Below the pieces are notes generated by a model. That model did not search any database, was not told where the DNA came from, and saw only the letters and a list, made by a program, of their open reading frames with translations. From assembly GCA_900659855.1 (NCBI GenBank), contig CAACVI010000012.1:382532-446531 (forward strand): a DNA stretch of 64,000 nt, written 5' to 3'. The position numbers and the translations under genes are program-made. The DNA is from Candidatus Desulfarcum epimagneticum. GTDB lineage: Bacteria; Desulfobacterota; Desulfobacteria; Desulfobacterales; CR-1. Numbering within the stretch: position 1 is the stretch's first letter; each line of letters opens with the position of its first letter. This document shows positions 1 through 64,000 of the stretch, piece by piece.

Positions 1-2
1 TC

Positions 3-182
3 ATCGTCAAAACCCAGCGCGAAACCGGCGCCACCTGCGTGGTGATCAGCCACGACATCGAATCCACATTAAGAATCGGGGGCCGGGTGGCCATGCTCCA
101 CCAGGGCAAAATCATCGAGTCGGGAACCCCCGGCGAAATCAAGCGCTCCGCCAACCCCATTGTAAAGGAGTTTATCGGTTAA
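3..182 (+). CDS. Mla-type ABC transporter ATPase, C-terminal end (partial)
   Basis: This is the last 59 codons of an ABC ATPase that starts before the window. The visible part has the switch (H-loop) motif VVISHD followed by the typical tail RVAMLHQGKIIESGTPGEI and ends in KEFIG. The stop lies two bases before the start of an MlaD-type gene, so by context it is the MlaF-like ATPase of a phospholipid-trafficking (MCE) system at the inner membrane. Walker A, Walker B and the signature motif are outside the window, so the family assignment rests on this tail and on the neighbour. Confidence 0.8.
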   Translation: MVKTQRETGATCVVISHDIESTLRIGGRVAMLHQGKIIESGTPGEIKRSANPIVKEFIG

Positions 183-183
183 A

Positions 184-1710
184 ATGTCAACATTCACCAC
201 TGAGGCAAAAGTCGGCCTGTTTGTCTTCATTGGACTGGCGGTCCTGGGATTTATGGCTGTGAAGGTGGAAAACTCCGCTTTTGTGAAAAAAACCGCCTAT
301 GAAGTCTTTGTCTATTTCGACTCCGCCTCGGGCCTGGCAAAGGATGTCCAGGTGGAAATGGCCGGCGTGGAGGTGGGACGGGTGGGCGCCATCTCCCTGG
401 ACCGGGGAAAGGCCCGGGTGGGCCTGCGCATTCATGAAGAGATCGTTCTGGCCAAAGACTCCCGGGCTTTCATCCGAACCCGGGGCATCCTGGGGGACAA
501 GTATGTGGAGATCGAGCCGGGAGCCTCCGAATCCCGGATCCGGCCCGGGGAGATGATTCAAAACGTGGTCTCCCCCATGGAGCTGGACGAGCTGCTTTTG
601 TCCCTGGGAGACATCATGGCGGACGTCAAAAAACTCAGCGGGACCCTGGCCGGCGTGTTTGGAAACCCCCAGGGAGCCGATTCCATGCGCCGGATTATGA
701 CCAACTTAAACGCGCTCACCGACACCCTCAACCGGACGGCCCAAAAAAGCCATGAGGACGTCTCCAGGCTGATCGCCAACATGGCGGATTTCTCCCAGGC
801 GCTCAATGACCCGGACGTGGGAGAAACCATTTCCAACATCGCCGATTTTTCAGAGTCCCTGGCCGGCCCGAACATGGAAAAAATCATCGCCAACCTGGCC
901 GCCTTTTCCCAGACCCTCAAGGAGCTGGGGGAGGAAAACCAGGGGGACATCTCTGAAACCGTGCAAAACGCCCGGAAAGCCTCAGACAGCCTGAACACCC
1001 TTCTGGCCGAGCTTTCGGATGTGTCGGGCAGCGTCAAAAGCATTTCTGAAAAAATCGACTCAGGCCAGGGCTCCATCGGCAGGCTGATCAACGAAGACGA
1101 CACGGTGGAGAGCCTTAACACGGCCCTGGGAGGCGTGAACCGCTATCTGTCCCAGCAGGACCGGTACCGGACCTGGCTGGACTACACCGGGGAATATTTA
1201 AGCGACAGCCAGGACGTGAAGTCTTACCTGACGCTGCGCCTCCAGCCCCGGGAGGACAAGCATTACCTGTTCCAGCTCGTGGGGGACCCGGCCGGTCGGG
1301 ACACGGTCACGGAGTTTGACCGGACCGTGGGCGGGATATCCTTGTCCGAGCGGGAGGTCAAGACGGAGCGGGACGCGCTGAAATTCTCCGCCCAAATCGC
1401 CAAACGGTATTACGACCTGGTTTTGAGGGGGGGCTTTTTCGAATCCACAGGAGGGCTCGGGGCCGACTACCACTTTTTTGACGACCGTTTAACGCTCACC
1501 ATCGAGGCGTTTGATTTCGATTCCGACCAAAACCCCCACCTGAAATTCAAAACCCTCTATTCCCCGTTCAAGCCCCTTTACCTGTCCGCGGGGTTTGACG
1601 ATTTCATCAGCGAAGAGGGCCGGGAGTCTTTTTTCATCGGCGCCGGCATTCATTTTTCAGATGAGGACATCAAAACGCTGATTTCCAACATCCCCATTTC
1701 CCTCAAATAG
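184..1710 (+). CDS. mlaD: MlaD/MCE-family lipid transport protein with long C-terminal region
   Basis: Substrate-binding component of an Mla-like system that moves phospholipids between outer and inner membrane. Residues about 9-28 form one membrane anchor, and residues about 38-116 form the MCE domain (SGLAKDVQVEMAGVEVGRV ... GILGDKYVEIEPG). Residues about 130-320 are helical with repeated ISNIADFSES-like segments, as in MCE proteins that build a tunnel. Residues about 325-508 are beta-rich and unlike the short E. coli MlaD (about 180 residues). The start follows the ATPase stop by one base, with AAAGGAG inside the end of that gene. Extended MCE proteins of this kind occur in other deltaproteobacteria; the role of the last 180 residues is unknown to me. 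Confidence 0.88.
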   Translation: MSTFTTEAKVGLFVFIGLAVLGFMAVKVENSAFVKKTAYEVFVYFDSASGLAKDVQVEMAGVEVGRVGAISLDRGKARVGLRIHEEIVLAKDSRAFIRTRGILGDKYVEIEPGASESRIRPGEMIQNVVSPMELDELLLSLGDIMADVKKLSGTLAGVFGNPQGADSMRRIMTNLNALTDTLNRTAQKSHEDVSRLIANMADFSQALNDPDVGETISNIADFSESLAGPNMEKIIANLAAFSQTLKELGEENQGDISETVQNARKASDSLNTLLAELSDVSGSVKSISEKIDSGQGSIGRLINEDDTVESLNTALGGVNRYLSQQDRYRTWLDYTGEYLSDSQDVKSYLTLRLQPREDKHYLFQLVGDPAGRDTVTEFDRTVGGISLSEREVKTERDALKFSAQIAKRYYDLVLRGGFFESTGGLGADYHFFDDRLTLTIEAFDFDSDQNPHLKFKTLYSPFKPLYLSAGFDDFISEEGRESFFIGAGIHFSDEDIKTLISNIPISLK

Positions 1711-1734
1711 GAGGAGGCTAGCCGCTTAACGCCC

Positions 1735-3156
1735 ATGCTGAAAAAAAAATCCGGGGAAAAATCCAAACCGTTCAGACTGGTGAAGTATTTCACCTTGTTC
1801 AGCCTGGCCGGAATTTTCCTCGGGGCCTCCATTCTGGCGGTGCTCAATATCCACTGGGCCCGGAAAATGCAGCTGGAAAAAAGTGAGGATTACGCGCTTT
1901 TGCTGGTGGAAAACTTAAACCACCAGGTCTTTCAGCAGTTTGTGGTGCCGGTGCTCTTCAAATTCGGCGCCATCAAGCTCAGAAATCCCGATCAGTTCAC
2001 CCGGATGGACAATGTGGTGCGCAACACCCTGCACAGCTTCAATGTGGAGATGGTCAACATCTACAACATGAGCAGCTACATCTCCTACAGTTTTGACAAA
2101 AGCCGGGTGGGGGGAAAAAATGTGGAGGCCGCCGGCTACAAGAAGGCCCTGGGCGGCGTGGCCACCACCAAGCTCGTGCAGCGGGGCAACCTGTTTGAGA
2201 TCCTTTTGGGGATTCCCAAAGAAAGCAAAATGATCACCTTCGCCCCGCTCCAGGCCGAAAAGGCCCTGCGCCGGGTCTCGGGGGGCATCATGGGGGTGTT
2301 TGAGATCGTGCAGGATGTCTCCGGCGACTACCAGGCCATCGCCAAATTCCAGATACTGGTCATCATCACATCCGGCGTCGTCATGGGCCTGCTTTTTCTC
2401 ACCCTTCTGTACGTGGTGAAACGGGGGGAAAAAATCATCCAGATCCGGGCGGAAGAGCGGATGGCCCTCAAAGAGCGCCTGGCCCGGGCCGAGCATCTGT
2501 CTTACATCGGGGAAATGACCGCCGTGATCTCCCATGAAATCCGGAACCCTTTGGGGATCATCACCAGCTCGGCCGCGCTTTTGAAGAAAAAAATCGCCCA
2601 AACCGGCGTGTCGGACGTCCTGCCCAAAATTATTGTGGAGGAATCGGCCCGACTCAACCACATCATCACGGACTTCCTGGATTTTGCCAAGCCCAAAATT
2701 CCCCAGATGGCCCAGTGCCGGATCCAGGACATACTGGAAAAAAACATCGCCTTCCTTTCCCCCCAGCTCCGCGAGCAGGGACACCGCGTCTCCATGGAAA
2801 GCCAAACGGACGCGGGCGAGATCATGGCCGATTCGGCCATGCTTTACCAGGCGTTTCTCAATCTGTTCATCAACGCCATGCAGTCCATGCCCGGCGGCGG
2901 AGAGATCAGGGTTGAGCTGGAAAAAGGCCCGGATTTTGTCCGGGTGAAAATCACGGATTCCGGGCAGGCCCCCCCGGATGACCTCATGGAAAAAATCTGG
3001 TCCCCGTTTTTCACCACCAAGGAAAAGGGAACGGGCCTGGGGCTGGGAATCGTGAAAAATATCATCGAGGCCCACAACGGCAAGGCCTGGTTTCAAAAAA
3101 ATCCCGGGAAAAGCTCGACTGTGGCGGTTGAGCTTCCCATCCGACAGGACACATAA
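1735..3156 (+). CDS. Membrane-bound sensor histidine kinase (PilS/NtrB-like position)
   Basis: Sensor kinase of a two-component pair with the next gene. Two membrane segments (about residues 20-42 and 207-230) bracket an extracytoplasmic sensor region of about 160 residues. The cytoplasmic part has a HisKA domain with the phospho-acceptor His267 in VISHEIRNPLG, an N box with Asn380 (LFINAMQSMPGGGEI), and F/G boxes FFTTKEKGTGLGLGIV. There is no PAS domain between membrane and HisKA. The next gene, an NtrC-type regulator, starts two bases after the stop, and a pilin gene with a sigma-54 promoter follows, which suggests a PilS-like role. The ligand is unknown. AGGAGG right after mlaD is rather far from the ATG, so translation may be partly coupled. 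Confidence 0.88.
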   Translation: MLKKKSGEKSKPFRLVKYFTLFSLAGIFLGASILAVLNIHWARKMQLEKSEDYALLLVENLNHQVFQQFVVPVLFKFGAIKLRNPDQFTRMDNVVRNTLHSFNVEMVNIYNMSSYISYSFDKSRVGGKNVEAAGYKKALGGVATTKLVQRGNLFEILLGIPKESKMITFAPLQAEKALRRVSGGIMGVFEIVQDVSGDYQAIAKFQILVIITSGVVMGLLFLTLLYVVKRGEKIIQIRAEERMALKERLARAEHLSYIGEMTAVISHEIRNPLGIITSSAALLKKKIAQTGVSDVLPKIIVEESARLNHIITDFLDFAKPKIPQMAQCRIQDILEKNIAFLSPQLREQGHRVSMESQTDAGEIMADSAMLYQAFLNLFINAMQSMPGGGEIRVELEKGPDFVRVKITDSGQAPPDDLMEKIWSPFFTTKEKGTGLGLGIVKNIIEAHNGKAWFQKNPGKSSTVAVELPIRQDT

Positions 3157-3158
3157 AG

Positions 3159-4526
3159 ATGGAAACCATTCTCATTGTCGACGACGAAAAAAACTACACC
3201 CGGGTGTTGAGCGCGGTGCTGGAGGAAGAGGGTTTTGAGGCCCTTTCGGCCAACAGCGGCGCCGAGGCCCTGGACATCCTGCGCCACTCGGACGTGGATT
3301 TGATTTTAACGGATATGAAAATGTCCTCCATGGACGGCATCGCCCTCCTTGAAAAAATCAAAGAGACGGACCCCGATCTTCCGGTGGTCATGATGACGGC
3401 CCACGGCACAGTGGAAAAGGCGGTGGAGGCCATGCAGAAAGGGGCTTACAGCTTTCTCCAGAAGCCCTTTGACAACCAGCAGCTCCTGGTTTACATCCAC
3501 AAGGCCATCGCCATGTTCAGGGTGGTGAAGGAAAACCGCCGCCTGATCAGCGACGCCAGCTCCCGCTACGGCTTCGGCAGCATCATCGGCAAAAGCAAGG
3601 CCATGCGCGATATTTTTGAAACCATCCGCAAGGTGGCGCCCGCGCCGGCCACGGTTTTAATCGAAGGCGACAGCGGAACCGGAAAAGAGCTGGTGGCCCG
3701 CGCCATTCATCTCAACAGCCCCAGGCGCGACCGGCCCTTTATCGCGGTGAACTGCGGCGCCCTGGCCGAAAATCTTCTGGAAAGCGAGCTGTTCGGCCAT
3801 GAGCGGGGGGCCTTCACCGGCGCCTCGGCCATGAAAAAAGGCCGTTTTGAGATGGCGGACACCGGGACCCTGTTTCTGGACGAAATCGGCGAGCTGACCC
3901 CCTACCTCCAGGTCAAGCTGCTCCGCATTCTCCAGGAAAGGGTTTTTGAGCGGGTGGGCGGGGTGAAAACCATTTCCATCGACATCCGGCTCATCGCCGC
4001 CACCAACAAACGTCTCAAAGATGAAATGGAAGCCGGACGCTTCCGGGAGGATTTGTACTTCAGGCTCAACGTGGTGAGAATCGGGCTCCCCCCCTTAAGG
4101 GAGCGCAAAGAGGACATCCGGCTCCTCACGGATCATTTCATCAAAAAATACGCCGAGCACAGGCATTTAAACCGGCCCGTTCTCGGTGTGGATCCGGAAG
4201 TGGGGCGGCTTTTTGACCAGTGCCGGTGGCCGGGAAACATCCGGGAGCTGGAAAACGTGATCGAGCAGGCCATGATCCTTTGCCCCGGGGAAACCATCAC
4301 CGCGTCGGATCTGCCCAAGGATTTCATGGAAAACCTGGGCGAGACGCCCGGCGTGGAAGGCATACCCGAGGACGCCAAACTGGTTGAAACCCTTTCCGCC
4401 ATCGAGAAAAAAATGATCCAGCGGGCGCTGAGGCTCTCGGACAATGTGCAGTCCCAGGCGGCCGGGCTTTTGGGAATCGGCAAAAGCGGACTGAGCAAAA
4501 AAATGAAAAAATACGAGATCACGTAG
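3159..4526 (+). CDS. Sigma-54-dependent response regulator, NtrC family
   Basis: Cytoplasmic activator of sigma-54 RNA polymerase. The receiver domain covers residues about 1-120 with phospho-acceptor Asp52 (LILTDMKM) and the conserved Lys of QKPF near 102. The AAA+ domain covers about 140-375, with Walker A GDSGTGKE (170-177), the sigma-54 contact loop GAFTGA (217-222) and Walker B TLFLDE (237-242). A Fis-type helix-turn-helix lies at about 425-453 ([19 protein letters not shown]). Its gene is 2 bp after the kinase. Fifteen to sixty bases after its stop lie two palindromes in enhancer position for the pilin promoter, so the likely target is adjacent (inference). Confidence 0.93.
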
Positions 4527-4543
4527 AAAAAATCTCACAGAGT

Positions 4544-4581
4544 GTTTCCAAACGGAAACACATCGGTTTCCATTTGGAAAC
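4544..4581. promoter_or_regulatory. Tandem palindromic enhancer sites for the NtrC-type regulator (predicted)
   Basis: Two 16-bp palindromes of identical arms, GTTTCC-N4-GGAAAC, lie at 4544-4559 and 4566-4581. Their centres are 22 bp apart, about two helical turns. The first extends to GTGTTTCC-N4-GGAAACAC. They end about 125 bp before the -24 element at 4707, which is normal spacing for enhancer binding by NtrC-type dimers. The arms are seen directly; assignment to the regulator encoded just upstream is inference. Confidence 0.7.
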
Positions 4582-4706
4582 ACATTTCGTGAAAAGCAGG
4601 CCCCCAGCCGCCGACGCTCTGGGGCGCCCCCAAAAGAGGCATGGGTATCTATTTGATTTTAAAAAAGATAAAAAAATATTTATTTTTTTCGTTATTTTTT
4701 TGATTG

Positions 4707-4722
4707 TGGCGCCGATTTTGCA
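4707..4722 (+). promoter_or_regulatory. Sigma-54 (-24/-12) promoter for the pilin
   Basis: TGGCGCC-GATT-TTGCA matches the sigma-54 consensus TGGCACG-N4-TTGCW, with the invariant GG (4708-4709) and GC (4720-4721) exactly ten bases apart. Predicted start of transcription is near 4733. The next gene downstream is the pilin at 4918, giving an untranslated leader of about 185 bases. Confidence 0.75.
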
Positions 4723-4768
4723 TCTATATAAATACAATCTGATAATTTTTTTTCTATTTTCCTCCTTA

Positions 4769-4805
4769 AGGGCCGACCGGATTTCATCCGGCCGGCCCTT
4801 TCCCT
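4769..4805 (+). terminator. Stem-loop with weak T-tract between sigma-54 promoter and pilin
   Basis: Thirteen-position stem with one mismatch (arms 4769-4781 and 4787-4799, loop TTTCA), followed by CTTTCCCTTTCC. It resembles a weak intrinsic terminator. It could end readthrough from the regulator operon. Because it sits about 36 bases after the predicted sigma-54 start, it could also act as an attenuator or as the 3' end of a short RNA. Confidence 0.5.
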
Positions 4806-4841
4806 TTCCGGAGTCTGCGGACAATATTCCCACAGTTTCCC

Positions 4842-4870
4842 TTGACACAAAATCAGGCGCTTGATATGAA
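4842..4870 (+). promoter_or_regulatory. Candidate sigma-70 promoter for the pilin
   Basis: TTGACA (4842-4847), 17-base spacer, TATGAA (4865-4870). The -35 is perfect and the -10 matches four of six positions. It would give a leader of about 40 bases ahead of the GGAGGA ribosome site, so the pilin may have a second, constitutive promoter downstream of the stem-loop. Confidence 0.5.
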
Positions 4871-4917
4871 CCGTTCCATCTGAACAACGGATTCAACGCT
4901 TCTTGGAGGAAATGAAC

Positions 4918-5298
4918 ATGACTCACCGGGAAAAAGGATTTACCCTGATTGAATTGATGATCGTGATCGCCATTATCGGCATTCTGGCGCTGATCGCCAT
5001 CCCGAATCTGATCGCCTCTCGAAACCGGGGCTTTTGCGCCCACGCGGAAACCGACGCCAAAAATGTGGCCACCGCCCTGGCGGAGCATTTTTCCGACCCG
5101 ACCCAGACCGCCCTGCCCGCGTGCGCCGATCTGGACGGTTTTGCCCCGGCCAACGGGTGCGCCAACGTCGCCATCACCGGCGACCCCGACAGCGCCGTCG
5201 TCATCACGGTGACGGACCAAAGCGGCCGATGCCCCAGGGGCGCGAGTTACCAGCTCACCATGCCCCAGGCGACGGGCGACGGATGGCAGACTCCATAG
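4918..5298 (+). CDS. Type IV pilin-like protein (PilA-type prepilin)
   Basis: A 126-residue prepilin. A short leader MTHREKG precedes the prepilin-peptidase site G|FTLIELMIV, with Glu5 of the mature protein present, followed by one hydrophobic N-terminal helix (about residues 8-30). The globular part is small and carries four cysteines (in GFCAH, LPACAD, NGCAN and GRCPRG), enough for two disulfides. The ATG at 4918 is chosen because GGAGGA lies seven bases before it; the in-frame ATG at 4912 is too close to that site. The product should be processed by PilD and assembled into a type IV pilus or a pseudopilus. The length fits short deltaproteobacterial pilins. Expression is predicted to depend on sigma-54 and the upstream two-component pair. 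Confidence 0.88.
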   Translation: MTHREKGFTLIELMIVIAIIGILALIAIPNLIASRNRGFCAHAETDAKNVATALAEHFSDPTQTALPACADLDGFAPANGCANVAITGDPDSAVVITVTDQSGRCPRGASYQLTMPQATGDGWQTP

Positions 5299-5371
5299 GG
5301 GAAAGACAAGGGTGGCATTCCTCAATTAAAAATAAGCGCTGTGACGCATTTTTGACGATGCCGTCAAGGAT

Positions 5372-5926
5372 TTAAAGCCGGCAGATACTGTCGTCGCACG
5401 GACACGCCCCGTCCACCTCATAGGCGTAGGCGATTCTCCCCTCCAAATCCAGGCGTGTTTCATCCAAAGACGCCAGGGGCCGGTCTTCCCATTTTTCGAA
5501 AAGCGCCCGCCGGGAGGGAATGGCCCCCGGCCCCCGGGCCGACGCCTCGCCGGTTTGTCCGTCGAGTATCTCGGCGTCTTCCCCGTTTGTGACCACCACC
5601 ACCGGGACCTCCCCCCGGGCCGCCAGACGCGCCAGGGCCAGCGCCGGACGGCGTCGGGTCAGAAGCGAGCCGGGGCCGTACTGGATGACCATGAGGGTTT
5701 TTTCCCCGGAAAAAATCTCAAAATCCACCTTTAAAATCGCCCTCTTCTCCCCGGCGGCCACCATGATTTCACGCCTGGAGCGGATGTCATCCTTTGAATA
5801 TCCCTTTTGCCGCAAAAGGATGGAGGCGATCTTTTGCCGGTATCTTTCGTCGTGGGTGTCGGGAATGGTTTCCCCGGTCAAAATGTCGGTCAACTCCCCC
5901 AGTATGAGATGGTGCCCGCCTTCCAT
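5372..5926 (-). CDS. Orphan HsdR-N-like (type I restriction N-terminal) nuclease-fold protein
   Basis: A 184-residue protein resembling stand-alone type I restriction enzyme R-subunit N-terminal domain proteins. Recognisable are the segment KVDFEIFSGEKTLMVIQYG and GPGSLLTRRRPALALARL, then VVVVTNGEDAEIL. In relatives as I remember them, the strand before GPGSL carries a lysine (K-CGPGS). Here the residue is Gln (VIQYGPGS), so the PD-(D/E)XK site may be inactive; this needs an alignment. There is no motor or specificity subunit nearby. It starts 18 bases after the sugar aminotransferase stop on the same strand, so it is probably in that operon. It converges with the pilin gene. Confidence 0.6.
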   Translation of the reverse strand: MEGGHHLILGELTDILTGETIPDTHDERYRQKIASILLRQKGYSKDDIRSRREIMVAAGEKRAILKVDFEIFSGEKTLMVIQYGPGSLLTRRRPALALARLAARGEVPVVVVTNGEDAEILDGQTGEASARGPGAIPSRRALFEKWEDRPLASLDETRLDLEGRIAYAYEVDGACPCDDSICRL

Positions 5927-5944
5927 TCGGCCCCCGCTTCTTTC

Positions 5945-7078
5945 TTATTGATAAAACGCCTTGATTTTGTCCACAATGTATTCCCGCGCCTCCCGGGAAA
6001 GCTCCGGGTAGATGGGCAGGGCCAGGGTCTGGTCGGCGGCGCGCTCGGATTCGGGGAAATCCCCTTTTTGATATTCCAGGAAGCGAAAGCATTCCTGAAG
6101 ATGCAGGGGGACCGGGTAGTAAATTTCGTTTCCGATTTCCTCTTTCAAAAGAAAGTCCCGAAGCCCGTCCCTTCTGTCCGGCGTTCGTATGACAAACTGG
6201 TTGTAGATGTGGCGGCTTTCTTTTTCCACCGGTGTCCGGATGACGCCGTCAAGCCCCCGGCTTTTGAAAAGCGCCCGGTAATGGGCCGCGTTGGCGGCCC
6301 GGGCCTCGGTCCACTGGTCCAGACGTTTGAGCTTGATGGCCACCATGGCGGCCTGGAGTTCGTCCAGCCTGAAATTTCCCCCGATGAGGCTGTGATAATA
6401 CTTCGGGTGGGACCCATGAACCCGCAGGGTCTTGAGCCGCTGGTCCATGCTTTCCGAACAGGCGGTCACCACCCCCCCGTCTCCGAAGGCCCCCAGGTTC
6501 TTGGACGGAAAAAAGGAGAAACATCCGAAATCCCCCATGGACCCGGCCCGCCTTCCCTTGTATTCGGCGCCGATGGCCTGGGCCGCGTCCTCGATGACCG
6601 TGAGGGAATATTTTTCGGCGATTTCAAGGAGCGGGTCCATATCGGCGCACTGGCCGTAGAGATGAACCGGGATGATGGCCTTGACCCGGGCCCTCTCCTC
6701 GGCGCTCATGTCGTCTAAAACATTTTGGACATGGGCCGGGGAAATGTTGTAGGTCTCGGGGTCAATGTCCGCGAAAACCGGCCGGGCGCCGGTCCGGGAG
6801 ATGGCCCCGGCGGTGGCGAAAAACGTGTAGGGAGTGGTGATGACCCGGTCTTTTTCCCCGATTTCCGCCGCCATGAGCGATATCAGAAGCGCGTCGGTGC
6901 CCGATGAAACGCCGCAGGCGAAAGGGGTTCGGCAATACTCGGCGATCCGGGCCTCCAGGTTCGCCACATGGGGGCCCAGGATAAAATACTGGCTCTCAAA
7001 TATTTCTTCGGCCGTTTTCAGGGCTTCGTCTTTAATGGTCCGGTACTGGGCTTTGAGGTCGAGAAGAGGGACGTTCAT
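5945..7078 (-). CDS. DegT/DnrJ/EryC1-family sugar aminotransferase
   Basis: PLP-dependent aminotransferase acting on nucleotide keto-sugars, 377 residues from the ATG at 7078. That start is preceded by AAGGA and gives the usual family opening MNVPLLDLKAQY. It has the PLP-lysine motif SFFPSKNLGAFGDGG, the sugar-pocket segment NFRLDELQAA, and the C-terminal EIYYPVPLHLQECF. It resembles enzymes that aminate the C3 position of dTDP- or UDP-sugars, but substrate choice cannot be read by eye. It lies at the 3' end of the glycan locus, with the HsdR-N-like gene 18 bases downstream. Confidence 0.88.
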   Translation of the reverse strand: MNVPLLDLKAQYRTIKDEALKTAEEIFESQYFILGPHVANLEARIAEYCRTPFACGVSSGTDALLISLMAAEIGEKDRVITTPYTFFATAGAISRTGARPVFADIDPETYNISPAHVQNVLDDMSAEERARVKAIIPVHLYGQCADMDPLLEIAEKYSLTVIEDAAQAIGAEYKGRRAGSMGDFGCFSFFPSKNLGAFGDGGVVTACSESMDQRLKTLRVHGSHPKYYHSLIGGNFRLDELQAAMVAIKLKRLDQWTEARAANAAHYRALFKSRGLDGVIRTPVEKESRHIYNQFVIRTPDRRDGLRDFLLKEEIGNEIYYPVPLHLQECFRFLEYQKGDFPESERAADQTLALPIYPELSREAREYIVDKIKAFYQ

Positions 7079-7374
7079 AAACGTTTTCCTTATTTTATTG
7101 GTTATCTTTTTCTGTAAGCGATTCTCCGGGCCGCCCCCAACGCTTTTGGGCGAAATGAGGGCCGTCTCTGTGAACAGGACAGACGCCCCAAAAACAATCA
7201 AGGGAACATAGCCCATTCATTTAAAAGTGACCAGCTTTTTTTTGATTGCGCGGCAAAAAGCGGCAAAAAAATGTGTCACGCGGTTTTCTGATCGCCACAT
7301 GCCTGGCCGCCTCCCACCCTTTTATCAGCGGATGCCAAAGACGCAAAGAGTTCGCCCCGCTTTCCAAAAATTGA
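7079..7374. other. Intergenic stretch without a recognised gene
   Basis: These 296 bases separate gmd (ending at 7375) from the aminotransferase start at 7078. An open frame extends upstream of the aminotransferase to 7216 but lacks family-like sequence and a ribosome site. Apart from the AAGGA ribosome site and a short direct repeat (CGGCAAAAAGCGGCAAAAA), I see no gene or convincing promoter. Confidence 0.6.
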
Positions 7375-8367
7375 TTATTTGGAGTTGAGCGCCGTCTGTC
7401 GCCTGATATTCTCCAGATCGTTTGACACCATCTCTTCTATCAACTGATCAAAAGAAACCGAAGGGGCCCACTCAAGATTTTTTTTTGCTTTGGAACAATC
7501 CCCCAAAAGAACATCAACTTCCGCAGGTCTGAAAAGCGTTTCATCCAAGACCACAAAATCCCGATAATCCATGTCCAGAAATCCAAATGCTTTGTCGCAA
7601 AATTCCCGGACAGAATGGGTTGCTCCGCTGCAAAGGACATAATCCTCCGGGACTTCCTGCCGCAGCATCAACCACATGCCCCTGACATAATCTTTTGCGT
7701 GGCCCCAGTCCCTTTTTGCGTGAAGATTTCCCAGCTCCAGTTTGTCCGTCAACCCTTCTTTGATCATCGCGGCATGAGATGTGATCTTCCGTGTCACAAA
7801 TTCAAATCCCCGCCTGGGAGACTCATGGTTATACAGTATGCCATTGCAAGCGAAAAGGCCATAGGCTTCCCTGTAATTTCTCGTCAGATCAAATCCCGCC
7901 ACTTTTGATATCCCATAAATGGATCTCGGGTGAAAAATGGTATTTTCATTCTGCGGCGTTTCATGAACCTTGCCGAACATTTCGCTGCTTGCCGCAAAAT
8001 AAAATTTAGCGGCGGGAACGATGTCGAAAACAGCGGAGAGAATATAATGAACACCGTTTATATTGGACTGCAACGTGGAAAACTCATCGTCAAAGCTGTA
8101 TGTCACAAAACTCTGGGCCGCGAGATGATATATTTCATCCGGTCTGCTGGCGGAGATCGCCTTGTATATGGAAGGATAACTTTCAAGGGAACCGGAAAGA
8201 ATTTCAATATCATCCAGCAGGTGAAGGATTCTTCCCATTCGATGGCGTTTGTCCTCCAAAGCGACTCTTCTGACAAAACCGAATACTTGATACCCTTTTT
8301 CCAAAAGAAACTCTGCGAGATACGACCCGTCCTGGCCTGTGATTCCTGTGATAAAGGCTTTTCTCAC
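7375..8367 (-). CDS. gmd: GDP-mannose 4,6-dehydratase
   Basis: Converts GDP-D-mannose to GDP-4-keto-6-deoxymannose, the precursor of GDP-fucose, GDP-rhamnose or GDP-perosamine. The 330-residue protein is a short-chain dehydrogenase-type enzyme with the NADP-binding motif GITGQDGSYLAEFL at residues 8-21, the SSEMFGKV active-site segment, the catalytic YGISK pair, and the family block NHESPRRG ... KRDWGHAKDYVRGMWLML. Its substrate can be made by the ManC encoded at 31568-32719 in the same locus. The start overlaps the wecE stop by four bases (ATGA), so the two are translationally coupled. No GDP-fucose synthase or GDP-rhamnose reductase is in the window; one of the aminotransferases could instead give an amino-sugar. 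Confidence 0.9.
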   Translation of the reverse strand: MRKAFITGITGQDGSYLAEFLLEKGYQVFGFVRRVALEDKRHRMGRILHLLDDIEILSGSLESYPSIYKAISASRPDEIYHLAAQSFVTYSFDDEFSTLQSNINGVHYILSAVFDIVPAAKFYFAASSEMFGKVHETPQNENTIFHPRSIYGISKVAGFDLTRNYREAYGLFACNGILYNHESPRRGFEFVTRKITSHAAMIKEGLTDKLELGNLHAKRDWGHAKDYVRGMWLMLRQEVPEDYVLCSGATHSVREFCDKAFGFLDMDYRDFVVLDETLFRPAEVDVLLGDCSKAKKNLEWAPSVSFDQLIEEMVSNDLENIRRQTALNSK

Positions 8368-9626
8368 TGTTTTTCTCCTGTTTTCCTTATATCCATCTTC
8401 GCCATTTCCAGCGGACGCCCCCCAGGTATTATCTTAGACTGTTTTTTTAATTGCGTATTCATTTTTATCGACATATCCCGCTTTGAATAAAAATTCTTTA
8501 TCGCTGAAACAACTTCATAAACCTGACTATCCTCCATTTCATAGAATAAAGGCAGGCGCAAAACTCTTTCACTCAATTCAATAGTATTCGGCAGATCGCC
8601 AACGCTCCTGCCATATTTTTTTCCGGCAGGCGATAAATGAAGAGGGACATAATGAAAAACCGCCGTGATATTATTTTCCCGCAGTCGTTTGATTAATCGC
8701 GTTCGCTCCTGGGCGTTCTTGGCAATAATATAAAAAATGTGCCCATTATTCTTCAAAGATTGAGGATCTCTTTTGGCCACACGAATAAAATTTCTATCTT
8801 CCAAAGGATTTAACAATTGATGGTACAAATTAAAAAGCTCACATCTTTTGGCGATAATTTTTTCAGCGTTCTCAAGTTGCGCGTAGAGAAAAGCGGCGGT
8901 TATTTCGCCGGGCAGGTATGACGATCCTATATCCACCCATGTGTATTGATCCACTTCCCCCCGGAAAAATTTTTTCCTATTGGTTCCTTTTTCCCATATA
9001 ATTTCAGACCGTTCGATAAATTTCTTGTTGTTAATAAGCAAAGCTCCGCCTTCGCCGCTTATGATATTTTTTGTTTCATGAAAGCTGAGAGTTCCCAAAT
9101 CGCCAATGGTTCCTAAAAAGTTGTTTTCGTATGTCGAAAGAAGCGCATGGGCGGCATCTTCAATCACAAACAAATTGTGTTTTTTGGCAATGGACATAAT
9201 AGAATCCATTTCACAGGCAAAACCCGCGTAATGAACCACAACGATGGCCTTTGTTTTGTCTGTCACCGCTTCTTCTATTTTTGTTTCATCCATATTCAAA
9301 GTATCGGATCTGATATCCACAAAGACGGGAACCCCTCCCCTCAACACAAAAGCGTTTGCGGTTGACACAAATGTATAGGAGGGCATGATGATTTCGTCGC
9401 CGGGCTCAATGCCGCAAAGAATCGCGGCCATTTCCAGAGCGGCGGTGCAGGAATGGGTGATAAAAGCCTTCGGGCATTGAAGGGTTTTCTCAAGCCATGA
9501 GTGGCATTGCCGTGTAAAAAAACCATCTCCGGAAAGCCGTCTTTTTTCCATAACCGCTTTGGCGATGTAATACAATTCCCTGCCGACGACAAATGGCTTG
9601 TTAAACGGAATTTTTTTTTCTCGCAT
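8364..9626 (-). CDS. wecE: dTDP-4-amino-4,6-dideoxygalactose transaminase (WecE-type)
   Basis: PLP-dependent transaminase closely resembling E. coli WecE/RffA along its length: IPFNKPFVVG opening, THSCTAALEMAA, GDEIIMPSYTFVSTANAFV, VVHYAGFACEMD, and the PLP-lysine region LSFHETKNIISGEGG. The family normally aminates dTDP-4-keto-6-deoxyglucose, but no rmlA/rmlB is in the window. About 40 residues beyond the usual end form a Lys-rich tail. I place the start at the ATG at 9626 because it aligns with WecE; an in-frame GTG at 9641 adds five residues. Neither has a clear ribosome site, perhaps because translation was coupled to the truncated upstream gene whose remnant overlaps this start. Confidence 0.88.
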   Translation of the reverse strand: MREKKIPFNKPFVVGRELYYIAKAVMEKRRLSGDGFFTRQCHSWLEKTLQCPKAFITHSCTAALEMAAILCGIEPGDEIIMPSYTFVSTANAFVLRGGVPVFVDIRSDTLNMDETKIEEAVTDKTKAIVVVHYAGFACEMDSIMSIAKKHNLFVIEDAAHALLSTYENNFLGTIGDLGTLSFHETKNIISGEGGALLINNKKFIERSEIIWEKGTNRKKFFRGEVDQYTWVDIGSSYLPGEITAAFLYAQLENAEKIIAKRCELFNLYHQLLNPLEDRNFIRVAKRDPQSLKNNGHIFYIIAKNAQERTRLIKRLRENNITAVFHYVPLHLSPAGKKYGRSVGDLPNTIELSERVLRLPLFYEMEDSQVYEVVSAIKNFYSKRDMSIKMNTQLKKQSKIIPGGRPLEMAKMDIRKTGEKQ

Positions 9627-9867
9627 GGATATAAAAACCACTGTTTATTGTTTCTGCCATAGGGTGTTTTTCCATTAAAATATCAATAAATTTTAATGGA
9701 AAAGTGACAATCATGAAAAACAAGAAAAGAGCGTCTTTTAGATTGGAATTTCCAAAAGAAAACAGCAAAGAAAGCCATTCCTGCATGACCCATAAAAATC
9801 CTGATGTGGGGCCGGCGCCGACTCCAATATTCACATCTTTAAAAATCATCAAATGGTTTATGCGGCC
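9601..9867 (-). pseudogene. Remnant of a SAM methyltransferase (C-terminal end only)
   Basis: About 88 codons are open, bounded upstream by a TAA at 9868-9870. The sequence (GVGAGPTSGFLWVMQEWL, LLFSFGN, then FPLKFIDILMEKHPMAETI and SGFYI) matches the usual end of methyltransferases in glycan loci. The SAM-binding N-terminal part is missing. An insertion sequence begins 13 bases further upstream, and the sequence beyond that element does not restore the frame. I infer that insertion plus deletion destroyed the gene. The remnant ends inside wecE, overlapping its start by 26 bases. Confidence 0.65.
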
Positions 9868-9880
9868 TTATATAACAATT

Positions 9881-11533
9881 AGGGTTTCCTGAACAAGTTA
9901 AAAATCAGAGAATAAGAGCTTTCCAAAGGGCTCAGATTGTCACATATAGCGTCGCCATCCTTTTACTTCCTGAATTTGGGATACTGAGCGCGTATTCAAG
10001 CCCATTTTTGCAGTGAAAAAAGAGACAAAAAAGAGCGGTTTTGAGCCACTTCGCAATGTTCATGACCAGAAACGACATGGAGATGGCGGTCTCCGAGGTT
10101 CCCGGCAGCTTGCTCATAATCTTTGACAAACTGAAACGGCGTTTTCCCTGGCCAAATTTGCCCTCAATCGGAATTCGATCCAGCTCATCCTGGCGGGCCT
10201 GTCTCTTCATCTTCGGGTCAATGTTCTTCGGAGGCCTGCCCAATCTGGGGCCTGAAAGCCGAATCCTGTGTTTCTTGCAGAACCTGAGATTCTTCCGGGT
10301 TCGGTATATCCTGTCCGAATGAACGGACTCGGGATAAAATCCGAAACGGGAACGATACGCCTTGATCTGGTCCTTCAGGTCCCCTGACTCGTTGAAGTTG
10401 TCCCAGCCGATCCGATCCAAAAAAACAAAGCCTTCCACAAGGGCGGCCGACAGTTTCGCGCCAAACTCCGTTGACACGACCGCTTTGCCCCGCTTAATGG
10501 GACGGACATGGAGCTGGGATATACTCACGATCCGGTCGTCTATTCTTTTTGCCCTGTGGTCAAACATCCATTGCTGCTGACGAAACAGCTCGTGGATCAC
10601 AAGAAGGTCTTTGTATTGCCTGCGGCTCAACGCCGTCAGAGATGTTTTTCGGGACAGTTTCCCGATTGTGTTCAGGTTGCGCCTCAGATAACCCAGCTGC
10701 TTTCGGATGGCCTTTCGGCGTTTGTTTGCAGACAGCCTTTTACTTTTGGCCGCTGAGAGAAATTCCTTGCGAGCTCTTTTCCGGTATGTCCGTGGCTTTT
10801 TTTGTTTTCCTTTGAGCGGCTCATGCAATACATCAATGATCTCTTCACGCTTTTCTCTTGCATGGTTGAGTAATTTGAGGTCTGTGGGATATGTGATGTC
10901 CGAAGGCGCGCAGGTGGCGTCCACCAGAAGCTTGCCTTTGTTTTTCGAACCGGGCGGGTCCAGGTCATCATCTTTTTTGCCCGATCGCTTTTTTTTCGCA
11001 GGTTTTCGGGATTCGGACATCGCCTTTTTCACCACAGCTTCATTGATCATGGCCATTTTGTCTTTCCCGATTCTTTTCCGGAAGTGAACAAACATGCTCG
11101 GATCAAAAGGGGGCTCGTCTTTGTATTTCTTAAACCCAAGAAAATACTGAAGATAAGGGTTCTCACGAATCTGTTCCACAGTCTCTTCGTCGCTGGCTCC
11201 AAGACGCTCTTTGATGATCAGCGCCCCGATGGCCACTCTGGCCGGCAAAGCGGGTTGACCCATGTGAGAGCCGGAAAGAGATTCGCAGTAGACGGATTCA
11301 AATTCTTCCCATGGAATGAATTTGGCCATTTTAACCCATCGGTTGTCGCTTCTGAGTTTTCCTGAAAACGGCAGAACAAAATTTTCAAATTCCATCTGCC
11401 CGGATGTGTGTCTATACATGGCGTAAGATGCAAAGGTTTTTGGGGTTATGGGGGGTTTTTCTTGCGCTTTTTGCCTTTTTTTAGCATCTTTTTCTATTTT
11501 TATCAAGGGTTTATTTGTTTTTCAGGAAGCCCC
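9881..11533 (-). mobile_element. Insertion sequence, IS5/IS1182-like group, complete
   Basis: The ends are imperfect inverted repeats: AGGGTTTCCTGAA at 9881-9893 and TTCAGGAAGCCCC at 11521-11533 (11 of 13 positions complementary). AATT flanks both sides (9877-9880 and 11534-11537), fitting a 4-bp target duplication, though AATT is self-complementary and could be part of the repeat. One transposase gene fills the 1653-bp element. It lies in the - strand orientation of the glycan operon, upstream of wecE. Confidence 0.8.
9932..11506 (-). CDS. DDE transposase with DUF772-type N-terminus
   Basis: A 524-residue transposase. The N-terminal part (FVLPFSGKLRSDNRWVKMA, IPWEEFE, ALIIKERLGASDEETVEQI, NPYLQYFLGF) is the DUF772-type DNA-binding region of IS5/IS1182-like elements. 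The catalytic DDE core includes LLVDATCAPSDI (first Asp) and a later ... IDRIPIEGKFGQGKRRFSL-like segment with the acidic residue in IEGKFG. A basic insertion lies between about residues 170 and 310. The track start is a TTG at 11506 without a ribosome site; an ATG at 11419 is an alternative. The gene appears intact. Confidence 0.88.
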   Translation of the reverse strand: MIKIEKDAKKRQKAQEKPPITPKTFASYAMYRHTSGQMEFENFVLPFSGKLRSDNRWVKMAKFIPWEEFESVYCESLSGSHMGQPALPARVAIGALIIKERLGASDEETVEQIRENPYLQYFLGFKKYKDEPPFDPSMFVHFRKRIGKDKMAMINEAVVKKAMSESRKPAKKKRSGKKDDDLDPPGSKNKGKLLVDATCAPSDITYPTDLKLLNHAREKREEIIDVLHEPLKGKQKKPRTYRKRARKEFLSAAKSKRLSANKRRKAIRKQLGYLRRNLNTIGKLSRKTSLTALSRRQYKDLLVIHELFRQQQWMFDHRAKRIDDRIVSISQLHVRPIKRGKAVVSTEFGAKLSAALVEGFVFLDRIGWDNFNESGDLKDQIKAYRSRFGFYPESVHSDRIYRTRKNLRFCKKHRIRLSGPRLGRPPKNIDPKMKRQARQDELDRIPIEGKFGQGKRRFSLSKIMSKLPGTSETAISMSFLVMNIAKWLKTALFCLFFHCKNGLEYALSIPNSGSKRMATLYVTI

Positions 11534-11764
11534 AATTATTTGATGAAATTACAACCATATAAAACGAATATATGCAATCTTGGCGCCACTGATTCAGGAT
11601 ATCGTTAATACGACAGCGACATTTTTTTGTATACACGCGCGGAGCTTTATACTATAAAATAATCATGGGGCCCGTAGAAGCGACGGCATTGGTAGCGCTA
11701 CACGCACGCCCTCTGAAAATATAACATGTTGAAAAAACATAGATTTCGAAAAACTGACGGCTAA
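11534..11764. other. Spacer between the insertion sequences, no gene seen
   Basis: These 231 bases, plus the fold-back element to 11922 and 18 more bases, separate the two insertion sequences. There is no open frame with family-like sequence. It holds one sigma-54-like promoter on the - strand (11573-11588) and the AT-rich run TATACTATAAAATAATC at about 11650. It is probably the former upstream region of the destroyed methyltransferase gene. Confidence 0.5.
11573..11588 (-). promoter_or_regulatory. Sigma-54-like promoter reading into the insertion sequence
   Basis: Read on the - strand, TGGCGCC-AAGA-TTGCA has GG and GC exactly ten bases apart. It shares the two conserved blocks with the pilin promoter at 4707-4722. 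Predicted start is near 11562, directed at the transposase and, beyond it, wecE and gmd. No enhancer palindrome like that at 4544 is seen nearby, so it may be inactive or a chance match. Confidence 0.45.
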
Positions 11765-11922
11765 AGGCCCGCTCAAAAACAACTTTACATTTTGAAAGCC
11801 AATTCATCGAAGCCCGACTGCGTTATGAAAACTCGGCATATCCCGATATGCCTTAAGTTTTCACGCCTTGTCAGGCAGGCGACTTAACTCCCAAAATTGT
11901 AAGCTAATTTTCCAGCGAGCCA
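11765..11922. repeat. 158-bp fold-back (MITE-like) element, copy A
   Basis: Same sequence family as 30221-30378 but inverted relative to it and slightly diverged, with the same length of 158 bp. It is flanked by TAA on both sides (11762-11764 and 11923-11925), matching the TTA/TAA target duplication of the other copies. The central palindrome GGCATATCCCGATATGCC and the arms containing GTCAGGCAG/CTGCCTGAC-type sequence let the whole element fold on itself. It has no coding capacity. Confidence 0.75.
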
Positions 11923-11940
11923 TAAGAATGGGTTGTAAGG

Positions 11941-13413
11941 CAATGTCATTAACTTAAGCAATGGGTTTGTAGTTTTGGTAAAAGGCCCTGGGCCTGATTT
12001 TATGTTTTCGCGGAAAACTTCTTCCGGGGCGAATGGGTTCGATTGTCTCAACGAAAATATGGTGAATGCCGGATATTAGTTTTTCGACCGCCTTGGCCGG
12101 CTGATTGAACAATAAAACCATGGCGATTTTCATCTTGGAAAGGGCTTGGGTAAAGTTGATCTGATAAGGATGTTTTCGGCCCCTGGTTTTATTCCTGATC
12201 TGTTTTTTGACCGGATGCGCCGTCATAGCAGTGAGATTTTTGGATAAAACCTTTGAATGGAAGTCCTGATAAACAGACAAAACGGACTTTCCGGAGAAAT
12301 TTTGAACCTCGATCCGGCATTTTAAAGCTTTGTAATCTTCTTCGACGGGCCATCGCAAATGGTACAGATCTTTGAATATATGAACGGGAAAGGCTTGACC
12401 GTCGGTTAAGGATGTGATCAGAATTTCCGTTTCGCCGTTTTTCAGTTCCACCCGGATCAACCTTAATTTCAAAGGCTTGATGTCCAGGCCCATCTCTTTG
12501 CACTGGGAGATTGAGGAGGACGGGGCCTTTAAGCGGATAATCTTTTCCTTTTTGCCGGATTTGGAGAACTTTTGGATTATTTTCCATTTTTTTGATATTC
12601 GGGCGCAGAAATTGGCGTTGAGCGATAATATCAAATTGAAAAGCCAGTAGGCTGGATAGCCGCGATCCAGAAGAATCAGGTCCTGGGGCAGGAGATTCAG
12701 AAAATGATCCGCCGCCAGCTCCCTTTCACCGTTCTCAAGCGGGCTGATAGCGGCGTGGATTGTGGTTTTATTGATGACATCGAACATCTGGGAAATTCTG
12801 GCCATGGGGCGGGGTTTGCCTTTTGTGGGTTTCAGGACCCCGAAATGATCGGTGATCTCTTTTTCATGGGGAAGGGCCAAGGTAGAGCCGTCAATGGCCA
12901 GCAGGTTAAATCCGCGCCATGTTTCAGGCGACATGTTTTCATAAAAGAAGCGGTTGGAGAGCCGATTGAGTTCTATAAAAGCCTCGTGTTTAAGTTTTTT
13001 TCGGGCCTTGCACAATGCGGCTTTTGAGACCATGCGTTCAAAACCGTCCAGATGAAGCATGGTTTTATAAAAACGATCCAGTTCATCCTGATAGGATCCT
13101 TTGGGCAGGCTTAAGAAATAATGGATCAGTGTGGGGAATGTGAGAAGTCTGTTTCTCTGGAAATCTTTTTCAGAAAATCTGTGTTTTTGAAGAAAATCAT
13201 GAGAATGAATGATTTTATTGAGATTTTTGAAAAGGTTGGCACAGATTTTGCAAAGCAATATCCGTGCCGTGGCGACGTGACTTTTCAACTTTTCTTGACA
13301 TTTTTTTCTCCTTTTAGCAAAAGAATGGTTTGAAAACTTTAAAACAAAAATATCATAACTGCCTGAAAAATCAATAAAAATATTCATTTTAATCGCTTAA
13401 GTTAATGACATTG
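11941..13413 (-). mobile_element. IS4-family insertion sequence, complete
   Basis: Perfect 19-bp terminal inverted repeats CAATGTCATTAACTTAAGC at 11941-11959 and its complement at 13395-13413 enclose one transposase gene. The 10-bp direct repeat GGTTGTAAGG (11931-11940 and 13414-13423) is the target duplication, a length normal for IS4-type elements. Exact ends and duplication suggest a recent insertion. The stop codon of the transposase lies inside the left repeat. Confidence 0.95.
11954..13387 (-). CDS. IS4-family transposase
   Basis: A 477-residue DDE transposase. The first Asp is in LLAIDGSTLALP and the second in LILLDRGYPAYW. The IS4 signature Y-x2-R-x3-E-x6-K is seen as YHLRWPVEEDYKALK, carrying the catalytic Glu. 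The N-terminal third is basic and probably binds the ends. The reading frame is intact and fills the element, so it may be active. The ATG at 13387 lies just inside the right inverted repeat. Confidence 0.95.
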   Translation of the reverse strand: MNIFIDFSGSYDIFVLKFSNHSFAKRRKKCQEKLKSHVATARILLCKICANLFKNLNKIIHSHDFLQKHRFSEKDFQRNRLLTFPTLIHYFLSLPKGSYQDELDRFYKTMLHLDGFERMVSKAALCKARKKLKHEAFIELNRLSNRFFYENMSPETWRGFNLLAIDGSTLALPHEKEITDHFGVLKPTKGKPRPMARISQMFDVINKTTIHAAISPLENGERELAADHFLNLLPQDLILLDRGYPAYWLFNLILSLNANFCARISKKWKIIQKFSKSGKKEKIIRLKAPSSSISQCKEMGLDIKPLKLRLIRVELKNGETEILITSLTDGQAFPVHIFKDLYHLRWPVEEDYKALKCRIEVQNFSGKSVLSVYQDFHSKVLSKNLTAMTAHPVKKQIRNKTRGRKHPYQINFTQALSKMKIAMVLLFNQPAKAVEKLISGIHHIFVETIEPIRPGRSFPRKHKIRPRAFYQNYKPIA

Positions 13414-13438
13414 GGTTGTAAGGTAAAAAGAGTTGAAC

Positions 13439-14587
13439 ATGAAGAATACATTCTTGGATGATATAGTGAAACACGTATTTTTTGTTTTTATATTTGTTAC
13501 TTCCTATTTTTTATTTTATAACCAAGTCTTTAATGATTATCCGTCAGATTTGACTTCCCACATAAGTTTTATTGACGAATTTATGAAGGGGGAAAGATAT
13601 ATCCCCCATCCCATGTTTCATTATTTGACCTATTATACTTCCGTATTTTTTGATTTAGATATAAAACTGTCGGGAGTATTAATCAATAGTTTGTTTGTCA
13701 CTTTGCTCTCACTCAGTATATATTTAGTACTGACATTAAAGTTACCTTCCGACAAACCAGCTTCTTTAATACTTTTTTTAGCGTTTATTGTGCTGTTTTC
13801 CGGCAATTTTTTGTTACCTGGCTTAAATTTAACAAAATATCATGTGGTTGGCAATAGCGCTATTGCTATTTGGCATAATGTGACTCTTTTTGCTGTCAAA
13901 CCATTTGCTGTTTTGACGTTTTTTTTGTTCTTCCATGCCATAGAAAAAAATGAAAACAAGCTGTTATTACTTACTATTACATTTTGCACAGCCATTTTAT
14001 CAATTTTTGCAAAGCCATCCTTTATCATAGTTTTTTTCCCTATGTTGTTTCTTTTTACTATTTTTAGTTTTTTTTATAAAGAATATAGAAAGTGTTTTAC
14101 TGCTGTTTTGTATTACTTTATTGCTCTGGCAGCGCTATCAATAACCATTATTACAATGATATTCTACAACTTGAAAGGTCAAGGTGACACATCTATCCTA
14201 TTAGATCCATTTAAAGTTTGGCGCATATATTCTAAGAATATACCCGTATCAATTTTAATTTCAAATTTATTTATTATTGCTTCCATTGTTCTTGCGCCCA
14301 CATATTTATCTGTTCGTTCTTGGTTTTCAGTAATCATGCTTATTGGAGGTATAACGTTACTTGCTTTATTTGTTGAAGTTGGACCTAGACTCTCTCATGG
14401 AAATTTTGGGTGGAGTTATGCAATTTGTCAGCAAATAGCTTATCTGTCAATTCTTATTGATTTTTTGATAAAATACTCGGACATTTCCTGTTTTAATAAA
14501 CAAATACTTAACTTTACATTGTCTTTGCATATATTTGGTGGAATATATTATTTTTATAAGATATTCAATGGTCAAACCTTTTTTTAA
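13439..14587 (+). CDS. AT-rich polytopic membrane protein of unknown function
   Basis: A 382-residue integral membrane protein with about nine or ten hydrophobic segments, beginning with one at residues about 10-30. Early loop residues FNDYPSDLTSHISFIDEF are reminiscent of membrane glycosyltransferases or polysaccharide-repeat polymerases, whose acidic first loop is functional, but I cannot place it in a family. It is on the opposite strand to the glycan genes and strikingly AT-rich with A/T-ending codons, unlike its neighbours, which suggests horizontal acquisition. The ATG at 13439 is preferred over the in-frame TTG at 13433. It lies only 16 bases after the IS4 target duplication, so the native promoter may have been displaced. 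Confidence 0.6.
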   Translation: MKNTFLDDIVKHVFFVFIFVTSYFLFYNQVFNDYPSDLTSHISFIDEFMKGERYIPHPMFHYLTYYTSVFFDLDIKLSGVLINSLFVTLLSLSIYLVLTLKLPSDKPASLILFLAFIVLFSGNFLLPGLNLTKYHVVGNSAIAIWHNVTLFAVKPFAVLTFFLFFHAIEKNENKLLLLTITFCTAILSIFAKPSFIIVFFPMLFLFTIFSFFYKEYRKCFTAVLYYFIALAALSITIITMIFYNLKGQGDTSILLDPFKVWRIYSKNIPVSILISNLFIIASIVLAPTYLSVRSWFSVIMLIGGITLLALFVEVGPRLSHGNFGWSYAICQQIAYLSILIDFLIKYSDISCFNKQILNFTLSLHIFGGIYYFYKIFNGQTFF

Positions 14588-14605
14588 TTGTTGAACTGTA
14601 AACGC

Positions 14606-14728
14606 TTACCTATCCGTTTCCAGCCCAAACAGCCGGCCATCCTGAATAACCAGACAGACCAGGGCAAAAACAGCCGCCGTTCGGGATGCCTCGTTTTGAT
14701 TGCGGTCTGCCTTTCCATATTCCATCAT
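14606..14728 (-). pseudogene. Possible 5' remnant of a membrane glycosyltransferase gene
   Basis: A 40-codon frame starting ATGATG overlaps the stop of the upstream transporter gene (TGA at 14727-14725), a typical coupled start. The product ends with a hydrophobic stretch and GRLFGLETDR, which resembles the N-terminus of GT39/ArnT-like membrane transferases (…RLxGLxxD). It then stops 18 bases from the end of the AT-rich convergent gene. I infer that the downstream part was replaced when that gene arrived. A random short frame is also possible. Confidence 0.3.
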
Positions 14729-15087
14729 GCTCGCGAACCCACTATAATGCCCGATACGATCAGCGTCATTCCAATTATCTTTGGAAAAGTCACAGGTTCT
14801 TCAAGAAACAAAGCGCTAAAAATCAAAATCAGCACGAAAGAAAGGCTCGTAAAAGGATATGCGAAACTCAAATCAAATTTTGTCATCGCGGCCATCCAAA
14901 ATAGCGTCGCGGGGAAACCCGCCGCAAAAGCCGAGATAATAAAAGGATCAAGAATAAGTTTTCCGAAAAAAATAAATTTATCAGTCAGGCCGGAGGGCAT
15001 ATGTCCATATTGCGCTATACGCCATTTTAAAATAAGCTGACCGTAAACACTAAGGATTATCGTTCCGATAATATAAAAAAAATTCAT
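14725..15087 (-). CDS. SMR/EamA-type four-helix transporter (ArnE/F-like)
   Basis: A 120-residue inner-membrane protein with four hydrophobic helices. It opens with MNFFYIIGTIILSVYGQLILKW and ends FPKIIGMTLIVSGIIVGS, the pattern of small multidrug resistance/EamA half-transporters. In glycan loci such proteins usually flip undecaprenyl-linked sugars (ArnE/ArnF type). No partner gene is adjacent, so it may be a homodimer. A short frame that could be a truncated transferase starts at its stop codon. Confidence 0.75.
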   Translation of the reverse strand: MNFFYIIGTIILSVYGQLILKWRIAQYGHMPSGLTDKFIFFGKLILDPFIISAFAAGFPATLFWMAAMTKFDLSFAYPFTSLSFVLILIFSALFLEEPVTFPKIIGMTLIVSGIIVGSRA

Positions 15088-15178
15088 CGTCCCCTCATTG
15101 GCTCATCCGTATAGGTCGAGCCTGGCTTGATGGCGCGCATAAGTTGACGAGCCAAAAAGCCTTTTTTTAAATTTCCTG

Positions 15179-16765
15179 TCAGGTATCAAGCGATTCAGGC
15201 TTTTGATATCTTTTCCTTTTCAAAATCCCAGGGCGACCTGACTTTTCTTTAAAAGCGCTTTTGAAATTTCTGATCAGAAGCATCCCGAGAATTAAAAGGC
15301 TGTAGCGAAAATCAGCCGGCGTTTTAAATTTTGGCAAAAGGCAAGTAAAAAAATTTTGGGGTTTGAGATAAAAAAACAATTTATGTTTGATCCAGCCCCT
15401 CGAGGCTTTTTTTTGAATTTGATTAAGCTCTTCGGCGGTCATCTCAAGAGTGTCGTTCCACGCCCCAAAAATAAATGTCCCTTTAATGATATCTTCACCC
15501 AGCAATTTTTCTTTTTTGTATATTTCATACAATTCCGTCCCGATATATGGCTGGGCGACAAAAAAATGAGCCAAATCAAGTTTTAAACCATAGGCGAAAG
15601 AAATGGTCTCCATGATTTGCTCTCTTGTTTCATAGGGAAAACCGATGATAAAAAAGGCCCCTGTCCAGTAACCCAATTTGTTGGCCTTTGAAATCAACCT
15701 GGCCGCCTGATCTAAGTCCACATTTTTTTTGATGAATTTAAGAACTTCGGGATTGCCGCTCTCAACAGGTAAAGTGAGCTTGTAAAACCCGGCCCGGCGC
15801 ATTTTCACAAGGAGTTTCTCATCATCCGCCAGCCATACGCTCAGCCCGGCTATGTTGCTGAATGAGACAGGCGTCTTTTTATCAATAAAATAGTCGCAAA
15901 AGGCATAAATCCGCTCTTTTTTGAGTATAAACTGATCATCAAGAATACATATTTCACGAGCGCCGTATTCCGATACCAGCATCTCAATCTCTTCAAAAAT
16001 TCTCTCCATGCTTTTGGGACGCCACCTGCGCTTCCATAAATTTTTGCTGCAACAGAATAAACACTCATAGGGACAGCCGCGAGAAGTCATAACCGTCAAA
16101 ACGGGTTTCTTCCGGGAAAAATTAAAAAGCTTATGGTTGGATCGTTTGTAATGCTCCATATCGACAAACCGACGGTCAGGGACAGGCAATATATCCAAAT
16201 CCCTGATGAGTTCCCGAGGGGAATTCAGGATAGGCGAATGGTCGGAATCCCGGAAACACAATCCACTGATTGTCTTGACGGTCAATTCGCCGCGAAGCCC
16301 CCTGATCAGCTCCTCTAAAGTGATTTCGCCCTCATTGCGCACAATAAAGTCGACACAGGGATAATTAAGAATAATCTTTTCAGCCTCCAGAGTCGCATGA
16401 GCCCCTCCCATCACCACAGGGACGGAAGGATATAACTCTTTGCACATATCCGCGACCTCCAGGGCCTCCGCAAAATACCCTGAGAAGCAGCACCCGATTC
16501 CTATGAGATCCGGCTCACGTTTTTTTAGATACTCATGAACCTTCCCCTTGTCATCAACGCCCTTTACATAAAATTCTCCCTTCCGCCTGGGCGTGTCGGC
16601 GCCCAGGGCATAAAGATCTAAAATAGAGACGTTTATCTCACTGCCGAAGGCTTGTTTTAAATAAGTCGCCAGACTGATGAGCCCCAACGGCTCCGAGAGA
16701 TAAATGTTTTTATCCCGGACATTGATATATGGATGTATAAAGACAATATTCATTTTTTTGTCCAC
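15179..16765 (-). CDS. B12-binding radical SAM protein (BchE-like architecture)
   Basis: A 528-residue protein. The N-terminal cobalamin-binding domain (about 1-170) shows YLSEPLGLISLATYLK and VVMGGAHATL. The radical SAM domain follows, with the 4Fe-4S cluster motif CPYECLFC (C-x3-C-x2-C) in SRGCPYECLFCCS near residue 235. The last 100 residues are basic with a hydrophobic patch. Such enzymes perform methyl transfers or other radical chemistry on unactivated carbons, often in natural-product and glycan/lipid loci. It ends a run of modifying enzymes (16782-20297). Substrate is unknown. Confidence 0.85.
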   Translation of the reverse strand: MDKKMNIVFIHPYINVRDKNIYLSEPLGLISLATYLKQAFGSEINVSILDLYALGADTPRRKGEFYVKGVDDKGKVHEYLKKREPDLIGIGCCFSGYFAEALEVADMCKELYPSVPVVMGGAHATLEAEKIILNYPCVDFIVRNEGEITLEELIRGLRGELTVKTISGLCFRDSDHSPILNSPRELIRDLDILPVPDRRFVDMEHYKRSNHKLFNFSRKKPVLTVMTSRGCPYECLFCCSKNLWKRRWRPKSMERIFEEIEMLVSEYGAREICILDDQFILKKERIYAFCDYFIDKKTPVSFSNIAGLSVWLADDEKLLVKMRRAGFYKLTLPVESGNPEVLKFIKKNVDLDQAARLISKANKLGYWTGAFFIIGFPYETREQIMETISFAYGLKLDLAHFFVAQPYIGTELYEIYKKEKLLGEDIIKGTFIFGAWNDTLEMTAEELNQIQKKASRGWIKHKLFFYLKPQNFFTCLLPKFKTPADFRYSLLILGMLLIRNFKSAFKEKSGRPGILKRKRYQKPESLDT

Positions 16766-16781
16766 CGGTGACCGCTTCAGT

Positions 16782-18608
16782 CTAATTGAGGGCGTCTTCG
16801 AACAACGGCAAATCCGAAATGCTCAATATGATATCAACATCTGCAAAAGCGTCACGAATGGTTTTTTTTAAACTGGCGGAATATTGCGCGACGGATATCA
16901 CAATACAGTTAATTTTATTTTGATTAATTATTTCAGGTGATTCTATCTTTCTCCCAAAAATCTCCACTCCATGCCGAACTTCTGATTCATCCACATAGTG
17001 TATATTCTCAGTTAATTCCCCACTCACTTTCCCGGCTAACCTTTTCGCAAAAGCATAGAAATACGAATGAATGCCCCAAAAAACGACTTCTCCGTATTTC
17101 TGAATCAACACTTCAAGTTTTTCCGCCACTTTCATAACGACTTCTTCAGGAATGGGGACAGTATGCCTTCCGGCGCATTTCCGGCACATCAAACTGCCTG
17201 TCATAAACAATCTGACATCTTGCCATATGTTTTGGCGGCCGCATGACACACACGCGCCATCAAGCGTCATCCGGGCATTTTTCCAATTAATCTCAACGAC
17301 ATTGTAATCGCCGGGAATCTCCTTCAGCTCCCTCGGCAAAGAGAGTATCTGGCCAACCAGCCATGAATATTCAGAATCAGTCATTTGGGATAATTTCACC
17401 ACAGGACATGACCGCCTGATAAACTTTACAGGATCGGGAATGATACCCCTACATACCGCATGGTCATACAGTCGAGTTCCCGGATAGGCGACTATCATGG
17501 CTAAATACAATTGATAATGTATATTTTTTTTCCACCAATCAAGGGTTTTTTTAGCAGTTTCTATGGTTTCCGCCCTGTCTCCAAAAATCAAGTTGCCCTG
17601 TATGCCAATACCCGAGTCATAAATTAATTTCAAAGCTTTTTCCGACTTTTCAATCGTGATCTTTTTATTCATGCTTTTTAATATGCTGTTATCCGCGCTT
17701 TCTATGCCCAATGCAATGGTGGCGCAATTCGCATCTTTCAACATCGCGACTATGCTTTTTGAAACGTCCGTGACGCGAAATTGCGCCCACCATTTGATAT
17801 TGTATTTTTTGATTCTTTGACAAAATTCCGTTACCCTTTCCCTGTTAAATCCAAAAAGCTCATCCTGGATTGATATGTATTTCACATTAAACTCATCTTT
17901 TAATAACTCTATTTCCAAAAAAACACTGTCGAGTGAGCGTTGTCTGTATGTTTGGCCACTGGGATGAAAACAGAATGTGCAATGAAAAGGGCATGATCTG
18001 CTCGTGGTGATTGGAATCACCCTTTCTCCGCCCATGCCGACACAATTCGGCGCCATATTTAATAAATTATTCAGACCGACGCCCCTGTAATCGGGAAAAG
18101 GGAGTTTGTCCAAATTTATCACAGAGGGGGCTCCCTCTGTAATGACATATCTCCCATGATTCTTATAAATAATACCGGGAATACCATGAATTCCGGATCC
18201 TTTTTCAAGGGCGGCGCATAATTCGCAGGAGATGATCTCCCCCTCGCCGATCACCCCATAATCCACATATTCCAGGGCTCGCATGGCATGTTCCGGCGCG
18301 CTGGTAATAATGCCGCCCCCCACAATGGTGACGATCCCTTTTTTTATTTTTTTCGCAGATTCTATAACCGCCCTTATGGCTCCATATTGGCCGGTTAATC
18401 CGCCTGTCAACAGCGCGTCGGCGCCATATCTGTCGACACTTTGCCTGATGATGTCACAAAGGTTTCCTTCCGTATGATTCAAGTTGAGGATTTTGACATC
18501 GAAACCCGCTGTTTTCAAGCTTGCGGCGATATAGCTTATTCCGGTGGGGAACCAATACCAGTCGCCGATATTATTCACAATCCTGGGGACCACCAATAAA
18601 TATCGCAT
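16782..18608 (-). CDS. B12-binding radical SAM protein with C-terminal zinc-ribbon-like region
   Basis: A 608-residue protein with a cobalamin-binding N-terminal domain (PTGISYIAASLKTAGFDV, IVGGGIITS) and a radical SAM core whose cluster motif is CPFHCTFC in TSRSCPFHCTFCFHPSG near residue 210. The C-terminal part carries two CxxC pairs (CVSCGRQ and CRKCAGR) that look like a zinc ribbon, then a Rossmann-like segment with VVFWGIHSYFYAFAK. It is 3 bases from the carbamoyltransferase gene and 16 from the second radical SAM gene, so the three are co-transcribed. The cluster suggests C-methylation or a radical rearrangement plus carbamoylation of one glycan residue (inference). Confidence 0.85.
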   Translation of the reverse strand: MRYLLVVPRIVNNIGDWYWFPTGISYIAASLKTAGFDVKILNLNHTEGNLCDIIRQSVDRYGADALLTGGLTGQYGAIRAVIESAKKIKKGIVTIVGGGIITSAPEHAMRALEYVDYGVIGEGEIISCELCAALEKGSGIHGIPGIIYKNHGRYVITEGAPSVINLDKLPFPDYRGVGLNNLLNMAPNCVGMGGERVIPITTSRSCPFHCTFCFHPSGQTYRQRSLDSVFLEIELLKDEFNVKYISIQDELFGFNRERVTEFCQRIKKYNIKWWAQFRVTDVSKSIVAMLKDANCATIALGIESADNSILKSMNKKITIEKSEKALKLIYDSGIGIQGNLIFGDRAETIETAKKTLDWWKKNIHYQLYLAMIVAYPGTRLYDHAVCRGIIPDPVKFIRRSCPVVKLSQMTDSEYSWLVGQILSLPRELKEIPGDYNVVEINWKNARMTLDGACVSCGRQNIWQDVRLFMTGSLMCRKCAGRHTVPIPEEVVMKVAEKLEVLIQKYGEVVFWGIHSYFYAFAKRLAGKVSGELTENIHYVDESEVRHGVEIFGRKIESPEIINQNKINCIVISVAQYSASLKKTIRDAFADVDIILSISDLPLFEDALN

Positions 18609-18611
18609 CCC

Positions 18612-20297
18612 TCACCTCCCGCGCCTTTCCCCATATTTTGGAGGGATTGAATCGACTTTATAGTCTTCTTCGGTTTTCTCCACTATATAACGCCCCATAA
18701 CCAGACAATCCATGCCGCAACGATAAAAGGTCCGGAGCGCTTCTTCCGGCCTGCAAACAATTGGCTCATCCGACAAATTAAAGCTTGTGTTTAATAAAGC
18801 GGGAACTCCCGCGCGCTTTCTGAATTCGTCTATGAGTCTCCAAAACATGGGATTGCCCGCCTTGCTGACGGTCTGGGGCCTCGCCGTGCCGTCAACATGG
18901 GTGGCGCTTATGATATCACTGATTTTCGAAGGATTAATCTTAAATGTCAGGGCCATATAGGGAGAATCGCGATGGTTTTCCAAATAGTGATGGGCATACT
19001 CCTCTAAAATAGCGGGAGCGAAAGGCCTCCACGGCTCTCTGCCTTTGACTTTCAGGTTGATGGCGTCTTTCATTTCAGGAAATTGCGGATTCCCGAGAAT
19101 GCTTCTGTTGCCCAGCGCCCGGGGCCCGACTTCCATCCTTCCCTGGAACCAGCCGACTATCTTATTTTCGGACAAAATTTTCGCGGTCTCTTCGCAGATA
19201 TTTTCCACATAACGATACCGGGCCGTTTTAAATTTTAAAATGGCGGATTCGACTTCTTTGTCGCTATATTCCGGCCCCCAGTACGGATGGGCAAAACCCA
19301 CGTCAGGCGTCTTGCCTTTCTTATCGATATAAACTTGAATGGCTCCCCCCAACGCGGTTCCTGAATCCCAGGAGGCCGGATGAATATAAATATCATCGAT
19401 TAATCCGGAAGCCGACAATTTTCCATTCATTGAGCAGTTCAGAGCAGACCCTCCTGAAACGCACAAGTTTCGCGATTTGTTTTTTTCAACCACCCACTCA
19501 AGCATGCGGAAAACCGATTTTTCAAAAGAGGCCTGGGTCGTCGCCGCAATATCCTGACTGTTTTTCCCCATCGGATTTCCGGGATCGATGACACTTCGCG
19601 CCCATTTACTGTATTTGCGGTATTCGCTCCTGTTAATGCGCGGAATTTGCTTTTCCCAGTCGATAAAAGGGAGACCCCGGGGATCAGGAGAGCCGAAAGA
19701 CGCCAGGCCCATGACTTTATATTCGTCGGCATGAGGTTTAAAGCCCAGGAGGCGCGTGATATTTGAATACATATGCCCCCAGCTGTCCGAATTGCTTATT
19801 TCATGGAAAATCCCTATTTTTTCCCCTTCGCCATATCCAATAAAACCGGCGTTCCGGCCTCCCGATCCATCCAGGGAAATGATGTTGGCATGATCAAAAC
19901 CGGAGCAGTAAAACGCGGCGTTGGCATGCGATATATGATGATTGACAAAATCATGGGATTTTCGATAAACATATCCTGGCATTCTGAACATATTCGCCGT
20001 GACACGCGCGGAGAAATATCCTGCCGCCAATATTCCAAAAAAAAGAGGCTGCCCGGTAAAATTGGGAATGACGCTTTTAAAAATTCCATCAAATCCGACA
20101 GCGATGTAATCAATATCTTCCAGCGTTATTCCCGCGTGTCGCAGACAAAACTTTATGGCTTGTTCGGGAAAAATTCTCGGGGCGAATTTAATACGAATGA
20201 ACCGTTCCTCTTCAGCCATCGCCACGAGTCTTCCATTCACCAGCAGGCACGCGCCGTTATTTTCTGAAATGGGATGAGTGACGCCAAGGATAATCAT
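18612..20297 (-). CDS. NodU/CmcH-family O-carbamoyltransferase
   Basis: Transfers a carbamoyl group from carbamoyl phosphate, through carbamoyl-adenylate, to a hydroxyl. The 561-residue length is typical. The N-terminal Kae1-like domain has the metal-binding HHISHANAAFY and the nucleotide-site SLDGSGG. The C-terminal domain has GWFQGRMEVGPRALGNRSIL, the hallmark of the family. In a glycan locus it most likely carbamoylates a sugar, as NodU does. It starts upstream of two radical SAM genes within one transcript. Confidence 0.92.
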   Translation of the reverse strand: MIILGVTHPISENNGACLLVNGRLVAMAEEERFIRIKFAPRIFPEQAIKFCLRHAGITLEDIDYIAVGFDGIFKSVIPNFTGQPLFFGILAAGYFSARVTANMFRMPGYVYRKSHDFVNHHISHANAAFYCSGFDHANIISLDGSGGRNAGFIGYGEGEKIGIFHEISNSDSWGHMYSNITRLLGFKPHADEYKVMGLASFGSPDPRGLPFIDWEKQIPRINRSEYRKYSKWARSVIDPGNPMGKNSQDIAATTQASFEKSVFRMLEWVVEKNKSRNLCVSGGSALNCSMNGKLSASGLIDDIYIHPASWDSGTALGGAIQVYIDKKGKTPDVGFAHPYWGPEYSDKEVESAILKFKTARYRYVENICEETAKILSENKIVGWFQGRMEVGPRALGNRSILGNPQFPEMKDAINLKVKGREPWRPFAPAILEEYAHHYLENHRDSPYMALTFKINPSKISDIISATHVDGTARPQTVSKAGNPMFWRLIDEFRKRAGVPALLNTSFNLSDEPIVCRPEEALRTFYRCGMDCLVMGRYIVEKTEEDYKVDSIPPKYGERRGR

Positions 20298-20367
20298 TTT
20301 TATTCCGATTTTTCACAGCAAACTTTTTTAGAGTTTTATTGTGTTTTTTTAGTTAGTTGAATACATC

Positions 20368-21564
20368 TCACCCTCTTTTTTCTGGGGCGCCCGCTTTTTC
20401 CCACGCTTTATTTTGAGAGGAACGACAAATCGCCTCAAGCATGCAAAGTCCTTCGTAGGCGATATCCGCTCCAAAAACCCAGGGAGACGCATAGGCTCCT
20501 TTCTCCTTAAACTCGATTAAACAGTCCGCGATGTCATAATAAAGATTGGCAAACGCCTCAATAAAACCATCCGGGTGCCCCGCCTTAAAACGATTGTAAC
20601 GCGGGTCGGCGGACAAATTGTCCATATCGGTCGCCCGATCAAGAATGCGTGTCTGTCCCGTTATATCCGTATAACTTAAATGCTCGGGATCCATTTGACG
20701 CCACCGGGCCGAGCCCTTTGTCCCATAAACGCGGACACGCAAACCATTGCGATGTCCCAGCGCGCATTTGCTGTGCCACAGTTGGCACACCATATGGTTG
20801 GCGTAACGGGCGACGCACACGACGTTGTCAATGATCTGTTTAAAGGCCCCGAAACTGTCTTGCAGCGCCAGGACTTCCAAAGGGCTGGAACCTGTGAGAA
20901 AATGAATCATATGGTGGGTATGAGTTCCCAAATCAAGGGAGACGGTGGCAAGCGTTTGAGTATCTTTTAATCGCCATGCCTGCGGGGAGACGTTGCGGCC
21001 TTTTGCGTCAACCCGGATAAATCCATCCTGGGGCATTTCGGCATGGATCTGGGTGATTTTCCCCAGCATGCCTTTCTCAATCATCATTTTCATCTCTCGC
21101 AGCATGGGATATCCTGAGTAGTTATATGTGACAGCCAGAAAAGCGTTGTATTTTTGAACCGCTTTTTTGATTTCTTCCGCTTCCGCGCTGGATGTCGCCA
21201 GGGTCTTTTCACAGATGACCGGGAAGCCCTTCCGCATGGCGCCAAGAACGATATCCATATGGGACGGGGTGGGGGTGAGCACGACCACGGCGTCCAATCT
21301 TTTTTTTTCTCCGCGCAAAAGCGCGCGCCAGTCATCATACACCCTGCTCTCATCAACGCCCCACGCCTGCCCGGTTTCATGATTGATGTCCTGATGCGCG
21401 CTGAAACAGCCGGCTTTAAGCGCAAATCGTCCATCCATTTCAACAGCGATTCGGTGTGTCGATCCGATCGCCGAATTCAATCCGCCGCCAATGAATCCCA
21501 AACGCAAAGGTTTTGATGCTCTGCTTGACATAAACAACTCTTCCGTGTCTTTTTTATCACTCAT
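20368..21564 (-). CDS. Gfo/Idh/MocA-family NAD(P)-dependent oxidoreductase
   Basis: A 398-residue protein with Rossmann motif LGFIGGGLNSAIG, the CEKTLATS segment carrying the conserved Lys of EKP-type motifs, and the C-terminal half with LDLGTHTHHMIHFLTG. Members oxidise, reduce or epimerise sugars and inositols, often nucleotide-activated. The start overlaps the glycosyltransferase stop by four bases (ATGA), and AAGGA precedes it, so the two are coupled. Specificity cannot be read from the sequence. Confidence 0.88.
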   Translation of the reverse strand: MSDKKDTEELFMSSRASKPLRLGFIGGGLNSAIGSTHRIAVEMDGRFALKAGCFSAHQDINHETGQAWGVDESRVYDDWRALLRGEKKRLDAVVVLTPTPSHMDIVLGAMRKGFPVICEKTLATSSAEAEEIKKAVQKYNAFLAVTYNYSGYPMLREMKMMIEKGMLGKITQIHAEMPQDGFIRVDAKGRNVSPQAWRLKDTQTLATVSLDLGTHTHHMIHFLTGSSPLEVLALQDSFGAFKQIIDNVVCVARYANHMVCQLWHSKCALGHRNGLRVRVYGTKGSARWRQMDPEHLSYTDITGQTRILDRATDMDNLSADPRYNRFKAGHPDGFIEAFANLYYDIADCLIEFKEKGAYASPWVFGADIAYEGLCMLEAICRSSQNKAWEKAGAPEKRG

Positions 21565-22547
21565 TCCTTGCTAAAACCCCGAAAATCATCAAATGTGGTT
21601 TCCTGGATCAAATACAAAGGCCTCTTTTTCGTTTCATCGAAAATTTTTCCTATATAAAGCCCTAAAAAACCCATATTCATAAAAAGCAGGCCTCCGATCA
21701 AACAGATTGAAACCATTAAACTCGTCCATCCAAGAACCATAACACCTTGGAATAAATATCGAAAAACCAGCCACAAGGCGCATGTGAAAGAAACCGCGAA
21801 CATCAAAAAACCAAGTCCAATGGAAAACCGCAAAGGTGTGGCCGAATTTGACACAATCGTGTCAATGGCAAAGCCAAACCTCCGCCTCAAGGTGTAGGCA
21901 GATTTTCCCGTCGTTCTTTCCGAATGCTCAACCGGCATGGATGTCTTTCGAAAACCGGCATGGTGAATAAATATCCCAAACGCCTGGCGCCGCTCCCTGT
22001 ATCGCCTTATGGCGTCAATTATTTTCTTTGAATAAATTCCAAAATTTGAAACAGTTGGATCGTGATTGATTCCCGAAAAAAAATTCAATGTCTTATGAAA
22101 TAATTTTGAAAAAACAAATTTTATGAAAGGGTCGTTTCTTTCAACGCGTCTCCCAAACACGATGTCATACCCTTCCCGCGCCTTTTCATACAATTTGACA
22201 ATCTCCTCCGGCTGATCCTGCAAATCACAGTCCATCACCACCACCCATTCGCCCCGCGTATGGTCAAGGCCGGCGGTGATCGCATGATGCTGACCAAAAT
22301 TTCGGGAAAGGTTGATCCCCCGCACCCGCGAGTCGTTTCCTGACAGTTCCGTGATCACCTCCCAGGCATTGTCCGGGCTGGCGTCATTGACCATAATAAT
22401 TTCAAAATCGTCCGTAAAGTTTGAAAGGCTGTCCCGCAGACGCGCATAAAGCGTGTCAAGATTCAATTCATACCCATAAACAGGCGTCACCACAGATATG
22501 TGAACTTGATTGTCCGTATTTTTTTTTTGATCGCCGCGCGCGGTCAT
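21561..22547 (-). CDS. Family 2 glycosyltransferase with two C-terminal membrane helices
   Basis: A 328-residue DPM1/GtrB-like transferase. It has the GT-A opening ISVVTPVYGYELNLD, the DxD-type VVMDCDLQDQPE, SRNFGQHHAITAGLD and FGRRVERND, then two C-terminal membrane helices (about 235-260 and 268-292). Such enzymes make polyprenyl-phosphate sugars at the inner membrane for use by periplasmic transferases. The start at 22547 is chosen over the longer frame because AGGGG precedes it and the upstream ATP-grasp gene ends only 22 bases earlier. Confidence 0.9.
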   Translation of the reverse strand: MTARGDQKKNTDNQVHISVVTPVYGYELNLDTLYARLRDSLSNFTDDFEIIMVNDASPDNAWEVITELSGNDSRVRGINLSRNFGQHHAITAGLDHTRGEWVVVMDCDLQDQPEEIVKLYEKAREGYDIVFGRRVERNDPFIKFVFSKLFHKTLNFFSGINHDPTVSNFGIYSKKIIDAIRRYRERRQAFGIFIHHAGFRKTSMPVEHSERTTGKSAYTLRRRFGFAIDTIVSNSATPLRFSIGLGFLMFAVSFTCALWLVFRYLFQGVMVLGWTSLMVSICLIGGLLFMNMGFLGLYIGKIFDETKKRPLYLIQETTFDDFRGFSKE

Positions 22548-22569
22548 GGTCTTTGCCCCTGTTGATATC

Positions 22570-23805
22570 TCAATCCAGAATAACGCGAATAAGCTCCGAC
22601 ATTTTTTCTGTCTTCGCCAGCATTTCATCCATTGATCCAAACTTTAAAAAAACAATCCCCAGCTTGCATGTCGTGGCGTCATCCACCGACTCCCCGGGCT
22701 TTCCCCAAATTATTTTTTCAATTATTTTGTCTTCAATCCAGGGGTCAAAGACGATGTCTTTGACAATGCCTTCCCGTTCGGCCATAATGCAGACTCGGGA
22801 AAAAAATCCCCTGGGCTCCTCCTGGCGCAGGCGGGAAATGTCCAGACCGGCGGCGGCTTTTACAATATAACCAGGATAATCCACGCCGGTGGCATGTTCG
22901 ACCAGTCTGGTATAAAGGTCCCCCGGCGATCTGCGCGTGACTTCAATCATCACCGGCTCGTTTTCTCTTAAAATAAACTGCGCGTGAAAGATACCGTCAG
23001 AAAGATTTAAAATATTTGAAATTCTTTCCGTTTCCAGTCGCAATTTATCAGAGACGCTTCCGGGCGCCGGGGAGGGGGTCGAAGCGGCGGCGACCAGATA
23101 AGGATTCTGGTAATAATGCTCGTTGTCCAGGAAACAAAAAACAACTCTGCCATCCCGCAGAAAAGCCGAGAAACCATGACGGGAGCCTTCAATAAATTCC
23201 TCCACCACAATTCGTCCGGCTTTGGAACGATGTAAAGCGTTTTCAATGGCGGCGGGCGCCTCCTCTATTTTTTCAAGCTTTGTGATTCCTTTTCCCCCGC
23301 TCAGGTCCACCGGCTTGACCATCAACGGAAAACGCCGGCCCCTGATTGTGTCAAGCGCATCAAGCGCGTTGGAAAATCCCTCTCCAACGGGAGACGGGAC
23401 GTGGTTGTCCCGGGAAAATTTTCGATATTGATCCTTATGATGAAGAATAAGCGCGGTCTCATAAGAGTCATGGCCCGGCAGCCCCATTTCTTCCGCCGCA
23501 TAGGCGCATGAGATCGCCGAAAAATCATTGCAGCAGGGACAAATCGCATCCACTTTCAATTTTTTCGCCAGACGTAAAATCGCCTCCTTATCGGAAAAAT
23601 CTTCAAGACGGCATTCATCGGAATATTGATGCCCCATATCCGTGACTCGGTTGCCGCTTGTGATCACATGATAACCCAATCGTCTGCCCGAGTGTATCAA
23701 AGGGACATCGGCGTATCCCCCCCCGGCGATTAATAATTTCGGCAAAGTCCCAGATTTCTGTGAAAAATTTGAAAAACCGGAAAACCGGCGTCTTTCGGAT
23801 ATCAT
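22570..23805 (-). CDS. ATP-grasp carboxylate-amine/thiol ligase
   Basis: A 411-residue protein with the ATP-grasp fold: N-terminal PKLLIAGGGYADVPLIH, then LMVKPVDLSGGKGI (the glycine-rich lid and ATP-binding Lys), VVEEFIEGSRHGFS, and the metal-binding VMIEVTRRSPGDL. These enzymes join a carboxylate to an amine through an acyl phosphate. In glycan loci they may attach an amino acid to an amino-sugar. The ATG at 23805 has GGAG eight bases upstream; a longer frame to 23916 would run into the preceding gene. Confidence 0.85.
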   Translation of the reverse strand: MISERRRFSGFSNFSQKSGTLPKLLIAGGGYADVPLIHSGRRLGYHVITSGNRVTDMGHQYSDECRLEDFSDKEAILRLAKKLKVDAICPCCNDFSAISCAYAAEEMGLPGHDSYETALILHHKDQYRKFSRDNHVPSPVGEGFSNALDALDTIRGRRFPLMVKPVDLSGGKGITKLEKIEEAPAAIENALHRSKAGRIVVEEFIEGSRHGFSAFLRDGRVVFCFLDNEHYYQNPYLVAAASTPSPAPGSVSDKLRLETERISNILNLSDGIFHAQFILRENEPVMIEVTRRSPGDLYTRLVEHATGVDYPGYIVKAAAGLDISRLRQEEPRGFFSRVCIMAEREGIVKDIVFDPWIEDKIIEKIIWGKPGESVDDATTCKLGIVFLKFGSMDEMLAKTEKMSELIRVILD

Positions 23806-23879
23806 TGTCGATCTCCAAATCATCCCATACCCATTTTGATGAAAATTCCAATTTCGCTCCAATAAAACAGAACTGAAAA

Positions 23880-26027
23880 TCAATCCGTTTTCCTGATCAC
23901 GTCGGAAACCATGCATCCAAAAACCCTTATATCAGGCGGCGCGCGAAATTCAGTGGCCGCTTTTAAATGAATAATCGACATTGATCCAGTGTGTTCAGAC
24001 AAATGAACATTGACGCGCCTCCATCCGTCCGGAAGCGCTTTTTGATCAATCTTTCCATATGAAAGACCCACCACTATTTCAAGCTCAGCGTCGCCTGGAC
24101 ACCAGTATTCAAATTGCGCGTCGACAGATGGTTTTGCGGCGCCGACCAGAAGCTTCGAATGGGTTTTGCGCATCCACCTGAAGGGTCTTTGATTTTTGTA
24201 CACCTCTCTTACATGCCAACCGCTTAAATATTCAATGCCGGACGATTCATTTTTAGCGCCGCCAGGTAAAGGCAAAGACAAATACAAATCTGCCAGAATT
24301 TGATCATTCATTTTTTTTTCAGGGGCGGGTTTATTCCTTATTTTGTAGAGATAGACCCCCTGATCCTGCGTTACATAATCAACAAATGGACTGCCCATTA
24401 ACCCCATGATCGCTTGCCGGGATACTCTTGGCTCAAATTCCGTGTAGTGAGCGATAATATATTCAAAGTGATTGGCCGTCAGCCATTCCCATTGATCCCG
24501 GTCAAGGCATCCTTCATTGACTGAATATAAAAATCTGACCGGCTCGTCAACGGCGGAAGGGTAAATACCGCTATGCCCGGTAAACATACGCAAGTCATGT
24601 TTTAAAGCCAGGGGCAAAAAGGCGCCATTTCTATGATCCCCGCTTATATATTGAAACGGAAGTGTGACCACCCGCGTTTGTTTCCCGGATATGCCTTCAT
24701 AAACATTATTCTTCTCCATGAAAAGGCTTATTCCCGGTTGGGTATAATTAAAGTCGTAAACGATCAAGACTGAAAAAAAAATGGCGATTAAAGCCCCATT
24801 TGAAAAGCTCCAGCGCTTTTTTACTGTTTCCAGCAGGCAGGCGACAAAGTATCCCAGCAATATCGTGTAAAGAACCACCACGACGGACATAATTCTGCCG
24901 GGTGTCCGGGTGCCGTTAAATCCGGGAATATGATCAAACATCCAGCGATAAACAGGCAGCCCGGTCACCGCGTCTAACCGCGGGCCGAAACAAAGAAAAA
25001 AAGCAAACAAAAAAAGAACAAAAAAAATGCACAGCTCTGTTTTTCGGGCAGACTGTTTTCTCCAGTCAAACAATGTCTTTAAGAGCCATGGCAGCGCCAC
25101 CAATGCGGTCAATCCAAGATAAACATTTTTTTCATTTCCACTGAATTGTAAAAACAACCTGTATATTTCAGGGGTATAGAAAAAAGTTTCCTTAAAATTT
25201 TGTCCGGAATGCAGCACGCTGTTTTTCATCATTCCATATATAAATATAGTGTAGCATACGCAAGCAAATAAACCGGGCAAAAGCCAGAGAAGCGCTTTCA
25301 CCCGTTCCGGAGGGGTTCTCGATGCGTCAAAAGAAAAGCCGATCAAACGATACAACATGTACGGCCAAAGAATAAATATGGCCCAGTAAAGCATCTGAAA
25401 ATTTGCGGTCAGTGTCAAAAAAAGCAGGATGCCGGAAATGGCAAACCATCTTGACCGGCCCTCATTGCGAGCCCTTTCGATAGCATATATAAGCAGCGGC
25501 AGCATCACAATGTCCACACCGTAAACCATCTCACCGTACAAAAAACTCGTTCTGAATGGAACAGTCGCCAGGTAAAAAGCCGCGACAATTGCCGCCGAAA
25601 CCGATCCTGTCAGAAGCTTAACAAGAAAATACGCGGCGAGACCCACAAACACATAAGAAAACAGAGCCATCAGGTTGTAGGACAGGATGTCTCCAAAAAG
25701 AAAGGCCAGCGCCCCATTGATCGCGCTGAAAGGGAAAAAAATCAACCCTTCCGTGAACGCGCCGGACGCAAACTGATAACCGCTGAAGTAAGGGCTATTG
25801 CCACGCCCAATGTTATTTTTAAATAATGAGTATCGATAAAACTGTGAGAAGTGATCACCGGACCACATACGCTCCACCTCAGGGTCAAGTGGACCAGAAG
25901 GGATCCCGTCATGGATATGAGTGATGAACAGTTTGCCGGAATAAAAAATACCGACCAGAAGCAAAAAAAAAACCAGCGCCCAAATTATTTTTTTTTCAGA
26001 GCTAAAGAGAATATCAATTAATTTCAT
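23880..26027 (-). CDS. Large polytopic membrane protein (GT-C/YfhO-like)
   Basis: A 715-residue inner-membrane protein with a dozen or so hydrophobic helices (first at about 14-33) and a soluble C-terminal domain of about 150 residues rich in beta strands. The early loop GPLDPEVERMWSGDHFSQFYR and the helix-loop pattern resemble YfhO-type and other GT-C glycosyltransferases, which use polyprenyl-phosphate sugars on the periplasmic side. That would match the adjacent DPM1-like enzyme at 21561-22547. The start overlaps the stop of the upstream transferase by 14 bases. Assignment to a named family is tentative. Confidence 0.65.
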   Translation of the reverse strand: MKLIDILFSSEKKIIWALVFFLLLVGIFYSGKLFITHIHDGIPSGPLDPEVERMWSGDHFSQFYRYSLFKNNIGRGNSPYFSGYQFASGAFTEGLIFFPFSAINGALAFLFGDILSYNLMALFSYVFVGLAAYFLVKLLTGSVSAAIVAAFYLATVPFRTSFLYGEMVYGVDIVMLPLLIYAIERARNEGRSRWFAISGILLFLTLTANFQMLYWAIFILWPYMLYRLIGFSFDASRTPPERVKALLWLLPGLFACVCYTIFIYGMMKNSVLHSGQNFKETFFYTPEIYRLFLQFSGNEKNVYLGLTALVALPWLLKTLFDWRKQSARKTELCIFFVLFLFAFFLCFGPRLDAVTGLPVYRWMFDHIPGFNGTRTPGRIMSVVVVLYTILLGYFVACLLETVKKRWSFSNGALIAIFFSVLIVYDFNYTQPGISLFMEKNNVYEGISGKQTRVVTLPFQYISGDHRNGAFLPLALKHDLRMFTGHSGIYPSAVDEPVRFLYSVNEGCLDRDQWEWLTANHFEYIIAHYTEFEPRVSRQAIMGLMGSPFVDYVTQDQGVYLYKIRNKPAPEKKMNDQILADLYLSLPLPGGAKNESSGIEYLSGWHVREVYKNQRPFRWMRKTHSKLLVGAAKPSVDAQFEYWCPGDAELEIVVGLSYGKIDQKALPDGWRRVNVHLSEHTGSMSIIHLKAATEFRAPPDIRVFGCMVSDVIRKTD

Positions 26028-29000
26028 CGATTCTTCTCCGGCTTGGTTTTGATTGAGATTGAGGCAAAATCCGGCTCAAAAGATATTCCGCGCTTTGTTT
26101 CCATGTCAGCCATCTCATGCCTTCAGAAGAAGGCGCAAGGTTTTGCCGCTTTAACTCAAGCCACCGTTTAATGGTTTCAGCCAGTTGAATGGGTTTGGTT
26201 CCGCTGAAATAATACGCATGATGATGGGCGACTTCCCTGAATACGGGTATATCACGGGCGATAATATGTAATTTATGCCGGGCCGCTTCGATTAGCGGCA
26301 AGCCAAAACCCTCTCCCTCTGAGGCGGCAATCAAACATGTCGAAACAGTATAAATTTCTTCCAGATACTCATCGCTGATTCCGTTCAGCCAAAACAGACG
26401 TTTTCCAAGCTTGGGATGATTTCTCAATCGATTTACTATGGCGGGAATGGAGCGCCTCATGCCATCCGGCAATCCCTTCCATCCCTCTTTTCCCACAATC
26501 ACCAGATTCACCTTGAGTCCCTCGCCCCAAAGTTTGTCAAACGCGTCAAGCGTCTGCATGTGACCCTTGCGGGGCTCAATGGTTCCCACCATAAGGAAAG
26601 CGGCGCATTTTTGAATCGTATTCAACACAGCGGGCGCGAAATCCGGCATGCCGCAAGAGAAGGATGAATCCCTGATGTCCGCTCCTAAATGAAACCAGGA
26701 CACATTAAATGCGGCCGAATATTCCTCTCCATTTTTTTCAACCCATTCCATCAGTTCGCCGGCCACTGTTTTTGAGATACATATTCCGCCATCGCAGCGG
26801 ATGATGGTTTCTAACCAATTTGAATGCGCTTTATCCGCTCCTTCCGGAAATAAATGAGGCGATAAGACCGGCAGAAGATCAAAAACAAGACAATATATTT
26901 TAACTCCGCCTTGACGCAACTGATCAAAATAAAAGCGAGTATCTTCTGTCCCTTGCGAAAATAAGTCAAGGGCGATCACAATATCCCCGGGTTGGGCATC
27001 TATCGGTTCGTCAGAAGCGATATCTGCGGGACAACCCAGCAGGGTAAAAGTGTAAGATCTGGCATACCGATAATGCCGGCGCCCCCCGGCGGCGGAGAGA
27101 TAAACAGGCTCAACCCGATAACCCTTCGGCGGCGCTTTAATCAACTCAATCAACAAACCGCAGGTGGCACACTCTATCCCCGTTTTTAAATCATTATGAA
27201 AAGTTCTTGAAATGTCAAGAAAAATTCGTCTGTCCAATGATCGCTCAGAAAAATTGAATGAAATCGACTCCGCAAGCATTAAGTATTCAAGATAGTGTGG
27301 TTTGTAATGATCAAAAGCGGCCACCGCTTTGATTAAGGATTCAATGTCTGCCCGGGGATGGCTGTAAAAACGCTCAATAGCGCCAAAATACTGGGCCGCG
27401 CATCCCTGGGGCGAATGGTCTTTCAGTATAACCTGTCTTGCGCAAATGCCCAGTTTGTTTCTGCGGGACCCATCATGCCGAAGAGTTTCCAGGGCTTCAA
27501 TCAACTGCATGTCGCTGAATTTATCAGGCAGCTTCCAAACCGCGTCATCAGGGAGATCCGCCATGGCGCCGTTGGCATTGACAACAGTGGCAAGGCTGTG
27601 ATTCATGCAATCCATGACAGCGCCCGAAGTTTCACCGCGCGAAAACGTCCGAAGCTGCACACCTATATCGGCCGCCGCCAGGTAATGACGAAAGGTCTCT
27701 GTATCCACCCAGCCGGTGATGCGGACTCGTCCGCCGATTTTGCCGCGCTGTATGGCGGTCATCAGTTCACGGCCATATTCGCCCTCATGATTTTGGCCGA
27801 CAAAAATCAATACACAATTCGCGTCTTTTGCCAAATGAGAGGTGAGCCATGCTTTCAGCAAGCGATGGTTCAGTTTCGAGGGGCCAAGCAAGCCGAAACT
27901 GCATACTATGAAATCGTCATCGCCGAGGTTTAAAGCCTGGCGCGCTTTGGCGCGATCATGTCCAAACGCGGGAATCCGCAGATGTGGAATAACCGCCCAA
28001 TTGTCTTCGTCAACTTTAGCGTGCCGGTCTTTTGCCAGATTCAGAGAATATTCATGGTGTGCGACAATGCCTTTCGCTTGTTTCAACACACTAAGGTTAC
28101 AAGGATATTTCCGACAAACGAGGTCATTTGAAGCGGGGTCGCTGAATTTTTCCCGCGCTGCGCCATAGCCATGTGACTCATATAGTCTCTTCACGAAATA
28201 ATTTGGGTCAGACCCATGCGCATCCATGTGCCACACAAGTCCGGAGAGAAAAAAATCGTGCAGCACAACAACGCCCGGTATTTCCTCCAGCAAACTGAAC
28301 ATATGCTGATGGAAATGGGAATTGCCAAAATGGTAGAGCGCCCGATCATAGCGGCTATAATGACATCTAAACCATTCCACGTCAAAAACGGACCAGTCGG
28401 CGTTACTCAAGGAATCGGACACAGAATCTTGATCCACAATGACATCAATATCATAATAACGTGACAGCTCTGGAAGAAGCTCAGCGCTGTAGTCGCTTAT
28501 CCCGCTGCGCTCAGGTGGAAGGGGAGAGATATAAGCCAATTTCGGTCTGCGGGCGGACAAGGATTTCCTGTCCATTGAACGACAACGCCCCGCGTGAATT
28601 TTCTCCAAAACAGAGATCAGCCGCACAGCGCTCCGATCCATAGACTGCGCATGAGAAATTTCCGATGCGGAAATATTAATCACACTGTCTTCCGGAAGGC
28701 CCAAATAACGTATGCCATCTTTACGAACAGATTCTGATATGGCAAAAATGATGTCCGACCTGTGAAGATGGCCAAGTTTATTTTTATACCAGGTTTCAAC
28801 GGCAGAATTTTTCAGATCAATATCGCTGTGAACGAATGGAATAACGTCATGGAGCGCCACAGCTGTCGGCGCGTCAATATCCAACGCTCCAATGCTTGTC
28901 ACGCCATCATCGTTCAATCCCTCGAACAAATTGCTCACAAGGACAATATCCGGCTTGAAATCAGCGATAAAGGCTTCACGTATTAATTCCGCAATCTGTC

Positions 29001-29262
29001 GACGCCAGTTATTTTTGGGTCTAAGACCGCTGACTGGTCCCGGGGCATGCCAGACGCGAATATTCTCTTGCGGCAGCAAGCCGTCAAAACCCACGCGAAT
29101 CCTTTCAACAGTTTCAGGGAACAGGCCGTTGAGGACAAGGATCACTTCGTGTCCTCCGCAGTTTTGCGCAATCGCTTCAGCAAGTAAAAAAGTATGCCGA
29201 CCTGTTTTACAATCTCGAGATCCAGTCGACTGAAATCCTTGCATATCAATAACAAGACGCAT
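26014..29262 (-). CDS. Multi-module family 4 glycosyltransferase (1082 residues)
   Basis: Three GT-B-like modules in one polypeptide. Residues about 1-220 look like an N-terminal acceptor half (MRLVIDMQGFQSTGSRD ... APTAVALHDVIPFVH). Residues about 240-640 form a full GT4 module (LAYISPLPPERSGISDYSA ... FSFGLLG-type start of the donor half, SRGETSGAVMD). Residues about 660-1082 form another GT4 module whose donor half has MVGTIEPRKGH and the E-x7-E motif EGFGLPLIE. This layout resembles WbdA-like enzymes that add several mannose residues with different linkages, which fits the GDP-mannose supply encoded nearby. The first module seems to lack its donor half. It is cytoplasmic or membrane-associated. 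Confidence 0.85.
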   Translation of the reverse strand: MRLVIDMQGFQSTGSRDCKTGRHTFLLAEAIAQNCGGHEVILVLNGLFPETVERIRVGFDGLLPQENIRVWHAPGPVSGLRPKNNWRRQIAELIREAFIADFKPDIVLVSNLFEGLNDDGVTSIGALDIDAPTAVALHDVIPFVHSDIDLKNSAVETWYKNKLGHLHRSDIIFAISESVRKDGIRYLGLPEDSVINISASEISHAQSMDRSAVRLISVLEKIHAGRCRSMDRKSLSARRPKLAYISPLPPERSGISDYSAELLPELSRYYDIDVIVDQDSVSDSLSNADWSVFDVEWFRCHYSRYDRALYHFGNSHFHQHMFSLLEEIPGVVVLHDFFLSGLVWHMDAHGSDPNYFVKRLYESHGYGAAREKFSDPASNDLVCRKYPCNLSVLKQAKGIVAHHEYSLNLAKDRHAKVDEDNWAVIPHLRIPAFGHDRAKARQALNLGDDDFIVCSFGLLGPSKLNHRLLKAWLTSHLAKDANCVLIFVGQNHEGEYGRELMTAIQRGKIGGRVRITGWVDTETFRHYLAAADIGVQLRTFSRGETSGAVMDCMNHSLATVVNANGAMADLPDDAVWKLPDKFSDMQLIEALETLRHDGSRRNKLGICARQVILKDHSPQGCAAQYFGAIERFYSHPRADIESLIKAVAAFDHYKPHYLEYLMLAESISFNFSERSLDRRIFLDISRTFHNDLKTGIECATCGLLIELIKAPPKGYRVEPVYLSAAGGRRHYRYARSYTFTLLGCPADIASDEPIDAQPGDIVIALDLFSQGTEDTRFYFDQLRQGGVKIYCLVFDLLPVLSPHLFPEGADKAHSNWLETIIRCDGGICISKTVAGELMEWVEKNGEEYSAAFNVSWFHLGADIRDSSFSCGMPDFAPAVLNTIQKCAAFLMVGTIEPRKGHMQTLDAFDKLWGEGLKVNLVIVGKEGWKGLPDGMRRSIPAIVNRLRNHPKLGKRLFWLNGISDEYLEEIYTVSTCLIAASEGEGFGLPLIEAARHKLHIIARDIPVFREVAHHHAYYFSGTKPIQLAETIKRWLELKRQNLAPSSEGMRWLTWKQSAEYLLSRILPQSQSKPSRRRIDEIN

Positions 29263-29317
29263 GGGTGTCCGCTTTAAATCAATTTAGGCGACTTCTCAAA
29301 AAGCTCGGGGAACGGTA

Positions 29318-30202
29318 TTATTTTCCTGCCTCTTCAAGCAACAGATTGATCCGCCTGCGCTGATCCGTGATGGCGCGCTTATGCTCCCTGATCTGGCGAA
29401 TGAGATCATTGATTTCGTTTGTCACGGCATTTAAATCTTCTTCCCCAATCTTGGATTCCACAATATGGCTCAATTCAATGACAGCTTGAATGTCAACTTT
29501 AGATTCCAGAATAGACGCTAAAACAGACACATGATTTCCCAGGGCGTATAGTTGGCGACAAATCTCCATATCGCTTTGGCGAAGCTCATTTCTGTGGATG
29601 AACATTGAATTTTCAATTTTTTGAAAATTTTTCACTATGACCGGCAGATTAATGATCTGTGCCATTACCCTGAAAATATAACCCAAAACCGGAATTCTGA
29701 AAGCGGTCTGAGCCGCAAATGGAAATAAAATCCCTGAGAGAGACACTTTTCTTTGTCTCCCTTCGGGTGAAAATCTCAGACGCCCAAGAATCTCAATTTT
29801 TGTCAGTTCCCCCGCTCTCATCCTTGAAAGAAAAAAATGCGCTTCATGGTCATTCGGTTTCCTGCTCAAAATGGCGCGATGCGCATTGATGATAAACTCT
29901 TGATCATGGAAATTGAGTAATTCACTGGCGTGGTATTTTCTTTTTTTCTTAAATTCAGCATCAGGCATAAAATTGGGAGACGCCATATTCGGGTCTTCGG
30001 AAAATATTTCTCTCATAAAATTTTTATCGAATTCAGCGGGAAACTTATGAAAATCAGCTTGCGAAAAGTCGGCATGGCCATGTCCGTCCGCATCGGCATA
30101 TTTTTTTTCTTCAGGAACCGCGGCTTTGCGTTTGGCCACTTCTTCGCGTATGCGCTTCATGATTTCATTCGCATCTATTTTCAACCTGTTGATTTCAAAC
30201 AT
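29318..30202 (-). CDS. DUF4214-containing protein with C-terminal coiled coil
   Basis: A 294-residue protein without catalytic motifs. Residues about 95-145 (LNFHDQEFIINAHRAILSR ... FLSRMRAGELTKIEILGRL) match the DUF4214 pattern found in proteins of glycan loci, often fused to methyltransferases or transferases. A hydrophobic segment (about 155-185) follows, and the last 70 residues are a charged coiled coil. It may be a scaffold or chain-length partner of the large transferase encoded 55 bases downstream. A 158-bp fold-back element sits 18 bases upstream of its start. Confidence 0.65.
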   Translation of the reverse strand: MFEINRLKIDANEIMKRIREEVAKRKAAVPEEKKYADADGHGHADFSQADFHKFPAEFDKNFMREIFSEDPNMASPNFMPDAEFKKKRKYHASELLNFHDQEFIINAHRAILSRKPNDHEAHFFLSRMRAGELTKIEILGRLRFSPEGRQRKVSLSGILFPFAAQTAFRIPVLGYIFRVMAQIINLPVIVKNFQKIENSMFIHRNELRQSDMEICRQLYALGNHVSVLASILESKVDIQAVIELSHIVESKIGEEDLNAVTNEINDLIRQIREHKRAITDQRRRINLLLEEAGK

Positions 30203-30220
30203 AACGCGCTCTTATTCTTA

Positions 30221-30378
30221 GGGTTCGCTCAAAAATTAGTTTACAATTTTTGGGAGTTAAGTCGCCTGCCTGACAAGGCGTGAACACTTGAGGCATATCG
30301 GGATATGCCGAGTTTTCATAACGCAGTCAGGCAGGATGAATTGGCTTCCAAAATGTAAAGCTATTTTTGAGCGAGCCC
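30221..30378. repeat. 158-bp fold-back (MITE-like) element, copy B
   Basis: The ends GGGTTCGCTCAAAAATTAG and CTATTTTTGAGCGAGCCC form near-perfect terminal inverted repeats. TTA flanks both sides (30218-30220 and 30379-30381) as a target duplication. Inside are the palindrome GGCATATCGGGATATGCC and complementary arms (CTGCCTGAC/GTCAGGCAG), so the whole element can fold into one long hairpin. It is the best-preserved copy. Inverted copy A is at 11765-11922 and a deleted copy at 46055-46091. It has no coding capacity. Confidence 0.85.
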
Positions 30379-30414
30379 TTAGATTCCATCGCCTGAAAAC
30401 TTTAAATACGGATA

Positions 30415-31557
30415 TTATTTATTTTTCGCCACTTTTTTAAAAACATCCAACGTTTCGGCAGCGCTTTTTTCCCATGAGAAACGTTTCGCCTGATTCAAAC
30501 CCAGGCGCGCCAGATTCCGGCGGAGCCGGGTGTCGTGAGAGACCTGCTCAATCGCTTGAGCCAAATCTTCGCTGTCAAAGGGATCAATGAGGATGGCGGC
30601 GTCTCCCGCCACTTCCGGCATGCTCGATCTGTTGGAACAGATGACCGGGCATCCGCAGGACATGGCCTCGACGATCGGCAGACCAAACCCCTCGTAGATG
30701 CTTGGGTAAATCAAAGCGACGGCGCCGTTGTAGAGAGCGACCAGGTCATGGTCGGGGATATGGCCGAGCACATACACCGGGTTCGTCTTTTTCATCATTT
30801 CCGCTTTTTTGATCCATTCCTTATCTCCCCATGCATGCCACCCGGCGAGAACGACTGGAATATCGGTTTTGGCCGCGCGCAGGGCGTCCATTAAAAGATC
30901 AATGTTTTTCCGAGGCTCCAGAGAACTTACAAACAGCAGATATGATTCAGGAAGTCCATAGTTATCCCTGACCTTTTTTACTTTTTCAGCTGAAACCGGA
31001 CCGAACACAGGGTCAGCCGCAAGATGAACAAAGCTGACCATTTCAGGGGGAACGTTGAGTTCATTGATGATTTCCTGACGTATGTATTCGGAAATCGTCA
31101 AAATATGATTGGCATACTTGAAACGCCGTTTGAGAAAATACTCAAAGAACAAGACCCTTTCACGGGGATGCGTCTCTTTGTATCGGCGCATGGAAAGATC
31201 ACACATGGTATAAAGGGTGGGCGAAGAGGTCATTTTTGACGGTGTGAAGCCGGTCTCATGATAAATATCAAAAAATGTGTTCCGACAGATTTCTCTTAAT
31301 TTTCTTTCTTGCCTCAACAGGTGAAGAGAGCGGAGGCCAAAGACAATCGGATCGGCCAATTTCCATACAGTGGCGGTCATTTTCTCCCATCTGGCAAAAT
31401 CGGCAAGCGGGGGCATGGCGCCCAGGACTTCATTGCCCCACATATAAAAAATACGCCCCTGATCCAGGTCGGACAACGCGGCGTACAGATTGCGCAGGTA
31501 TCTCGATATGCCGGTCAGAATGCCGGCCATGGGATTTGCGTTAACCAGTATTTTCAC
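30415..31557 (-). CDS. Family 4 glycosyltransferase
   Basis: A 380-residue GT-B retaining transferase (GT4, PimA/WbaZ-like). It has the N-terminal MKILVNANPMAGILTGISRYLRN-type acceptor domain, then LFVSSLEPRKNIDLLMDAL and the donor-site E-x7-E in EGFGLPIVE. Such enzymes commonly add mannose from GDP-mannose. Translation starts at GTG 31557 with AGAGG six bases upstream. The gene follows manC by ten bases, so substrate production and use are in one transcript. Confidence 0.92.
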   Translation of the reverse strand: MKILVNANPMAGILTGISRYLRNLYAALSDLDQGRIFYMWGNEVLGAMPPLADFARWEKMTATVWKLADPIVFGLRSLHLLRQERKLREICRNTFFDIYHETGFTPSKMTSSPTLYTMCDLSMRRYKETHPRERVLFFEYFLKRRFKYANHILTISEYIRQEIINELNVPPEMVSFVHLAADPVFGPVSAEKVKKVRDNYGLPESYLLFVSSLEPRKNIDLLMDALRAAKTDIPVVLAGWHAWGDKEWIKKAEMMKKTNPVYVLGHIPDHDLVALYNGAVALIYPSIYEGFGLPIVEAMSCGCPVICSNRSSMPEVAGDAAILIDPFDSEDLAQAIEQVSHDTRLRRNLARLGLNQAKRFSWEKSAAETLDVFKKVAKNK

Positions 31558-31567
31558 AATTGACCTC

Positions 31568-32719
31568 TCAGGACATTTTTTTTGTCAAAGCAGGGCCATC
31601 CTCCCCGGAATGGTATTCTGGGACATGGCGGCGGCATTCCGCCCGTCCCTCTTTTTTTAAATCTTCCACCACGGACTTCACCTCCCGGCTGTTTTTCAGA
31701 TCAGAGACAAAAATCGAATCCGGGGTCTCCACAATGACCATGTCCGTCAGATGATTGGCCACCACCAGGCGCTTGTGCCCCATGATCAGGCATCCCCTGG
31801 CGTTCCGGGCCACCACGTCTCCGGAGATGACGTTTTGGTTTTCGTCCTTGGGCAAAAAATCATAAAGGGACTTCCATGTCCCGATGTCGCTCCAGCCGAA
31901 ATCCGCAGGCAGCGCCACGCCCCTTCGGGTTTTTTCCATGATGGCGTGGTCGATGGAGATGTCGGGCAGGCGCCGGTAGTCCTCCAGGGGGATTTCCCCG
32001 CCCTTGGAGAGCATGGCGCGCATGTCCCTGACAAGCCCGGGGAGGTGGGTATTCATCTCTTCGATGAGAACAGAGGCTTTGAAGGCGAACATGCCGCTGT
32101 TCCAGAAAAAATTTCCAGCCTCGATATATGCCTCGGCGGTTTCCCGGGGGGGCTTTTCCACGAAACGCTTAATGGAAAGGGCGCCGTCTAAAACCTTTTC
32201 ACCTCCCTCAATGTAGCCGTAGCCGGTTTCCGGGTAATGGGGGCGGATCCCGAAGGTCACCATGTGGCCCTGGGAGGCCAGCCGGATGGCGGCCTGAAGC
32301 TTTTGGTTGAAGCGCGCCTCGTCTTTGATCACATGGTCCGCCGGAAACACGCAGCAGATGGCGTCCTTTTCCTCGGACAGGATGTGAAGCGCTCCCAAAA
32401 GAATGGCCGGGGCGGTGTTCCGGCCGCAGGGCTCCACATAGATTTTTCCCTCGGGCGAAATCCCGGCCTCCTCCATGTGGCGCGAAATGTCATGGCAGTG
32501 CTCGGCGCCGCAGACCACCTTGATCCTGGAAAAATCAATGGCCGGCGCCACGCGTTTGATGACGCTTTGAATCATGGAGTCCCTGCCGGCGAACCGGGCC
32601 AGCTGTTTGGGATAACGCTGCCTGGAAACCGGCCAGAGCCGGGAGCCGGACCCGCCGGCCAGCAGTATGGCGTAGGATTTTGTTTCCTGAGCATCCATTT
32701 CGGACAACGGCTCAGCCAT
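31568..32719 (-). CDS. manC: Mannose-1-phosphate guanylyltransferase
   Basis: Makes GDP-mannose from mannose-1-phosphate and GTP. The 383-residue protein has the nucleotidyltransferase signature LLAGGSGSRLWPVSRQRYPKQ, VFPADHVI, GYGYIE and FVEKPP. It lacks the phosphomannose isomerase domain of bifunctional AlgA/ManC proteins, so isomerase activity must be elsewhere. It supplies gmd (7375-8367) and the GT4 enzymes. The start lies inside the last codons of dnaE, an 8-base overlap, so it is read from the dnaE transcript. Confidence 0.93.
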   Translation of the reverse strand: MAEPLSEMDAQETKSYAILLAGGSGSRLWPVSRQRYPKQLARFAGRDSMIQSVIKRVAPAIDFSRIKVVCGAEHCHDISRHMEEAGISPEGKIYVEPCGRNTAPAILLGALHILSEEKDAICCVFPADHVIKDEARFNQKLQAAIRLASQGHMVTFGIRPHYPETGYGYIEGGEKVLDGALSIKRFVEKPPRETAEAYIEAGNFFWNSGMFAFKASVLIEEMNTHLPGLVRDMRAMLSKGGEIPLEDYRRLPDISIDHAIMEKTRRGVALPADFGWSDIGTWKSLYDFLPKDENQNVISGDVVARNARGCLIMGHKRLVVANHLTDMVIVETPDSIFVSDLKNSREVKSVVEDLKKEGRAECRRHVPEYHSGEDGPALTKKMS

Positions 32720-35700
32720 CTTCCCTCCCCATCTCCCGGGCCACGGAACTCACTGCGTTTGGCCCCAGGAGCGCTTTGGCCTGCCGGGAAAAAACCGGCC
32801 CCGGGTCCAGGCAAAAGCTCTCAGGAAACGCCAGGACCACCTCATATTTTCCCGGGCTGTTGAGATGCAGGTATCCCCGGCAGGTCCCGGGATGGTTTCG
32901 AATGAGATCCCGAAGCCGGGAAAGATCGTTTTCCCGGACCTGGTCAATATTCATGGTGAAATGCACGCCGGCCGTCCAGACCGACTCGGCCTCGTCCATC
33001 AACACAATCGAATCCGCCAGTATCTTGGTGGATTTTTCCTCCTTTTGGGTGGTTCCCCGGACAAAAACCGCCGCGTCTTCTTCCAGAAACTCGTGGACCT
33101 TCGCGTACAGCTTTGAAAACACCACCGCCTCCGCCGATCCGTTGAGGTCTTCAATGGAGACAAAGCCCATGGGGTCTCCTTTTTTGGTGCGGATGTGTTT
33201 CACGCTCCGGATGATCCCGCCCATGGACACCTTTTTCCCGCTTTCTTTCTCCCGGATGGAAAGGGAGTCCACGTTGGCGAACTTGTCCATAAGCGCCCGC
33301 CGGCGGTTCAAAGGATGCCCGGTGATGTAAAAGCCCAGGGCCTCCTTTTCAAAGGACAGGAGGCTTTTTTCATCCCATTCCTCAAGCTCAGGCATCTTCG
33401 GGGCGTTGATGTCCGGGTCGCCGCCGATCTCAAACAGGGTCATCTGGGGGTCGTTTTTTTCTTTTTGAACCCGCTGGCCATGGTCCGCCGCGTCGTCCAG
33501 GACCGCCATGAGGCCGGCCCGCGTGGCGCCGGTGGAATCAAAGGCCCCGCATTTGATGAGGCTTTCCATGACCCGTTTGTTGACCTTTCCCAAGTCCACA
33601 CTCTCGCAGAAATCAAAAAGAGACGAGAAATTCCCCTCTTCCCGGGCCTTGAGAATCAGGTCCACGGCGTTCTCCCCCACATTCTTCACGGCCAGAAGGC
33701 CGAATCGGATTTTTGAATCCGCCACCCTGAAACGTTTGCCGCTTTCGTTGATGTCCGGCGGCAGAACGGGGATGTCATGGTCCCGGCATTCGGCGATGAA
33801 TTTGACCACCCCGTCGGTGGAATGCATCTCGCTGGTGAGCAGCGCGGCCATGAATTCCAGCGGGAAATGGGCCTTCAGATAGGCGGTCTGGTAGGAGATC
33901 AGGGCGTAAGCGGCGCTGTGGGATTTGTTGAAACCGTATCCCCCGAATTTTTCAATGAGATCGAAAATGCTTCGGGCGGCGTCTTCGGAAATTCCCTTTT
34001 TTCCGGCCCCGGACACAAAGCGATGGCGGTGGGAGGCCATGATTTCGGGAATTTTCTTTCCCATGGCCTTCCTGAGATCGTCGGCTTCGGACATGGTGTA
34101 ATCCGCCAGCTCGCCGGCGATTTTCATCACCTGCTCCTGGTACACGATGACGCCGTAGGTTTCTTTGAGAATGGGCTCAAGCTCGGGAACCAGGTACAGG
34201 GCTTTTTTCTCCCCGTGCTTGCATTTCACGAAATCGTTCACCATGCCGCTTTCAAGAGGTCCCGGGCGATACAGGGCCACCAGGGCCACGATGTCGTCAA
34301 AGCGCTCGGGCCGCAGGCGGGTGAGAAGGTCCTTCATTCCCGAGCTTTCAAGCTGGAACACCCCGGTGGTGTCCCCGGACTCCAGGAGGCGATAGGTTTT
34401 CCCGTCCTCCATGGGCAGATGATCCAAATCAGGCGGCTCGCCGCCCTGCTCCCGGATGAGATTGATGGCGTTTTGAATGACGGTGAGGTTGCGAAGGCCC
34501 AAAAAATCAAATTTGACCAGCCCGATCTTTTCCACATGCTTCATGTCGAACTGGGTCACGATCTCGCCCTTTTTGCCTTTGTACAGGGGGAGATACTCCA
34601 CCAGCCGCTTGTCGGATATCACCACGCCCGCGGCGTGGGTGGAGGCGTGCCGGGGAAGGCCCTCCAGGGTGGCGCAGATTTTCAGCAGATCTTTCACGGC
34701 CGGATTTTTCCTGGAAACCTCTTTGAGCCGGGGCTCCTTTTTCAACGCCCCGTCCAGGGTGATGCCCAGATCGTCGGGAACCATCTTGGCGATGGCGTCC
34801 ACCTCCCCCAGGGGCATGCCCAGCGCCCGGCCCACATCCCGGATCACGGCCCGGGTTTTGAGCTTTCCGAAGGTGATGATCTGGGCCACCCGGGCGTCCT
34901 CCACGTCCTGGGACTCGCCGCTGTAGCGCTCCACGACATACCGGAAAACCTCCTCCCGGCCCTCGATGCAGAAATCCACGTCAATATCCGGCATACTTTT
35001 CCGGGCCGGGTTGAGAAAACGCTCGAAAATAAGGCCGTGCTTGATGGGGTCCAGGTCGGTGATCCCCAGGGAATAGGCCACCAGGCTCCCCGCGGCGGAG
35101 CCACGGCCGGGGCCCACGGGGATATTTTTTTTCCGGCTGTGGGAGATGAAATCCGCCACAATGAGGAAATAGCCCGGAAATCCCATGTCTTTAATGAGAT
35201 CAATTTCCTTTGAAAGGCGTCGGCGGTAAGCTTCCTCGTCAATGTCCGGGTCTGTTTTCCTGATTTTGGAAAGCGTCTTTTCAAAGCCTTCCCGGGCCTT
35301 TTTTTCAAAAAGCTCATCCACCTTTTTGCCGGTCCCGTCCTCAAACCGGGGAAAATGGTATTTTCCGGAATCAAAGTGGACTTCGCAGCGCCCGGCGATC
35401 TCCACGGAGTTTTCCAGCGCCTGGGGAAAATCGGCGAAGGAGTTTTGCATCTCTTCTTTGGATTTTAAATAAAGCTGGTCGGTGCCGAATTTGAGGCGTT
35501 TTCGGTCGTCAACGGTCTTGCCGGTCTGGATGCACAAAAGCACATCATGGGCGCGGACATCCTCCCGGTCCAGGTAATGGCAGTCATTGCTGGCCACAAG
35601 AGGCACGGACAGCCTTTGGCTCATGTCGCAAAGGGCCTGGTTCACCGTTTCCTGGACATCGATGCCGTTGTTCTGAATCTCGAGAAAGAAGTTGTCTTCC

Positions 35701-36212
35701 CCAAGGATATCCACATACTCCAGGGCCGCCTGATCGGCCTCCTTCATTTTGCCGTCCAGGATCAGCCGGGGGATCTGGCCGTGGAGGCAGGCGGACAGGC
35801 CGATGAGGCCTTTTCGGTTTTCCCTCAAAAGGGCCTTGTCGATGCGGGGCTTGTAATAAAACCCTTTGAGCTGGGCCACGCTGGCCAGGCGGCATAAGTT
35901 CCGGTATCCCTCCATGTTTTCGGCCAGAAGAACCAGGTGGGACATCCCCTTGTGGTCCAGGGGGGTCTTGTCTTCCAGGGACCGGGGCGCCACATAGCAT
36001 TCGCACCCCAGTATGGGCTTGATCCCGGCCTTTGTGGTTTTTTCATAAAACTCCGGGATCCCGAACATGGACCCATGATCGGTGATGGCCGCCGAACGCA
36101 TGCCGAAGGCGTTCAGACGCTTTAAAAGCGCGTCGATTCGAATGGCCCCGTCCAGCAGGCTGTACTGCGTGTGGACGTGCAGATGAACAAAATCTTTGCC
36201 GGCGTCTGTCAT
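32712..36212 (-). CDS. dnaE: DNA polymerase III subunit alpha
   Basis: Replicative polymerase, 1166 residues. The N-terminal PHP domain starts FVHLHVHTQYSLLDGAIR. The polymerase C-family palm has GPGRGSAAGSLVAYSLGI and the catalytic PDIDVDFCIEGREEVF. A helix-hairpin-helix region and an OB fold (KVSMGGIIRSVKHIRTKKG, near residue 1010) follow. Length is normal. It sits 9 bases after guaB and overlaps manC, joining a core replication gene to a surface-glycan operon. Confidence 0.97.
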   Translation of the reverse strand: MTDAGKDFVHLHVHTQYSLLDGAIRIDALLKRLNAFGMRSAAITDHGSMFGIPEFYEKTTKAGIKPILGCECYVAPRSLEDKTPLDHKGMSHLVLLAENMEGYRNLCRLASVAQLKGFYYKPRIDKALLRENRKGLIGLSACLHGQIPRLILDGKMKEADQAALEYVDILGEDNFFLEIQNNGIDVQETVNQALCDMSQRLSVPLVASNDCHYLDREDVRAHDVLLCIQTGKTVDDRKRLKFGTDQLYLKSKEEMQNSFADFPQALENSVEIAGRCEVHFDSGKYHFPRFEDGTGKKVDELFEKKAREGFEKTLSKIRKTDPDIDEEAYRRRLSKEIDLIKDMGFPGYFLIVADFISHSRKKNIPVGPGRGSAAGSLVAYSLGITDLDPIKHGLIFERFLNPARKSMPDIDVDFCIEGREEVFRYVVERYSGESQDVEDARVAQIITFGKLKTRAVIRDVGRALGMPLGEVDAIAKMVPDDLGITLDGALKKEPRLKEVSRKNPAVKDLLKICATLEGLPRHASTHAAGVVISDKRLVEYLPLYKGKKGEIVTQFDMKHVEKIGLVKFDFLGLRNLTVIQNAINLIREQGGEPPDLDHLPMEDGKTYRLLESGDTTGVFQLESSGMKDLLTRLRPERFDDIVALVALYRPGPLESGMVNDFVKCKHGEKKALYLVPELEPILKETYGVIVYQEQVMKIAGELADYTMSEADDLRKAMGKKIPEIMASHRHRFVSGAGKKGISEDAARSIFDLIEKFGGYGFNKSHSAAYALISYQTAYLKAHFPLEFMAALLTSEMHSTDGVVKFIAECRDHDIPVLPPDINESGKRFRVADSKIRFGLLAVKNVGENAVDLILKAREEGNFSSLFDFCESVDLGKVNKRVMESLIKCGAFDSTGATRAGLMAVLDDAADHGQRVQKEKNDPQMTLFEIGGDPDINAPKMPELEEWDEKSLLSFEKEALGFYITGHPLNRRRALMDKFANVDSLSIREKESGKKVSMGGIIRSVKHIRTKKGDPMGFVSIEDLNGSAEAVVFSKLYAKVHEFLEEDAAVFVRGTTQKEEKSTKILADSIVLMDEAESVWTAGVHFTMNIDQVRENDLSRLRDLIRNHPGTCRGYLHLNSPGKYEVVLAFPESFCLDPGPVFSRQAKALLGPNAVSSVAREMGREDG

Positions 36213-36221
36213 TTTGAGTGA

Positions 36222-37691
36222 TCAATCCAGTCTGTAATTGGGGGCCTCCTTGGTGATCACCACGTCGTGGACATGGCTTTCCTTCATTCCGGCCGCGCTG
36301 ATCTCAATGAAACGGGCGTTTTGCCTCAAATCCTCAATGTCAACGCATCCCAGGTAGCCCATACCCGCCTTCAGGCCCCCGATGAGCTGATAAACGGCGC
36401 CCTCCAAAGAGCCCCGGTAGGGGACCCGGCCCACGATGCCCTCGGGCACCAGCTTGTCGTCTTCCACGCTTTCCCCCTGGTAATACCGGTCCCGGCTTCC
36501 TTTTTTCATGGCCTCCAAAGAGCCCATGCCCCGGTATATCTTATACCGGCGCCCCTGGAAAAGAACGAACTCCCCGGGGCTTTCATCGGTGCCGGCGAAC
36601 AGACCGCCGATCATGACCGAATGGGCGCCCGCTCCCAGCGCCTTGGTGATGTCGCCGGAATATTTGATTCCGCCGTCGGCGATGATCGGAATCCCGGTTT
36701 CGCGGGACACCTCCAGGCAGTTTAATATGGCCGTCATCTGGGGAATCCCGACGCCGGCGATGATTCTCGTGGTGCATATGGAGCCCGGCCCGATTCCAAT
36801 TTTGATGGCGTCCACCCCGGCTTCCGCCAGCGCCCGGGCGCCCTCTTCGGTCCCCACGTTTCCGGCGATCAGCTCGCAGTTGCCAAAAGCGGCCTTTATT
36901 TTTCTCACCGCGTCAATCACATTTTTCGAATGACCATGGGAAGTGTCGATCAAAATCACATCGGCTTCCGCGCCGATCAGCTCGCTCACCCGCCCGAGCA
37001 TGTCCTCCCCCACCCCCACGGCGGCCCCCACCCGAAGGCGCCCCACATCATCCTTGCAGGCATGGGGATGCTTCTTCTTTTTCTGAATGTCCTTGATGGT
37101 GATCAGCCCGGTGAGCCGGCCTTTCTGATCCACCACCGGGAGTTTTTCAATTTTATGTTTGTGCAGTTTCTCTTTGGGTCTTTCAAAAGGAATCGATTCT
37201 TCCGAAAGGGTCACCAAACCGTTCCGGGTCATCACCTCGGACACTTTTTTATCCACATCCGTCTCAAAGCGCAAATCCCGGTTGGTCACGATTCCCGCCA
37301 GCCTGTCTCCATCGGTCACCACCGGGACCCCGGATATCTTGTAACGGGCCATAAGCTGTTTGACTTCGCCTATTTTCCGTTCCGGCCGGGTGGTGATGGG
37401 ATCTCGGATCACCGCGCTTTCCGATTTTTTGACCTTCAGGATCTCTTTGACCTGGCTTTTCACGCTCATGTTCCGGTGGATGAATCCCATTCCCCCGGAT
37501 CGCGCCATGGTGATGGCGGACCCCGCCTCTGTGACGGTGTCCATGGCGGCGCTGACGATGGGAATGTTCAACCGGATATTGCGCGTCAGGCGCGTTTTGG
37601 TGTCAATATCTTTGGGCAGCGTGTCGGAATAATTGGGAAGCAGCAGCACATCATCAAACGAGTACGCTTTTTCCCGGAATATTTTAGGCAT
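36222..37691 (-). CDS. guaB: IMP dehydrogenase
   Basis: Oxidises IMP to XMP with NAD, the committed step of GTP synthesis. 489 residues from the ATG at 37691, which has GGAGG five bases upstream and gives the usual [19 protein letters not shown] start. The barrel is interrupted by two CBS domains (about 95-210). The active-site Cys loop is [13 protein letters not shown] near residue 305, and the flap has [14 protein letters not shown]. It provides GTP for the GDP-mannose made by ManC. Confidence 0.97.
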
Positions 37692-37731
37692 GGTTTCCTC
37701 CATTGCGCCTTTGATTCGACGATTTCAGAAC

Positions 37732-37758
37732 TTGACAACACGGCTGTCATATTGTAAT
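37732..37758 (+). promoter_or_regulatory. Candidate sigma-70 promoter for the YciO-like gene
   Basis: TTGACA (37732-37737), a 15-base spacer, and TGTAAT (37753-37758, five of six consensus). The spacer is short, so this is tentative. It lies in the 141-bp divergent region between guaB and the YciO-like gene, 75 bases before the latter's ATG. Confidence 0.35.
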
Positions 37759-37832
37759 GAGCTTACATCTCCTCCGCGCGGCGATGAAACATCGGCGAAA
37801 AACCGGCAAAAAAAAAAACAAAAAGGTCTGAC

Positions 37833-38441
37833 ATGATTGTTCACATCAACCCCTTGAATCCACAGCCCCGGCTCATTGACAAGACCGTTGAAATCCTGAA
37901 AAAAGGCGGCGTCATCGTTTACCCCACCGACACCTATTACGGCATCGGATGCGATATCATGAACAAAAAGGCCATTGAAAAAATTTACAGAATGAAAAAC
38001 AGGAACAAAAACAAACCGTTCAGTTTTATCTGCTCCGGTTTGAAAAATATCAGCCATTACGCCAAAGTGACCAATTACGCGTACAAAACCATGAAACGAC
38101 TGCTGCCGGGCCCTTACACCTTTATACTCGAAGGCTCCAAGCTGGTGCCCAAAATCATGCTCACCAAACGAAAAACCGCAGGCATCCGGGTCCCGGATCA
38201 CCCCATCTGCATGGCCCTGGTGGACGCCCTGGGCAACCCCATCATCTCCACCAGCGCCGCCACGCCCGACGGGTCGGCGTTTCTTGATCCGTCGCTCATA
38301 CAGGATTATTTCGGCTCAAGAATCGATTTGACCATCGACGGGGGGCCGGCGCCCGGAAGCCCGTCCAGCGTCATTTCCCTTCACCATGACGCCCCGGAAA
38401 TCATCCGCCGGGGCATCGGCGACGTCAGCCTGTTCGAATAA
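37833..38441 (+). CDS. YciO/TsaC (Sua5) family protein
   Basis: A 202-residue YrdC-fold protein. TsaC/Sua5 enzymes make threonylcarbamoyl-adenylate for the t6A modification of tRNA. This one most resembles YciO along its length: INPLNPQPRLIDKTVEIL, GGVIVYPTDTYYGIGCDI, LLPGPYTFILEGSKLVP, KRKTAGIRVPDHPI and IIRRGIGDVSLF. YciO is a paralogue with weaker or uncertain activity. AAAAAGG precedes the ATG. It is the only + gene between 32712 and 54580. Confidence 0.88.
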   Translation: MIVHINPLNPQPRLIDKTVEILKKGGVIVYPTDTYYGIGCDIMNKKAIEKIYRMKNRNKNKPFSFICSGLKNISHYAKVTNYAYKTMKRLLPGPYTFILEGSKLVPKIMLTKRKTAGIRVPDHPICMALVDALGNPIISTSAATPDGSAFLDPSLIQDYFGSRIDLTIDGGPAPGSPSSVISLHHDAPEIIRRGIGDVSLFE

Positions 38442-38452
38442 ACCCGCCCGGC

Positions 38453-39376
38453 TCATTCCCCAGGGGGAAGATAGAGATATCCGGCCCGGGGATTCCCGGC
38501 CCCGGCGACTTCGCCCATGATCCGGCCGGCGATTTCCTTTGCCGACATTTTAAGAAAACGTCTGAAAAAATCCTCATCCTCCCGGGGATAAATGGGCGTG
38601 ATTTTCCCCTTTGCGCCGCTCATTTCCCCGGCCCACTGGATGGCGTCCTCCAGGTTGCCCATCCGGTCCACCAGACCGATCTCCCGGGCCTTGAGTCCTG
38701 AGAATATCCGGCCGTCGGAAATTTTTTCCACCTTTTCCACAGGCATCTTCCGCCCCCGGGCCACGGCCCGGATAAACTGCCGGTGGATGGAGTCGGAAAA
38801 ATCCTGCAAAATCTGCTTCTCGCCGGGCCTCATGGGCCGGGCCGGGGAGCCTGTGTCTTTGTACCGCCCGCTTTTGATGACAAAGGATTTCAGCCCGATT
38901 TTTTTCAAAAGCTCCTCATAGTTCATAAACCCCATTATCACGCCGATGCTTCCCGTGATGGTGCCGGGGTTGGCCATGATGCCGTGGGCCGATGAGGCGA
39001 TATAGTAACCCCCCGATGTGGCGATGGCTCCCATGGACGCCACCACTTTTTTCTTTTGGGCCGTCTTTTCCACCTCCCGGCAGATCTCCTGGGACGGCGC
39101 CGCGCCTCCCCCGGGGGAATCGACGCGAAGCACGACGGCCCGGATGGAGTCATCCTCCCGGAAACGTTTCAAACGAAACACAATGTCCCTGGATTCCGCG
39201 ATGACCCCGGACACTTCAATGACCCCGATTTTTTCCCCTCCCGACCCCGCCGGATAGTGATACCCGGAATCCGAAGGAGAGAGGGCCGAGACAATGCGAA
39301 TGCCCAGGATTCCCCCCATGATGATGGCGGCGAAAACAATCATGAAAAAAAGAAACGGGTGTCTGCGTGAAAACAT
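38453..39376 (-). CDS. sppA: Signal peptide peptidase SppA, short (67K-like half) form
   Basis: A membrane-anchored serine protease of family S49 that degrades cleaved signal peptides, 307 residues. One N-terminal membrane helix (about 6-28, FLFFMIVFAAIIMGGILGI). The S49 core has RVDSPGGGAAPSQEI, the nucleophile region MGAIATSGGYYIASSA, and the Lys-bearing SGRYKDTGSPARPM. The length is that of the single-domain bacterial form. It is separated from rpsA by a strong terminator but is in the common rpsA-sppA order. Confidence 0.92.
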   Translation of the reverse strand: MFSRRHPFLFFMIVFAAIIMGGILGIRIVSALSPSDSGYHYPAGSGGEKIGVIEVSGVIAESRDIVFRLKRFREDDSIRAVVLRVDSPGGGAAPSQEICREVEKTAQKKKVVASMGAIATSGGYYIASSAHGIMANPGTITGSIGVIMGFMNYEELLKKIGLKSFVIKSGRYKDTGSPARPMRPGEKQILQDFSDSIHRQFIRAVARGRKMPVEKVEKISDGRIFSGLKAREIGLVDRMGNLEDAIQWAGEMSGAKGKITPIYPREDEDFFRRFLKMSAKEIAGRIMGEVAGAGNPRAGYLYLPPGE

Positions 39377-39434
39377 GGGCTCGCCCTTTTATGGATTCTG
39401 ATGGGTTTTTGTGTTTAATTCCCGGACGGGGCTT

Positions 39435-39470
39435 AAAAAAAATCCCTCCCCTTTTCTCAAAGGGGAGGGA
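39435..39470 (-). terminator. Rho-independent terminator of rpsA
   Basis: On the - strand, a perfect 12-bp stem (TCCCTCCCCTTT with AAAGGGGAGGGA, 39443-39454 and 39459-39470) with a 4-base loop is followed directly by eight T residues (39442-39435). It is 28 bases after the rpsA stop and should limit transcription into sppA. Confidence 0.93.
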
Positions 39471-39497
39471 AGAGCGGGGACATGGGCGTCCGGCGCG

Positions 39498-41396
39498 TTA
39501 TTCTTCGTTGAGTTTTTCCTGAAGATTTTCGCGCAGTATCTCCCCAAAACTGGATGTCGAGGAAGACGGGTTGTTGATGTATTCGTTGAACAGGCTCTTT
39601 TCATCGTCCATTTCAAGCCGCTTGATGGAAAGGCCGATTCGTCTTTCCTCGCTGTTGACATCCATGACCTTGGAGCTGATGATGTCTCCCAGCTTGAATT
39701 TGCTGATGGGCGTTTTGGTTTTCTCCTTGCTGATTTCAGACACGTGCACCAGGCCCTCAATGCCCTCTTCAAGCTCCACAAAAACCCCGAAATCCGTGAG
39801 ATTGGTGACCGTTCCGGTGATTTCTTTTCCCACCTGGTAACGCTCCTCCACCGTCTTCCAGGGATCGGTGTTGAGCTGTTTGATGCCCAGGGAAAAGCGC
39901 TCGCTTTTCTTGTCGATGTCCAAAACCACCGCCTGGATCACATCGCCCTTGCTGTAAAGCTCCGAGGGGTGCTTGATTCGCTTGGTCCAGGAAATGTCGG
40001 AAATGTGCACCAGGCCGTCGATTCCCTCGTCGATCCCGATAAAAAGACCAAAATCGGTGATGTTTTTAATCCGGCCCTCAATGGTGGTCCCCACGGGATA
40101 TTTCTCGCCGATGACATCCCAGGGATTGGGCGCCACCTGTTTCATCCCGAGAGAGATGCGCCGGTTGTCCGGCTTGATGTCCAGAACCACCGCCTCCACC
40201 ATCTCGCCCACCGAAATAATTTTGGACGGGTGGCGGATTTTCCGGGTCCACGACATTTCAGACACATGAATCAGGCCTTCCACTCCCTCCTCAAGCTCCA
40301 CAAAGGCGCCGTAATCGGTCAAACTGACGACCTTTCCCGTCACCCGGGATGCGGTGGGGTACTTTTCCGTGACCTTGGTCCAGGGGTCATCGGTCAACTG
40401 CTTCATGCCAAGGGACACCCGCTCATTTTCAAGGTCAAGATTGAGCACCTTGACATTGATCTCATCGCCGATGGAAAACATCTCGGAGGGGTGCTTGACC
40501 CGGCCCCAGGAAATGTCCGTGATGTGCAAAAGGCCGTCCAAACCGCCCAAATCCACGAACACGCCGTATTCGGTGATGTTTTTCACAATGCCCTCAACCA
40601 CTTTCCCCTCATGGATGGTGGCCAGGGTCTCGGCTCTTTTGGCCTCCCTCTCCTGATCCAGAAGAACCCGCCTCGACAGCACGATATTGCTCCGTTTCCG
40701 GTTGTACTTGAGTATCTTGAAGTCGAAGGTTTTTCCCACCATCTCATCCATGTTCCGAATGGGCCGGAGATCGGCCTGGGAGCCGGGCAGAAACGCCTGG
40801 ACCCCGATATCCACGGAGAAGCCCCCCTTGACGCGGCTGGTGATGACGCCTGTGACGTTTTTGTCTTCGTCGAACAACGCTTTGATGGCCTCCCAGACCT
40901 TGACCTTGGCGGCTTTCTCCTTGGAGAGCGCCAGCCTCTCCTCGTCTTCGTCCCACTGTTCAACCATCACCTCGACATCGTCGTCCACAACGGCGCTGAC
41001 GTTGCCCTCTTCATCCATGAATTCCTGGATTCGGATCTGGCCCTCGGATTTGTAGCCGATGTCCACCAGCACATAGTCTTTGGAGACCTGGATGATCTTT
41101 CCGATGACCACCTCTCCCTCCGCGCACCGTTTGAAGGTGGCGTTGTACATCATCTCCATGCTCTCCATGGACATGTCTTCCATGTCTTCAACAGCGTCCA
41201 CGTCTTCGACAACGTCCACGTCTTCGACGGCGTCCATGTCGTTCATGTCTTCGGCGGCGTCCGCCAAAGAGGATTCAGCCGCCGGCGTCTCGGAAATTCC
41301 GGCGTCCAAATCTTGAGCCGGGGTTTTTGCGGCGTCCGCGTCCCCCGCCTCCGGGTTTAATGGTTGAGTTGAATCGTTTTCGTTAATGTGTTCCAT
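39498..41396 (-). CDS. rpsA: 30S ribosomal protein S1 with acidic N-terminal extension
   Basis: Binds mRNA leaders and helps initiation on the ribosome. Residues about 92-620 contain six S1 (OB-fold) repeats, e.g. GKIIQVSKDYVLVDIGYKSEG, and the repeated GLIHVSEMSW / GLVHISDISWTKRIKHPSE. It is longer than E. coli S1 (557 residues) because of an N-terminal region of about 85 residues very rich in Asp, Glu and Met, with a 6-residue repeat (VEDVDx). The extension lies in frame directly before the first S1 repeat. Upstream cmk is on the same strand, the usual cmk-rpsA order. Confidence 0.95.
   Translation of the reverse strand: MEHINENDSTQPLNPEAGDADAAKTPAQDLDAGISETPAAESSLADAAEDMNDMDAVEDVDVVEDVDAVEDMEDMSMESMEMMYNATFKRCAEGEVVIGKIIQVSKDYVLVDIGYKSEGQIRIQEFMDEEGNVSAVVDDDVEVMVEQWDEDEERLALSKEKAAKVKVWEAIKALFDEDKNVTGVITSRVKGGFSVDIGVQAFLPGSQADLRPIRNMDEMVGKTFDFKILKYNRKRSNIVLSRRVLLDQEREAKRAETLATIHEGKVVEGIVKNITEYGVFVDLGGLDGLLHITDISWGRVKHPSEMFSIGDEINVKVLNLDLENERVSLGMKQLTDDPWTKVTEKYPTASRVTGKVVSLTDYGAFVELEEGVEGLIHVSEMSWTRKIRHPSKIISVGEMVEAVVLDIKPDNRRISLGMKQVAPNPWDVIGEKYPVGTTIEGRIKNITDFGLFIGIDEGIDGLVHISDISWTKRIKHPSELYSKGDVIQAVVLDIDKKSERFSLGIKQLNTDPWKTVEERYQVGKEITGTVTNLTDFGVFVELEEGIEGLVHVSEISKEKTKTPISKFKLGDIISSKVMDVNSEERRIGLSIKRLEMDDEKSLFNEYINNPSSSTSSFGEILRENLQEKLNEE
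41185..41238 (-). repeat. Three 18-bp tandem units within rpsA
   Basis: Units TCTTCAACAGCGTCCACG, TCTTCGACAACGTCCACG and TCTTCGACGGCGTCCATG (+ strand) lie head to tail at 41185-41202, 41203-41220 and 41221-41238. Each encodes six residues of the acidic extension, so unit gain or loss keeps the frame. Confidence 0.85.
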
Positions 41397-41513
41397 ACAA
41401 TAAAAGTACCCCCTTAACCTTTTTTTTATATCAAGCCCTGCGTCGGGCGTGATGATCTAAATCAGACCTCCATACCAAGGAAATTTTAAAAACACAAGAA
41501 AGAAATTTATTTT

Positions 41514-42182
41514 TTATTTTTTGTTCTTTGTTTCCTCCATGACACGGGCGGCCATCCGCTCAATCACCTCATGAACGGTCATATCCGACGAATCGACCCA
41601 TATGGCGTCTTTGGCCGGTTTGAGCGGCGCGATGGCCCTTGTGGAGTCCTGATGGTCCCGCAGGCGCATGTCTTTTTCAATCTGATCCAGGGTTTTCCCG
41701 GATTCTTCCGGGGTTTCCTTAAAACGCCTCAAAGACCTGATTTTTTCCGACGCGGTCAAAAAAAACTTGACATCCGCCGCCGGGAAAACCACCGTGCCCA
41801 TGTCCCGGCCCTCGAAGACCGCCTGTTTTTCTTCGCCCATCTTTCTCTGGATTTCCAAAAGCCGGTCCCGCACCAGGGGACTGGCGGAAAACCGGGACGC
41901 CGCCATGCCGATTTCATGCTCACGGATATGATCGGTGAGGTCTTTGTCCCCGGAAAAAAGACGCTGCCGCGAGCCGTCCCGGACGAACCTGAGCGCAAGG
42001 GTTTCGAAAAGCGCCGAAAGCGCCGGGTCGTCATGGGCCTCAACGCCGGCGGCCAGGGCCTCGGCGGCCACCCCCCGGTACAGGGCCCCGGTGTCGATGT
42101 GGCGGTAATTCAGGCGGCGGGCCAGCCCCAGGCTCACAGTGGTCTTCCCGGCCCCCGAAGGGCCGTCGATGGTGACAATCAT
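41514..42182 (-). CDS. cmk: Cytidylate kinase
   Basis: Phosphorylates CMP/dCMP with ATP. A 222-residue P-loop protein: [20 protein letters not shown] at the N-terminus, HIDTGALYRGVA for substrate binding, FEGRDMGTVVFP, and the lid region with LRDHQDSTRAIAPL. The ATG overlaps the hisC stop (ATGA), so translation is coupled. rpsA follows 117 bases downstream. Confidence 0.96.
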   Translation of the reverse strand: MIVTIDGPSGAGKTTVSLGLARRLNYRHIDTGALYRGVAAEALAAGVEAHDDPALSALFETLALRFVRDGSRQRLFSGDKDLTDHIREHEIGMAASRFSASPLVRDRLLEIQRKMGEEKQAVFEGRDMGTVVFPAADVKFFLTASEKIRSLRRFKETPEESGKTLDQIEKDMRLRDHQDSTRAIAPLKPAKDAIWVDSSDMTVHEVIERMAARVMEETKNKK

Positions 42183-43288
42183 TTCACCCCCGCGTTCAAT
42201 ATGTTTTTCAGCGCGTCCACAAAAGCCTGGTTTTCGACGGGCAGGCCCGCGGAGATTCGAATGTGGCGGGGAAGGCCGGCTCCGGACATGGACCGGGCGA
42301 TGATCCCTTTGGAAAGCAGTTTTTCAAAAACAGCGTCGGCGTCGCCCACGTCCATGAGCAAAAAATTGGCCTGGGAGGGAACGTGATCGATTCCCATCTC
42401 GTCCAGGGCGGCGCTCAAAAAATCCAGCCCTTCCCACGTCAGCTTTCGGGACCGGTCCGCAAAGTCCTCGTCGTCCAGGGCCGCGCAGGCCCCGGCCTGG
42501 GCCGGGGAGCTGGTGTTGAAGGGCCCCCGTATCCGGTTTAAAATGTCCGCCATCCAGGCGGGCGCCATCCCGTATCCCACCCGAAGGCCGGCCAGGCCGT
42601 ATATTTTGGAAAACGTGCGAAGCGCGGCCACCGGACGCCCGGATTGGATGAAGTCCCTGCCCGACGCGCAGTCCGGGTCCCGGACGAACTCGATGTAGGC
42701 CTCGTCCAGAACCACGGTCACATGGGCCGGAAGGCGCTCCAGGAGATATTCGAGCCGTTCCCGCGTCAGAATGGTTCCCGTGGGGTTGTTGGGGTTGCAT
42801 AAAAAAACCATCCGGGTCTGGGGAGAAACGGCGTCGATGACGGCGTCCGGGTCGATCCCGAAAGATTTCAGCGGCGCGAAAACCGGCCGGGCCCCGGCGC
42901 TTTGGATGGCGATGCCGTACATGGAAAACGAGGGGGACAGGGCCACGGCCTCGTCCCCTTCCCTTAAAAAGGCCCGGGCCAGCATGGTGATGAGGTCATC
43001 GGAGCCGTTTCCCAAAACAATGTGTTCCTTTTCAAGGCCCATCTTCAGGGCGATTTTTTCCCGAAGCCCGTTTCCGTTTCCATCCGGGTAGCGGTTCAGG
43101 GCCTCCAGGCTGTCCGTCACGGCGGCGCGAACATGGGGGGAACATCCCAGGGGATTTTCGTTGGAAGCCATTTTTTTGATGTCGGACAGGCCCCTTTCCC
43201 GCTGGATATCTTCAATGCGCCGTCCCGGCCGGTACGGCTCAATGGCGCGTATGTGCCCGGGAACAATGGCTTTCATATCCTGTGTCAT
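42179..43288 (-). CDS. hisC: Histidinol-phosphate aminotransferase
   Basis: PLP enzyme of histidine synthesis, fold type I. Motifs: [48 protein letters not shown], and the PLP-lysine segment [17 protein letters not shown] place the start at the ATG at 43288, eight bases after the secA stop. Longer frames run back into secA, and an ATG at 43276 is also possible. The start is uncertain by a few codons because GGGAG lies 12 bases upstream. It overlaps cmk by four bases. Confidence 0.9.
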
Positions 43289-43296
43289 TCTCGGCG

Positions 43297-45834
43297 TCAT
43301 CTCCCGCAGCATTTTTTGTATTTTTTCCCGCTTCCGCAGGGGCACGGGGCGTTTCGCCCGATTTTTTCCCCGGCCCTTTTCACCGGCTTTCCCCTGGGAG
43401 GGGCGCCGTCCCCGGGCGATCCGGAAAACACAAGGTCCCGCTCCCCCCGGTCGGTGATTTCCTCAATTTTTTCAGGCTCCTCGATCTGGATTCTGAAAAG
43501 AATGGCGACGATCTCCTCCCAGGCCCGGGCGATCATGTCGCTGAACATATCATACCCCTCTTTTTTATAAATCAAAAGGGGGTTCTGCTGGGCGTATCCC
43601 CGAAGGCCGATGCCCTCCTTCAGGTGATCCATGCTCAAAAGATGGTCTTTCCAGAATTTGTCCAGGGTCTGAAGGGCCACGATTCGTTCGAGAAAGCCGA
43701 AATGGTCCCGGCCCATGATCGCTTCTTTTTCGCTGTAAATCTTCGCGCACGACTTTTCGATAAAATCCGCCAGGCCCTCCCGGGTCTTGTCCGTGTTTTC
43801 GCTCCCGAGGAAGGCGTCGGTGTCCAGCCGCATGCCCCAATGGCCGAAAACCGCCTCCCGGACACCTTTCATGTCCCAGGCGTCGGGCTCGGTCCGTTCG
43901 TCGGAAAAAGAATGGGCGATGTCCGCCGCCTTTTCATACAGGGTCTCCTCGATGCTTTGACGAATGTTGTCGCCGTCCATGGACCGGCGGCGGAGCCGGT
44001 AGATGACCTCCCGCTGCTGATTCATCACATCGTCGTACTCCAGGAGCTGTTTCCGGATGTCGAAATTGTGGCCCTCCACCCTTGCCTGGGCGTTCTCGAT
44101 GGCCCGGGTGATGAGTTTATGCTCGATGGGCTCGCCTTCCTCAATGCCCAGTTTTTCCATGACCCCGCTGATCCGCTCCCCGCCGAATATCCGAAGGAGA
44201 TCGTCTTCCAGGGCCATGTAAAAACGAGAGGAGCCCGGGTCCCCCTGGCGGCCGGAGCGGCCCCGGAGCTGATTGTCGATTCGCCGGCTTTCATGACGCT
44301 CGGTGCCGATGATCCGAAGGCCCCCCAGCTCGGTGACGCCCTCTCCCAGGACAATGTCCGTGCCCCTGCCGGCCATGTTGGTGGAAATGGTCACAGAATG
44401 CTTCTGGCCGGCCATGGCGATGATTTCCGCCTCCCTTTCGTGGTTCTTGGCGTTTAACACCGAATGGGAAATGCCCTTTTTTTTAAGTTTCCGGCTCAAA
44501 TCCTCCGACACGTCAATGGATATGGTGCCCACCAGGACCGGCTGGCCGTTTTGGTTGAGATCGGCGATCTCCTGAATGACCGCGTCGTATTTTTCCCGTT
44601 TGGTCTTGTAGATCATATCCGGGAAATCCTTGCGGACCATGGGCTGGTTGGTGGGAATGACCAAAACGTCCAGACCGTATATTTTTTTAAACTCCGCCGC
44701 CTCGGTGTCCGCCGTTCCCGTCATCCCGGAGAGTTTGTCATACATCCTGAAATAATTCTGGAAGGTCACGGTGGCCAGCGTCTGGTTCTCATTTTCGATC
44801 TTGACCCCTTCCTTGGCCTCCAGCGCCTGGTGAAGGCCCTCGCTGTAACGCCGTCCCGGCATCAGGCGGCCGGTGAACTCATCCACGATGATGACCTCGC
44901 CCTCTTTGACGATGTAATCCACATCCCGCTTAAACAGGGAATGGGCCTTGAGCCCCTGGTTGACGTGGTGGAGAATCTCAATGTTTTTGGGATCAAAAAG
45001 ATTTTCGGTTTTCAGCGTCTTTTCCACCGCGGCCACGCCGTCCTCCGTCAGGGTGGCGCTTTTGGCCTTTTCATCCACTTTGAAATCCAGGTCTTTTTTC
45101 AAAAAAGGAATGATGTGGTTGACCTGGTAATACAGATCCGTGGACTTTTCAGCCGGACCGGATATAATGAGCGGGGTCCGGGCCTCGTCAACCAGGATGC
45201 TGTCCACCTCATCCACAATGGCGAAATTCAGATCGCCCTGGACGATTTCATCCTTTTCAAACTTCATGTTGTCCCTGAGATAATCAAAGCCGAACTCGTT
45301 GTTCGTGCCGTAGGCAATGTCCGACGAATAGGCTTTTTTTCTCTGGAGGTCGTCCAGGCCGTGCAGAATGGCCCCGACTGAAAGGCCCAGGAAATGATAG
45401 AGCTTTCCCATCCATTCCGTGTCCCGGGCCGCCAGATAGTCATTGACCGTGATCACGTGGACGCCCTTCCCCCCTAAGGAGTTGAGATAAGCCGGGAGGG
45501 TGGCCGCCAGGGTTTTCCCCTCGCCGGTCTTCATTTCCGCGATTTTCCCTTCATGGAGCGCGATTCCTCCCAGGAGCTGAACGTCGAAATGCCTCATGCC
45601 CAGGGACCGGACAGAGGCTTCCCGAACCGTGGCGAAGGCCTCGGGCAAAAGCGCGTCCAGGGGCTCTCCCTTTTCCAGCCGATCCCTGAAAAGGGCGGTT
45701 TGGGCCCTCAGGCCCTCGTCGCTTAATTCCCGGGCCTTTGGTTCCAGAGAATTGATCTTTTCAATCAAAGGGCGCAGTCTTTTCAGCTCGCGCTCGTTCT
45801 TGCTTCCAAACAATTTTGTCAGAAAACTTGCCAT
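43297..45834 (-). CDS. secA: Preprotein translocase ATPase SecA
   Basis: Motor of Sec-dependent export, 845 residues. Walker A MKTGEGKT lies at 101-108, with the DEAD-like [19 protein letters not shown], the preprotein cross-linking region, and the second nucleotide domain with [13 protein letters not shown] and [14 protein letters not shown]. The C-terminal zinc site is [19 protein letters not shown] lies upstream of the ATG. The gene begins a - strand run secA-hisC-cmk-rpsA. Confidence 0.98.
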
Positions 45835-46054
45835 TTAAAACATTTTCTCCTGGCGCCGGATCACGGGTTTAAAAAAAAAGGCCGCCGGGCGGGACCTGTC
45901 CGCAGGGGGCGACCATATAAAATAAAGGCTGTCTGGGAAAAACAAACAAAAAAAGACGTGAGATCCGGGGAAACGCGCCCCTGACGGATGGTTGAATGGT
46001 TAAAAAATTCAAGATTGATTTGCTGTTTCGCGGGGCCTGCCCGCCGCGCGCTTA

Positions 46055-46091
46055 GGGTTCGCTCAAAAATTAGTTATTTTTGAGCAAGCCC
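46055..46091. repeat. 37-bp deletion derivative of the fold-back element, copy C
   Basis: Only the two terminal inverted repeats of the 158-bp element remain, joined as GGGTTCGCTCAAAAATTA and GTTATTTTTGAGCAAGCCC, an almost perfect palindrome. It is flanked by TTA at 46052-46054 and 46092-46094. The second TTA is the stop codon (TAA on the - strand) of the M23 peptidase gene. Confidence 0.8.
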
Positions 46092-47021
46092 TTAATTCAT
46101 GATATATTTATGGGGATTCACCGGGACTCCGTTCAGGTGGACCTCGTAATGCAGGTGGGGTCCGGTGCTTCTTCCCGTGTTGCCTACCAGGGCGATGACA
46201 TCGCCGCGTTTGACTTTCTGAAACCGCTTGACCAGTATTTTATCAGTATGGGCGTACCGGGTCACCATGCCATGGCCGTGGTCAATCACGACCACTTTTC
46301 CCAAAAGCCCCTTCCGGCCCGCGAAAGACACCACGCCGTTGGCCGAGGAGATGATGGGAGCGCCCTTTCTCGCCGCGATATCCAGGCCCTTGTGAAATTC
46401 CCGGAGGTCGGTGTACGGGGATTTCCGGTATCCGAACTTGGAGGTGACCCAGCCTTTGACCGGCCAGATGGCGGGGGTGGACGCCAGGAGGTTGCGCTGT
46501 TTCTCAAAATGCTTCAAAAGAGATTCAAAGTCCTCCTCCTGCCGGGTGGAGGCGATTTTGAGATGAGAGGTCTGGCTGTGCATTTCCCGAAGCAGGCTTT
46601 CGTTGTTTTCCCTCAGCGCTATTTTCGGGTCCAGGTCCTCGGGAATGGAGCCGCCGATTCCAAAAAGGCCGTCTTGTTTGTCCACATCCTCGATGTTGGC
46701 GATGATGCGAATTTTCTTCTCAAATTTTTTAAGGTCCGCCAGCTTGCCTTTCAGGGAGTTGATATCCCGGGTGAAACGCTCGATCTGCCGCCGCTGGCCC
46801 TCAATCTCCGTCTTTTGCGCCTGTATTTCCCTTTGAAGCATTCCGGTGTCCACCGACACGCTTTTCAAATTGAAATAGCCGTAGATGATATAGCAGAAAA
46901 AGACCAGAAAAGCCGCGCCCGCGGCGCCCATGGCCATTAAAGACGAATAGGACGCGGCGGTCCTCTTGATGGGCGAGCCGGTGTTGCTCAGAATATAAAA
47001 TGAAAATTTTTTTCGCATCAT
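46092..47021 (-). CDS. Membrane-anchored M23 (LytM) peptidase
   Basis: A 309-residue protein probably acting on peptidoglycan in the periplasm. One N-terminal membrane helix (about 32-52), a long coiled coil (about 60-110, REIQAQKTEIEGQRRQIER), then a LytM domain with the zinc ligands in FHKGLDIAARKG (His, Asp) and GPHLHYEVHLNG (His-x-His). Such proteins either cleave peptide cross-links or activate amidases. The zinc ligands are present, so activity is expected. The stop codon is part of the duplicated TTA beside a 37-bp fold-back remnant. Confidence 0.9.
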   Translation of the reverse strand: MMRKKFSFYILSNTGSPIKRTAASYSSLMAMGAAGAAFLVFFCYIIYGYFNLKSVSVDTGMLQREIQAQKTEIEGQRRQIERFTRDINSLKGKLADLKKFEKKIRIIANIEDVDKQDGLFGIGGSIPEDLDPKIALRENNESLLREMHSQTSHLKIASTRQEEDFESLLKHFEKQRNLLASTPAIWPVKGWVTSKFGYRKSPYTDLREFHKGLDIAARKGAPIISSANGVVSFAGRKGLLGKVVVIDHGHGMVTRYAHTDKILVKRFQKVKRGDVIALVGNTGRSTGPHLHYEVHLNGVPVNPHKYIMN

Positions 47022-47173
47022 TTTTTACCCTTAAAATACAAAGCGGAACAAGCCGAAAAAAAGCTCCCCGCCGCGAAAAATCAGCGGCCGAGGCGGCCCG
47101 GCCCGGGTTTTATCTGTCGTCGTTTTGTCTCAAAAATGCCGGATGATATATAAAATCGCACGTTAACTCTCAG

Positions 47174-47202
47174 AAAATAACATTCGAGATATCATCTGTC
47201 AA
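47174..47202 (-). promoter_or_regulatory. Sigma-70 promoter of the M23 peptidase gene
   Basis: On the - strand, TTGACA (47202-47197), 17-base spacer, TATTTT (47179-47174). The -35 is perfect and the -10 matches four of six. Transcription would start near 47167, giving a leader of about 145 bases to the ATG at 47021. Confidence 0.55.
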
Positions 47203-47257
47203 GTTTTTTGTCCGACGACAAAGCCGGCCCGCCCCTTTGGAAAACCGCGCGGAAATC

Positions 47258-48163
47258 TTAAATGCCCAGTTTAAACTTAAGGGATTTCAGCGTGTTTTTC
47301 ATCAGCATGGTGATGGTCATGGGGCCCACGCCGCCGGGCACGGGGGTGATCCAGCCCGCGATTTCTTTGGCTTTCTCAAAGTCCACATCGCCCTTTAAAA
47401 CAGCGATTTTCTTGCCGGTTTTTTCGCTGATCTTTTCGCCCACCCGGTTGACGCCCACATCAATGACGCACGCGCCGGGTTTGATCCATTCGGGTTTCAC
47501 CAGATCGGGAACGCCCGCAGCCACGATGAGGATATCGGCGCGCTTGCAGTGGCCGGCCAGGTCCTTGGTCCGGGTGTGAACCACGGTGACGGTGGCGTTG
47601 GCCCCGTCGCCTTTCTGGAACATCATGTTGGCGATGGGTTTGCCCACGATGTTGGAGCGTCCCACCACCACGACCTCGGCGCCGCTGGTCTCAACGCCGG
47701 CGCGGATAATCATTTCCTGGATTCCGGCCGGGGTGCACGGGGGAAACTTCACTTCGTCGCCGCCGATCATCAGGCGCCCGACATTCACAGGATGGAAGCC
47801 ATCCACATCCTTGTCCGGGTCAATGGCGTTGAGCACTTTTTTTTCATCAATCTGCTTGGGCAAAGGCAGCTGCACCAGAATGCCGTTGATGGAATCGTCA
47901 TTGTTGTATTTCTCAATGAGCGCCAGAAGATCGGCTTCGGATATATCCGCGGACTGGCTGTCCTGAATTTCGTGAAAACCGACGCGATGGGCGGTCTTAA
48001 TCTTCAATGTCACGTACGATATGGACGCCGGGCTTTCCCCCACCAGTATGGTGACAAGCCCCGGAACCACCCCGTGCTTCTCTTTGATCTCGGCCACTTC
48101 GGCGGTGATTTCCTCCAGAATCTGCTCCCGAATTTCAGTTCCCTTGATAAGTTTGGCTGACAT
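47258..48163 (-). CDS. folD: Methylenetetrahydrofolate dehydrogenase/cyclohydrolase
   Basis: Bifunctional enzyme interconverting 5,10-methylene-, methenyl- and 10-formyl-tetrahydrofolate, 301 residues. Motifs: VGESPASISYVTLKIKTA (with the active-site Tyr and Lys), GILVQLPLPKQID, KDVDGFHPVNVG, PPCTPAGIQEMI, VVVGRSNIVGKPIA, and TPVPGGVGPMTITML. AAAGGAGA lies upstream of the ATG. In sulfate reducers it commonly serves the methyl branch of the acetyl-CoA pathway as well as purine synthesis; the locus does not tell which. Confidence 0.97.
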   Translation of the reverse strand: MSAKLIKGTEIREQILEEITAEVAEIKEKHGVVPGLVTILVGESPASISYVTLKIKTAHRVGFHEIQDSQSADISEADLLALIEKYNNDDSINGILVQLPLPKQIDEKKVLNAIDPDKDVDGFHPVNVGRLMIGGDEVKFPPCTPAGIQEMIIRAGVETSGAEVVVVGRSNIVGKPIANMMFQKGDGANATVTVVHTRTKDLAGHCKRADILIVAAGVPDLVKPEWIKPGACVIDVGVNRVGEKISEKTGKKIAVLKGDVDFEKAKEIAGWITPVPGGVGPMTITMLMKNTLKSLKFKLGI

Positions 48164-48288
48164 GTGTTCGATCTCCTTTCATATTTCTATGTATATTAAT
48201 AATGCCTCACACGCTGATCATCACGGATGTTGAATTCAAGGCCGGAATATTAGCTCGGCGGGGCCTTGATGTCAAGCGCCTCAAACCT

Positions 48289-49326
48289 TTACATGGGATA
48301 AGGCGTCTGATTCAGACCGGCGGTCTCGTCCAGCCCGAACATGATATTCATGTTCTGAACGGCCTGTCCGGAGGCCCCCTTCACCAGGTTGTCGATGGCC
48401 GACATGACGACCAGGACCCCTTTTTTTTCATCCAGGTGAAAGCCGATGTCGCAGCGGTTGGTCCCCTTGACCGCCAGGGTGTCCGGGAAGGTTTTGTCCG
48501 GAAGAATCCGGACAAAGGGGGAATCGGCGTAAAATCCGGCGAGGCGCTCCCGGATGTCGCCGGCCCGGACCCCTTTTCTCACCTTTAAATAAGCCGTGGT
48601 GAGCATGCCCCGGCTTATGGGCAGAAGATGGGGGACAAAGGTCAAAGACGCCGGCTCCCCCGCCTCCCGGCTCAATATCTCCTCCATCTCCGGAAGATGC
48701 CGGTGCCCGTCCGCCTTGTAGGGCTTGAAGGACTCGTTCACGGCGCAGTAGATGTTGCCGGGCCCGGGGCTTCTCCCGGCCCCGCTGACCCCGGACTTGG
48801 AGTCCGCCACAATCCCCCGGAAGTCGGCCAGGCGGCTTTTGACAAGGGGAATGACCGGCAGAAGAAAGCTGGTGGGATAACATCCCGGGTTTCCGATCAA
48901 AGGGCTTTGGCGTATCTCGTCCCGGTAGATTTCGCAAAGCCCGTAAACAGCGGTTTCGGCCAGGTCCGGCGCCGTGTGTCTCTGGTAGGCCCCCTCATAG
49001 GCCGACAGGTCCCGAAACCTGAAATCGGCGGAAAGATCAATGACTTTTTTCCCCGCCCGGATCAATTCCGGCGCCATTTCCATGGGAATCCCGTGGGGAA
49101 GGGCCATGAACGCCACGTCCGCGGCGTCCGCCATTTTCTCAATGTCGCACGTCTCGCACGCCATGTCCACATGCCCCCTCATGGACGGATACACATCGCT
49201 GAAAGGCGCGCCCGCGTATTGACGGGAGGCCAGCATGGCGATCTTCACTTCGGGGTGGCCGCAAAGCAGCCGGACCAGCTCGGCCCCCGCGTATCCCGTG
49301 GCCCCGACGATTCCCGCTTTGATCAT
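48289..49326 (-). CDS. argC: N-acetyl-gamma-glutamyl-phosphate reductase
   Basis: Third step of arginine/ornithine synthesis: reduces N-acetylglutamyl phosphate to the semialdehyde. 345 residues. NADP-binding GIVGATGYAGAELVRLL, catalytic Cys149 in IGNPGCYPTSFLLP, and the C-terminal AIDNLVKGASGQAVQNMN. AGGAGG lies before the ATG. It starts 16 bases after livF and is probably the last gene of the liv transcript; folD follows after 125 bases. Confidence 0.97.
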   Translation of the reverse strand: MIKAGIVGATGYAGAELVRLLCGHPEVKIAMLASRQYAGAPFSDVYPSMRGHVDMACETCDIEKMADAADVAFMALPHGIPMEMAPELIRAGKKVIDLSADFRFRDLSAYEGAYQRHTAPDLAETAVYGLCEIYRDEIRQSPLIGNPGCYPTSFLLPVIPLVKSRLADFRGIVADSKSGVSGAGRSPGPGNIYCAVNESFKPYKADGHRHLPEMEEILSREAGEPASLTFVPHLLPISRGMLTTAYLKVRKGVRAGDIRERLAGFYADSPFVRILPDKTFPDTLAVKGTNRCDIGFHLDEKKGVLVVMSAIDNLVKGASGQAVQNMNIMFGLDETAGLNQTPYPM

Positions 49327-49342
49327 GGCTCCTCCTTATTCT

Positions 49343-50056
49343 CTATCCGCCCAGGTAGGCTTTTTTGACATCGGGGTTTTCAAGCAGGTCGCCGGCTTCC
49401 CCGGAAAGGGCCATCATCCCGTTTTCCAGCACATACCCGCGCATGGAAAACCGCAACGCCAGGCGGGCGTTCTGCTCCACCAGGAGAATGGTGGCGCCTT
49501 CCCGGTTGATCTCCGCCAGGGAGTCGAACACGTCCTTCATCAAAAGAGGCGCCAGCCCCATGGAAGGCTCGTCCAGAAGCATGAGCCGGCGCCCGCTCAC
49601 AAAGGCCCTTCCAATGGCCAGCATCTGCTGCTCCCCGCCGCTTAAGGTCCCGGACTTCTGGGCCTTTCGCTCGTCCAGACGCGGAAAAATGGAAAAAATC
49701 CGCTCAAAGTCGGCGGACACGCGCTTTTTGTTTTTTCTTCCAAAGGCCGCCAGTCGCAAATTTTCCATCACCGTGAGATTCCCGAAGAGCCGCCGGCCCT
49801 CGGGCGCGTGGGAAATCCCCAGCTCCGAGACGATTTTATCCGCCGCAAAGCCCGTGATATCTTTTCCCATAAAGGTCATGACGCTGCCCGGCTCCACCGG
49901 GACAAGGCCGGAAATGGCCCGGAGCGTGGTGCTTTTTCCCGCGCCGTTGGCGCCGATGACGCACACGATCTCGCCCTCTTCAATGGAGAAGTCGATGCCG
50001 TGAAGCGCGCGGATGCTCCCGTAGGAGACCCGGAGGTTTCGGGCCGAAAAAAACAT
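49343..50056 (-). CDS. livF: Branched-chain amino acid ABC transporter ATPase LivF
   Basis: A 237-residue ATPase of the importer encoded upstream. Walker A GANGAGKS, signature LSGGEQQMLAIGRAF, Walker B LMLLDEPSMGL and the LivF-type VEQNARLAL. The start at 50056 gives the standard opening and overlaps the livG stop by one base (TGATG); a longer frame inside livG has no family sequence. Confidence 0.95.
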   Translation of the reverse strand: MFFSARNLRVSYGSIRALHGIDFSIEEGEIVCVIGANGAGKSTTLRAISGLVPVEPGSVMTFMGKDITGFAADKIVSELGISHAPEGRRLFGNLTVMENLRLAAFGRKNKKRVSADFERIFSIFPRLDERKAQKSGTLSGGEQQMLAIGRAFVSGRRLMLLDEPSMGLAPLLMKDVFDSLAEINREGATILLVEQNARLALRFSMRGYVLENGMMALSGEAGDLLENPDVKKAYLGG

Positions 50057-50826
50057 CACTCCACCTCCTCCTTCCCCAGGTAGGCGTCGATGACCAGGGG
50101 GTTGTTTTGAATCTCGGCCGGGGTCCCTTCGGCGATGACTTCTCCGAACACAAGGGTCTGGATCATGTCGCACAGCTCCATCACCATCTTGAGACGGTGT
50201 TCGATGAGAAAAATGGCCACCCCCAGATCCGCGTGAATCCGGCGGATGACCGCCATCATGCGGACCAGCTCCTCGGGGTTCATGCCGGCCGTGGGCTCGT
50301 CTAAGAAAAGAACCCGGGGGGCTGAGGAAATGGCCCGGGCCATCTCCACCCGCCTCTGGGCCCCGTAGGGCAGGTCCATGACCATTTTGTCCGCCAGATG
50401 CGCGATTTCAGTGACATCCAGAATTTCCCGGGCCTTTTTTTCAATGTCCGCCTCTTCCTTTCGCCTTCGGTCGGTGTTGAAAAAGGCCCCGGCCAGACCG
50501 TAGCCGAGCCTCGAATACCGCGCCATCATCACATGCTCCAGAACCGTCATGTGACGCCACAGCCTGAGATTCTGAAAGGTTCGGCATATGCCCAGGGAGG
50601 CGATCTCATGGGGCTTTAAGCCGGATATGTCTTTCCCGGCCAGAGAAAGGCGCCCCTCGGCGGGCTGGTAAATGCCGGTGATCAGATTAAAAACGGTGGT
50701 TTTCCCCGCGCCGTTGGGTCCGATGAGCCCCCGGATCTGGCCGGGGGCGATCTTAAGGCTGTAGTTGTGAACCGCTCTCAGACCACCAAAATAATGGGTC
50801 ATATTTTCAACTTCAAGCAGAGCCAT
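50056..50826 (-). CDS. livG: Branched-chain amino acid ABC transporter ATPase LivG
   Basis: A 256-residue ATPase. Walker A GPNGAGKTTVFNLITG, signature LPYGAQRRVEMARAI, Walker B VLFLDEPTAGMNPEE and the family's DIQTLVFGEVIAEGTP-like end (here MIQTLVFGEVIAEGTP). The ATG at 50826 is preferred because GGAG lies just upstream. It overlaps livM by 14 bases. Confidence 0.95.
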   Translation of the reverse strand: MALLEVENMTHYFGGLRAVHNYSLKIAPGQIRGLIGPNGAGKTTVFNLITGIYQPAEGRLSLAGKDISGLKPHEIASLGICRTFQNLRLWRHMTVLEHVMMARYSRLGYGLAGAFFNTDRRRKEEADIEKKAREILDVTEIAHLADKMVMDLPYGAQRRVEMARAISSAPRVLFLDEPTAGMNPEELVRMMAVIRRIHADLGVAIFLIEHRLKMVMELCDMIQTLVFGEVIAEGTPAEIQNNPLVIDAYLGKEEVE

Positions 50827-52159
50827 CCCCGCTCCTTTTTTCATTCACGCCGGTTTTGGGCCGGATCAGGTCTTCAGGTCTAAACGCCTTGAAAGCCAAA
50901 AGGCCCTTGGGCCGGTAAATCATCACCAGGATCAGCATGACGGGAATGATGATCCATTTAAACAGCTCCAGGGGACGAAGCGCCTCGCCCAGGAGGCTCA
51001 GGCTCACCGCGCCCACCACGGAGCCGTAAACCGAGTTCAGGCCCCCGAAATAGACCATGGCCAGAACCTCGGCCAGCTTCTGAATGCCGAAGGTCCCGGG
51101 ATTGACATACCGGATCACATGGGCGAAAAGGCCCCCGGCCACCCCGGCCCAGAAGGCGGAGAACAAAAACGCCGTCATCTTGACCCGCCGGGTGTCCACC
51201 GTCATGGCGTCCGCCGCCGTCTCATCGTCCCGGACCGCGTTGAGCGCCTTTCCCATGGTGGAGGAGACGAAGTTGTTGATGATCCACACCCCGGCCGCCG
51301 TCCATGCGAACACCGTGAAAAGGCCGGACCACTCGGGCTGGTTTCCAAGCCCCCGGGCGCCTCCCATGAACTCCAGGTTCTCGATAACGCTTTTGACGAT
51401 GAACATAAAGGCCAGCGAGATGATGGCCAGGTAGTCTCCCCGGGTCCTGAAGGAGGGAATGGCCACCGCCAGAGCCCCGATGGAGGCCGCGATCCCCCCG
51501 GCCAGAAGAGCGAAGGGAAAGACCAGCGCCCCGGGAATGGCGGAAAAGACCGCCGGGCCGAAAAGTCTGTCGTCCACGAAAAGCCCCACGCTCAGCGCCG
51601 AGGCCACATACGCCCCGATGGCCATGAAACCCGGGTGGGAGCAGGAGAATTCCCCCATGTATCCGTTGATGACGTTTAAGCTCAGCGTCATCAAAACCGC
51701 GATCAAAGTCAGCTTGAGCATCAGCTCCCGGTAGGCGCTGACATCCGCCCATATGTGCAGAATCGCGCACAGCGCGCCCAGGTAAATCGCCGCGCATATC
51801 CATCCGGGCGCCCGGCAAAGCGCCCCGGCCAGCCGGTTGGCCGGCGCGGCGGACAGACGCGCGGCGGCGAAGACGGGAAGGGCGTACACCGCCGCCACGT
51901 AGGCCAGCGCGCCGGGAAGAAGGGCCGGTTTTTTAAGGGCCAGGGAAAACCCGAACAGGACCGGTATTTTGGGAAGACCCAGAAAGGCGGAGATGCCGTC
52001 CCCGGCCAGCGCTTCCAGAAGCGCGGCCAGAAGCGCGCCGAAAAGCCATCCCAACAGGGGGACTTCGGAAAAAAACAGGCGAAATTTTCCCAAAGGGCCT
52101 GTCCTGACCGGGGAAGACGCGCCGTTTCCTTCCCGCGTTTCATGTTTTTTTTGTGTCAT
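50813..52159 (-). CDS. livM: Branched-chain amino acid ABC transporter permease LivM
   Basis: A 448-residue permease, longer than usual because of about 130 N-terminal residues with extra hydrophobic segments before the conserved core. The core has VINGYMGEFSCSHPGFMAIG, IPSFRTRGDYLAIISLAF and YVNPGTFGIQKLAEVLAM, and about eight membrane helices. It pairs with LivH to form the membrane channel. Confidence 0.92.
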   Translation of the reverse strand: MTQKKHETREGNGASSPVRTGPLGKFRLFFSEVPLLGWLFGALLAALLEALAGDGISAFLGLPKIPVLFGFSLALKKPALLPGALAYVAAVYALPVFAAARLSAAPANRLAGALCRAPGWICAAIYLGALCAILHIWADVSAYRELMLKLTLIAVLMTLSLNVINGYMGEFSCSHPGFMAIGAYVASALSVGLFVDDRLFGPAVFSAIPGALVFPFALLAGGIAASIGALAVAIPSFRTRGDYLAIISLAFMFIVKSVIENLEFMGGARGLGNQPEWSGLFTVFAWTAAGVWIINNFVSSTMGKALNAVRDDETAADAMTVDTRRVKMTAFLFSAFWAGVAGGLFAHVIRYVNPGTFGIQKLAEVLAMVYFGGLNSVYGSVVGAVSLSLLGEALRPLELFKWIIIPVMLILVMIYRPKGLLAFKAFRPEDLIRPKTGVNEKRSGDGSA

Positions 52160-52181
52160 TGGGTGTGTGATTCCATTTGGA

Positions 52182-53105
52182 TCAAAGCCTCAGCCGGGCG
52201 CTGTAGGATTCCCCGAAAAATCCGTGGGGCCTGAACACCAGGATGAGCAGAATAACGGAATAAGCGATGAGATCCCGCAGGGTGGACGGAAAGGCCATGG
52301 CCACGAAAATCTCGATGAAGCCTAAGAGAAAACCGGCCAGAGTGGCCCCCAGGATGGAGCCCCTGCCGCCCAGGATGGCCGCCACAAAGGCCTTCCATCC
52401 GAACACGATGCCCATGTAGGGGTCCAGTACGGGATAGGCCACGGCGAAAAGAATGCCGGCGGCGGCGGCCAGAGACGAGCCTATGGCGAAGGTCAAAGCC
52501 GCGATGGTGTTGATGGACACCCCCATCAGCGGCATGACGGCGTAATCAAAGGCCATGCCCCGCATGGCCATTCCCCATTTTGTTTTTTTCACAAACTGGT
52601 TCAGGGCCAGCATCAAAAGAATGGAGACCGCCACGATCATGATTTTCTTGTTGGTGACAAACACCCCGCCGATGTCATAGGTGACGGTTTCGATCAGGGA
52701 GGGAAAACTGATCCGCCTGGCCCCCAGGATGGCGAGATTCCCCGTCTCCAGGATGATTCCGATCATCAGCCCGGTGATGGCCGCCGAGGCCCGGGGGGCG
52801 TCTCTCAGGGGACGGTATCCCACGCGCTCCACGAGCATGCCCAGAAATGAGGTCAAAAACATGGAAATCAGGATGGTCAGAACCAGGATCATCCAGCCCG
52901 GCAAAGACAAAATTCCCATGGCGGACAGGGCGGTCAGCCCCGCCGCCACCCCGAAGCCGATGTAGGCGCCGGCCATGAAAATGTCGCCGTGGGCGAAATT
53001 GAACAGCATCAAAATGCCGTACACCATGGAGTATCCCAGGGCGATCAGGGCGTAAAAGCTTCCCCACTGCAGCGCGTTGACCAGGTTTTGCAAAAAAAAG
53101 GCCAT
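52182..53105 (-). CDS. livH: Branched-chain amino acid ABC transporter permease LivH
   Basis: A 307-residue permease with about eight membrane helices. Opening NALQWGSFYALIALGYSMVYGILMLFN-type segment, FAHGDIFMAGAYIGF, and GIVFGWKAFVAAILGGRGS near the C-terminus, the coupling region to the ATPases. It follows livK after 86 bases that contain a strong hairpin. Confidence 0.94.
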   Translation of the reverse strand: MAFFLQNLVNALQWGSFYALIALGYSMVYGILMLFNFAHGDIFMAGAYIGFGVAAGLTALSAMGILSLPGWMILVLTILISMFLTSFLGMLVERVGYRPLRDAPRASAAITGLMIGIILETGNLAILGARRISFPSLIETVTYDIGGVFVTNKKIMIVAVSILLMLALNQFVKKTKWGMAMRGMAFDYAVMPLMGVSINTIAALTFAIGSSLAAAAGILFAVAYPVLDPYMGIVFGWKAFVAAILGGRGSILGATLAGFLLGFIEIFVAMAFPSTLRDLIAYSVILLILVFRPHGFFGESYSARLRL

Positions 53106-53138
53106 CTAAAATGACTCCGGTTTCAGATGTTTTCAAAA

Positions 53139-53189
53139 CGGCCGCCGGGAAACGCGCCCGGCGGCCGCGCCGGCGCTCAGAAAAGCGCC
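53139..53189 (-). terminator. Hairpins between livK and livH (partial terminator)
   Basis: On the - strand, after livK comes GGCGCT/AGCGCC (53189-53184 with 53177-53172), then a perfect 11-bp GC-only stem CGGCCGCCGGG/CCCGGCGGCCG (53167-53157 and 53149-53139) with a 7-base loop, then TTTTG. This would let part of the transcripts stop, keeping the binding protein more abundant than the permeases, or protect the livK 3' end. Confidence 0.6.
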
Positions 53190-53191
53190 CG

Positions 53192-54364
53192 CTACGGGCA
53201 GACCGATTTAAAAAACTCAAACTCGCCCTGGTCGCTGATCTTGACGATCACGGCGCACTTGACGGGGTCCCCGTCCTCGGTGAAGGTCATGGTTCCGGTG
53301 ATGCCCTTGAACTCTTTGATCTTTGCGAAGGCGTCCCGGACCTTCTGACGGTCCTTTTCAATATTTCCGGACAGTTTTCCGGCCGACTGGATGGCCCGGC
53401 GCGCCAGTCCCAGGGAATCCCAGGTCAGGGCGCCCACGTCGTCGGGCACATATCCGTATGTTTTCTCATAGCGGTCGATGAACGCCTTGGTGGCGCCGGT
53501 GGCCCGGGCCGCGGCGTAATGGGCGCTGAAAAAAAGGCCGTGACAGTCCTTGCCGCAGAGTTTCACGGTCTCGGCCGAGGCCCAGCTGTCGCTTCCCACG
53601 ATGGGATTTTTCCATCCCAGCTCATGGGCCTGCCGCACAATCAAAGCCACCTCGTTGTAATACTGGGGGGTGAACAGAACCTCGGCGCCGGACCGGATAA
53701 TCTTGGTGAGCTGGGAGCTGAAATCCGCGTCTTTGGTGGTGAAGCTTTCATAGGCCACCACAGAGCCCTCGCCGTGAAGCTTTTCCCACGCCTTTTTGAA
53801 AAACTCGGCCAGGCCCTTGGGATAGTCGCTGGCCACGTCGTACAGGACGGCGGCCCTGGTGAAGCCGAACTGTTCTTTGATGAAATTGACCAGAACCGGC
53901 CCTTGAAAGGGATCCAGGAAACATCCCCGGAACACAAAGGGGCGGTCCTTGGTGGTGTCGGGATTGGTGGACCAGGGGCTGATCATGGGGGTCTTCCAGT
54001 TGTTGGCCACTCCGCCGGCCGGGATGGCCTGCTTGGAGGACTGGGGGCCCACGATGACCAGGACCTCATCTTCGGTGATCATCTTGGCGTTGACCTTGAC
54101 GGCGGACTCCGCTTTGGACTCATTGTCTTCGATGACCAGCTCCACCTGGTATTTCACGCCGCCCGCCTCCAGGCCTCCGGCGGCTTTGATGTCCTCCAGC
54201 CACATCCGGGCGGCGTATTTGGTCCCCTCCCCCACTTTGGGATAATCCCCGGTGATGGGGGCGTTGATCCCGATTTTGATGACCGGGGTTCGGGCCATGC
54301 CCGTGGATGAGCATACAAGGGCCAATGCCGCGGCACATAAAACAAAAAATAAAATTTTGCGCAT
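53192..54364 (-). CDS. livK: Branched-chain amino acid ABC transporter substrate-binding protein
   Basis: Periplasmic binding protein, 390 residues. Signal peptide at about 1-24 (MRKILFFVLCAAALALVCSS) and the type I periplasmic fold opening IKIGINAPITGDYPKVGEG. The start at 54364 follows AAGGAGG by seven bases. It is the first gene of livKHMGF-argC and is divergent from alanine dehydrogenase, 215 bases away, so alanine or another aliphatic amino acid is a possible ligand (inference from context). Confidence 0.93.
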   Translation of the reverse strand: MRKILFFVLCAAALALVCSSTGMARTPVIKIGINAPITGDYPKVGEGTKYAARMWLEDIKAAGGLEAGGVKYQVELVIEDNESKAESAVKVNAKMITEDEVLVIVGPQSSKQAIPAGGVANNWKTPMISPWSTNPDTTKDRPFVFRGCFLDPFQGPVLVNFIKEQFGFTRAAVLYDVASDYPKGLAEFFKKAWEKLHGEGSVVAYESFTTKDADFSSQLTKIIRSGAEVLFTPQYYNEVALIVRQAHELGWKNPIVGSDSWASAETVKLCGKDCHGLFFSAHYAAARATGATKAFIDRYEKTYGYVPDDVGALTWDSLGLARRAIQSAGKLSGNIEKDRQKVRDAFAKIKEFKGITGTMTFTEDGDPVKCAVIVKISDQGEFEFFKSVCP

Positions 54365-54579
54365 CTGTCGCCTCCTTATGGTTTCCAATGAATGTCGTGT
54401 TTATCAATTTTGACGAAATGGTCCGTTTTTTTACCACACGGCGCCGGGCATTGCAACTTTAATTTTCACGGGAAATTTGCGGCCTTTTGCCCGAAATCCT
54501 TTAAATTTTCTTTGATTTTTTGCGCCCGGACATGGTAAGAGATGAGAATAATTTCACAAAAAATAACAAGGTGGGAAAC

Positions 54580-55707
54580 ATGATCATCGGAATACTGAAA
54601 GAAATCAAGGCAGGGGAAAACCGGGTGTCCATGACGCCGTCCGGCGTTGAGGCCATGCGGGGAGACGGGCACGCGGTTCTGGTTGAAAAAAACGCCGGCG
54701 CCGGCAGCGGATTTTCCAACTCCGCCTACCGGGCCGCCGGGGCCGAAATCGTGGAGGGGGCCGGCGAAATCTTTGAAAGGGCCGATATGGTCATGCATGT
54801 CAAAGAGCCCCTCGAACCGGAATACGGCCTGATCCGGGAGGGCCAGATCGTGTTCACCTACCTGCATCTGGCCGCGTCCCTGGATCTCACCCAGGCGCTT
54901 CTGGAGCGAAAAAGCGTCAGCATCGCCTACGAGAGCATTCAGAAAACCGACGGCTCCCTGCCCCTTCTCACGCCCATGAGCGAGGTGGCCGGGCGCATGG
55001 CGGTCCAGGAGGCGGCGAAATTTCTGGAAATGTCTCATGGGGGGCGGGGCGTTCTTTTCGGGGGCGTCCCGGGCGTGCCGCCCGCCTCGGTTCTGATCAT
55101 CGGGGGCGGGACCGTGGGCGTCAACGCGGCGAAGATGGCCTGCGGCCTGGGCGCGAAGGTCTATCTTCTGGATTCCTCCCTGGAGCGGCTGAGATACCTG
55201 TCGGATGTGATGCCCGCCAACTGTTTCCTTCTCATGTCCGGCCCCGAAACCATCCGCAGGCTGGTCCGGGAAGCCGACGCGGTCATCGGCGCCGTGCTCA
55301 TTCCCAACGCCCGGGCGCCGAAGCTCATCACCCGGGACATGCTTCAGACCATGAAAAAAGGCGCCGTCATGGTGGATGTGGCCATTGACCAGGGCGGATG
55401 TTTTGACACCTCCAGACCCACCACCCACACCGACCCCATCTACACGGTGGATGGCGTGGTCCATTACTGTGTGGCCAACATGCCCGGGGCGGTGGCCCGG
55501 ACATCCACCCTGGCTTTGACCAACGCCACGCTGCCCTACGCGCTGGAAATCGCGGGCAAGGGCTGGAAAAAGGCGGCGCGGGAAAACCCGGATATCCGGC
55601 AGGGCGTGAACGCCGCCGGGGGCGGGCTCTTTGTCAAGGGCGTCTCGGACGCCTTTGATATCCGCCTGTCCTCCCTGGACGCTTTTTTGGAAAAGACCCC
55701 CCGATGA
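54580..55707 (+). CDS. ald: Alanine dehydrogenase
   Basis: NAD-dependent interconversion of L-alanine with pyruvate and ammonium, 375 residues. MIIGILKEIKAGENRVSMTP opens the protein; catalytic Lys in MHVKEP and His in TYLHLAAS; Rossmann motif IIGGGTVGVNAAKMA; C-terminal MPGAVARTSTLALTNATLP. The ATG at 54580 has AAGGTGGG upstream; a frame extending to 54520 lacks a ribosome site. Divergent from the liv operon, it could feed imported alanine into pyruvate and lactate-level carbon metabolism. Confidence 0.96.
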   Translation: MIIGILKEIKAGENRVSMTPSGVEAMRGDGHAVLVEKNAGAGSGFSNSAYRAAGAEIVEGAGEIFERADMVMHVKEPLEPEYGLIREGQIVFTYLHLAASLDLTQALLERKSVSIAYESIQKTDGSLPLLTPMSEVAGRMAVQEAAKFLEMSHGGRGVLFGGVPGVPPASVLIIGGGTVGVNAAKMACGLGAKVYLLDSSLERLRYLSDVMPANCFLLMSGPETIRRLVREADAVIGAVLIPNARAPKLITRDMLQTMKKGAVMVDVAIDQGGCFDTSRPTTHTDPIYTVDGVVHYCVANMPGAVARTSTLALTNATLPYALEIAGKGWKKAARENPDIRQGVNAAGGGLFVKGVSDAFDIRLSSLDAFLEKTPR

Positions 55708-55710
55708 CCC

Positions 55711-55732
55711 GACGCCGGGGGGGCGTCATTTT
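55711..55732 (+). terminator. Short terminator-like hairpin after ald
   Basis: GACGCC-GGGGG-GGCGTC (55711-55716 and 55722-55727) followed by ATTTTCCC, four bases after the ald stop. It is short and the T-run is weak. It overlaps the stop codon of the convergent small gene. Confidence 0.4.
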
Positions 55733-55944
55733 CCCGATGAGGGTCTGATATCGTCCGCCAGCTCTTTAATGATGGAAACAATATTGGCCCCTCTTTTTTT
55801 GGCGATGGCGCGCGCCTCGTCCACAAGGTCGGACGCCTGTTTCCTGAGAATGGAGATGGCGGGCAGGGGCAGGCCCTCCCTGGTGCGGCGCCAGGCCAGA
55901 AATTTAAGGGCCAGCTTCTCCTGCTGATTTCGGATAAATCCCAT
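55726..55944 (-). CDS. Small conserved-looking helical protein, unknown function
   Basis: A 72-residue protein from the ATG at 55944, or 85 from an in-frame TTG at 55983. It is rich in charged helices (KLALKFLAWRRTREGLPLP, then ARAIAKKRGANIVSIIKEL) with no signal peptide, membrane segment or metal motif. Ribosome site is weak (GCGAGACCGTC before ATG). It converges with ald. I do not recognise a family; the codon use looks like real coding sequence. Confidence 0.5.
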   Translation of the reverse strand: MGFIRNQQEKLALKFLAWRRTREGLPLPAISILRKQASDLVDEARAIAKKRGANIVSIIKELADDIRPSSGK

Positions 55945-56034
55945 GACGGTCTCGCTTTTAAGGAATGGTTGACAAATGGCCAAAGCGGGCGTTTCTCTTT
56001 ACTTGGGCTACCACAATCCCCGGCCAAAGGCAAG

Positions 56035-56158
56035 GGTTTGTGAGTTTGAGTTTATAGAGTTTTTTGAGTTTGTTGGGTTTATTGGTTTGTAGGGGCGGCC
56101 CCCCGTGGCCGCCCGTGTGGAGTTGAAAGCCGTAACCTGATCAAAAAGGATTTTTCCC
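56035..56158 (+). repeat. Repeated leader 1 of the AAA-nuclease array
   Basis: A run of degenerate 9-bp units of the form GAGTTTNNN (about 56041-56090) is followed by a GC hairpin (GGGCGGCC 56093-56100, loop CCCCGT, GGCCGCCC 56107-56114), then GTGTGGAGTTGAAAGCC, GTAACCTGATC and AAAAAGGA just before the ATG. The same order occurs before copies 2 and 3. The hairpin resembles widespread REP-like GGGGCGGCC palindromes. Confidence 0.8.
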
Positions 56159-57742
56159 ATGCGTTTTTTTAACACAGCCGGGCCCACCGTTTGCGACAAA
56201 CATTATTGCGTCGAGCCATTGAAGCGTTTTGACCTGGAACACATACTCAATTTGATCGACCAGGAAAAATATTTTGTCCTTCACGCGCCGCGCCAGACCG
56301 GCAAAACCACGTGTCTTTTGGCCCTGATGGATTATTTGAACAAGGAAGGCAAATACAAATGCCTGTATATCAATGTGGAGGCGGCCCAGGGCGCCCGGGA
56401 AGATGTCAAAAACGGTGTGAGAGCTATTCTGAGCGAAATGGCGGACAACGCGGAGATGTTTTTAAATGACGAGTTTGTCGTCAATCATTTCAATAAAATC
56501 CTGGACAGCAGGGGCGGGCACGCCGCGTTAAACACTGTGATTTCAAAATGGACCGCCGCTTCCGGAAAGCCGACTGTTTTACTGATTGACGAAATAGATT
56601 CATTAACAGGAGACACCCTGATTTCCGTCCTTCGCCAGATCAGGGCCGGATACGCCAAACGCCCGGCCATGTTTCCCCAAAGCATTGTGCTTTGCGGAAT
56701 TCGGGATGTGAGGGATTACAGGATTCATTCTTCGAGGCAAAAAGAGATCATCACCGGCGGGAGCGCGTTTAATATCAAAGCGGAATCTTTGCGCCTGGGG
56801 GATTTTTCAAAAAAGGAACTTCAGGCCCTGTGCGGCCGCCACACCGATGAAACCGGCCAGACGTTTGAAGATGACGCGGTGGATCTGGCCTGGACCCTCA
56901 CCGAAGGCCAGCCCTGGCTGGTGAACGCCCTGGCCTATGAGGCATGTTTTGATATGAAGGAGGGCCGGGACCGGTCCATTCCCGTCACGGCGGAGATGAT
57001 CGCCCGCGCAAAGGACAATATCATCTTAAGAAGGGAAACCCACATCGACCAGCTCTTTGATAAATTAAAGGAAGATCGGGTCAAAAGGGTGATCTCTCCC
57101 ATTCTCACCGGAACCGAGATGGAAAACATCGCCTGGGATGACGTTCAGTATCTGGTGGATCTGGGGCTTATCAAAAAAACAGGCAAAGGCTTTGTCATAT
57201 CCAACGCCATATATATGGAGGTCATCCCGAGAGAGCTGACCCTTATCACCCAGGAAAACATGGCGCCGCGATTTGATCCGGCATGGTATGTCGCAAAAGA
57301 CGGCGTCATTGACATGAAAAAACTGCTGGAAAAATTTCAACAGTTTTTCAGGGAAAACTCGGAAGTGTGGATCGAGCGCTTCGATTATAAGGAAGCCGGC
57401 CCCCAACTTCTGCTGCAGGCGTTTTTGCAGCGCGTCGTAAACGGCGGGGGGTCCATTTACAGGGAATACGGCCTTGGCAGAAGGCGGACTGATCTTTTGC
57501 TCGTGTGGCCCCATGACAAAGGCGAAAAACGGAGTGTGATCGAACTCAAAATACTTTACAAAAGCCTTGAAAAAACGATTGCCGAAGGCCTTGAGCAGAC
57601 CTTCCAATACATGGACCGATGCGGCGCCGAAGCGGGCCATCTGGTTATTTTTGACCGGGATGAAAACAAATCCTGGGACGACAAGATATTTTATCGAAAA
57701 GAAACATTTAAAGGATCGCCCATCGGGGTTTGGGGGATGTGA
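56159..57742 (+). CDS. AAA-like ATPase with C-terminal PD-(D/E)XK nuclease domain, copy 1
   Basis: A 527-residue cytoplasmic protein. It opens with MRFFNTAGPTV and a short HYC segment typical of this AAA-like family. Walker A APRQTGKT is at 43-50 and Walker B TVLLIDEID at 139-147. A sensor-like segment SIVLCGIRDVRDYR follows, then a helical region with GQPWLVNALAYE (251-261). The C-terminal domain (about 385-520) has a PD-(D/E)XK site: Asp445 in RRRTDLLLVW, Glu462-x-Lys464 in VIELKIL, and a Gln480/Gln483 helix. Related AAA-nuclease fusions are common in bacteria but mostly uncharacterised; defence and mobile-element roles have been suggested for such folds. First of three tandem copies. AAAAAGGA precedes the ATG. 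Confidence 0.85.
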   Translation: MRFFNTAGPTVCDKHYCVEPLKRFDLEHILNLIDQEKYFVLHAPRQTGKTTCLLALMDYLNKEGKYKCLYINVEAAQGAREDVKNGVRAILSEMADNAEMFLNDEFVVNHFNKILDSRGGHAALNTVISKWTAASGKPTVLLIDEIDSLTGDTLISVLRQIRAGYAKRPAMFPQSIVLCGIRDVRDYRIHSSRQKEIITGGSAFNIKAESLRLGDFSKKELQALCGRHTDETGQTFEDDAVDLAWTLTEGQPWLVNALAYEACFDMKEGRDRSIPVTAEMIARAKDNIILRRETHIDQLFDKLKEDRVKRVISPILTGTEMENIAWDDVQYLVDLGLIKKTGKGFVISNAIYMEVIPRELTLITQENMAPRFDPAWYVAKDGVIDMKKLLEKFQQFFRENSEVWIERFDYKEAGPQLLLQAFLQRVVNGGGSIYREYGLGRRRTDLLLVWPHDKGEKRSVIELKILYKSLEKTIAEGLEQTFQYMDRCGAEAGHLVIFDRDENKSWDDKIFYRKETFKGSPIGVWGM

Positions 57743-57862
57743 GTTTGAGTTTATAGAGTTTTTTGAGTTTGTTGAGTTTATAGAGTTTATTGGGTCGCAG
57801 GGGCGGTCGGCGGCCGCCCGTGTGGAGTTGAAAGCCGTAACCTGATCAAAAAGGATTTTCCC
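57741..57862 (+). repeat. Repeated leader 2 of the AAA-nuclease array
   Basis: It begins at the stop codon of copy 1 with GAGTTT and five 9-bp units (GAGTTTATA, GAGTTTTTT, GAGTTTGTT, GAGTTTATA, GAGTTTATT), then a hairpin GGGCGG/CCGCCC (57801-57806 and 57814-57819), then the same pre-ATG sequence as leader 1. By eye it is identical to the sequence 1704 bases downstream. Confidence 0.85.
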
Positions 57863-59446
57863 ATGCGTTTTTTCAATACAGCCGGACCGAGCGTTTGCGA
57901 GAGACATTACTGCATAGAGCCATTGGAGCGTTTTAACCTGGAGGAACTCTTGTCTTTAATAGACCAGCAAAAATATTTTGTCCTCCACGCCCCGCGCCAG
58001 ACCGGCAAAACCACGTGTCTTTTGGCCCTGATGGATTATTTGAACCGGGAAGACCGATATAAATGCCTGTATATCAATGTGGAGGCGGCCCAGGGCGCCA
58101 GAGAGGATGTCAAAAGAGGCGTCAGGGCGATTTTAAGCGAAATGGCGAATAATGCGGAAATGTTTTTGAATGATATGATCATTCAGGATATGTGGAGAGA
58201 TGTTCTGGATAATCATGGTGAAGATTCCGCTTTAAACACGGCAATGACGAAATGGTCTGCGGCATCCGACAAACCCATTGTTCTTTTAATTGATGAAATA
58301 GACTCCCTGGTGGGCGACACCCTGATCTCAGTTCTGCGCCAGATCAGGGCCGGATACGCCAAACGCCCGGCCATGTTCCCCCAAAGCATTGTGCTTTGCG
58401 GAATCCGGGATGTGAGGGATTACAGGATTCATTCTTCGATGCAAAAAGAGATCATCACCGGCGGAAGCGCGTTTAACATCAAAGCCAAATCTCTGCGCCT
58501 GGGGGATTTTTCAAAAAAGGAACTCCATGCCCTGTGCGGCCGCCACACCGATGAAACGGGCCAGGCGTTTGAAGACGACGCCCTTGATCTGGCCTGGACC
58601 CTCACCGAAGGCCAGCCCTGGCTGGTGAACGCCCTGGCCTATGAGGCATGTTTTGATATGAAGGAGGGCCGGGACCGGTCCGTTCCCATCACGGCGGAGA
58701 TGATCGCCCGGGCGAAGGACAATATCATCTTAAGAAGGGAAACCCACATTGATCAGCTCTTTGATAAATTAAAGGAAGATCGGGTCAAAAGGGTGATCTC
58801 TCCCATTCTCACCGGAACCGAGATGGAAAACATCGCCTGGGATGACGTTCAGTATCTGGTGGATCTGGGGCTTATCAAAAAAACAGGCAAAGGCTTTGTG
58901 ATATCCAACGCCCTGTATATGGAGGTCATCCCCAGGGAATTGACTCTTATCGCCCAGGAAAACATGGCGCCGCGCTTTGATCCGGAATGGTATATCGCAA
59001 AAGACGGCATGATGGATATGAAAAAACTCCTTGAAGAATTCCAGCTCTTTTTCAGGGAAAATTCAGAAATTTGGATTGAGCGTTTCGATTACAAAGAGGC
59101 GGGCCCCCAGCTGCTTTTGCAGTCATTTTTGCAGCGAATCGTCAATGGCGGCGGATCCATCCACAGGGAATACGGCCTCGGCAGAATGAGAACGGATATT
59201 TTGGTGTTGTGGCCCCACGAAAAGGGTGTCCAGCGCGTTGTGATCGAGCTTAAAATACTTTACAAAAGCCTTGAAAAAACGATTGTCGAAGGCCTTGAGC
59301 AGACCTTCCAATACATGGACCGATGCGGCGCTGAAACGGGCCATCTGGTTATTTTTGACCGGGATGAAAACGAAAGCTGGGACGACAAGATATTTTACCG
59401 GGAAGAAACATTTAAGAAATCGCCCATCGGGGTTTGGGGGATGTGA
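57863..59446 (+). CDS. AAA-like ATPase with C-terminal PD-(D/E)XK nuclease domain, copy 2
   Basis: A 527-residue paralogue of copy 1 with all motifs kept: APRQTGKT, VLLIDEIDSL, the nuclease Asp in RMRTDILVLW and E-x-K in VIELKIL. It differs from copy 1 mainly in residues 9-35 and in 61-150, where it has FLNDMIIQDMWRDVLDNHG instead of FLNDEFVVNHFNKILDSRG. From about residue 150 onward it is almost copy 1. Its first 61 residues are identical to copy 3. The variable stretch lies between Walker A and Walker B. Confidence 0.85.
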   Translation: MRFFNTAGPSVCERHYCIEPLERFNLEELLSLIDQQKYFVLHAPRQTGKTTCLLALMDYLNREDRYKCLYINVEAAQGAREDVKRGVRAILSEMANNAEMFLNDMIIQDMWRDVLDNHGEDSALNTAMTKWSAASDKPIVLLIDEIDSLVGDTLISVLRQIRAGYAKRPAMFPQSIVLCGIRDVRDYRIHSSMQKEIITGGSAFNIKAKSLRLGDFSKKELHALCGRHTDETGQAFEDDALDLAWTLTEGQPWLVNALAYEACFDMKEGRDRSVPITAEMIARAKDNIILRRETHIDQLFDKLKEDRVKRVISPILTGTEMENIAWDDVQYLVDLGLIKKTGKGFVISNALYMEVIPRELTLIAQENMAPRFDPEWYIAKDGMMDMKKLLEEFQLFFRENSEIWIERFDYKEAGPQLLLQSFLQRIVNGGGSIHREYGLGRMRTDILVLWPHEKGVQRVVIELKILYKSLEKTIVEGLEQTFQYMDRCGAETGHLVIFDRDENESWDDKIFYREETFKKSPIGVWGM

Positions 59447-59566
59447 GTTTGAGTTTATAGAGTTTTTTGAGTTTGTTGAGTTTATAGAGTTTATTGGGTC
59501 GCAGGGGCGGTCGGCGGCCGCCCGTGTGGAGTTGAAAGCCGTAACCTGATCAAAAAGGATTTTCCC
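59445..59566 (+). repeat. Repeated leader 3 of the AAA-nuclease array
   Basis: Same content and length as leader 2, shifted by exactly 1704 bases: five 9-bp GAGTTTNNN units, hairpin GGGCGG/CCGCCC (59505-59510 and 59518-59523), and the AAAAAGGA ribosome site before the ATG at 59567. Confidence 0.85.
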
Positions 59567-61144
59567 ATGCGTTTTTTCAATACAGCCGGACCGAGCGTTT
59601 GCGAGAGACATTATTGCATAGAGCCATTGGAGCGTTTTAACCTGGAGGAACTCTTGTCTTTAATAGACCAGCAAAAATATTTTGTCCTCCACGCCCCGCG
59701 CCAGACCGGCAAAACCACGTGTCTTTTGGCCCTGATGGATTATTTGAACAAGGAAGGCAAATACAAATGCCTGTATATCAATGTGGAGGCGGCCCAGGGC
59801 GCCCGGGAAGATGTCAAAAACGGTGTGAGAGCTATTCTGAGCGAAATGGCGGACAACGCGGAGATGTTTTTAAATGACGAGTTTGTCGTCAATCATTTCA
59901 ATAAAATCCTGGACAGCAGGGGCGGGCACGCCGCGTTAAACACCGTGATTTCAAAATGGACCGCCGCTTCCGGAAAGCCGACTGTTTTACTGATTGACGA
60001 AATAGATTCATTAACAGGAGACACCCTGATTTCCGTCCTTCGCCAGATCAGGGCCGGATACGCCAAACGCCCGGCCATGTTTCCCCAAAGCATTGTGCTT
60101 TGCGGAATTCGGGATGTGAGGGATTACAGGATTCATTCTTCGAGGCAAAAAGAGATCATCACCGGCGGGAGCGCGTTTAACATCAAAGCGGAATCTTTGC
60201 GCCTGGGGGATTTTTCAAAAAAGGAACTTCAGGCCCTGTGCGGCCGCCACACCGATGAAACCGGCCAGACGTTTGAAGATGACGCCCTTGACCTGGCCTG
60301 GACCCTCACCGAAGGCCAGCCCTGGCTGGTGAACGCCCTGGCCTATGAAGTCTGCTTCAAAATGAAAAAAAACCGGGACCGGTCCGTTCCCGTCACGGCG
60401 GAGATGATCGCCGCGGCAAAGGAGAGCATCATCCTTCGAAGAGAGACCCATATTGACCAGCTGGTGGACAAATTAAAGGAAGCGCGCGTCAAAAAAGTAA
60501 TTGAGCCCGTCCTGGCCGGGGGCCGGATGCCCGAGCATATATCGGTTGACGATATGGGTTATGTGGAGGACCTTGGCCTGATCAAAACAAAAGGCAATAT
60601 CCGCATCGCCAATGGAATTTACCAGGAAGTCATCCCCCGGGAGCTGACTTATTCCACCCAGCTCACCATCACCCATGAGTCAAAATGGTATGAAAAAAAA
60701 GACGGGACCCTGGATATGGAAAAACTGCTTTCCGCTTTTCAGGAGTTTTTCCGGGAGCATTCTGAAATCTGGATTCAAAAGTTCGATTACCGGGAGGCCG
60801 GGCCCCAGCTTCTGCTCCAGGCGTTTTTGCAGCGGATCGTCAACAGCGGCGGCAGGGTGGAACGGGAATACGGGCTCGGCAGAATGCGAACGGATCTCCT
60901 GGTCATATGGAGATATGGCCAACGCGTTCAAAAAACAGTCATAGAACTCAAAATACTTTACAAAAGCCTTGAAAAAACGATTGCCGAAGGCCTTGAGCAG
61001 ACCTGGAAATACATGGACCGATGCGGCGCCGAGGCGGGCCATCTGGTGGTTTTTGACCGGGATGAACACAAATCCTGGGACGACAAGATATTTTACCGGG
61101 AAGACACATTTAAGGGATCTTCCATCGGGGTTTGGGGGATGTGA
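59567..61144 (+). CDS. AAA-like ATPase with C-terminal PD-(D/E)XK nuclease domain, copy 3
   Basis: A 525-residue paralogue with a mosaic sequence. Residues 1-61 equal copy 2. Residues 62-260 equal copy 1 apart from Val241 to Leu. From about 262 it diverges from both (ACFDMKEGRDRS becomes VCFKMKKNRDRS, and the linker 310-385 is quite different). It keeps the nuclease site: Asp in RMRTDLLVIW, E-x-K in VIELKIL. All copies end in IGVWGM. The changed linker and nuclease approach suggest a different partner or target than copies 1 and 2 (inference). Confidence 0.85.
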   Translation: MRFFNTAGPSVCERHYCIEPLERFNLEELLSLIDQQKYFVLHAPRQTGKTTCLLALMDYLNKEGKYKCLYINVEAAQGAREDVKNGVRAILSEMADNAEMFLNDEFVVNHFNKILDSRGGHAALNTVISKWTAASGKPTVLLIDEIDSLTGDTLISVLRQIRAGYAKRPAMFPQSIVLCGIRDVRDYRIHSSRQKEIITGGSAFNIKAESLRLGDFSKKELQALCGRHTDETGQTFEDDALDLAWTLTEGQPWLVNALAYEVCFKMKKNRDRSVPVTAEMIAAAKESIILRRETHIDQLVDKLKEARVKKVIEPVLAGGRMPEHISVDDMGYVEDLGLIKTKGNIRIANGIYQEVIPRELTYSTQLTITHESKWYEKKDGTLDMEKLLSAFQEFFREHSEIWIQKFDYREAGPQLLLQAFLQRIVNSGGRVEREYGLGRMRTDLLVIWRYGQRVQKTVIELKILYKSLEKTIAEGLEQTWKYMDRCGAEAGHLVVFDRDEHKSWDDKIFYREDTFKGSSIGVWGM

Positions 61145-61185
61145 TTTTGAGTTTGTAGAGTTTATTGGGTTTTTTGAGTTTGCCG
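61142..61185 (+). repeat. Partial leader repeat after the array
   Basis: Degenerate 9-bp units (TGAGTTTGTAGAGTTTATT ...) follow the copy 3 stop without the GC hairpin and pre-ATG sequence. It is probably the right edge of the duplicated block. Confidence 0.6.
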
Positions 61186-61198
61186 CATTAAAATGGCC

Positions 61199-61243
61199 GG
61201 CTTTATAGAGCCTTTAAAGCCCGGCGGCGTCTCGCCGGGGGGA
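61199..61243 (+). promoter_or_regulatory. Overlapping hairpins at the ribosome site of the lyase gene
   Basis: GGCTTTA/TAAAGCC (61199-61205 and 61215-61221) and CCCGGCG/CGCCGGG (61220-61226 and 61233-61239) share two bases, so full forms exclude each other. The second covers the start of the GGGGGGAG ribosome site (61237-61244). They could tune translation of the next gene; no ligand-binding RNA fold is recognised. Confidence 0.35.
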
Positions 61244-61250
61244 GATCGAA

Positions 61251-62084
61251 ATGGAGAGCAATTTCAAAGACACGCTGGCCCAAAGAGATATTTTTCCTTT
61301 TATAGGGGTTTATGACGCCTTTTCCGCCACCATTGCCGCCAGGCATTTTGACGGCGTTTTCTTAAGCGGGCTGAGCTTCGCGGCGAGCCATTACGGCCTG
61401 CCCGACATCGGATTCAACACATGGACGGATATGGCCGCGTTTGCCCATCGCGTCAAAGCGATCCTGCCGGACACGCATATCCTTGTGGATATTGACGACG
61501 GATTCGTGGATGTGGAGACGGCGTGTCATCTTATCTCACTGCTTGAATCCATCCACGTGTCGGCCGTGGTCATTGAGGACCAGAAACGGCCCAGGCGGTG
61601 CGGCCATTTTGACAACAAACGCCTGATGAAAACCCGGGACTTTTGCGAAAAGCTTGAAAGTGTGCTCTCCATTCGAAAGGAACTCTTTGTCATCGCCCGA
61701 ACCGACGCGTCGGAGCCTGGGGAAATAGAAAAAAGGATACTGGCCTTTGCCGGCTCAGGGGCCGACGCCGTCCTGGTGGACGGGATATCGGACCTTCAAA
61801 TGATCCGGTCCTTAAAAGAAAAGGTCCGTCTCCCATTCGCCTTTAACCAGATTCCGGGGGGAAAATCGCCGGCATACGGTTTTGAAAGTCTCAAAAACGC
61901 GGGGGTTTCCATCGCCATTCACAGCGCGCCGTGTTTGTTCGCGGCCGGAGAGGCGGTGGATCGCGCCATGGTTTCTTTGAAAGAAAACGGCAAAACGCCG
62001 TTCGAAGATGACAGAGGCATGACCCTTCCGGTCTGTTCGGATATTTTAAACCAAAACCTTTTGAAAAAAAGACAACCGGCATGA
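61251..62084 (+). CDS. Isocitrate lyase/PEP mutase superfamily enzyme
   Basis: A 277-residue TIM-barrel enzyme. Opening FIGVYDAFSATIAARHFDGV and GLPDIGFNTWTDM, a metal-binding acidic segment ILVDIDDGFVDVE, then VVIEDQKRPRRCGHFDNKR with the catalytic Cys of the lyases (K/R-R-C-G-H), and VIARTDASE. PEP mutases have a different loop (K-x-N-S) there, so a C-C lyase or decarboxylase is more likely. The exact substrate is unclear. GGGGGGAG lies before the ATG. The stop overlaps the start of the adenylating enzyme by four bases (ATGA), so the two act together. Confidence 0.8.
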   Translation: MESNFKDTLAQRDIFPFIGVYDAFSATIAARHFDGVFLSGLSFAASHYGLPDIGFNTWTDMAAFAHRVKAILPDTHILVDIDDGFVDVETACHLISLLESIHVSAVVIEDQKRPRRCGHFDNKRLMKTRDFCEKLESVLSIRKELFVIARTDASEPGEIEKRILAFAGSGADAVLVDGISDLQMIRSLKEKVRLPFAFNQIPGGKSPAYGFESLKNAGVSIAIHSAPCLFAAGEAVDRAMVSLKENGKTPFEDDRGMTLPVCSDILNQNLLKKRQPA

Positions 62085-63940
62085 AAGACACCCCATTCCA
62101 TCTTTATAATCTGCTTGAAAACCGCGCGGAAAAAGCGCCGGACGCCCCCGCCATCATGGCGCCGGGGCAAGACGCCCTGTCATTCCGACAACTTTTTGAG
62201 CGCCTGTCGCGCGGGATCAAATCGTTGAACGAGATGGGGATCGGCCGAAAGGACCGGGCGGCGATTGTTCTGCCCAACGGCCCGGAAATGGCCGCGGCTT
62301 TTTTGACCGCGGCCTCATGCGCGGTCTGCGCGCCGCTCAATCCCCAATACCGGGAGGACGAATTCTCTTTTTATCTTTCCGATATCGGCGCCGACGTCCT
62401 GATCATGGAAAAGGGGGCCGACTCGCCAGCCCGACCGGCGGCTGAAAAACAAAATATTCCAGTCGTTTATATTTTGCCCCAAAAAAACAAAGGGGCCGGC
62501 GCGTTTTGTCTTGAGGGAGACCCTGTCAAAAAATCGACTTCAAAAGGGCCTTGCCGGCATGACGACATCGCCCTGCTCCTTCACACTTCGGGCACGACAT
62601 CGCGTCCCAAAATCGTCCCCCTGGCCCATTCGAACCTCTGCGCCTCCGCGCTTCACATCGGGGAATTTTTAAAATTAGGCCCCCGGGACCGCGCTTTGAA
62701 TGTCATGCCTCTTTTTCATATTCACGGGATCGCCGGCGTTTTGCTTTCCTGCCTTTTCGCCGGCGCCGGCATTGTCTGCGCGCCGGGTTTTGACGCCGAA
62801 AACTTTTTTGGCTGGATCCGGGAATTCAGGCCCACATGGTATTCGGCCGTGCCCGCCATGCACCAGTCCGTCCTTTCAAAGGCGCCTGAAAACCAGCGGA
62901 TCATTGAGTCATGCCCATTGAGATTCATCCGCTCATCGTCGGCTTCTTTGCCCCCGGTGGTGATGAAAGCCCTTGAGGCGACCTTCAAGGCGCCCGTGAT
63001 TGAGGCGTACGGCATGACCGAAGCCTCTCACCAGATGGCCTCCAACCCCCTTCCCCCGGCGGCGCGAAAGCCCGGATCCGTCGGCGTGGCCGCCGGAAGC
63101 GAAATCGCCATCATCAATCAAAAGGGGGAAATGGCGCCCGACGGCGTCGCGGGCGAAATCGCGATCCAGGGCCCCAACGTGTTTTCCGGGTATGAAAACA
63201 ACCCCGGGGCCAACGAAAGCGCTTTTACAAACCGATGGTTCCGGACAGGAGACCAGGGATACCTGGACCCTGACGGGTATCTGTTTATCACCGGACGCTT
63301 AAAGGAGATCATCAATCGCGGCGGGGAAAAAGTCTCCCCCCGGGAAATCGATGAGGCTTTGCTGGATCATCCGGATATATGCCAGGCGGTCGCTTTCGCC
63401 GTCTCCCACCCCACCCTCGGGGAGGACATCGTTGCGGCGGCCGTGTTAAAAGACGGCTCCGACGCCACGGAACAGGCCATTCGCCAGTGGCTTTTCACAA
63501 AACTGGCCGGTTTTAAAATACCCAGCCGCTTATTGATTCTGGATGAGATTCCAAAAGGCCCCACAGGAAAAATACAGCGGATCGGCATGGGGGAGAAACT
63601 CGCCGAATATATGGAAACCGCTTTCATCCCCCCCGAAAATCCGGTGGAAAACGTCATCGTCGGCGTTTATTCGGATGTCCTGGGGATTGAGGAAATCGGG
63701 ATCAAAGACAACTTCTTCGGCATGGGCGGGGATTCGATACTCGCGACCCGGATCATATCCCGTCTTCAGGCCATTTTTCGGGTCAACATGCCCGTTGTCG
63801 CCATATTCAGACATCCCACGATCTCCGACATCGCCCCGGAGATAGAGTCGTTGACCGATGAAAAAGTCCTGGCCGAAATTTTCGCGATACTGGCTGAGCT
63901 TGAGGAAAAAGAAAAAACCCCTCAAAAAAGCATGGAATAG
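62081..63940 (+). CDS. AMP-dependent acyl activating enzyme with C-terminal carrier domain
   Basis: A 619-residue protein. The adenylation domain (about 1-515) has the P-loop LLLHTSGTTSRPKIVPLAH, FHIHGIAGVL, the motif YGMTEASHQM, GEIAIQGPNV, TGDQGYLDPDGY and the C-terminal catalytic Lys in PKGPTGKIQRIG. The carrier domain (about 525-600) has DNFFGMGGDSILATRI, with the Ser that takes phosphopantetheine. So it can activate an acid and load it on its own carrier, as in NRPS-like initiation. Its coupling to the lyase gene suggests the lyase makes or trims the acid (inference). Confidence 0.88.
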   Translation: MKDTPFHLYNLLENRAEKAPDAPAIMAPGQDALSFRQLFERLSRGIKSLNEMGIGRKDRAAIVLPNGPEMAAAFLTAASCAVCAPLNPQYREDEFSFYLSDIGADVLIMEKGADSPARPAAEKQNIPVVYILPQKNKGAGAFCLEGDPVKKSTSKGPCRHDDIALLLHTSGTTSRPKIVPLAHSNLCASALHIGEFLKLGPRDRALNVMPLFHIHGIAGVLLSCLFAGAGIVCAPGFDAENFFGWIREFRPTWYSAVPAMHQSVLSKAPENQRIIESCPLRFIRSSSASLPPVVMKALEATFKAPVIEAYGMTEASHQMASNPLPPAARKPGSVGVAAGSEIAIINQKGEMAPDGVAGEIAIQGPNVFSGYENNPGANESAFTNRWFRTGDQGYLDPDGYLFITGRLKEIINRGGEKVSPREIDEALLDHPDICQAVAFAVSHPTLGEDIVAAAVLKDGSDATEQAIRQWLFTKLAGFKIPSRLLILDEIPKGPTGKIQRIGMGEKLAEYMETAFIPPENPVENVIVGVYSDVLGIEEIGIKDNFFGMGGDSILATRIISRLQAIFRVNMPVVAIFRHPTISDIAPEIESLTDEKVLAEIFAILAELEEKEKTPQKSME

Positions 63941-63944
63941 TATT

Positions 63945-64000
63945 TTGGTTTCAAAAAAAAACATTCGAATTCTGGAACAAAGGCTTAAAACAAAAACCGT
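63945..64000 (+). CDS. Possible start of a further gene (partial)
   Basis: After the carrier-domain gene an open frame starts at TTG 63945 (LVSKKNIRILEQRLKTKT) and runs off the window. No ribosome site and no family motif is visible. It may be the next pathway enzyme or non-coding sequence. Confidence 0.25.
   Translation, partial: MVSKKNIRILEQRLKTKT

What the first reader, a model, noticed from the sequence alone, without database searches (positions are those of the whole stretch)
4544..4722. Complete sigma-54 switch for a pilin: NtrC-type regulator, tandem enhancer, -24/-12 promoter
Two palindromes GTTTCC-N4-GGAAAC lie 22 bp apart right after an NtrC-family gene with an intact GAFTGA loop. 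About 125 bp further is TGGCGCC-N4-TTGCA with the exact GG-N10-GC spacing, then a type IV pilin. Sensor, activator, binding sites and target are all in 3.5 kb, and the operator sequence itself may be undescribed for this regulator group.
Basis: partly seen in the sequence, partly recalled or inferred. Interest (0 to 1): 0.6.

Follow-up and report, generated by a model that had tools for sequence, protein, structure and literature searches.

The report
Sigma-54-driven small RNA, likely porin repressor

Summary
The DNA features are exactly as described: two GTTTCC-N4-GGAAAC palindromes 22 bp apart behind an NtrC-type gene, then a -24/-12 promoter. The pilin interpretation does not hold. A strong hairpin (4768-4800) lies between promoter and pilin, and comparison with relatives shows the promoter makes a conserved ~70-nt RNA (4735-4806). 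A covariance model finds this RNA in 46/58 genomes of the order and 140/291 of the class. Of 13 hairpin pairs, 12 show compensatory changes; no Rfam family matches. Nearly every copy checked carries the -24/-12 element, and most carry upstream palindromes (GTTTCC or GTTCAA type), including copies far from the regulator gene. Palindrome type matches one recognition-helix residue of the regulator in 38/38 cases. The pilin is beside the RNA in no other genome examined. The RNA's unpaired part is the reverse complement of a Shine-Dalgarno + ATG start. In the own genome its best partner among 347 gene starts is an outer-membrane porin start (-25 kcal/mol); porin starts in five relatives also rank first or second. 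Best reading: a periplasm-sensing two-component system, via sigma-54, makes an RNA that represses porins without Hfq (not found in 40 genomes). The RNA and its control are well supported; porin repression is inferred.

The parts
1735..3156 (+). Sensor histidine kinase: two transmembrane segments around a periplasmic PAS/CACHE-like domain, HisKA + HATPase_c core
   Evidence: Pfam; hydropathy; sensor-domain model pLDDT 87.6 closest to the WalK extracellular domain, Z 15.5, rmsd 3.3, 138 aligned; kept next to the regulator in 58 loci
3159..4526 (+). NtrC-type response regulator (receiver, sigma-54 AAA+ with GAFTGA, Fis-type HTH); recognition helix [11 protein letters not shown] with K at the residue that follows the operator type
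   Evidence: Pfam; orthologues at 55-73% identity across the order; helix/operator match
4544..4559 (.). Upstream activator site 1, GTTTCC-N4-GGAAAC
   Evidence: equivalents at matching positions upstream of the RNA in relatives
4566..4581 (.). Upstream activator site 2, 22 bp from site 1
4707..4722 (+). -24/-12 promoter TGGCGCCGATTTTGCA; predicted transcript start near 4733
   Evidence: same element at TGG -24 to -35 from the RNA start in 29 of 30 loci; conservation profile
4735..4806 (+). Conserved small RNA (covariance model R1 match, E = 4.2e-11)
4738..4767 (+). Single-stranded pairing region UCUGAUAAUUUUUUUUCUAUUUUCCUCCUU with anti-Shine-Dalgarno core CCUCC (4761-4765); pairs with a porin start elsewhere in the genome (G000:C1:459455-459485)
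   Evidence: RNAduplex -25.0 kcal/mol, rank 1 of 347 gene starts, 0 of 500 shuffled RNAs as good
4768..4800 (+). Terminator hairpin of the small RNA; 12 of 13 consensus pairs have compensatory changes among relatives; weak U-tract in this genome
4842..4870 (+). Sigma-70-like sequence TTGACA-N17-TATGAA downstream of the hairpin, candidate own promoter of the pilin
   Evidence: read from the sequence; not listed by the promoter scan
4918..5298 (+). Type IV pilin-like gene, neighbour in this genome only
   Evidence: N_methyl; no homologue beside the RNA in other loci

Best explanation
The locus is a dedicated signalling module with a small RNA as output. A two-transmembrane histidine kinase with a periplasmic PAS/CACHE-like sensor phosphorylates the NtrC-type regulator. 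The regulator binds two or more 16-bp palindromes about 150-330 bp upstream of the RNA start and activates sigma-54 polymerase at the -24/-12 promoter. Transcription starts near 4733 and ends at the hairpin 4768-4800, giving a ~70-nt RNA. Its unpaired 5' half is complementary to the ribosome-binding site, start codon and first codons of outer-membrane porin mRNAs; pairing would block translation and lower porin levels. Hfq is apparently absent, so the long (~25 bp) pairing would have to work without it. Supported by sequence evidence: the RNA, its promoter and its regulator. Inferred: binding, transcription, porin repression and the signal. I put the RNA and its sigma-54/regulator control at about 0.93, and porins as the main target at about 0.7.
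For: RNA: alignment of 22 loci, 12/13 pairs with compensatory changes, 0/500 shuffles reach the covariation score; covariance model hits in 46/58 genomes of the order and 140/291 of the class; conservation rises at the predicted start. Control: -24/-12 in 29/30 loci, palindromes upstream of both linked and unlinked copies; 17 of 19 exact GTTCAA-N4-TTGAAC sites in 12 whole genomes sit at the RNA; palindrome type agrees with the recognition-helix residue (K for GTTTCC; Q, W or Y for GTTCAA) in 38/38, with 5 changes on the tree (at least 3 on well-supported branches), and a forecast for G051 held; RpoN present. Target: the unpaired part reads as the complement of AAGGAGGAAAACAGATGAAGAAA; the own porin start ranks 1/347; porin homologues in five RNA-bearing relatives (G023, G025, G043, G008, G040, plus two in G014) rank 1-2 with their own RNA; genome-wide near-perfect complement sites outside RNA genes are mostly exported beta-barrel proteins (10/13 signal-peptide-like against 28% of ATGAA-starting genes, p = 0.0004).
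Against: No transcript or binding data. The own RNA has lost the complement of the AUG, and its pairing (-25) is weaker than that of the consensus RNA (-35). A sample of 18% of genome G010 showed no target standing clear of shuffled controls. The porin homologue in G016 ranks only 35. G005 has a well-matched porin start but no RNA was detected. Complementarity to a ribosome-binding site favours any strong SD gene. The kinase signal is unknown.
Confidence: 0.75

Rival explanations
1. Pilin switch: the sigma-54 promoter drives the pilin, and the hairpin is a leader or attenuator that is read through.
For: The pilin is co-directional and about 185 bp downstream of the predicted start; Geobacter PilR drives a downstream pilA from an RpoN promoter (PMC2725144); the U-tract is weak in this genome.
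Against: The pilin is absent beside the RNA in all other loci; the next gene is convergent in 32/47 loci; the unit moves without the regulator gene or any pilin; the pilin has its own promoter-like sequence; the kinase has 2 TM segments, not the 6 of PilS (own knowledge).
Confidence: 0.07
2. The small RNA is real and sigma-54-controlled, but porins are not its main targets: it may have many SD-type targets, other mRNAs, or titrate a protein.
For: CCUCC is a general anti-SD core; the G010 sample gave no outlying target; near-perfect sites are missing in many RNA-bearing genomes; the linked pilin start also pairs (-23.2).
Against: Conserved pairing runs past the SD through the start codon and the MKK codons, and the best partners are porins in several genomes.
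Confidence: 0.2
3. The palindromes are RNA hairpins or terminator elements of the regulator gene rather than protein-binding sites.
For: Each can form a 6-7 bp stem just after the stop codon; on the minus strand one is called terminator-like.
Against: They occur at set distances upstream of unlinked RNA copies too and change sequence in step with the regulator's recognition helix.
Confidence: 0.02

Closest known systems
Pxr small RNA with PxrR/PxrK, Myxococcus (PMC5684412, PMC5568312)
   Same: NtrC-like regulator and histidine kinase directly upstream, predicted enhancer region and sigma-54 promoter, small RNA gene downstream, paralogous copies in some genomes
   Different: Pxr has three stem-loops, a different sequence (~108 nt), is described only from myxobacteria and blocks development; its targets were still unknown in the abstract of PMC11928866
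MicA/RybB and other sigma-E porin-repressing RNAs of enterobacteria (PMC1804206)
   Same: Small RNAs that down-regulate outer-membrane protein mRNAs
   Different: Controlled by sigma-E and Hfq-dependent (own knowledge); here a sigma-54 two-component system, no Hfq found, unrelated sequence
FoxI/FoxJ of Fusobacterium nucleatum (PMC11005410)
   Same: C-rich seed, represses the major porin FomA, organism lacks Hfq and ProQ
   Different: Sigma-E controlled, no NtrC-type regulator, different sequence
GlmY (GlrR), Qrr (LuxO), CrcZ (CbrB)
   Same: Small RNAs switched on by NtrC-type activators and sigma-54 (own knowledge; GlmY context in PMC7073468)
   Different: Different RNAs, targets and lineages; Rfam search finds no match
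PilS-PilR-pilA of Geobacter and Pseudomonas (PMC2725144)
   Same: Kinase, NtrC-type regulator, RpoN promoter, pilin next in line
   Different: Here a conserved terminator-ended RNA intervenes, the pilin is not conserved and the kinase has 2 TM segments

Membership tests
Sigma-54/NtrC-activated small RNA | -24/-12 promoter with conserved GG and GC | tested here: met
   29/30 loci
Sigma-54/NtrC-activated small RNA | Upstream activator sites matched to an NtrC-type regulator | tested here: met
   Palindrome type against recognition helix 38/38; sites upstream of unlinked copies. Binding itself not testable here
Sigma-54/NtrC-activated small RNA | Conserved non-coding transcript ending in an intrinsic terminator | tested here: met
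   transcript itself not observed
Porin-repressing antisense-type small RNA | Complementarity to porin translation-initiation regions beyond chance | tested here: met
   exceptions G016 and the G010 sample
Porin-repressing antisense-type small RNA | Repression of porin synthesis in cells | not testable with these tools
   needs experiment
Hfq-dependent small RNA | Hfq in the genome | tested here: not met
   0/40 genomes, control genomes positive
Pxr | NtrC-like regulator, kinase and sigma-54 promoter next to the RNA gene | tested here: met
   window layout
Pxr | Three stem-loops with conserved SL1/SL2 | tested here: not met
   single hairpin, unstructured 5' half
PilSR-pilA switch | Pilin conserved downstream of the sigma-54 promoter | tested here: not met
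PilSR-pilA switch | PilS-type kinase with six transmembrane helices | tested here: not met
   two hydrophobic segments, 15-42 and 201-229; the six-helix criterion is from own knowledge
Any Rfam RNA family | Score above the gathering threshold | tested here: not met

The most novel reading that the evidence does not exclude
An order-wide envelope-control circuit in sulfate reducers in which a periplasm-sensing two-component system has essentially one output, a sigma-54 small RNA that shuts off porins by ~25-bp pairing without Hfq, and whose operator and regulator helix have switched together several times.
Probability: 0.5. Interest if true: 0.72.

Novelty: new variant of a known kind. Interest (0 to 1): 0.6.

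Why it matters
It would be a non-coding arm of envelope control in a large, ecologically important group of sulfate reducers in which I found no small RNA family in Rfam and no Hfq. It would show that porin control by small RNA, usually tied to sigma-E, has also been built on a sigma-54 two-component system. The paired changes in operator and recognition helix, some between close relatives, offer a ready test of how such regulators read DNA. It also warns that a regulator-promoter-pilin layout can mislead when a short RNA gene sits between.

Tried and rejected
Pilin as conserved target: rejected. RNA as a leader of the next gene: rejected, 32 of 47 neighbours convergent. Mla (outer-membrane lipid) operon as a conserved partner: MlaD precedes the kinase here and in L038 but in no other locus examined, so not used as evidence. 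Other GTTTCC sites of the genome as further targets: single sites inside ORFs, no -24/-12. Random target screen of 40 x 20 kb of G010: no gene start stands clear of shuffled-RNA controls (best -29.7 against -22.6 to -27.7). Known RNA family: weak Rfam matches only, far below cut-offs. Full-length kinase fold search returned only kinase cores, so the sensor domain was modelled alone. Phylum search: 9/297 hits, all of the order except two weak ones of one other family.

Full report
Observation. Two exact GTTTCC-N4-GGAAAC palindromes (4544-4559, 4566-4581) lie 22 bp apart just after an NtrC-type gene, followed by TGGCGCCGATTTTGCA at 4707-4722. The genome has three further exact single sites, all inside ORFs of one repeated family and without a -24/-12-like element nearby. 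The pair is therefore unique in the genome. It missed a strong hairpin at 4768-4800 that stands between this promoter and the pilin start at 4918.

What lies downstream of the promoter. Orthologues of the regulator (55-73% identity) occur across the order, which named records identify as Desulfobacterales. Downstream of many of them sits the same block: palindromes, a -24/-12 element, then a conserved stretch (consensus CAACCTAATAATTTCTTCATCTGTTTTCCTCCTTAATGGCC, then a hairpin and usually a T-run). Conservation is high in the -24 and -12 boxes, low between -12 and the predicted start, and rises again at the start. The hairpin is present in all, and 12 of its 13 pairs show compensatory changes; no shuffle reaches the covariation score, and slid versions collapse. 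These are the marks of a small RNA with its own terminator. Rfam has no match above threshold for the window or for five of the best relatives.

Spread. A covariance model (R1) finds the RNA in 46 of 58 genomes of the order, one per family, in 140 of 291 genomes of the class, and in 9 of 297 across the phylum, where only two weak hits lie outside the order. Some genomes carry two to four copies. Neighbouring genes vary: of 47 RNA loci, the next gene is convergent in 32 and co-directional in 14. No pilin homologue was found beside any other copy.

Control. Of 30 RNA loci, 29 have the -24/-12 element at the right distance, and most have palindromes upstream. This includes genomes where the RNA is on another contig or far from the regulator gene, such as G028, G054, G010, G018, G014, G002, G029 and G022. 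Two palindrome types exist: GTTTCC-N4-GGAAAC, typically two copies 22 bp apart, and GTTCAA-N4-TTGAAC, one to three copies about 75-79 bp apart. In 12 whole genomes with the second type, 17 of 19 exact sites lie at the RNA (one search read), so the regulator appears almost dedicated to it. The type follows one residue of the regulator's recognition helix: K with GTTTCC, and Q, W or Y with GTTCAA. G051 was a forecast and held. Over 38 regulators with a linked site the match is 38/38. A tree built without the helix needs 5 changes, at least 3 on well-supported branches, and each independent pair agrees. With so few independent pairs a sign test cannot reach significance (p = 0.25), so the strength lies in the absence of any exception. 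RpoN is present in the genome.

Target. The unpaired half of the consensus RNA is the reverse complement of TTAAGGAGGAAAACAGATGAAGAAATTATTAGG: a Shine-Dalgarno, spacer, start codon and M-K-K codons. Searching 56 genomes for AAGGAGGAAAACAGATGAA with one mismatch returned, besides RNA genes, gene starts of mostly exported or beta-barrel proteins: the own porin at C1:459469, porins in G021 (two), G023 and G025, Phenol_MetA_deg-type channels in G011 and G035, and a lipoprotein-like protein in G015. Ten of 13 look signal-peptide-bearing, against 17 of 60 ATGAA-starting genes of the own genome (p = 0.0004); G008 is counted although its codon at that place reads AGG. Independently, RNAduplex of the own RNA ranks the own porin start first of 347 gene starts (-25.0 kcal/mol; 0 of 500 shuffled RNAs as good). 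Porin homologues in G023, G043, G008 and G040 rank first, G025 second, and the two in G014 first and second, each with the RNA of its own genome (the background gene starts are those of the own genome). Exceptions: G016 ranks 35; G005 has a matching porin start but no detected RNA; and a sample of 18% of G010 gave no clear target. The own RNA has lost the AUG complement and pairs less well than the consensus, so the case is stronger for the family than for this copy.

Mechanism. Shown by sequence: kinase with two transmembrane segments and a sensor domain modelled as a PAS/CACHE-like fold closest to WalK's extracellular domain (pLDDT 87.6; Z 15.5, rmsd 3.3, 138 aligned); regulator; sites; promoter; RNA. 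Inferred: phosphorylation, DNA binding, transcription, and block of porin translation. Hfq was not found in 40 genomes of the order, although the same search rings in control genomes, so pairing would be Hfq-free, as in Fusobacterium, whose FoxI/FoxJ RNAs repress a porin in an organism without Hfq or ProQ (PMC11005410). The signal is unknown. An envelope signal is plausible from the periplasmic sensor and the porin target; the MlaD gene upstream of the kinase is not a conserved neighbour.

Comparison with what is known. The layout resembles Pxr of myxobacteria (NtrC-like regulator and kinase directly upstream of a sigma-54-driven small RNA; PMC5684412, PMC5568312), but Pxr has three stem-loops and a different sequence. 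It works like the porin-repressing RNAs of the sigma-E response (PMC1804206), but under a different sigma factor. The pilin reading resembles Geobacter PilR-pilA (PMC2725144) but fails on conservation. Verdict: a new RNA family and a new variant of a known kind. Ten searches of the open literature found no description of it, though subscription papers were not searchable.

Noticed in passing
Order-wide; own genome G000: No Hfq (PF17209) in any of 40 genomes of the order, while the same search finds it in control genomes.
   Followed up: partly
G010, G223, G276, G188, G250, G176: Several genomes carry two to four copies of the RNA, some in tandem within about 300-600 bp, reminiscent of the Qrr and Pxr paralogues.
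   Followed up: no
L178 (G147) against L174, L175, L177 (same genus); L185, L187 against L184 (same genus): Within single genera both the regulator helix and the palindrome type differ together, GTTTCC/K against GTTCAA/W or Q.
   Followed up: yes
L060-L089 downstream flanks: In most relatives with regulator and RNA linked, a convergent gene starting MAKK(R/K)..RKQLLKEPDEFI follows the RNA; it is not in that place in the window's genome.
   Followed up: no
4888-4925: The start region of the linked pilin also pairs with the RNA (RNAduplex -23.2 kcal/mol), largely through GGAGGAAA; it could be a cis-linked extra target.
   Followed up: no
184-1710: MlaD/MCE-family gene ends 24 bp before the kinase start, with an ATPase-like end before it at 1-183; the linkage is seen in only one other locus (L038).
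   Followed up: partly
5372-5926 (-): Small ORF with a type I restriction HSDR_N_2 domain, downstream of the pilin.
   Followed up: no
9932-11506 (-), 11954-13387 (-): Two long ORFs that look like insertion-sequence transposases by eye; no family search run.
   Followed up: no
G000:C5:65747, C12:111637, C15:11080 (L005-L007): The three other exact GTTTCC-N4-GGAAAC matches lie at the same place inside ORFs of one repeated family that resembles PD-(D/E)XK nucleases by eye.
   Followed up: partly
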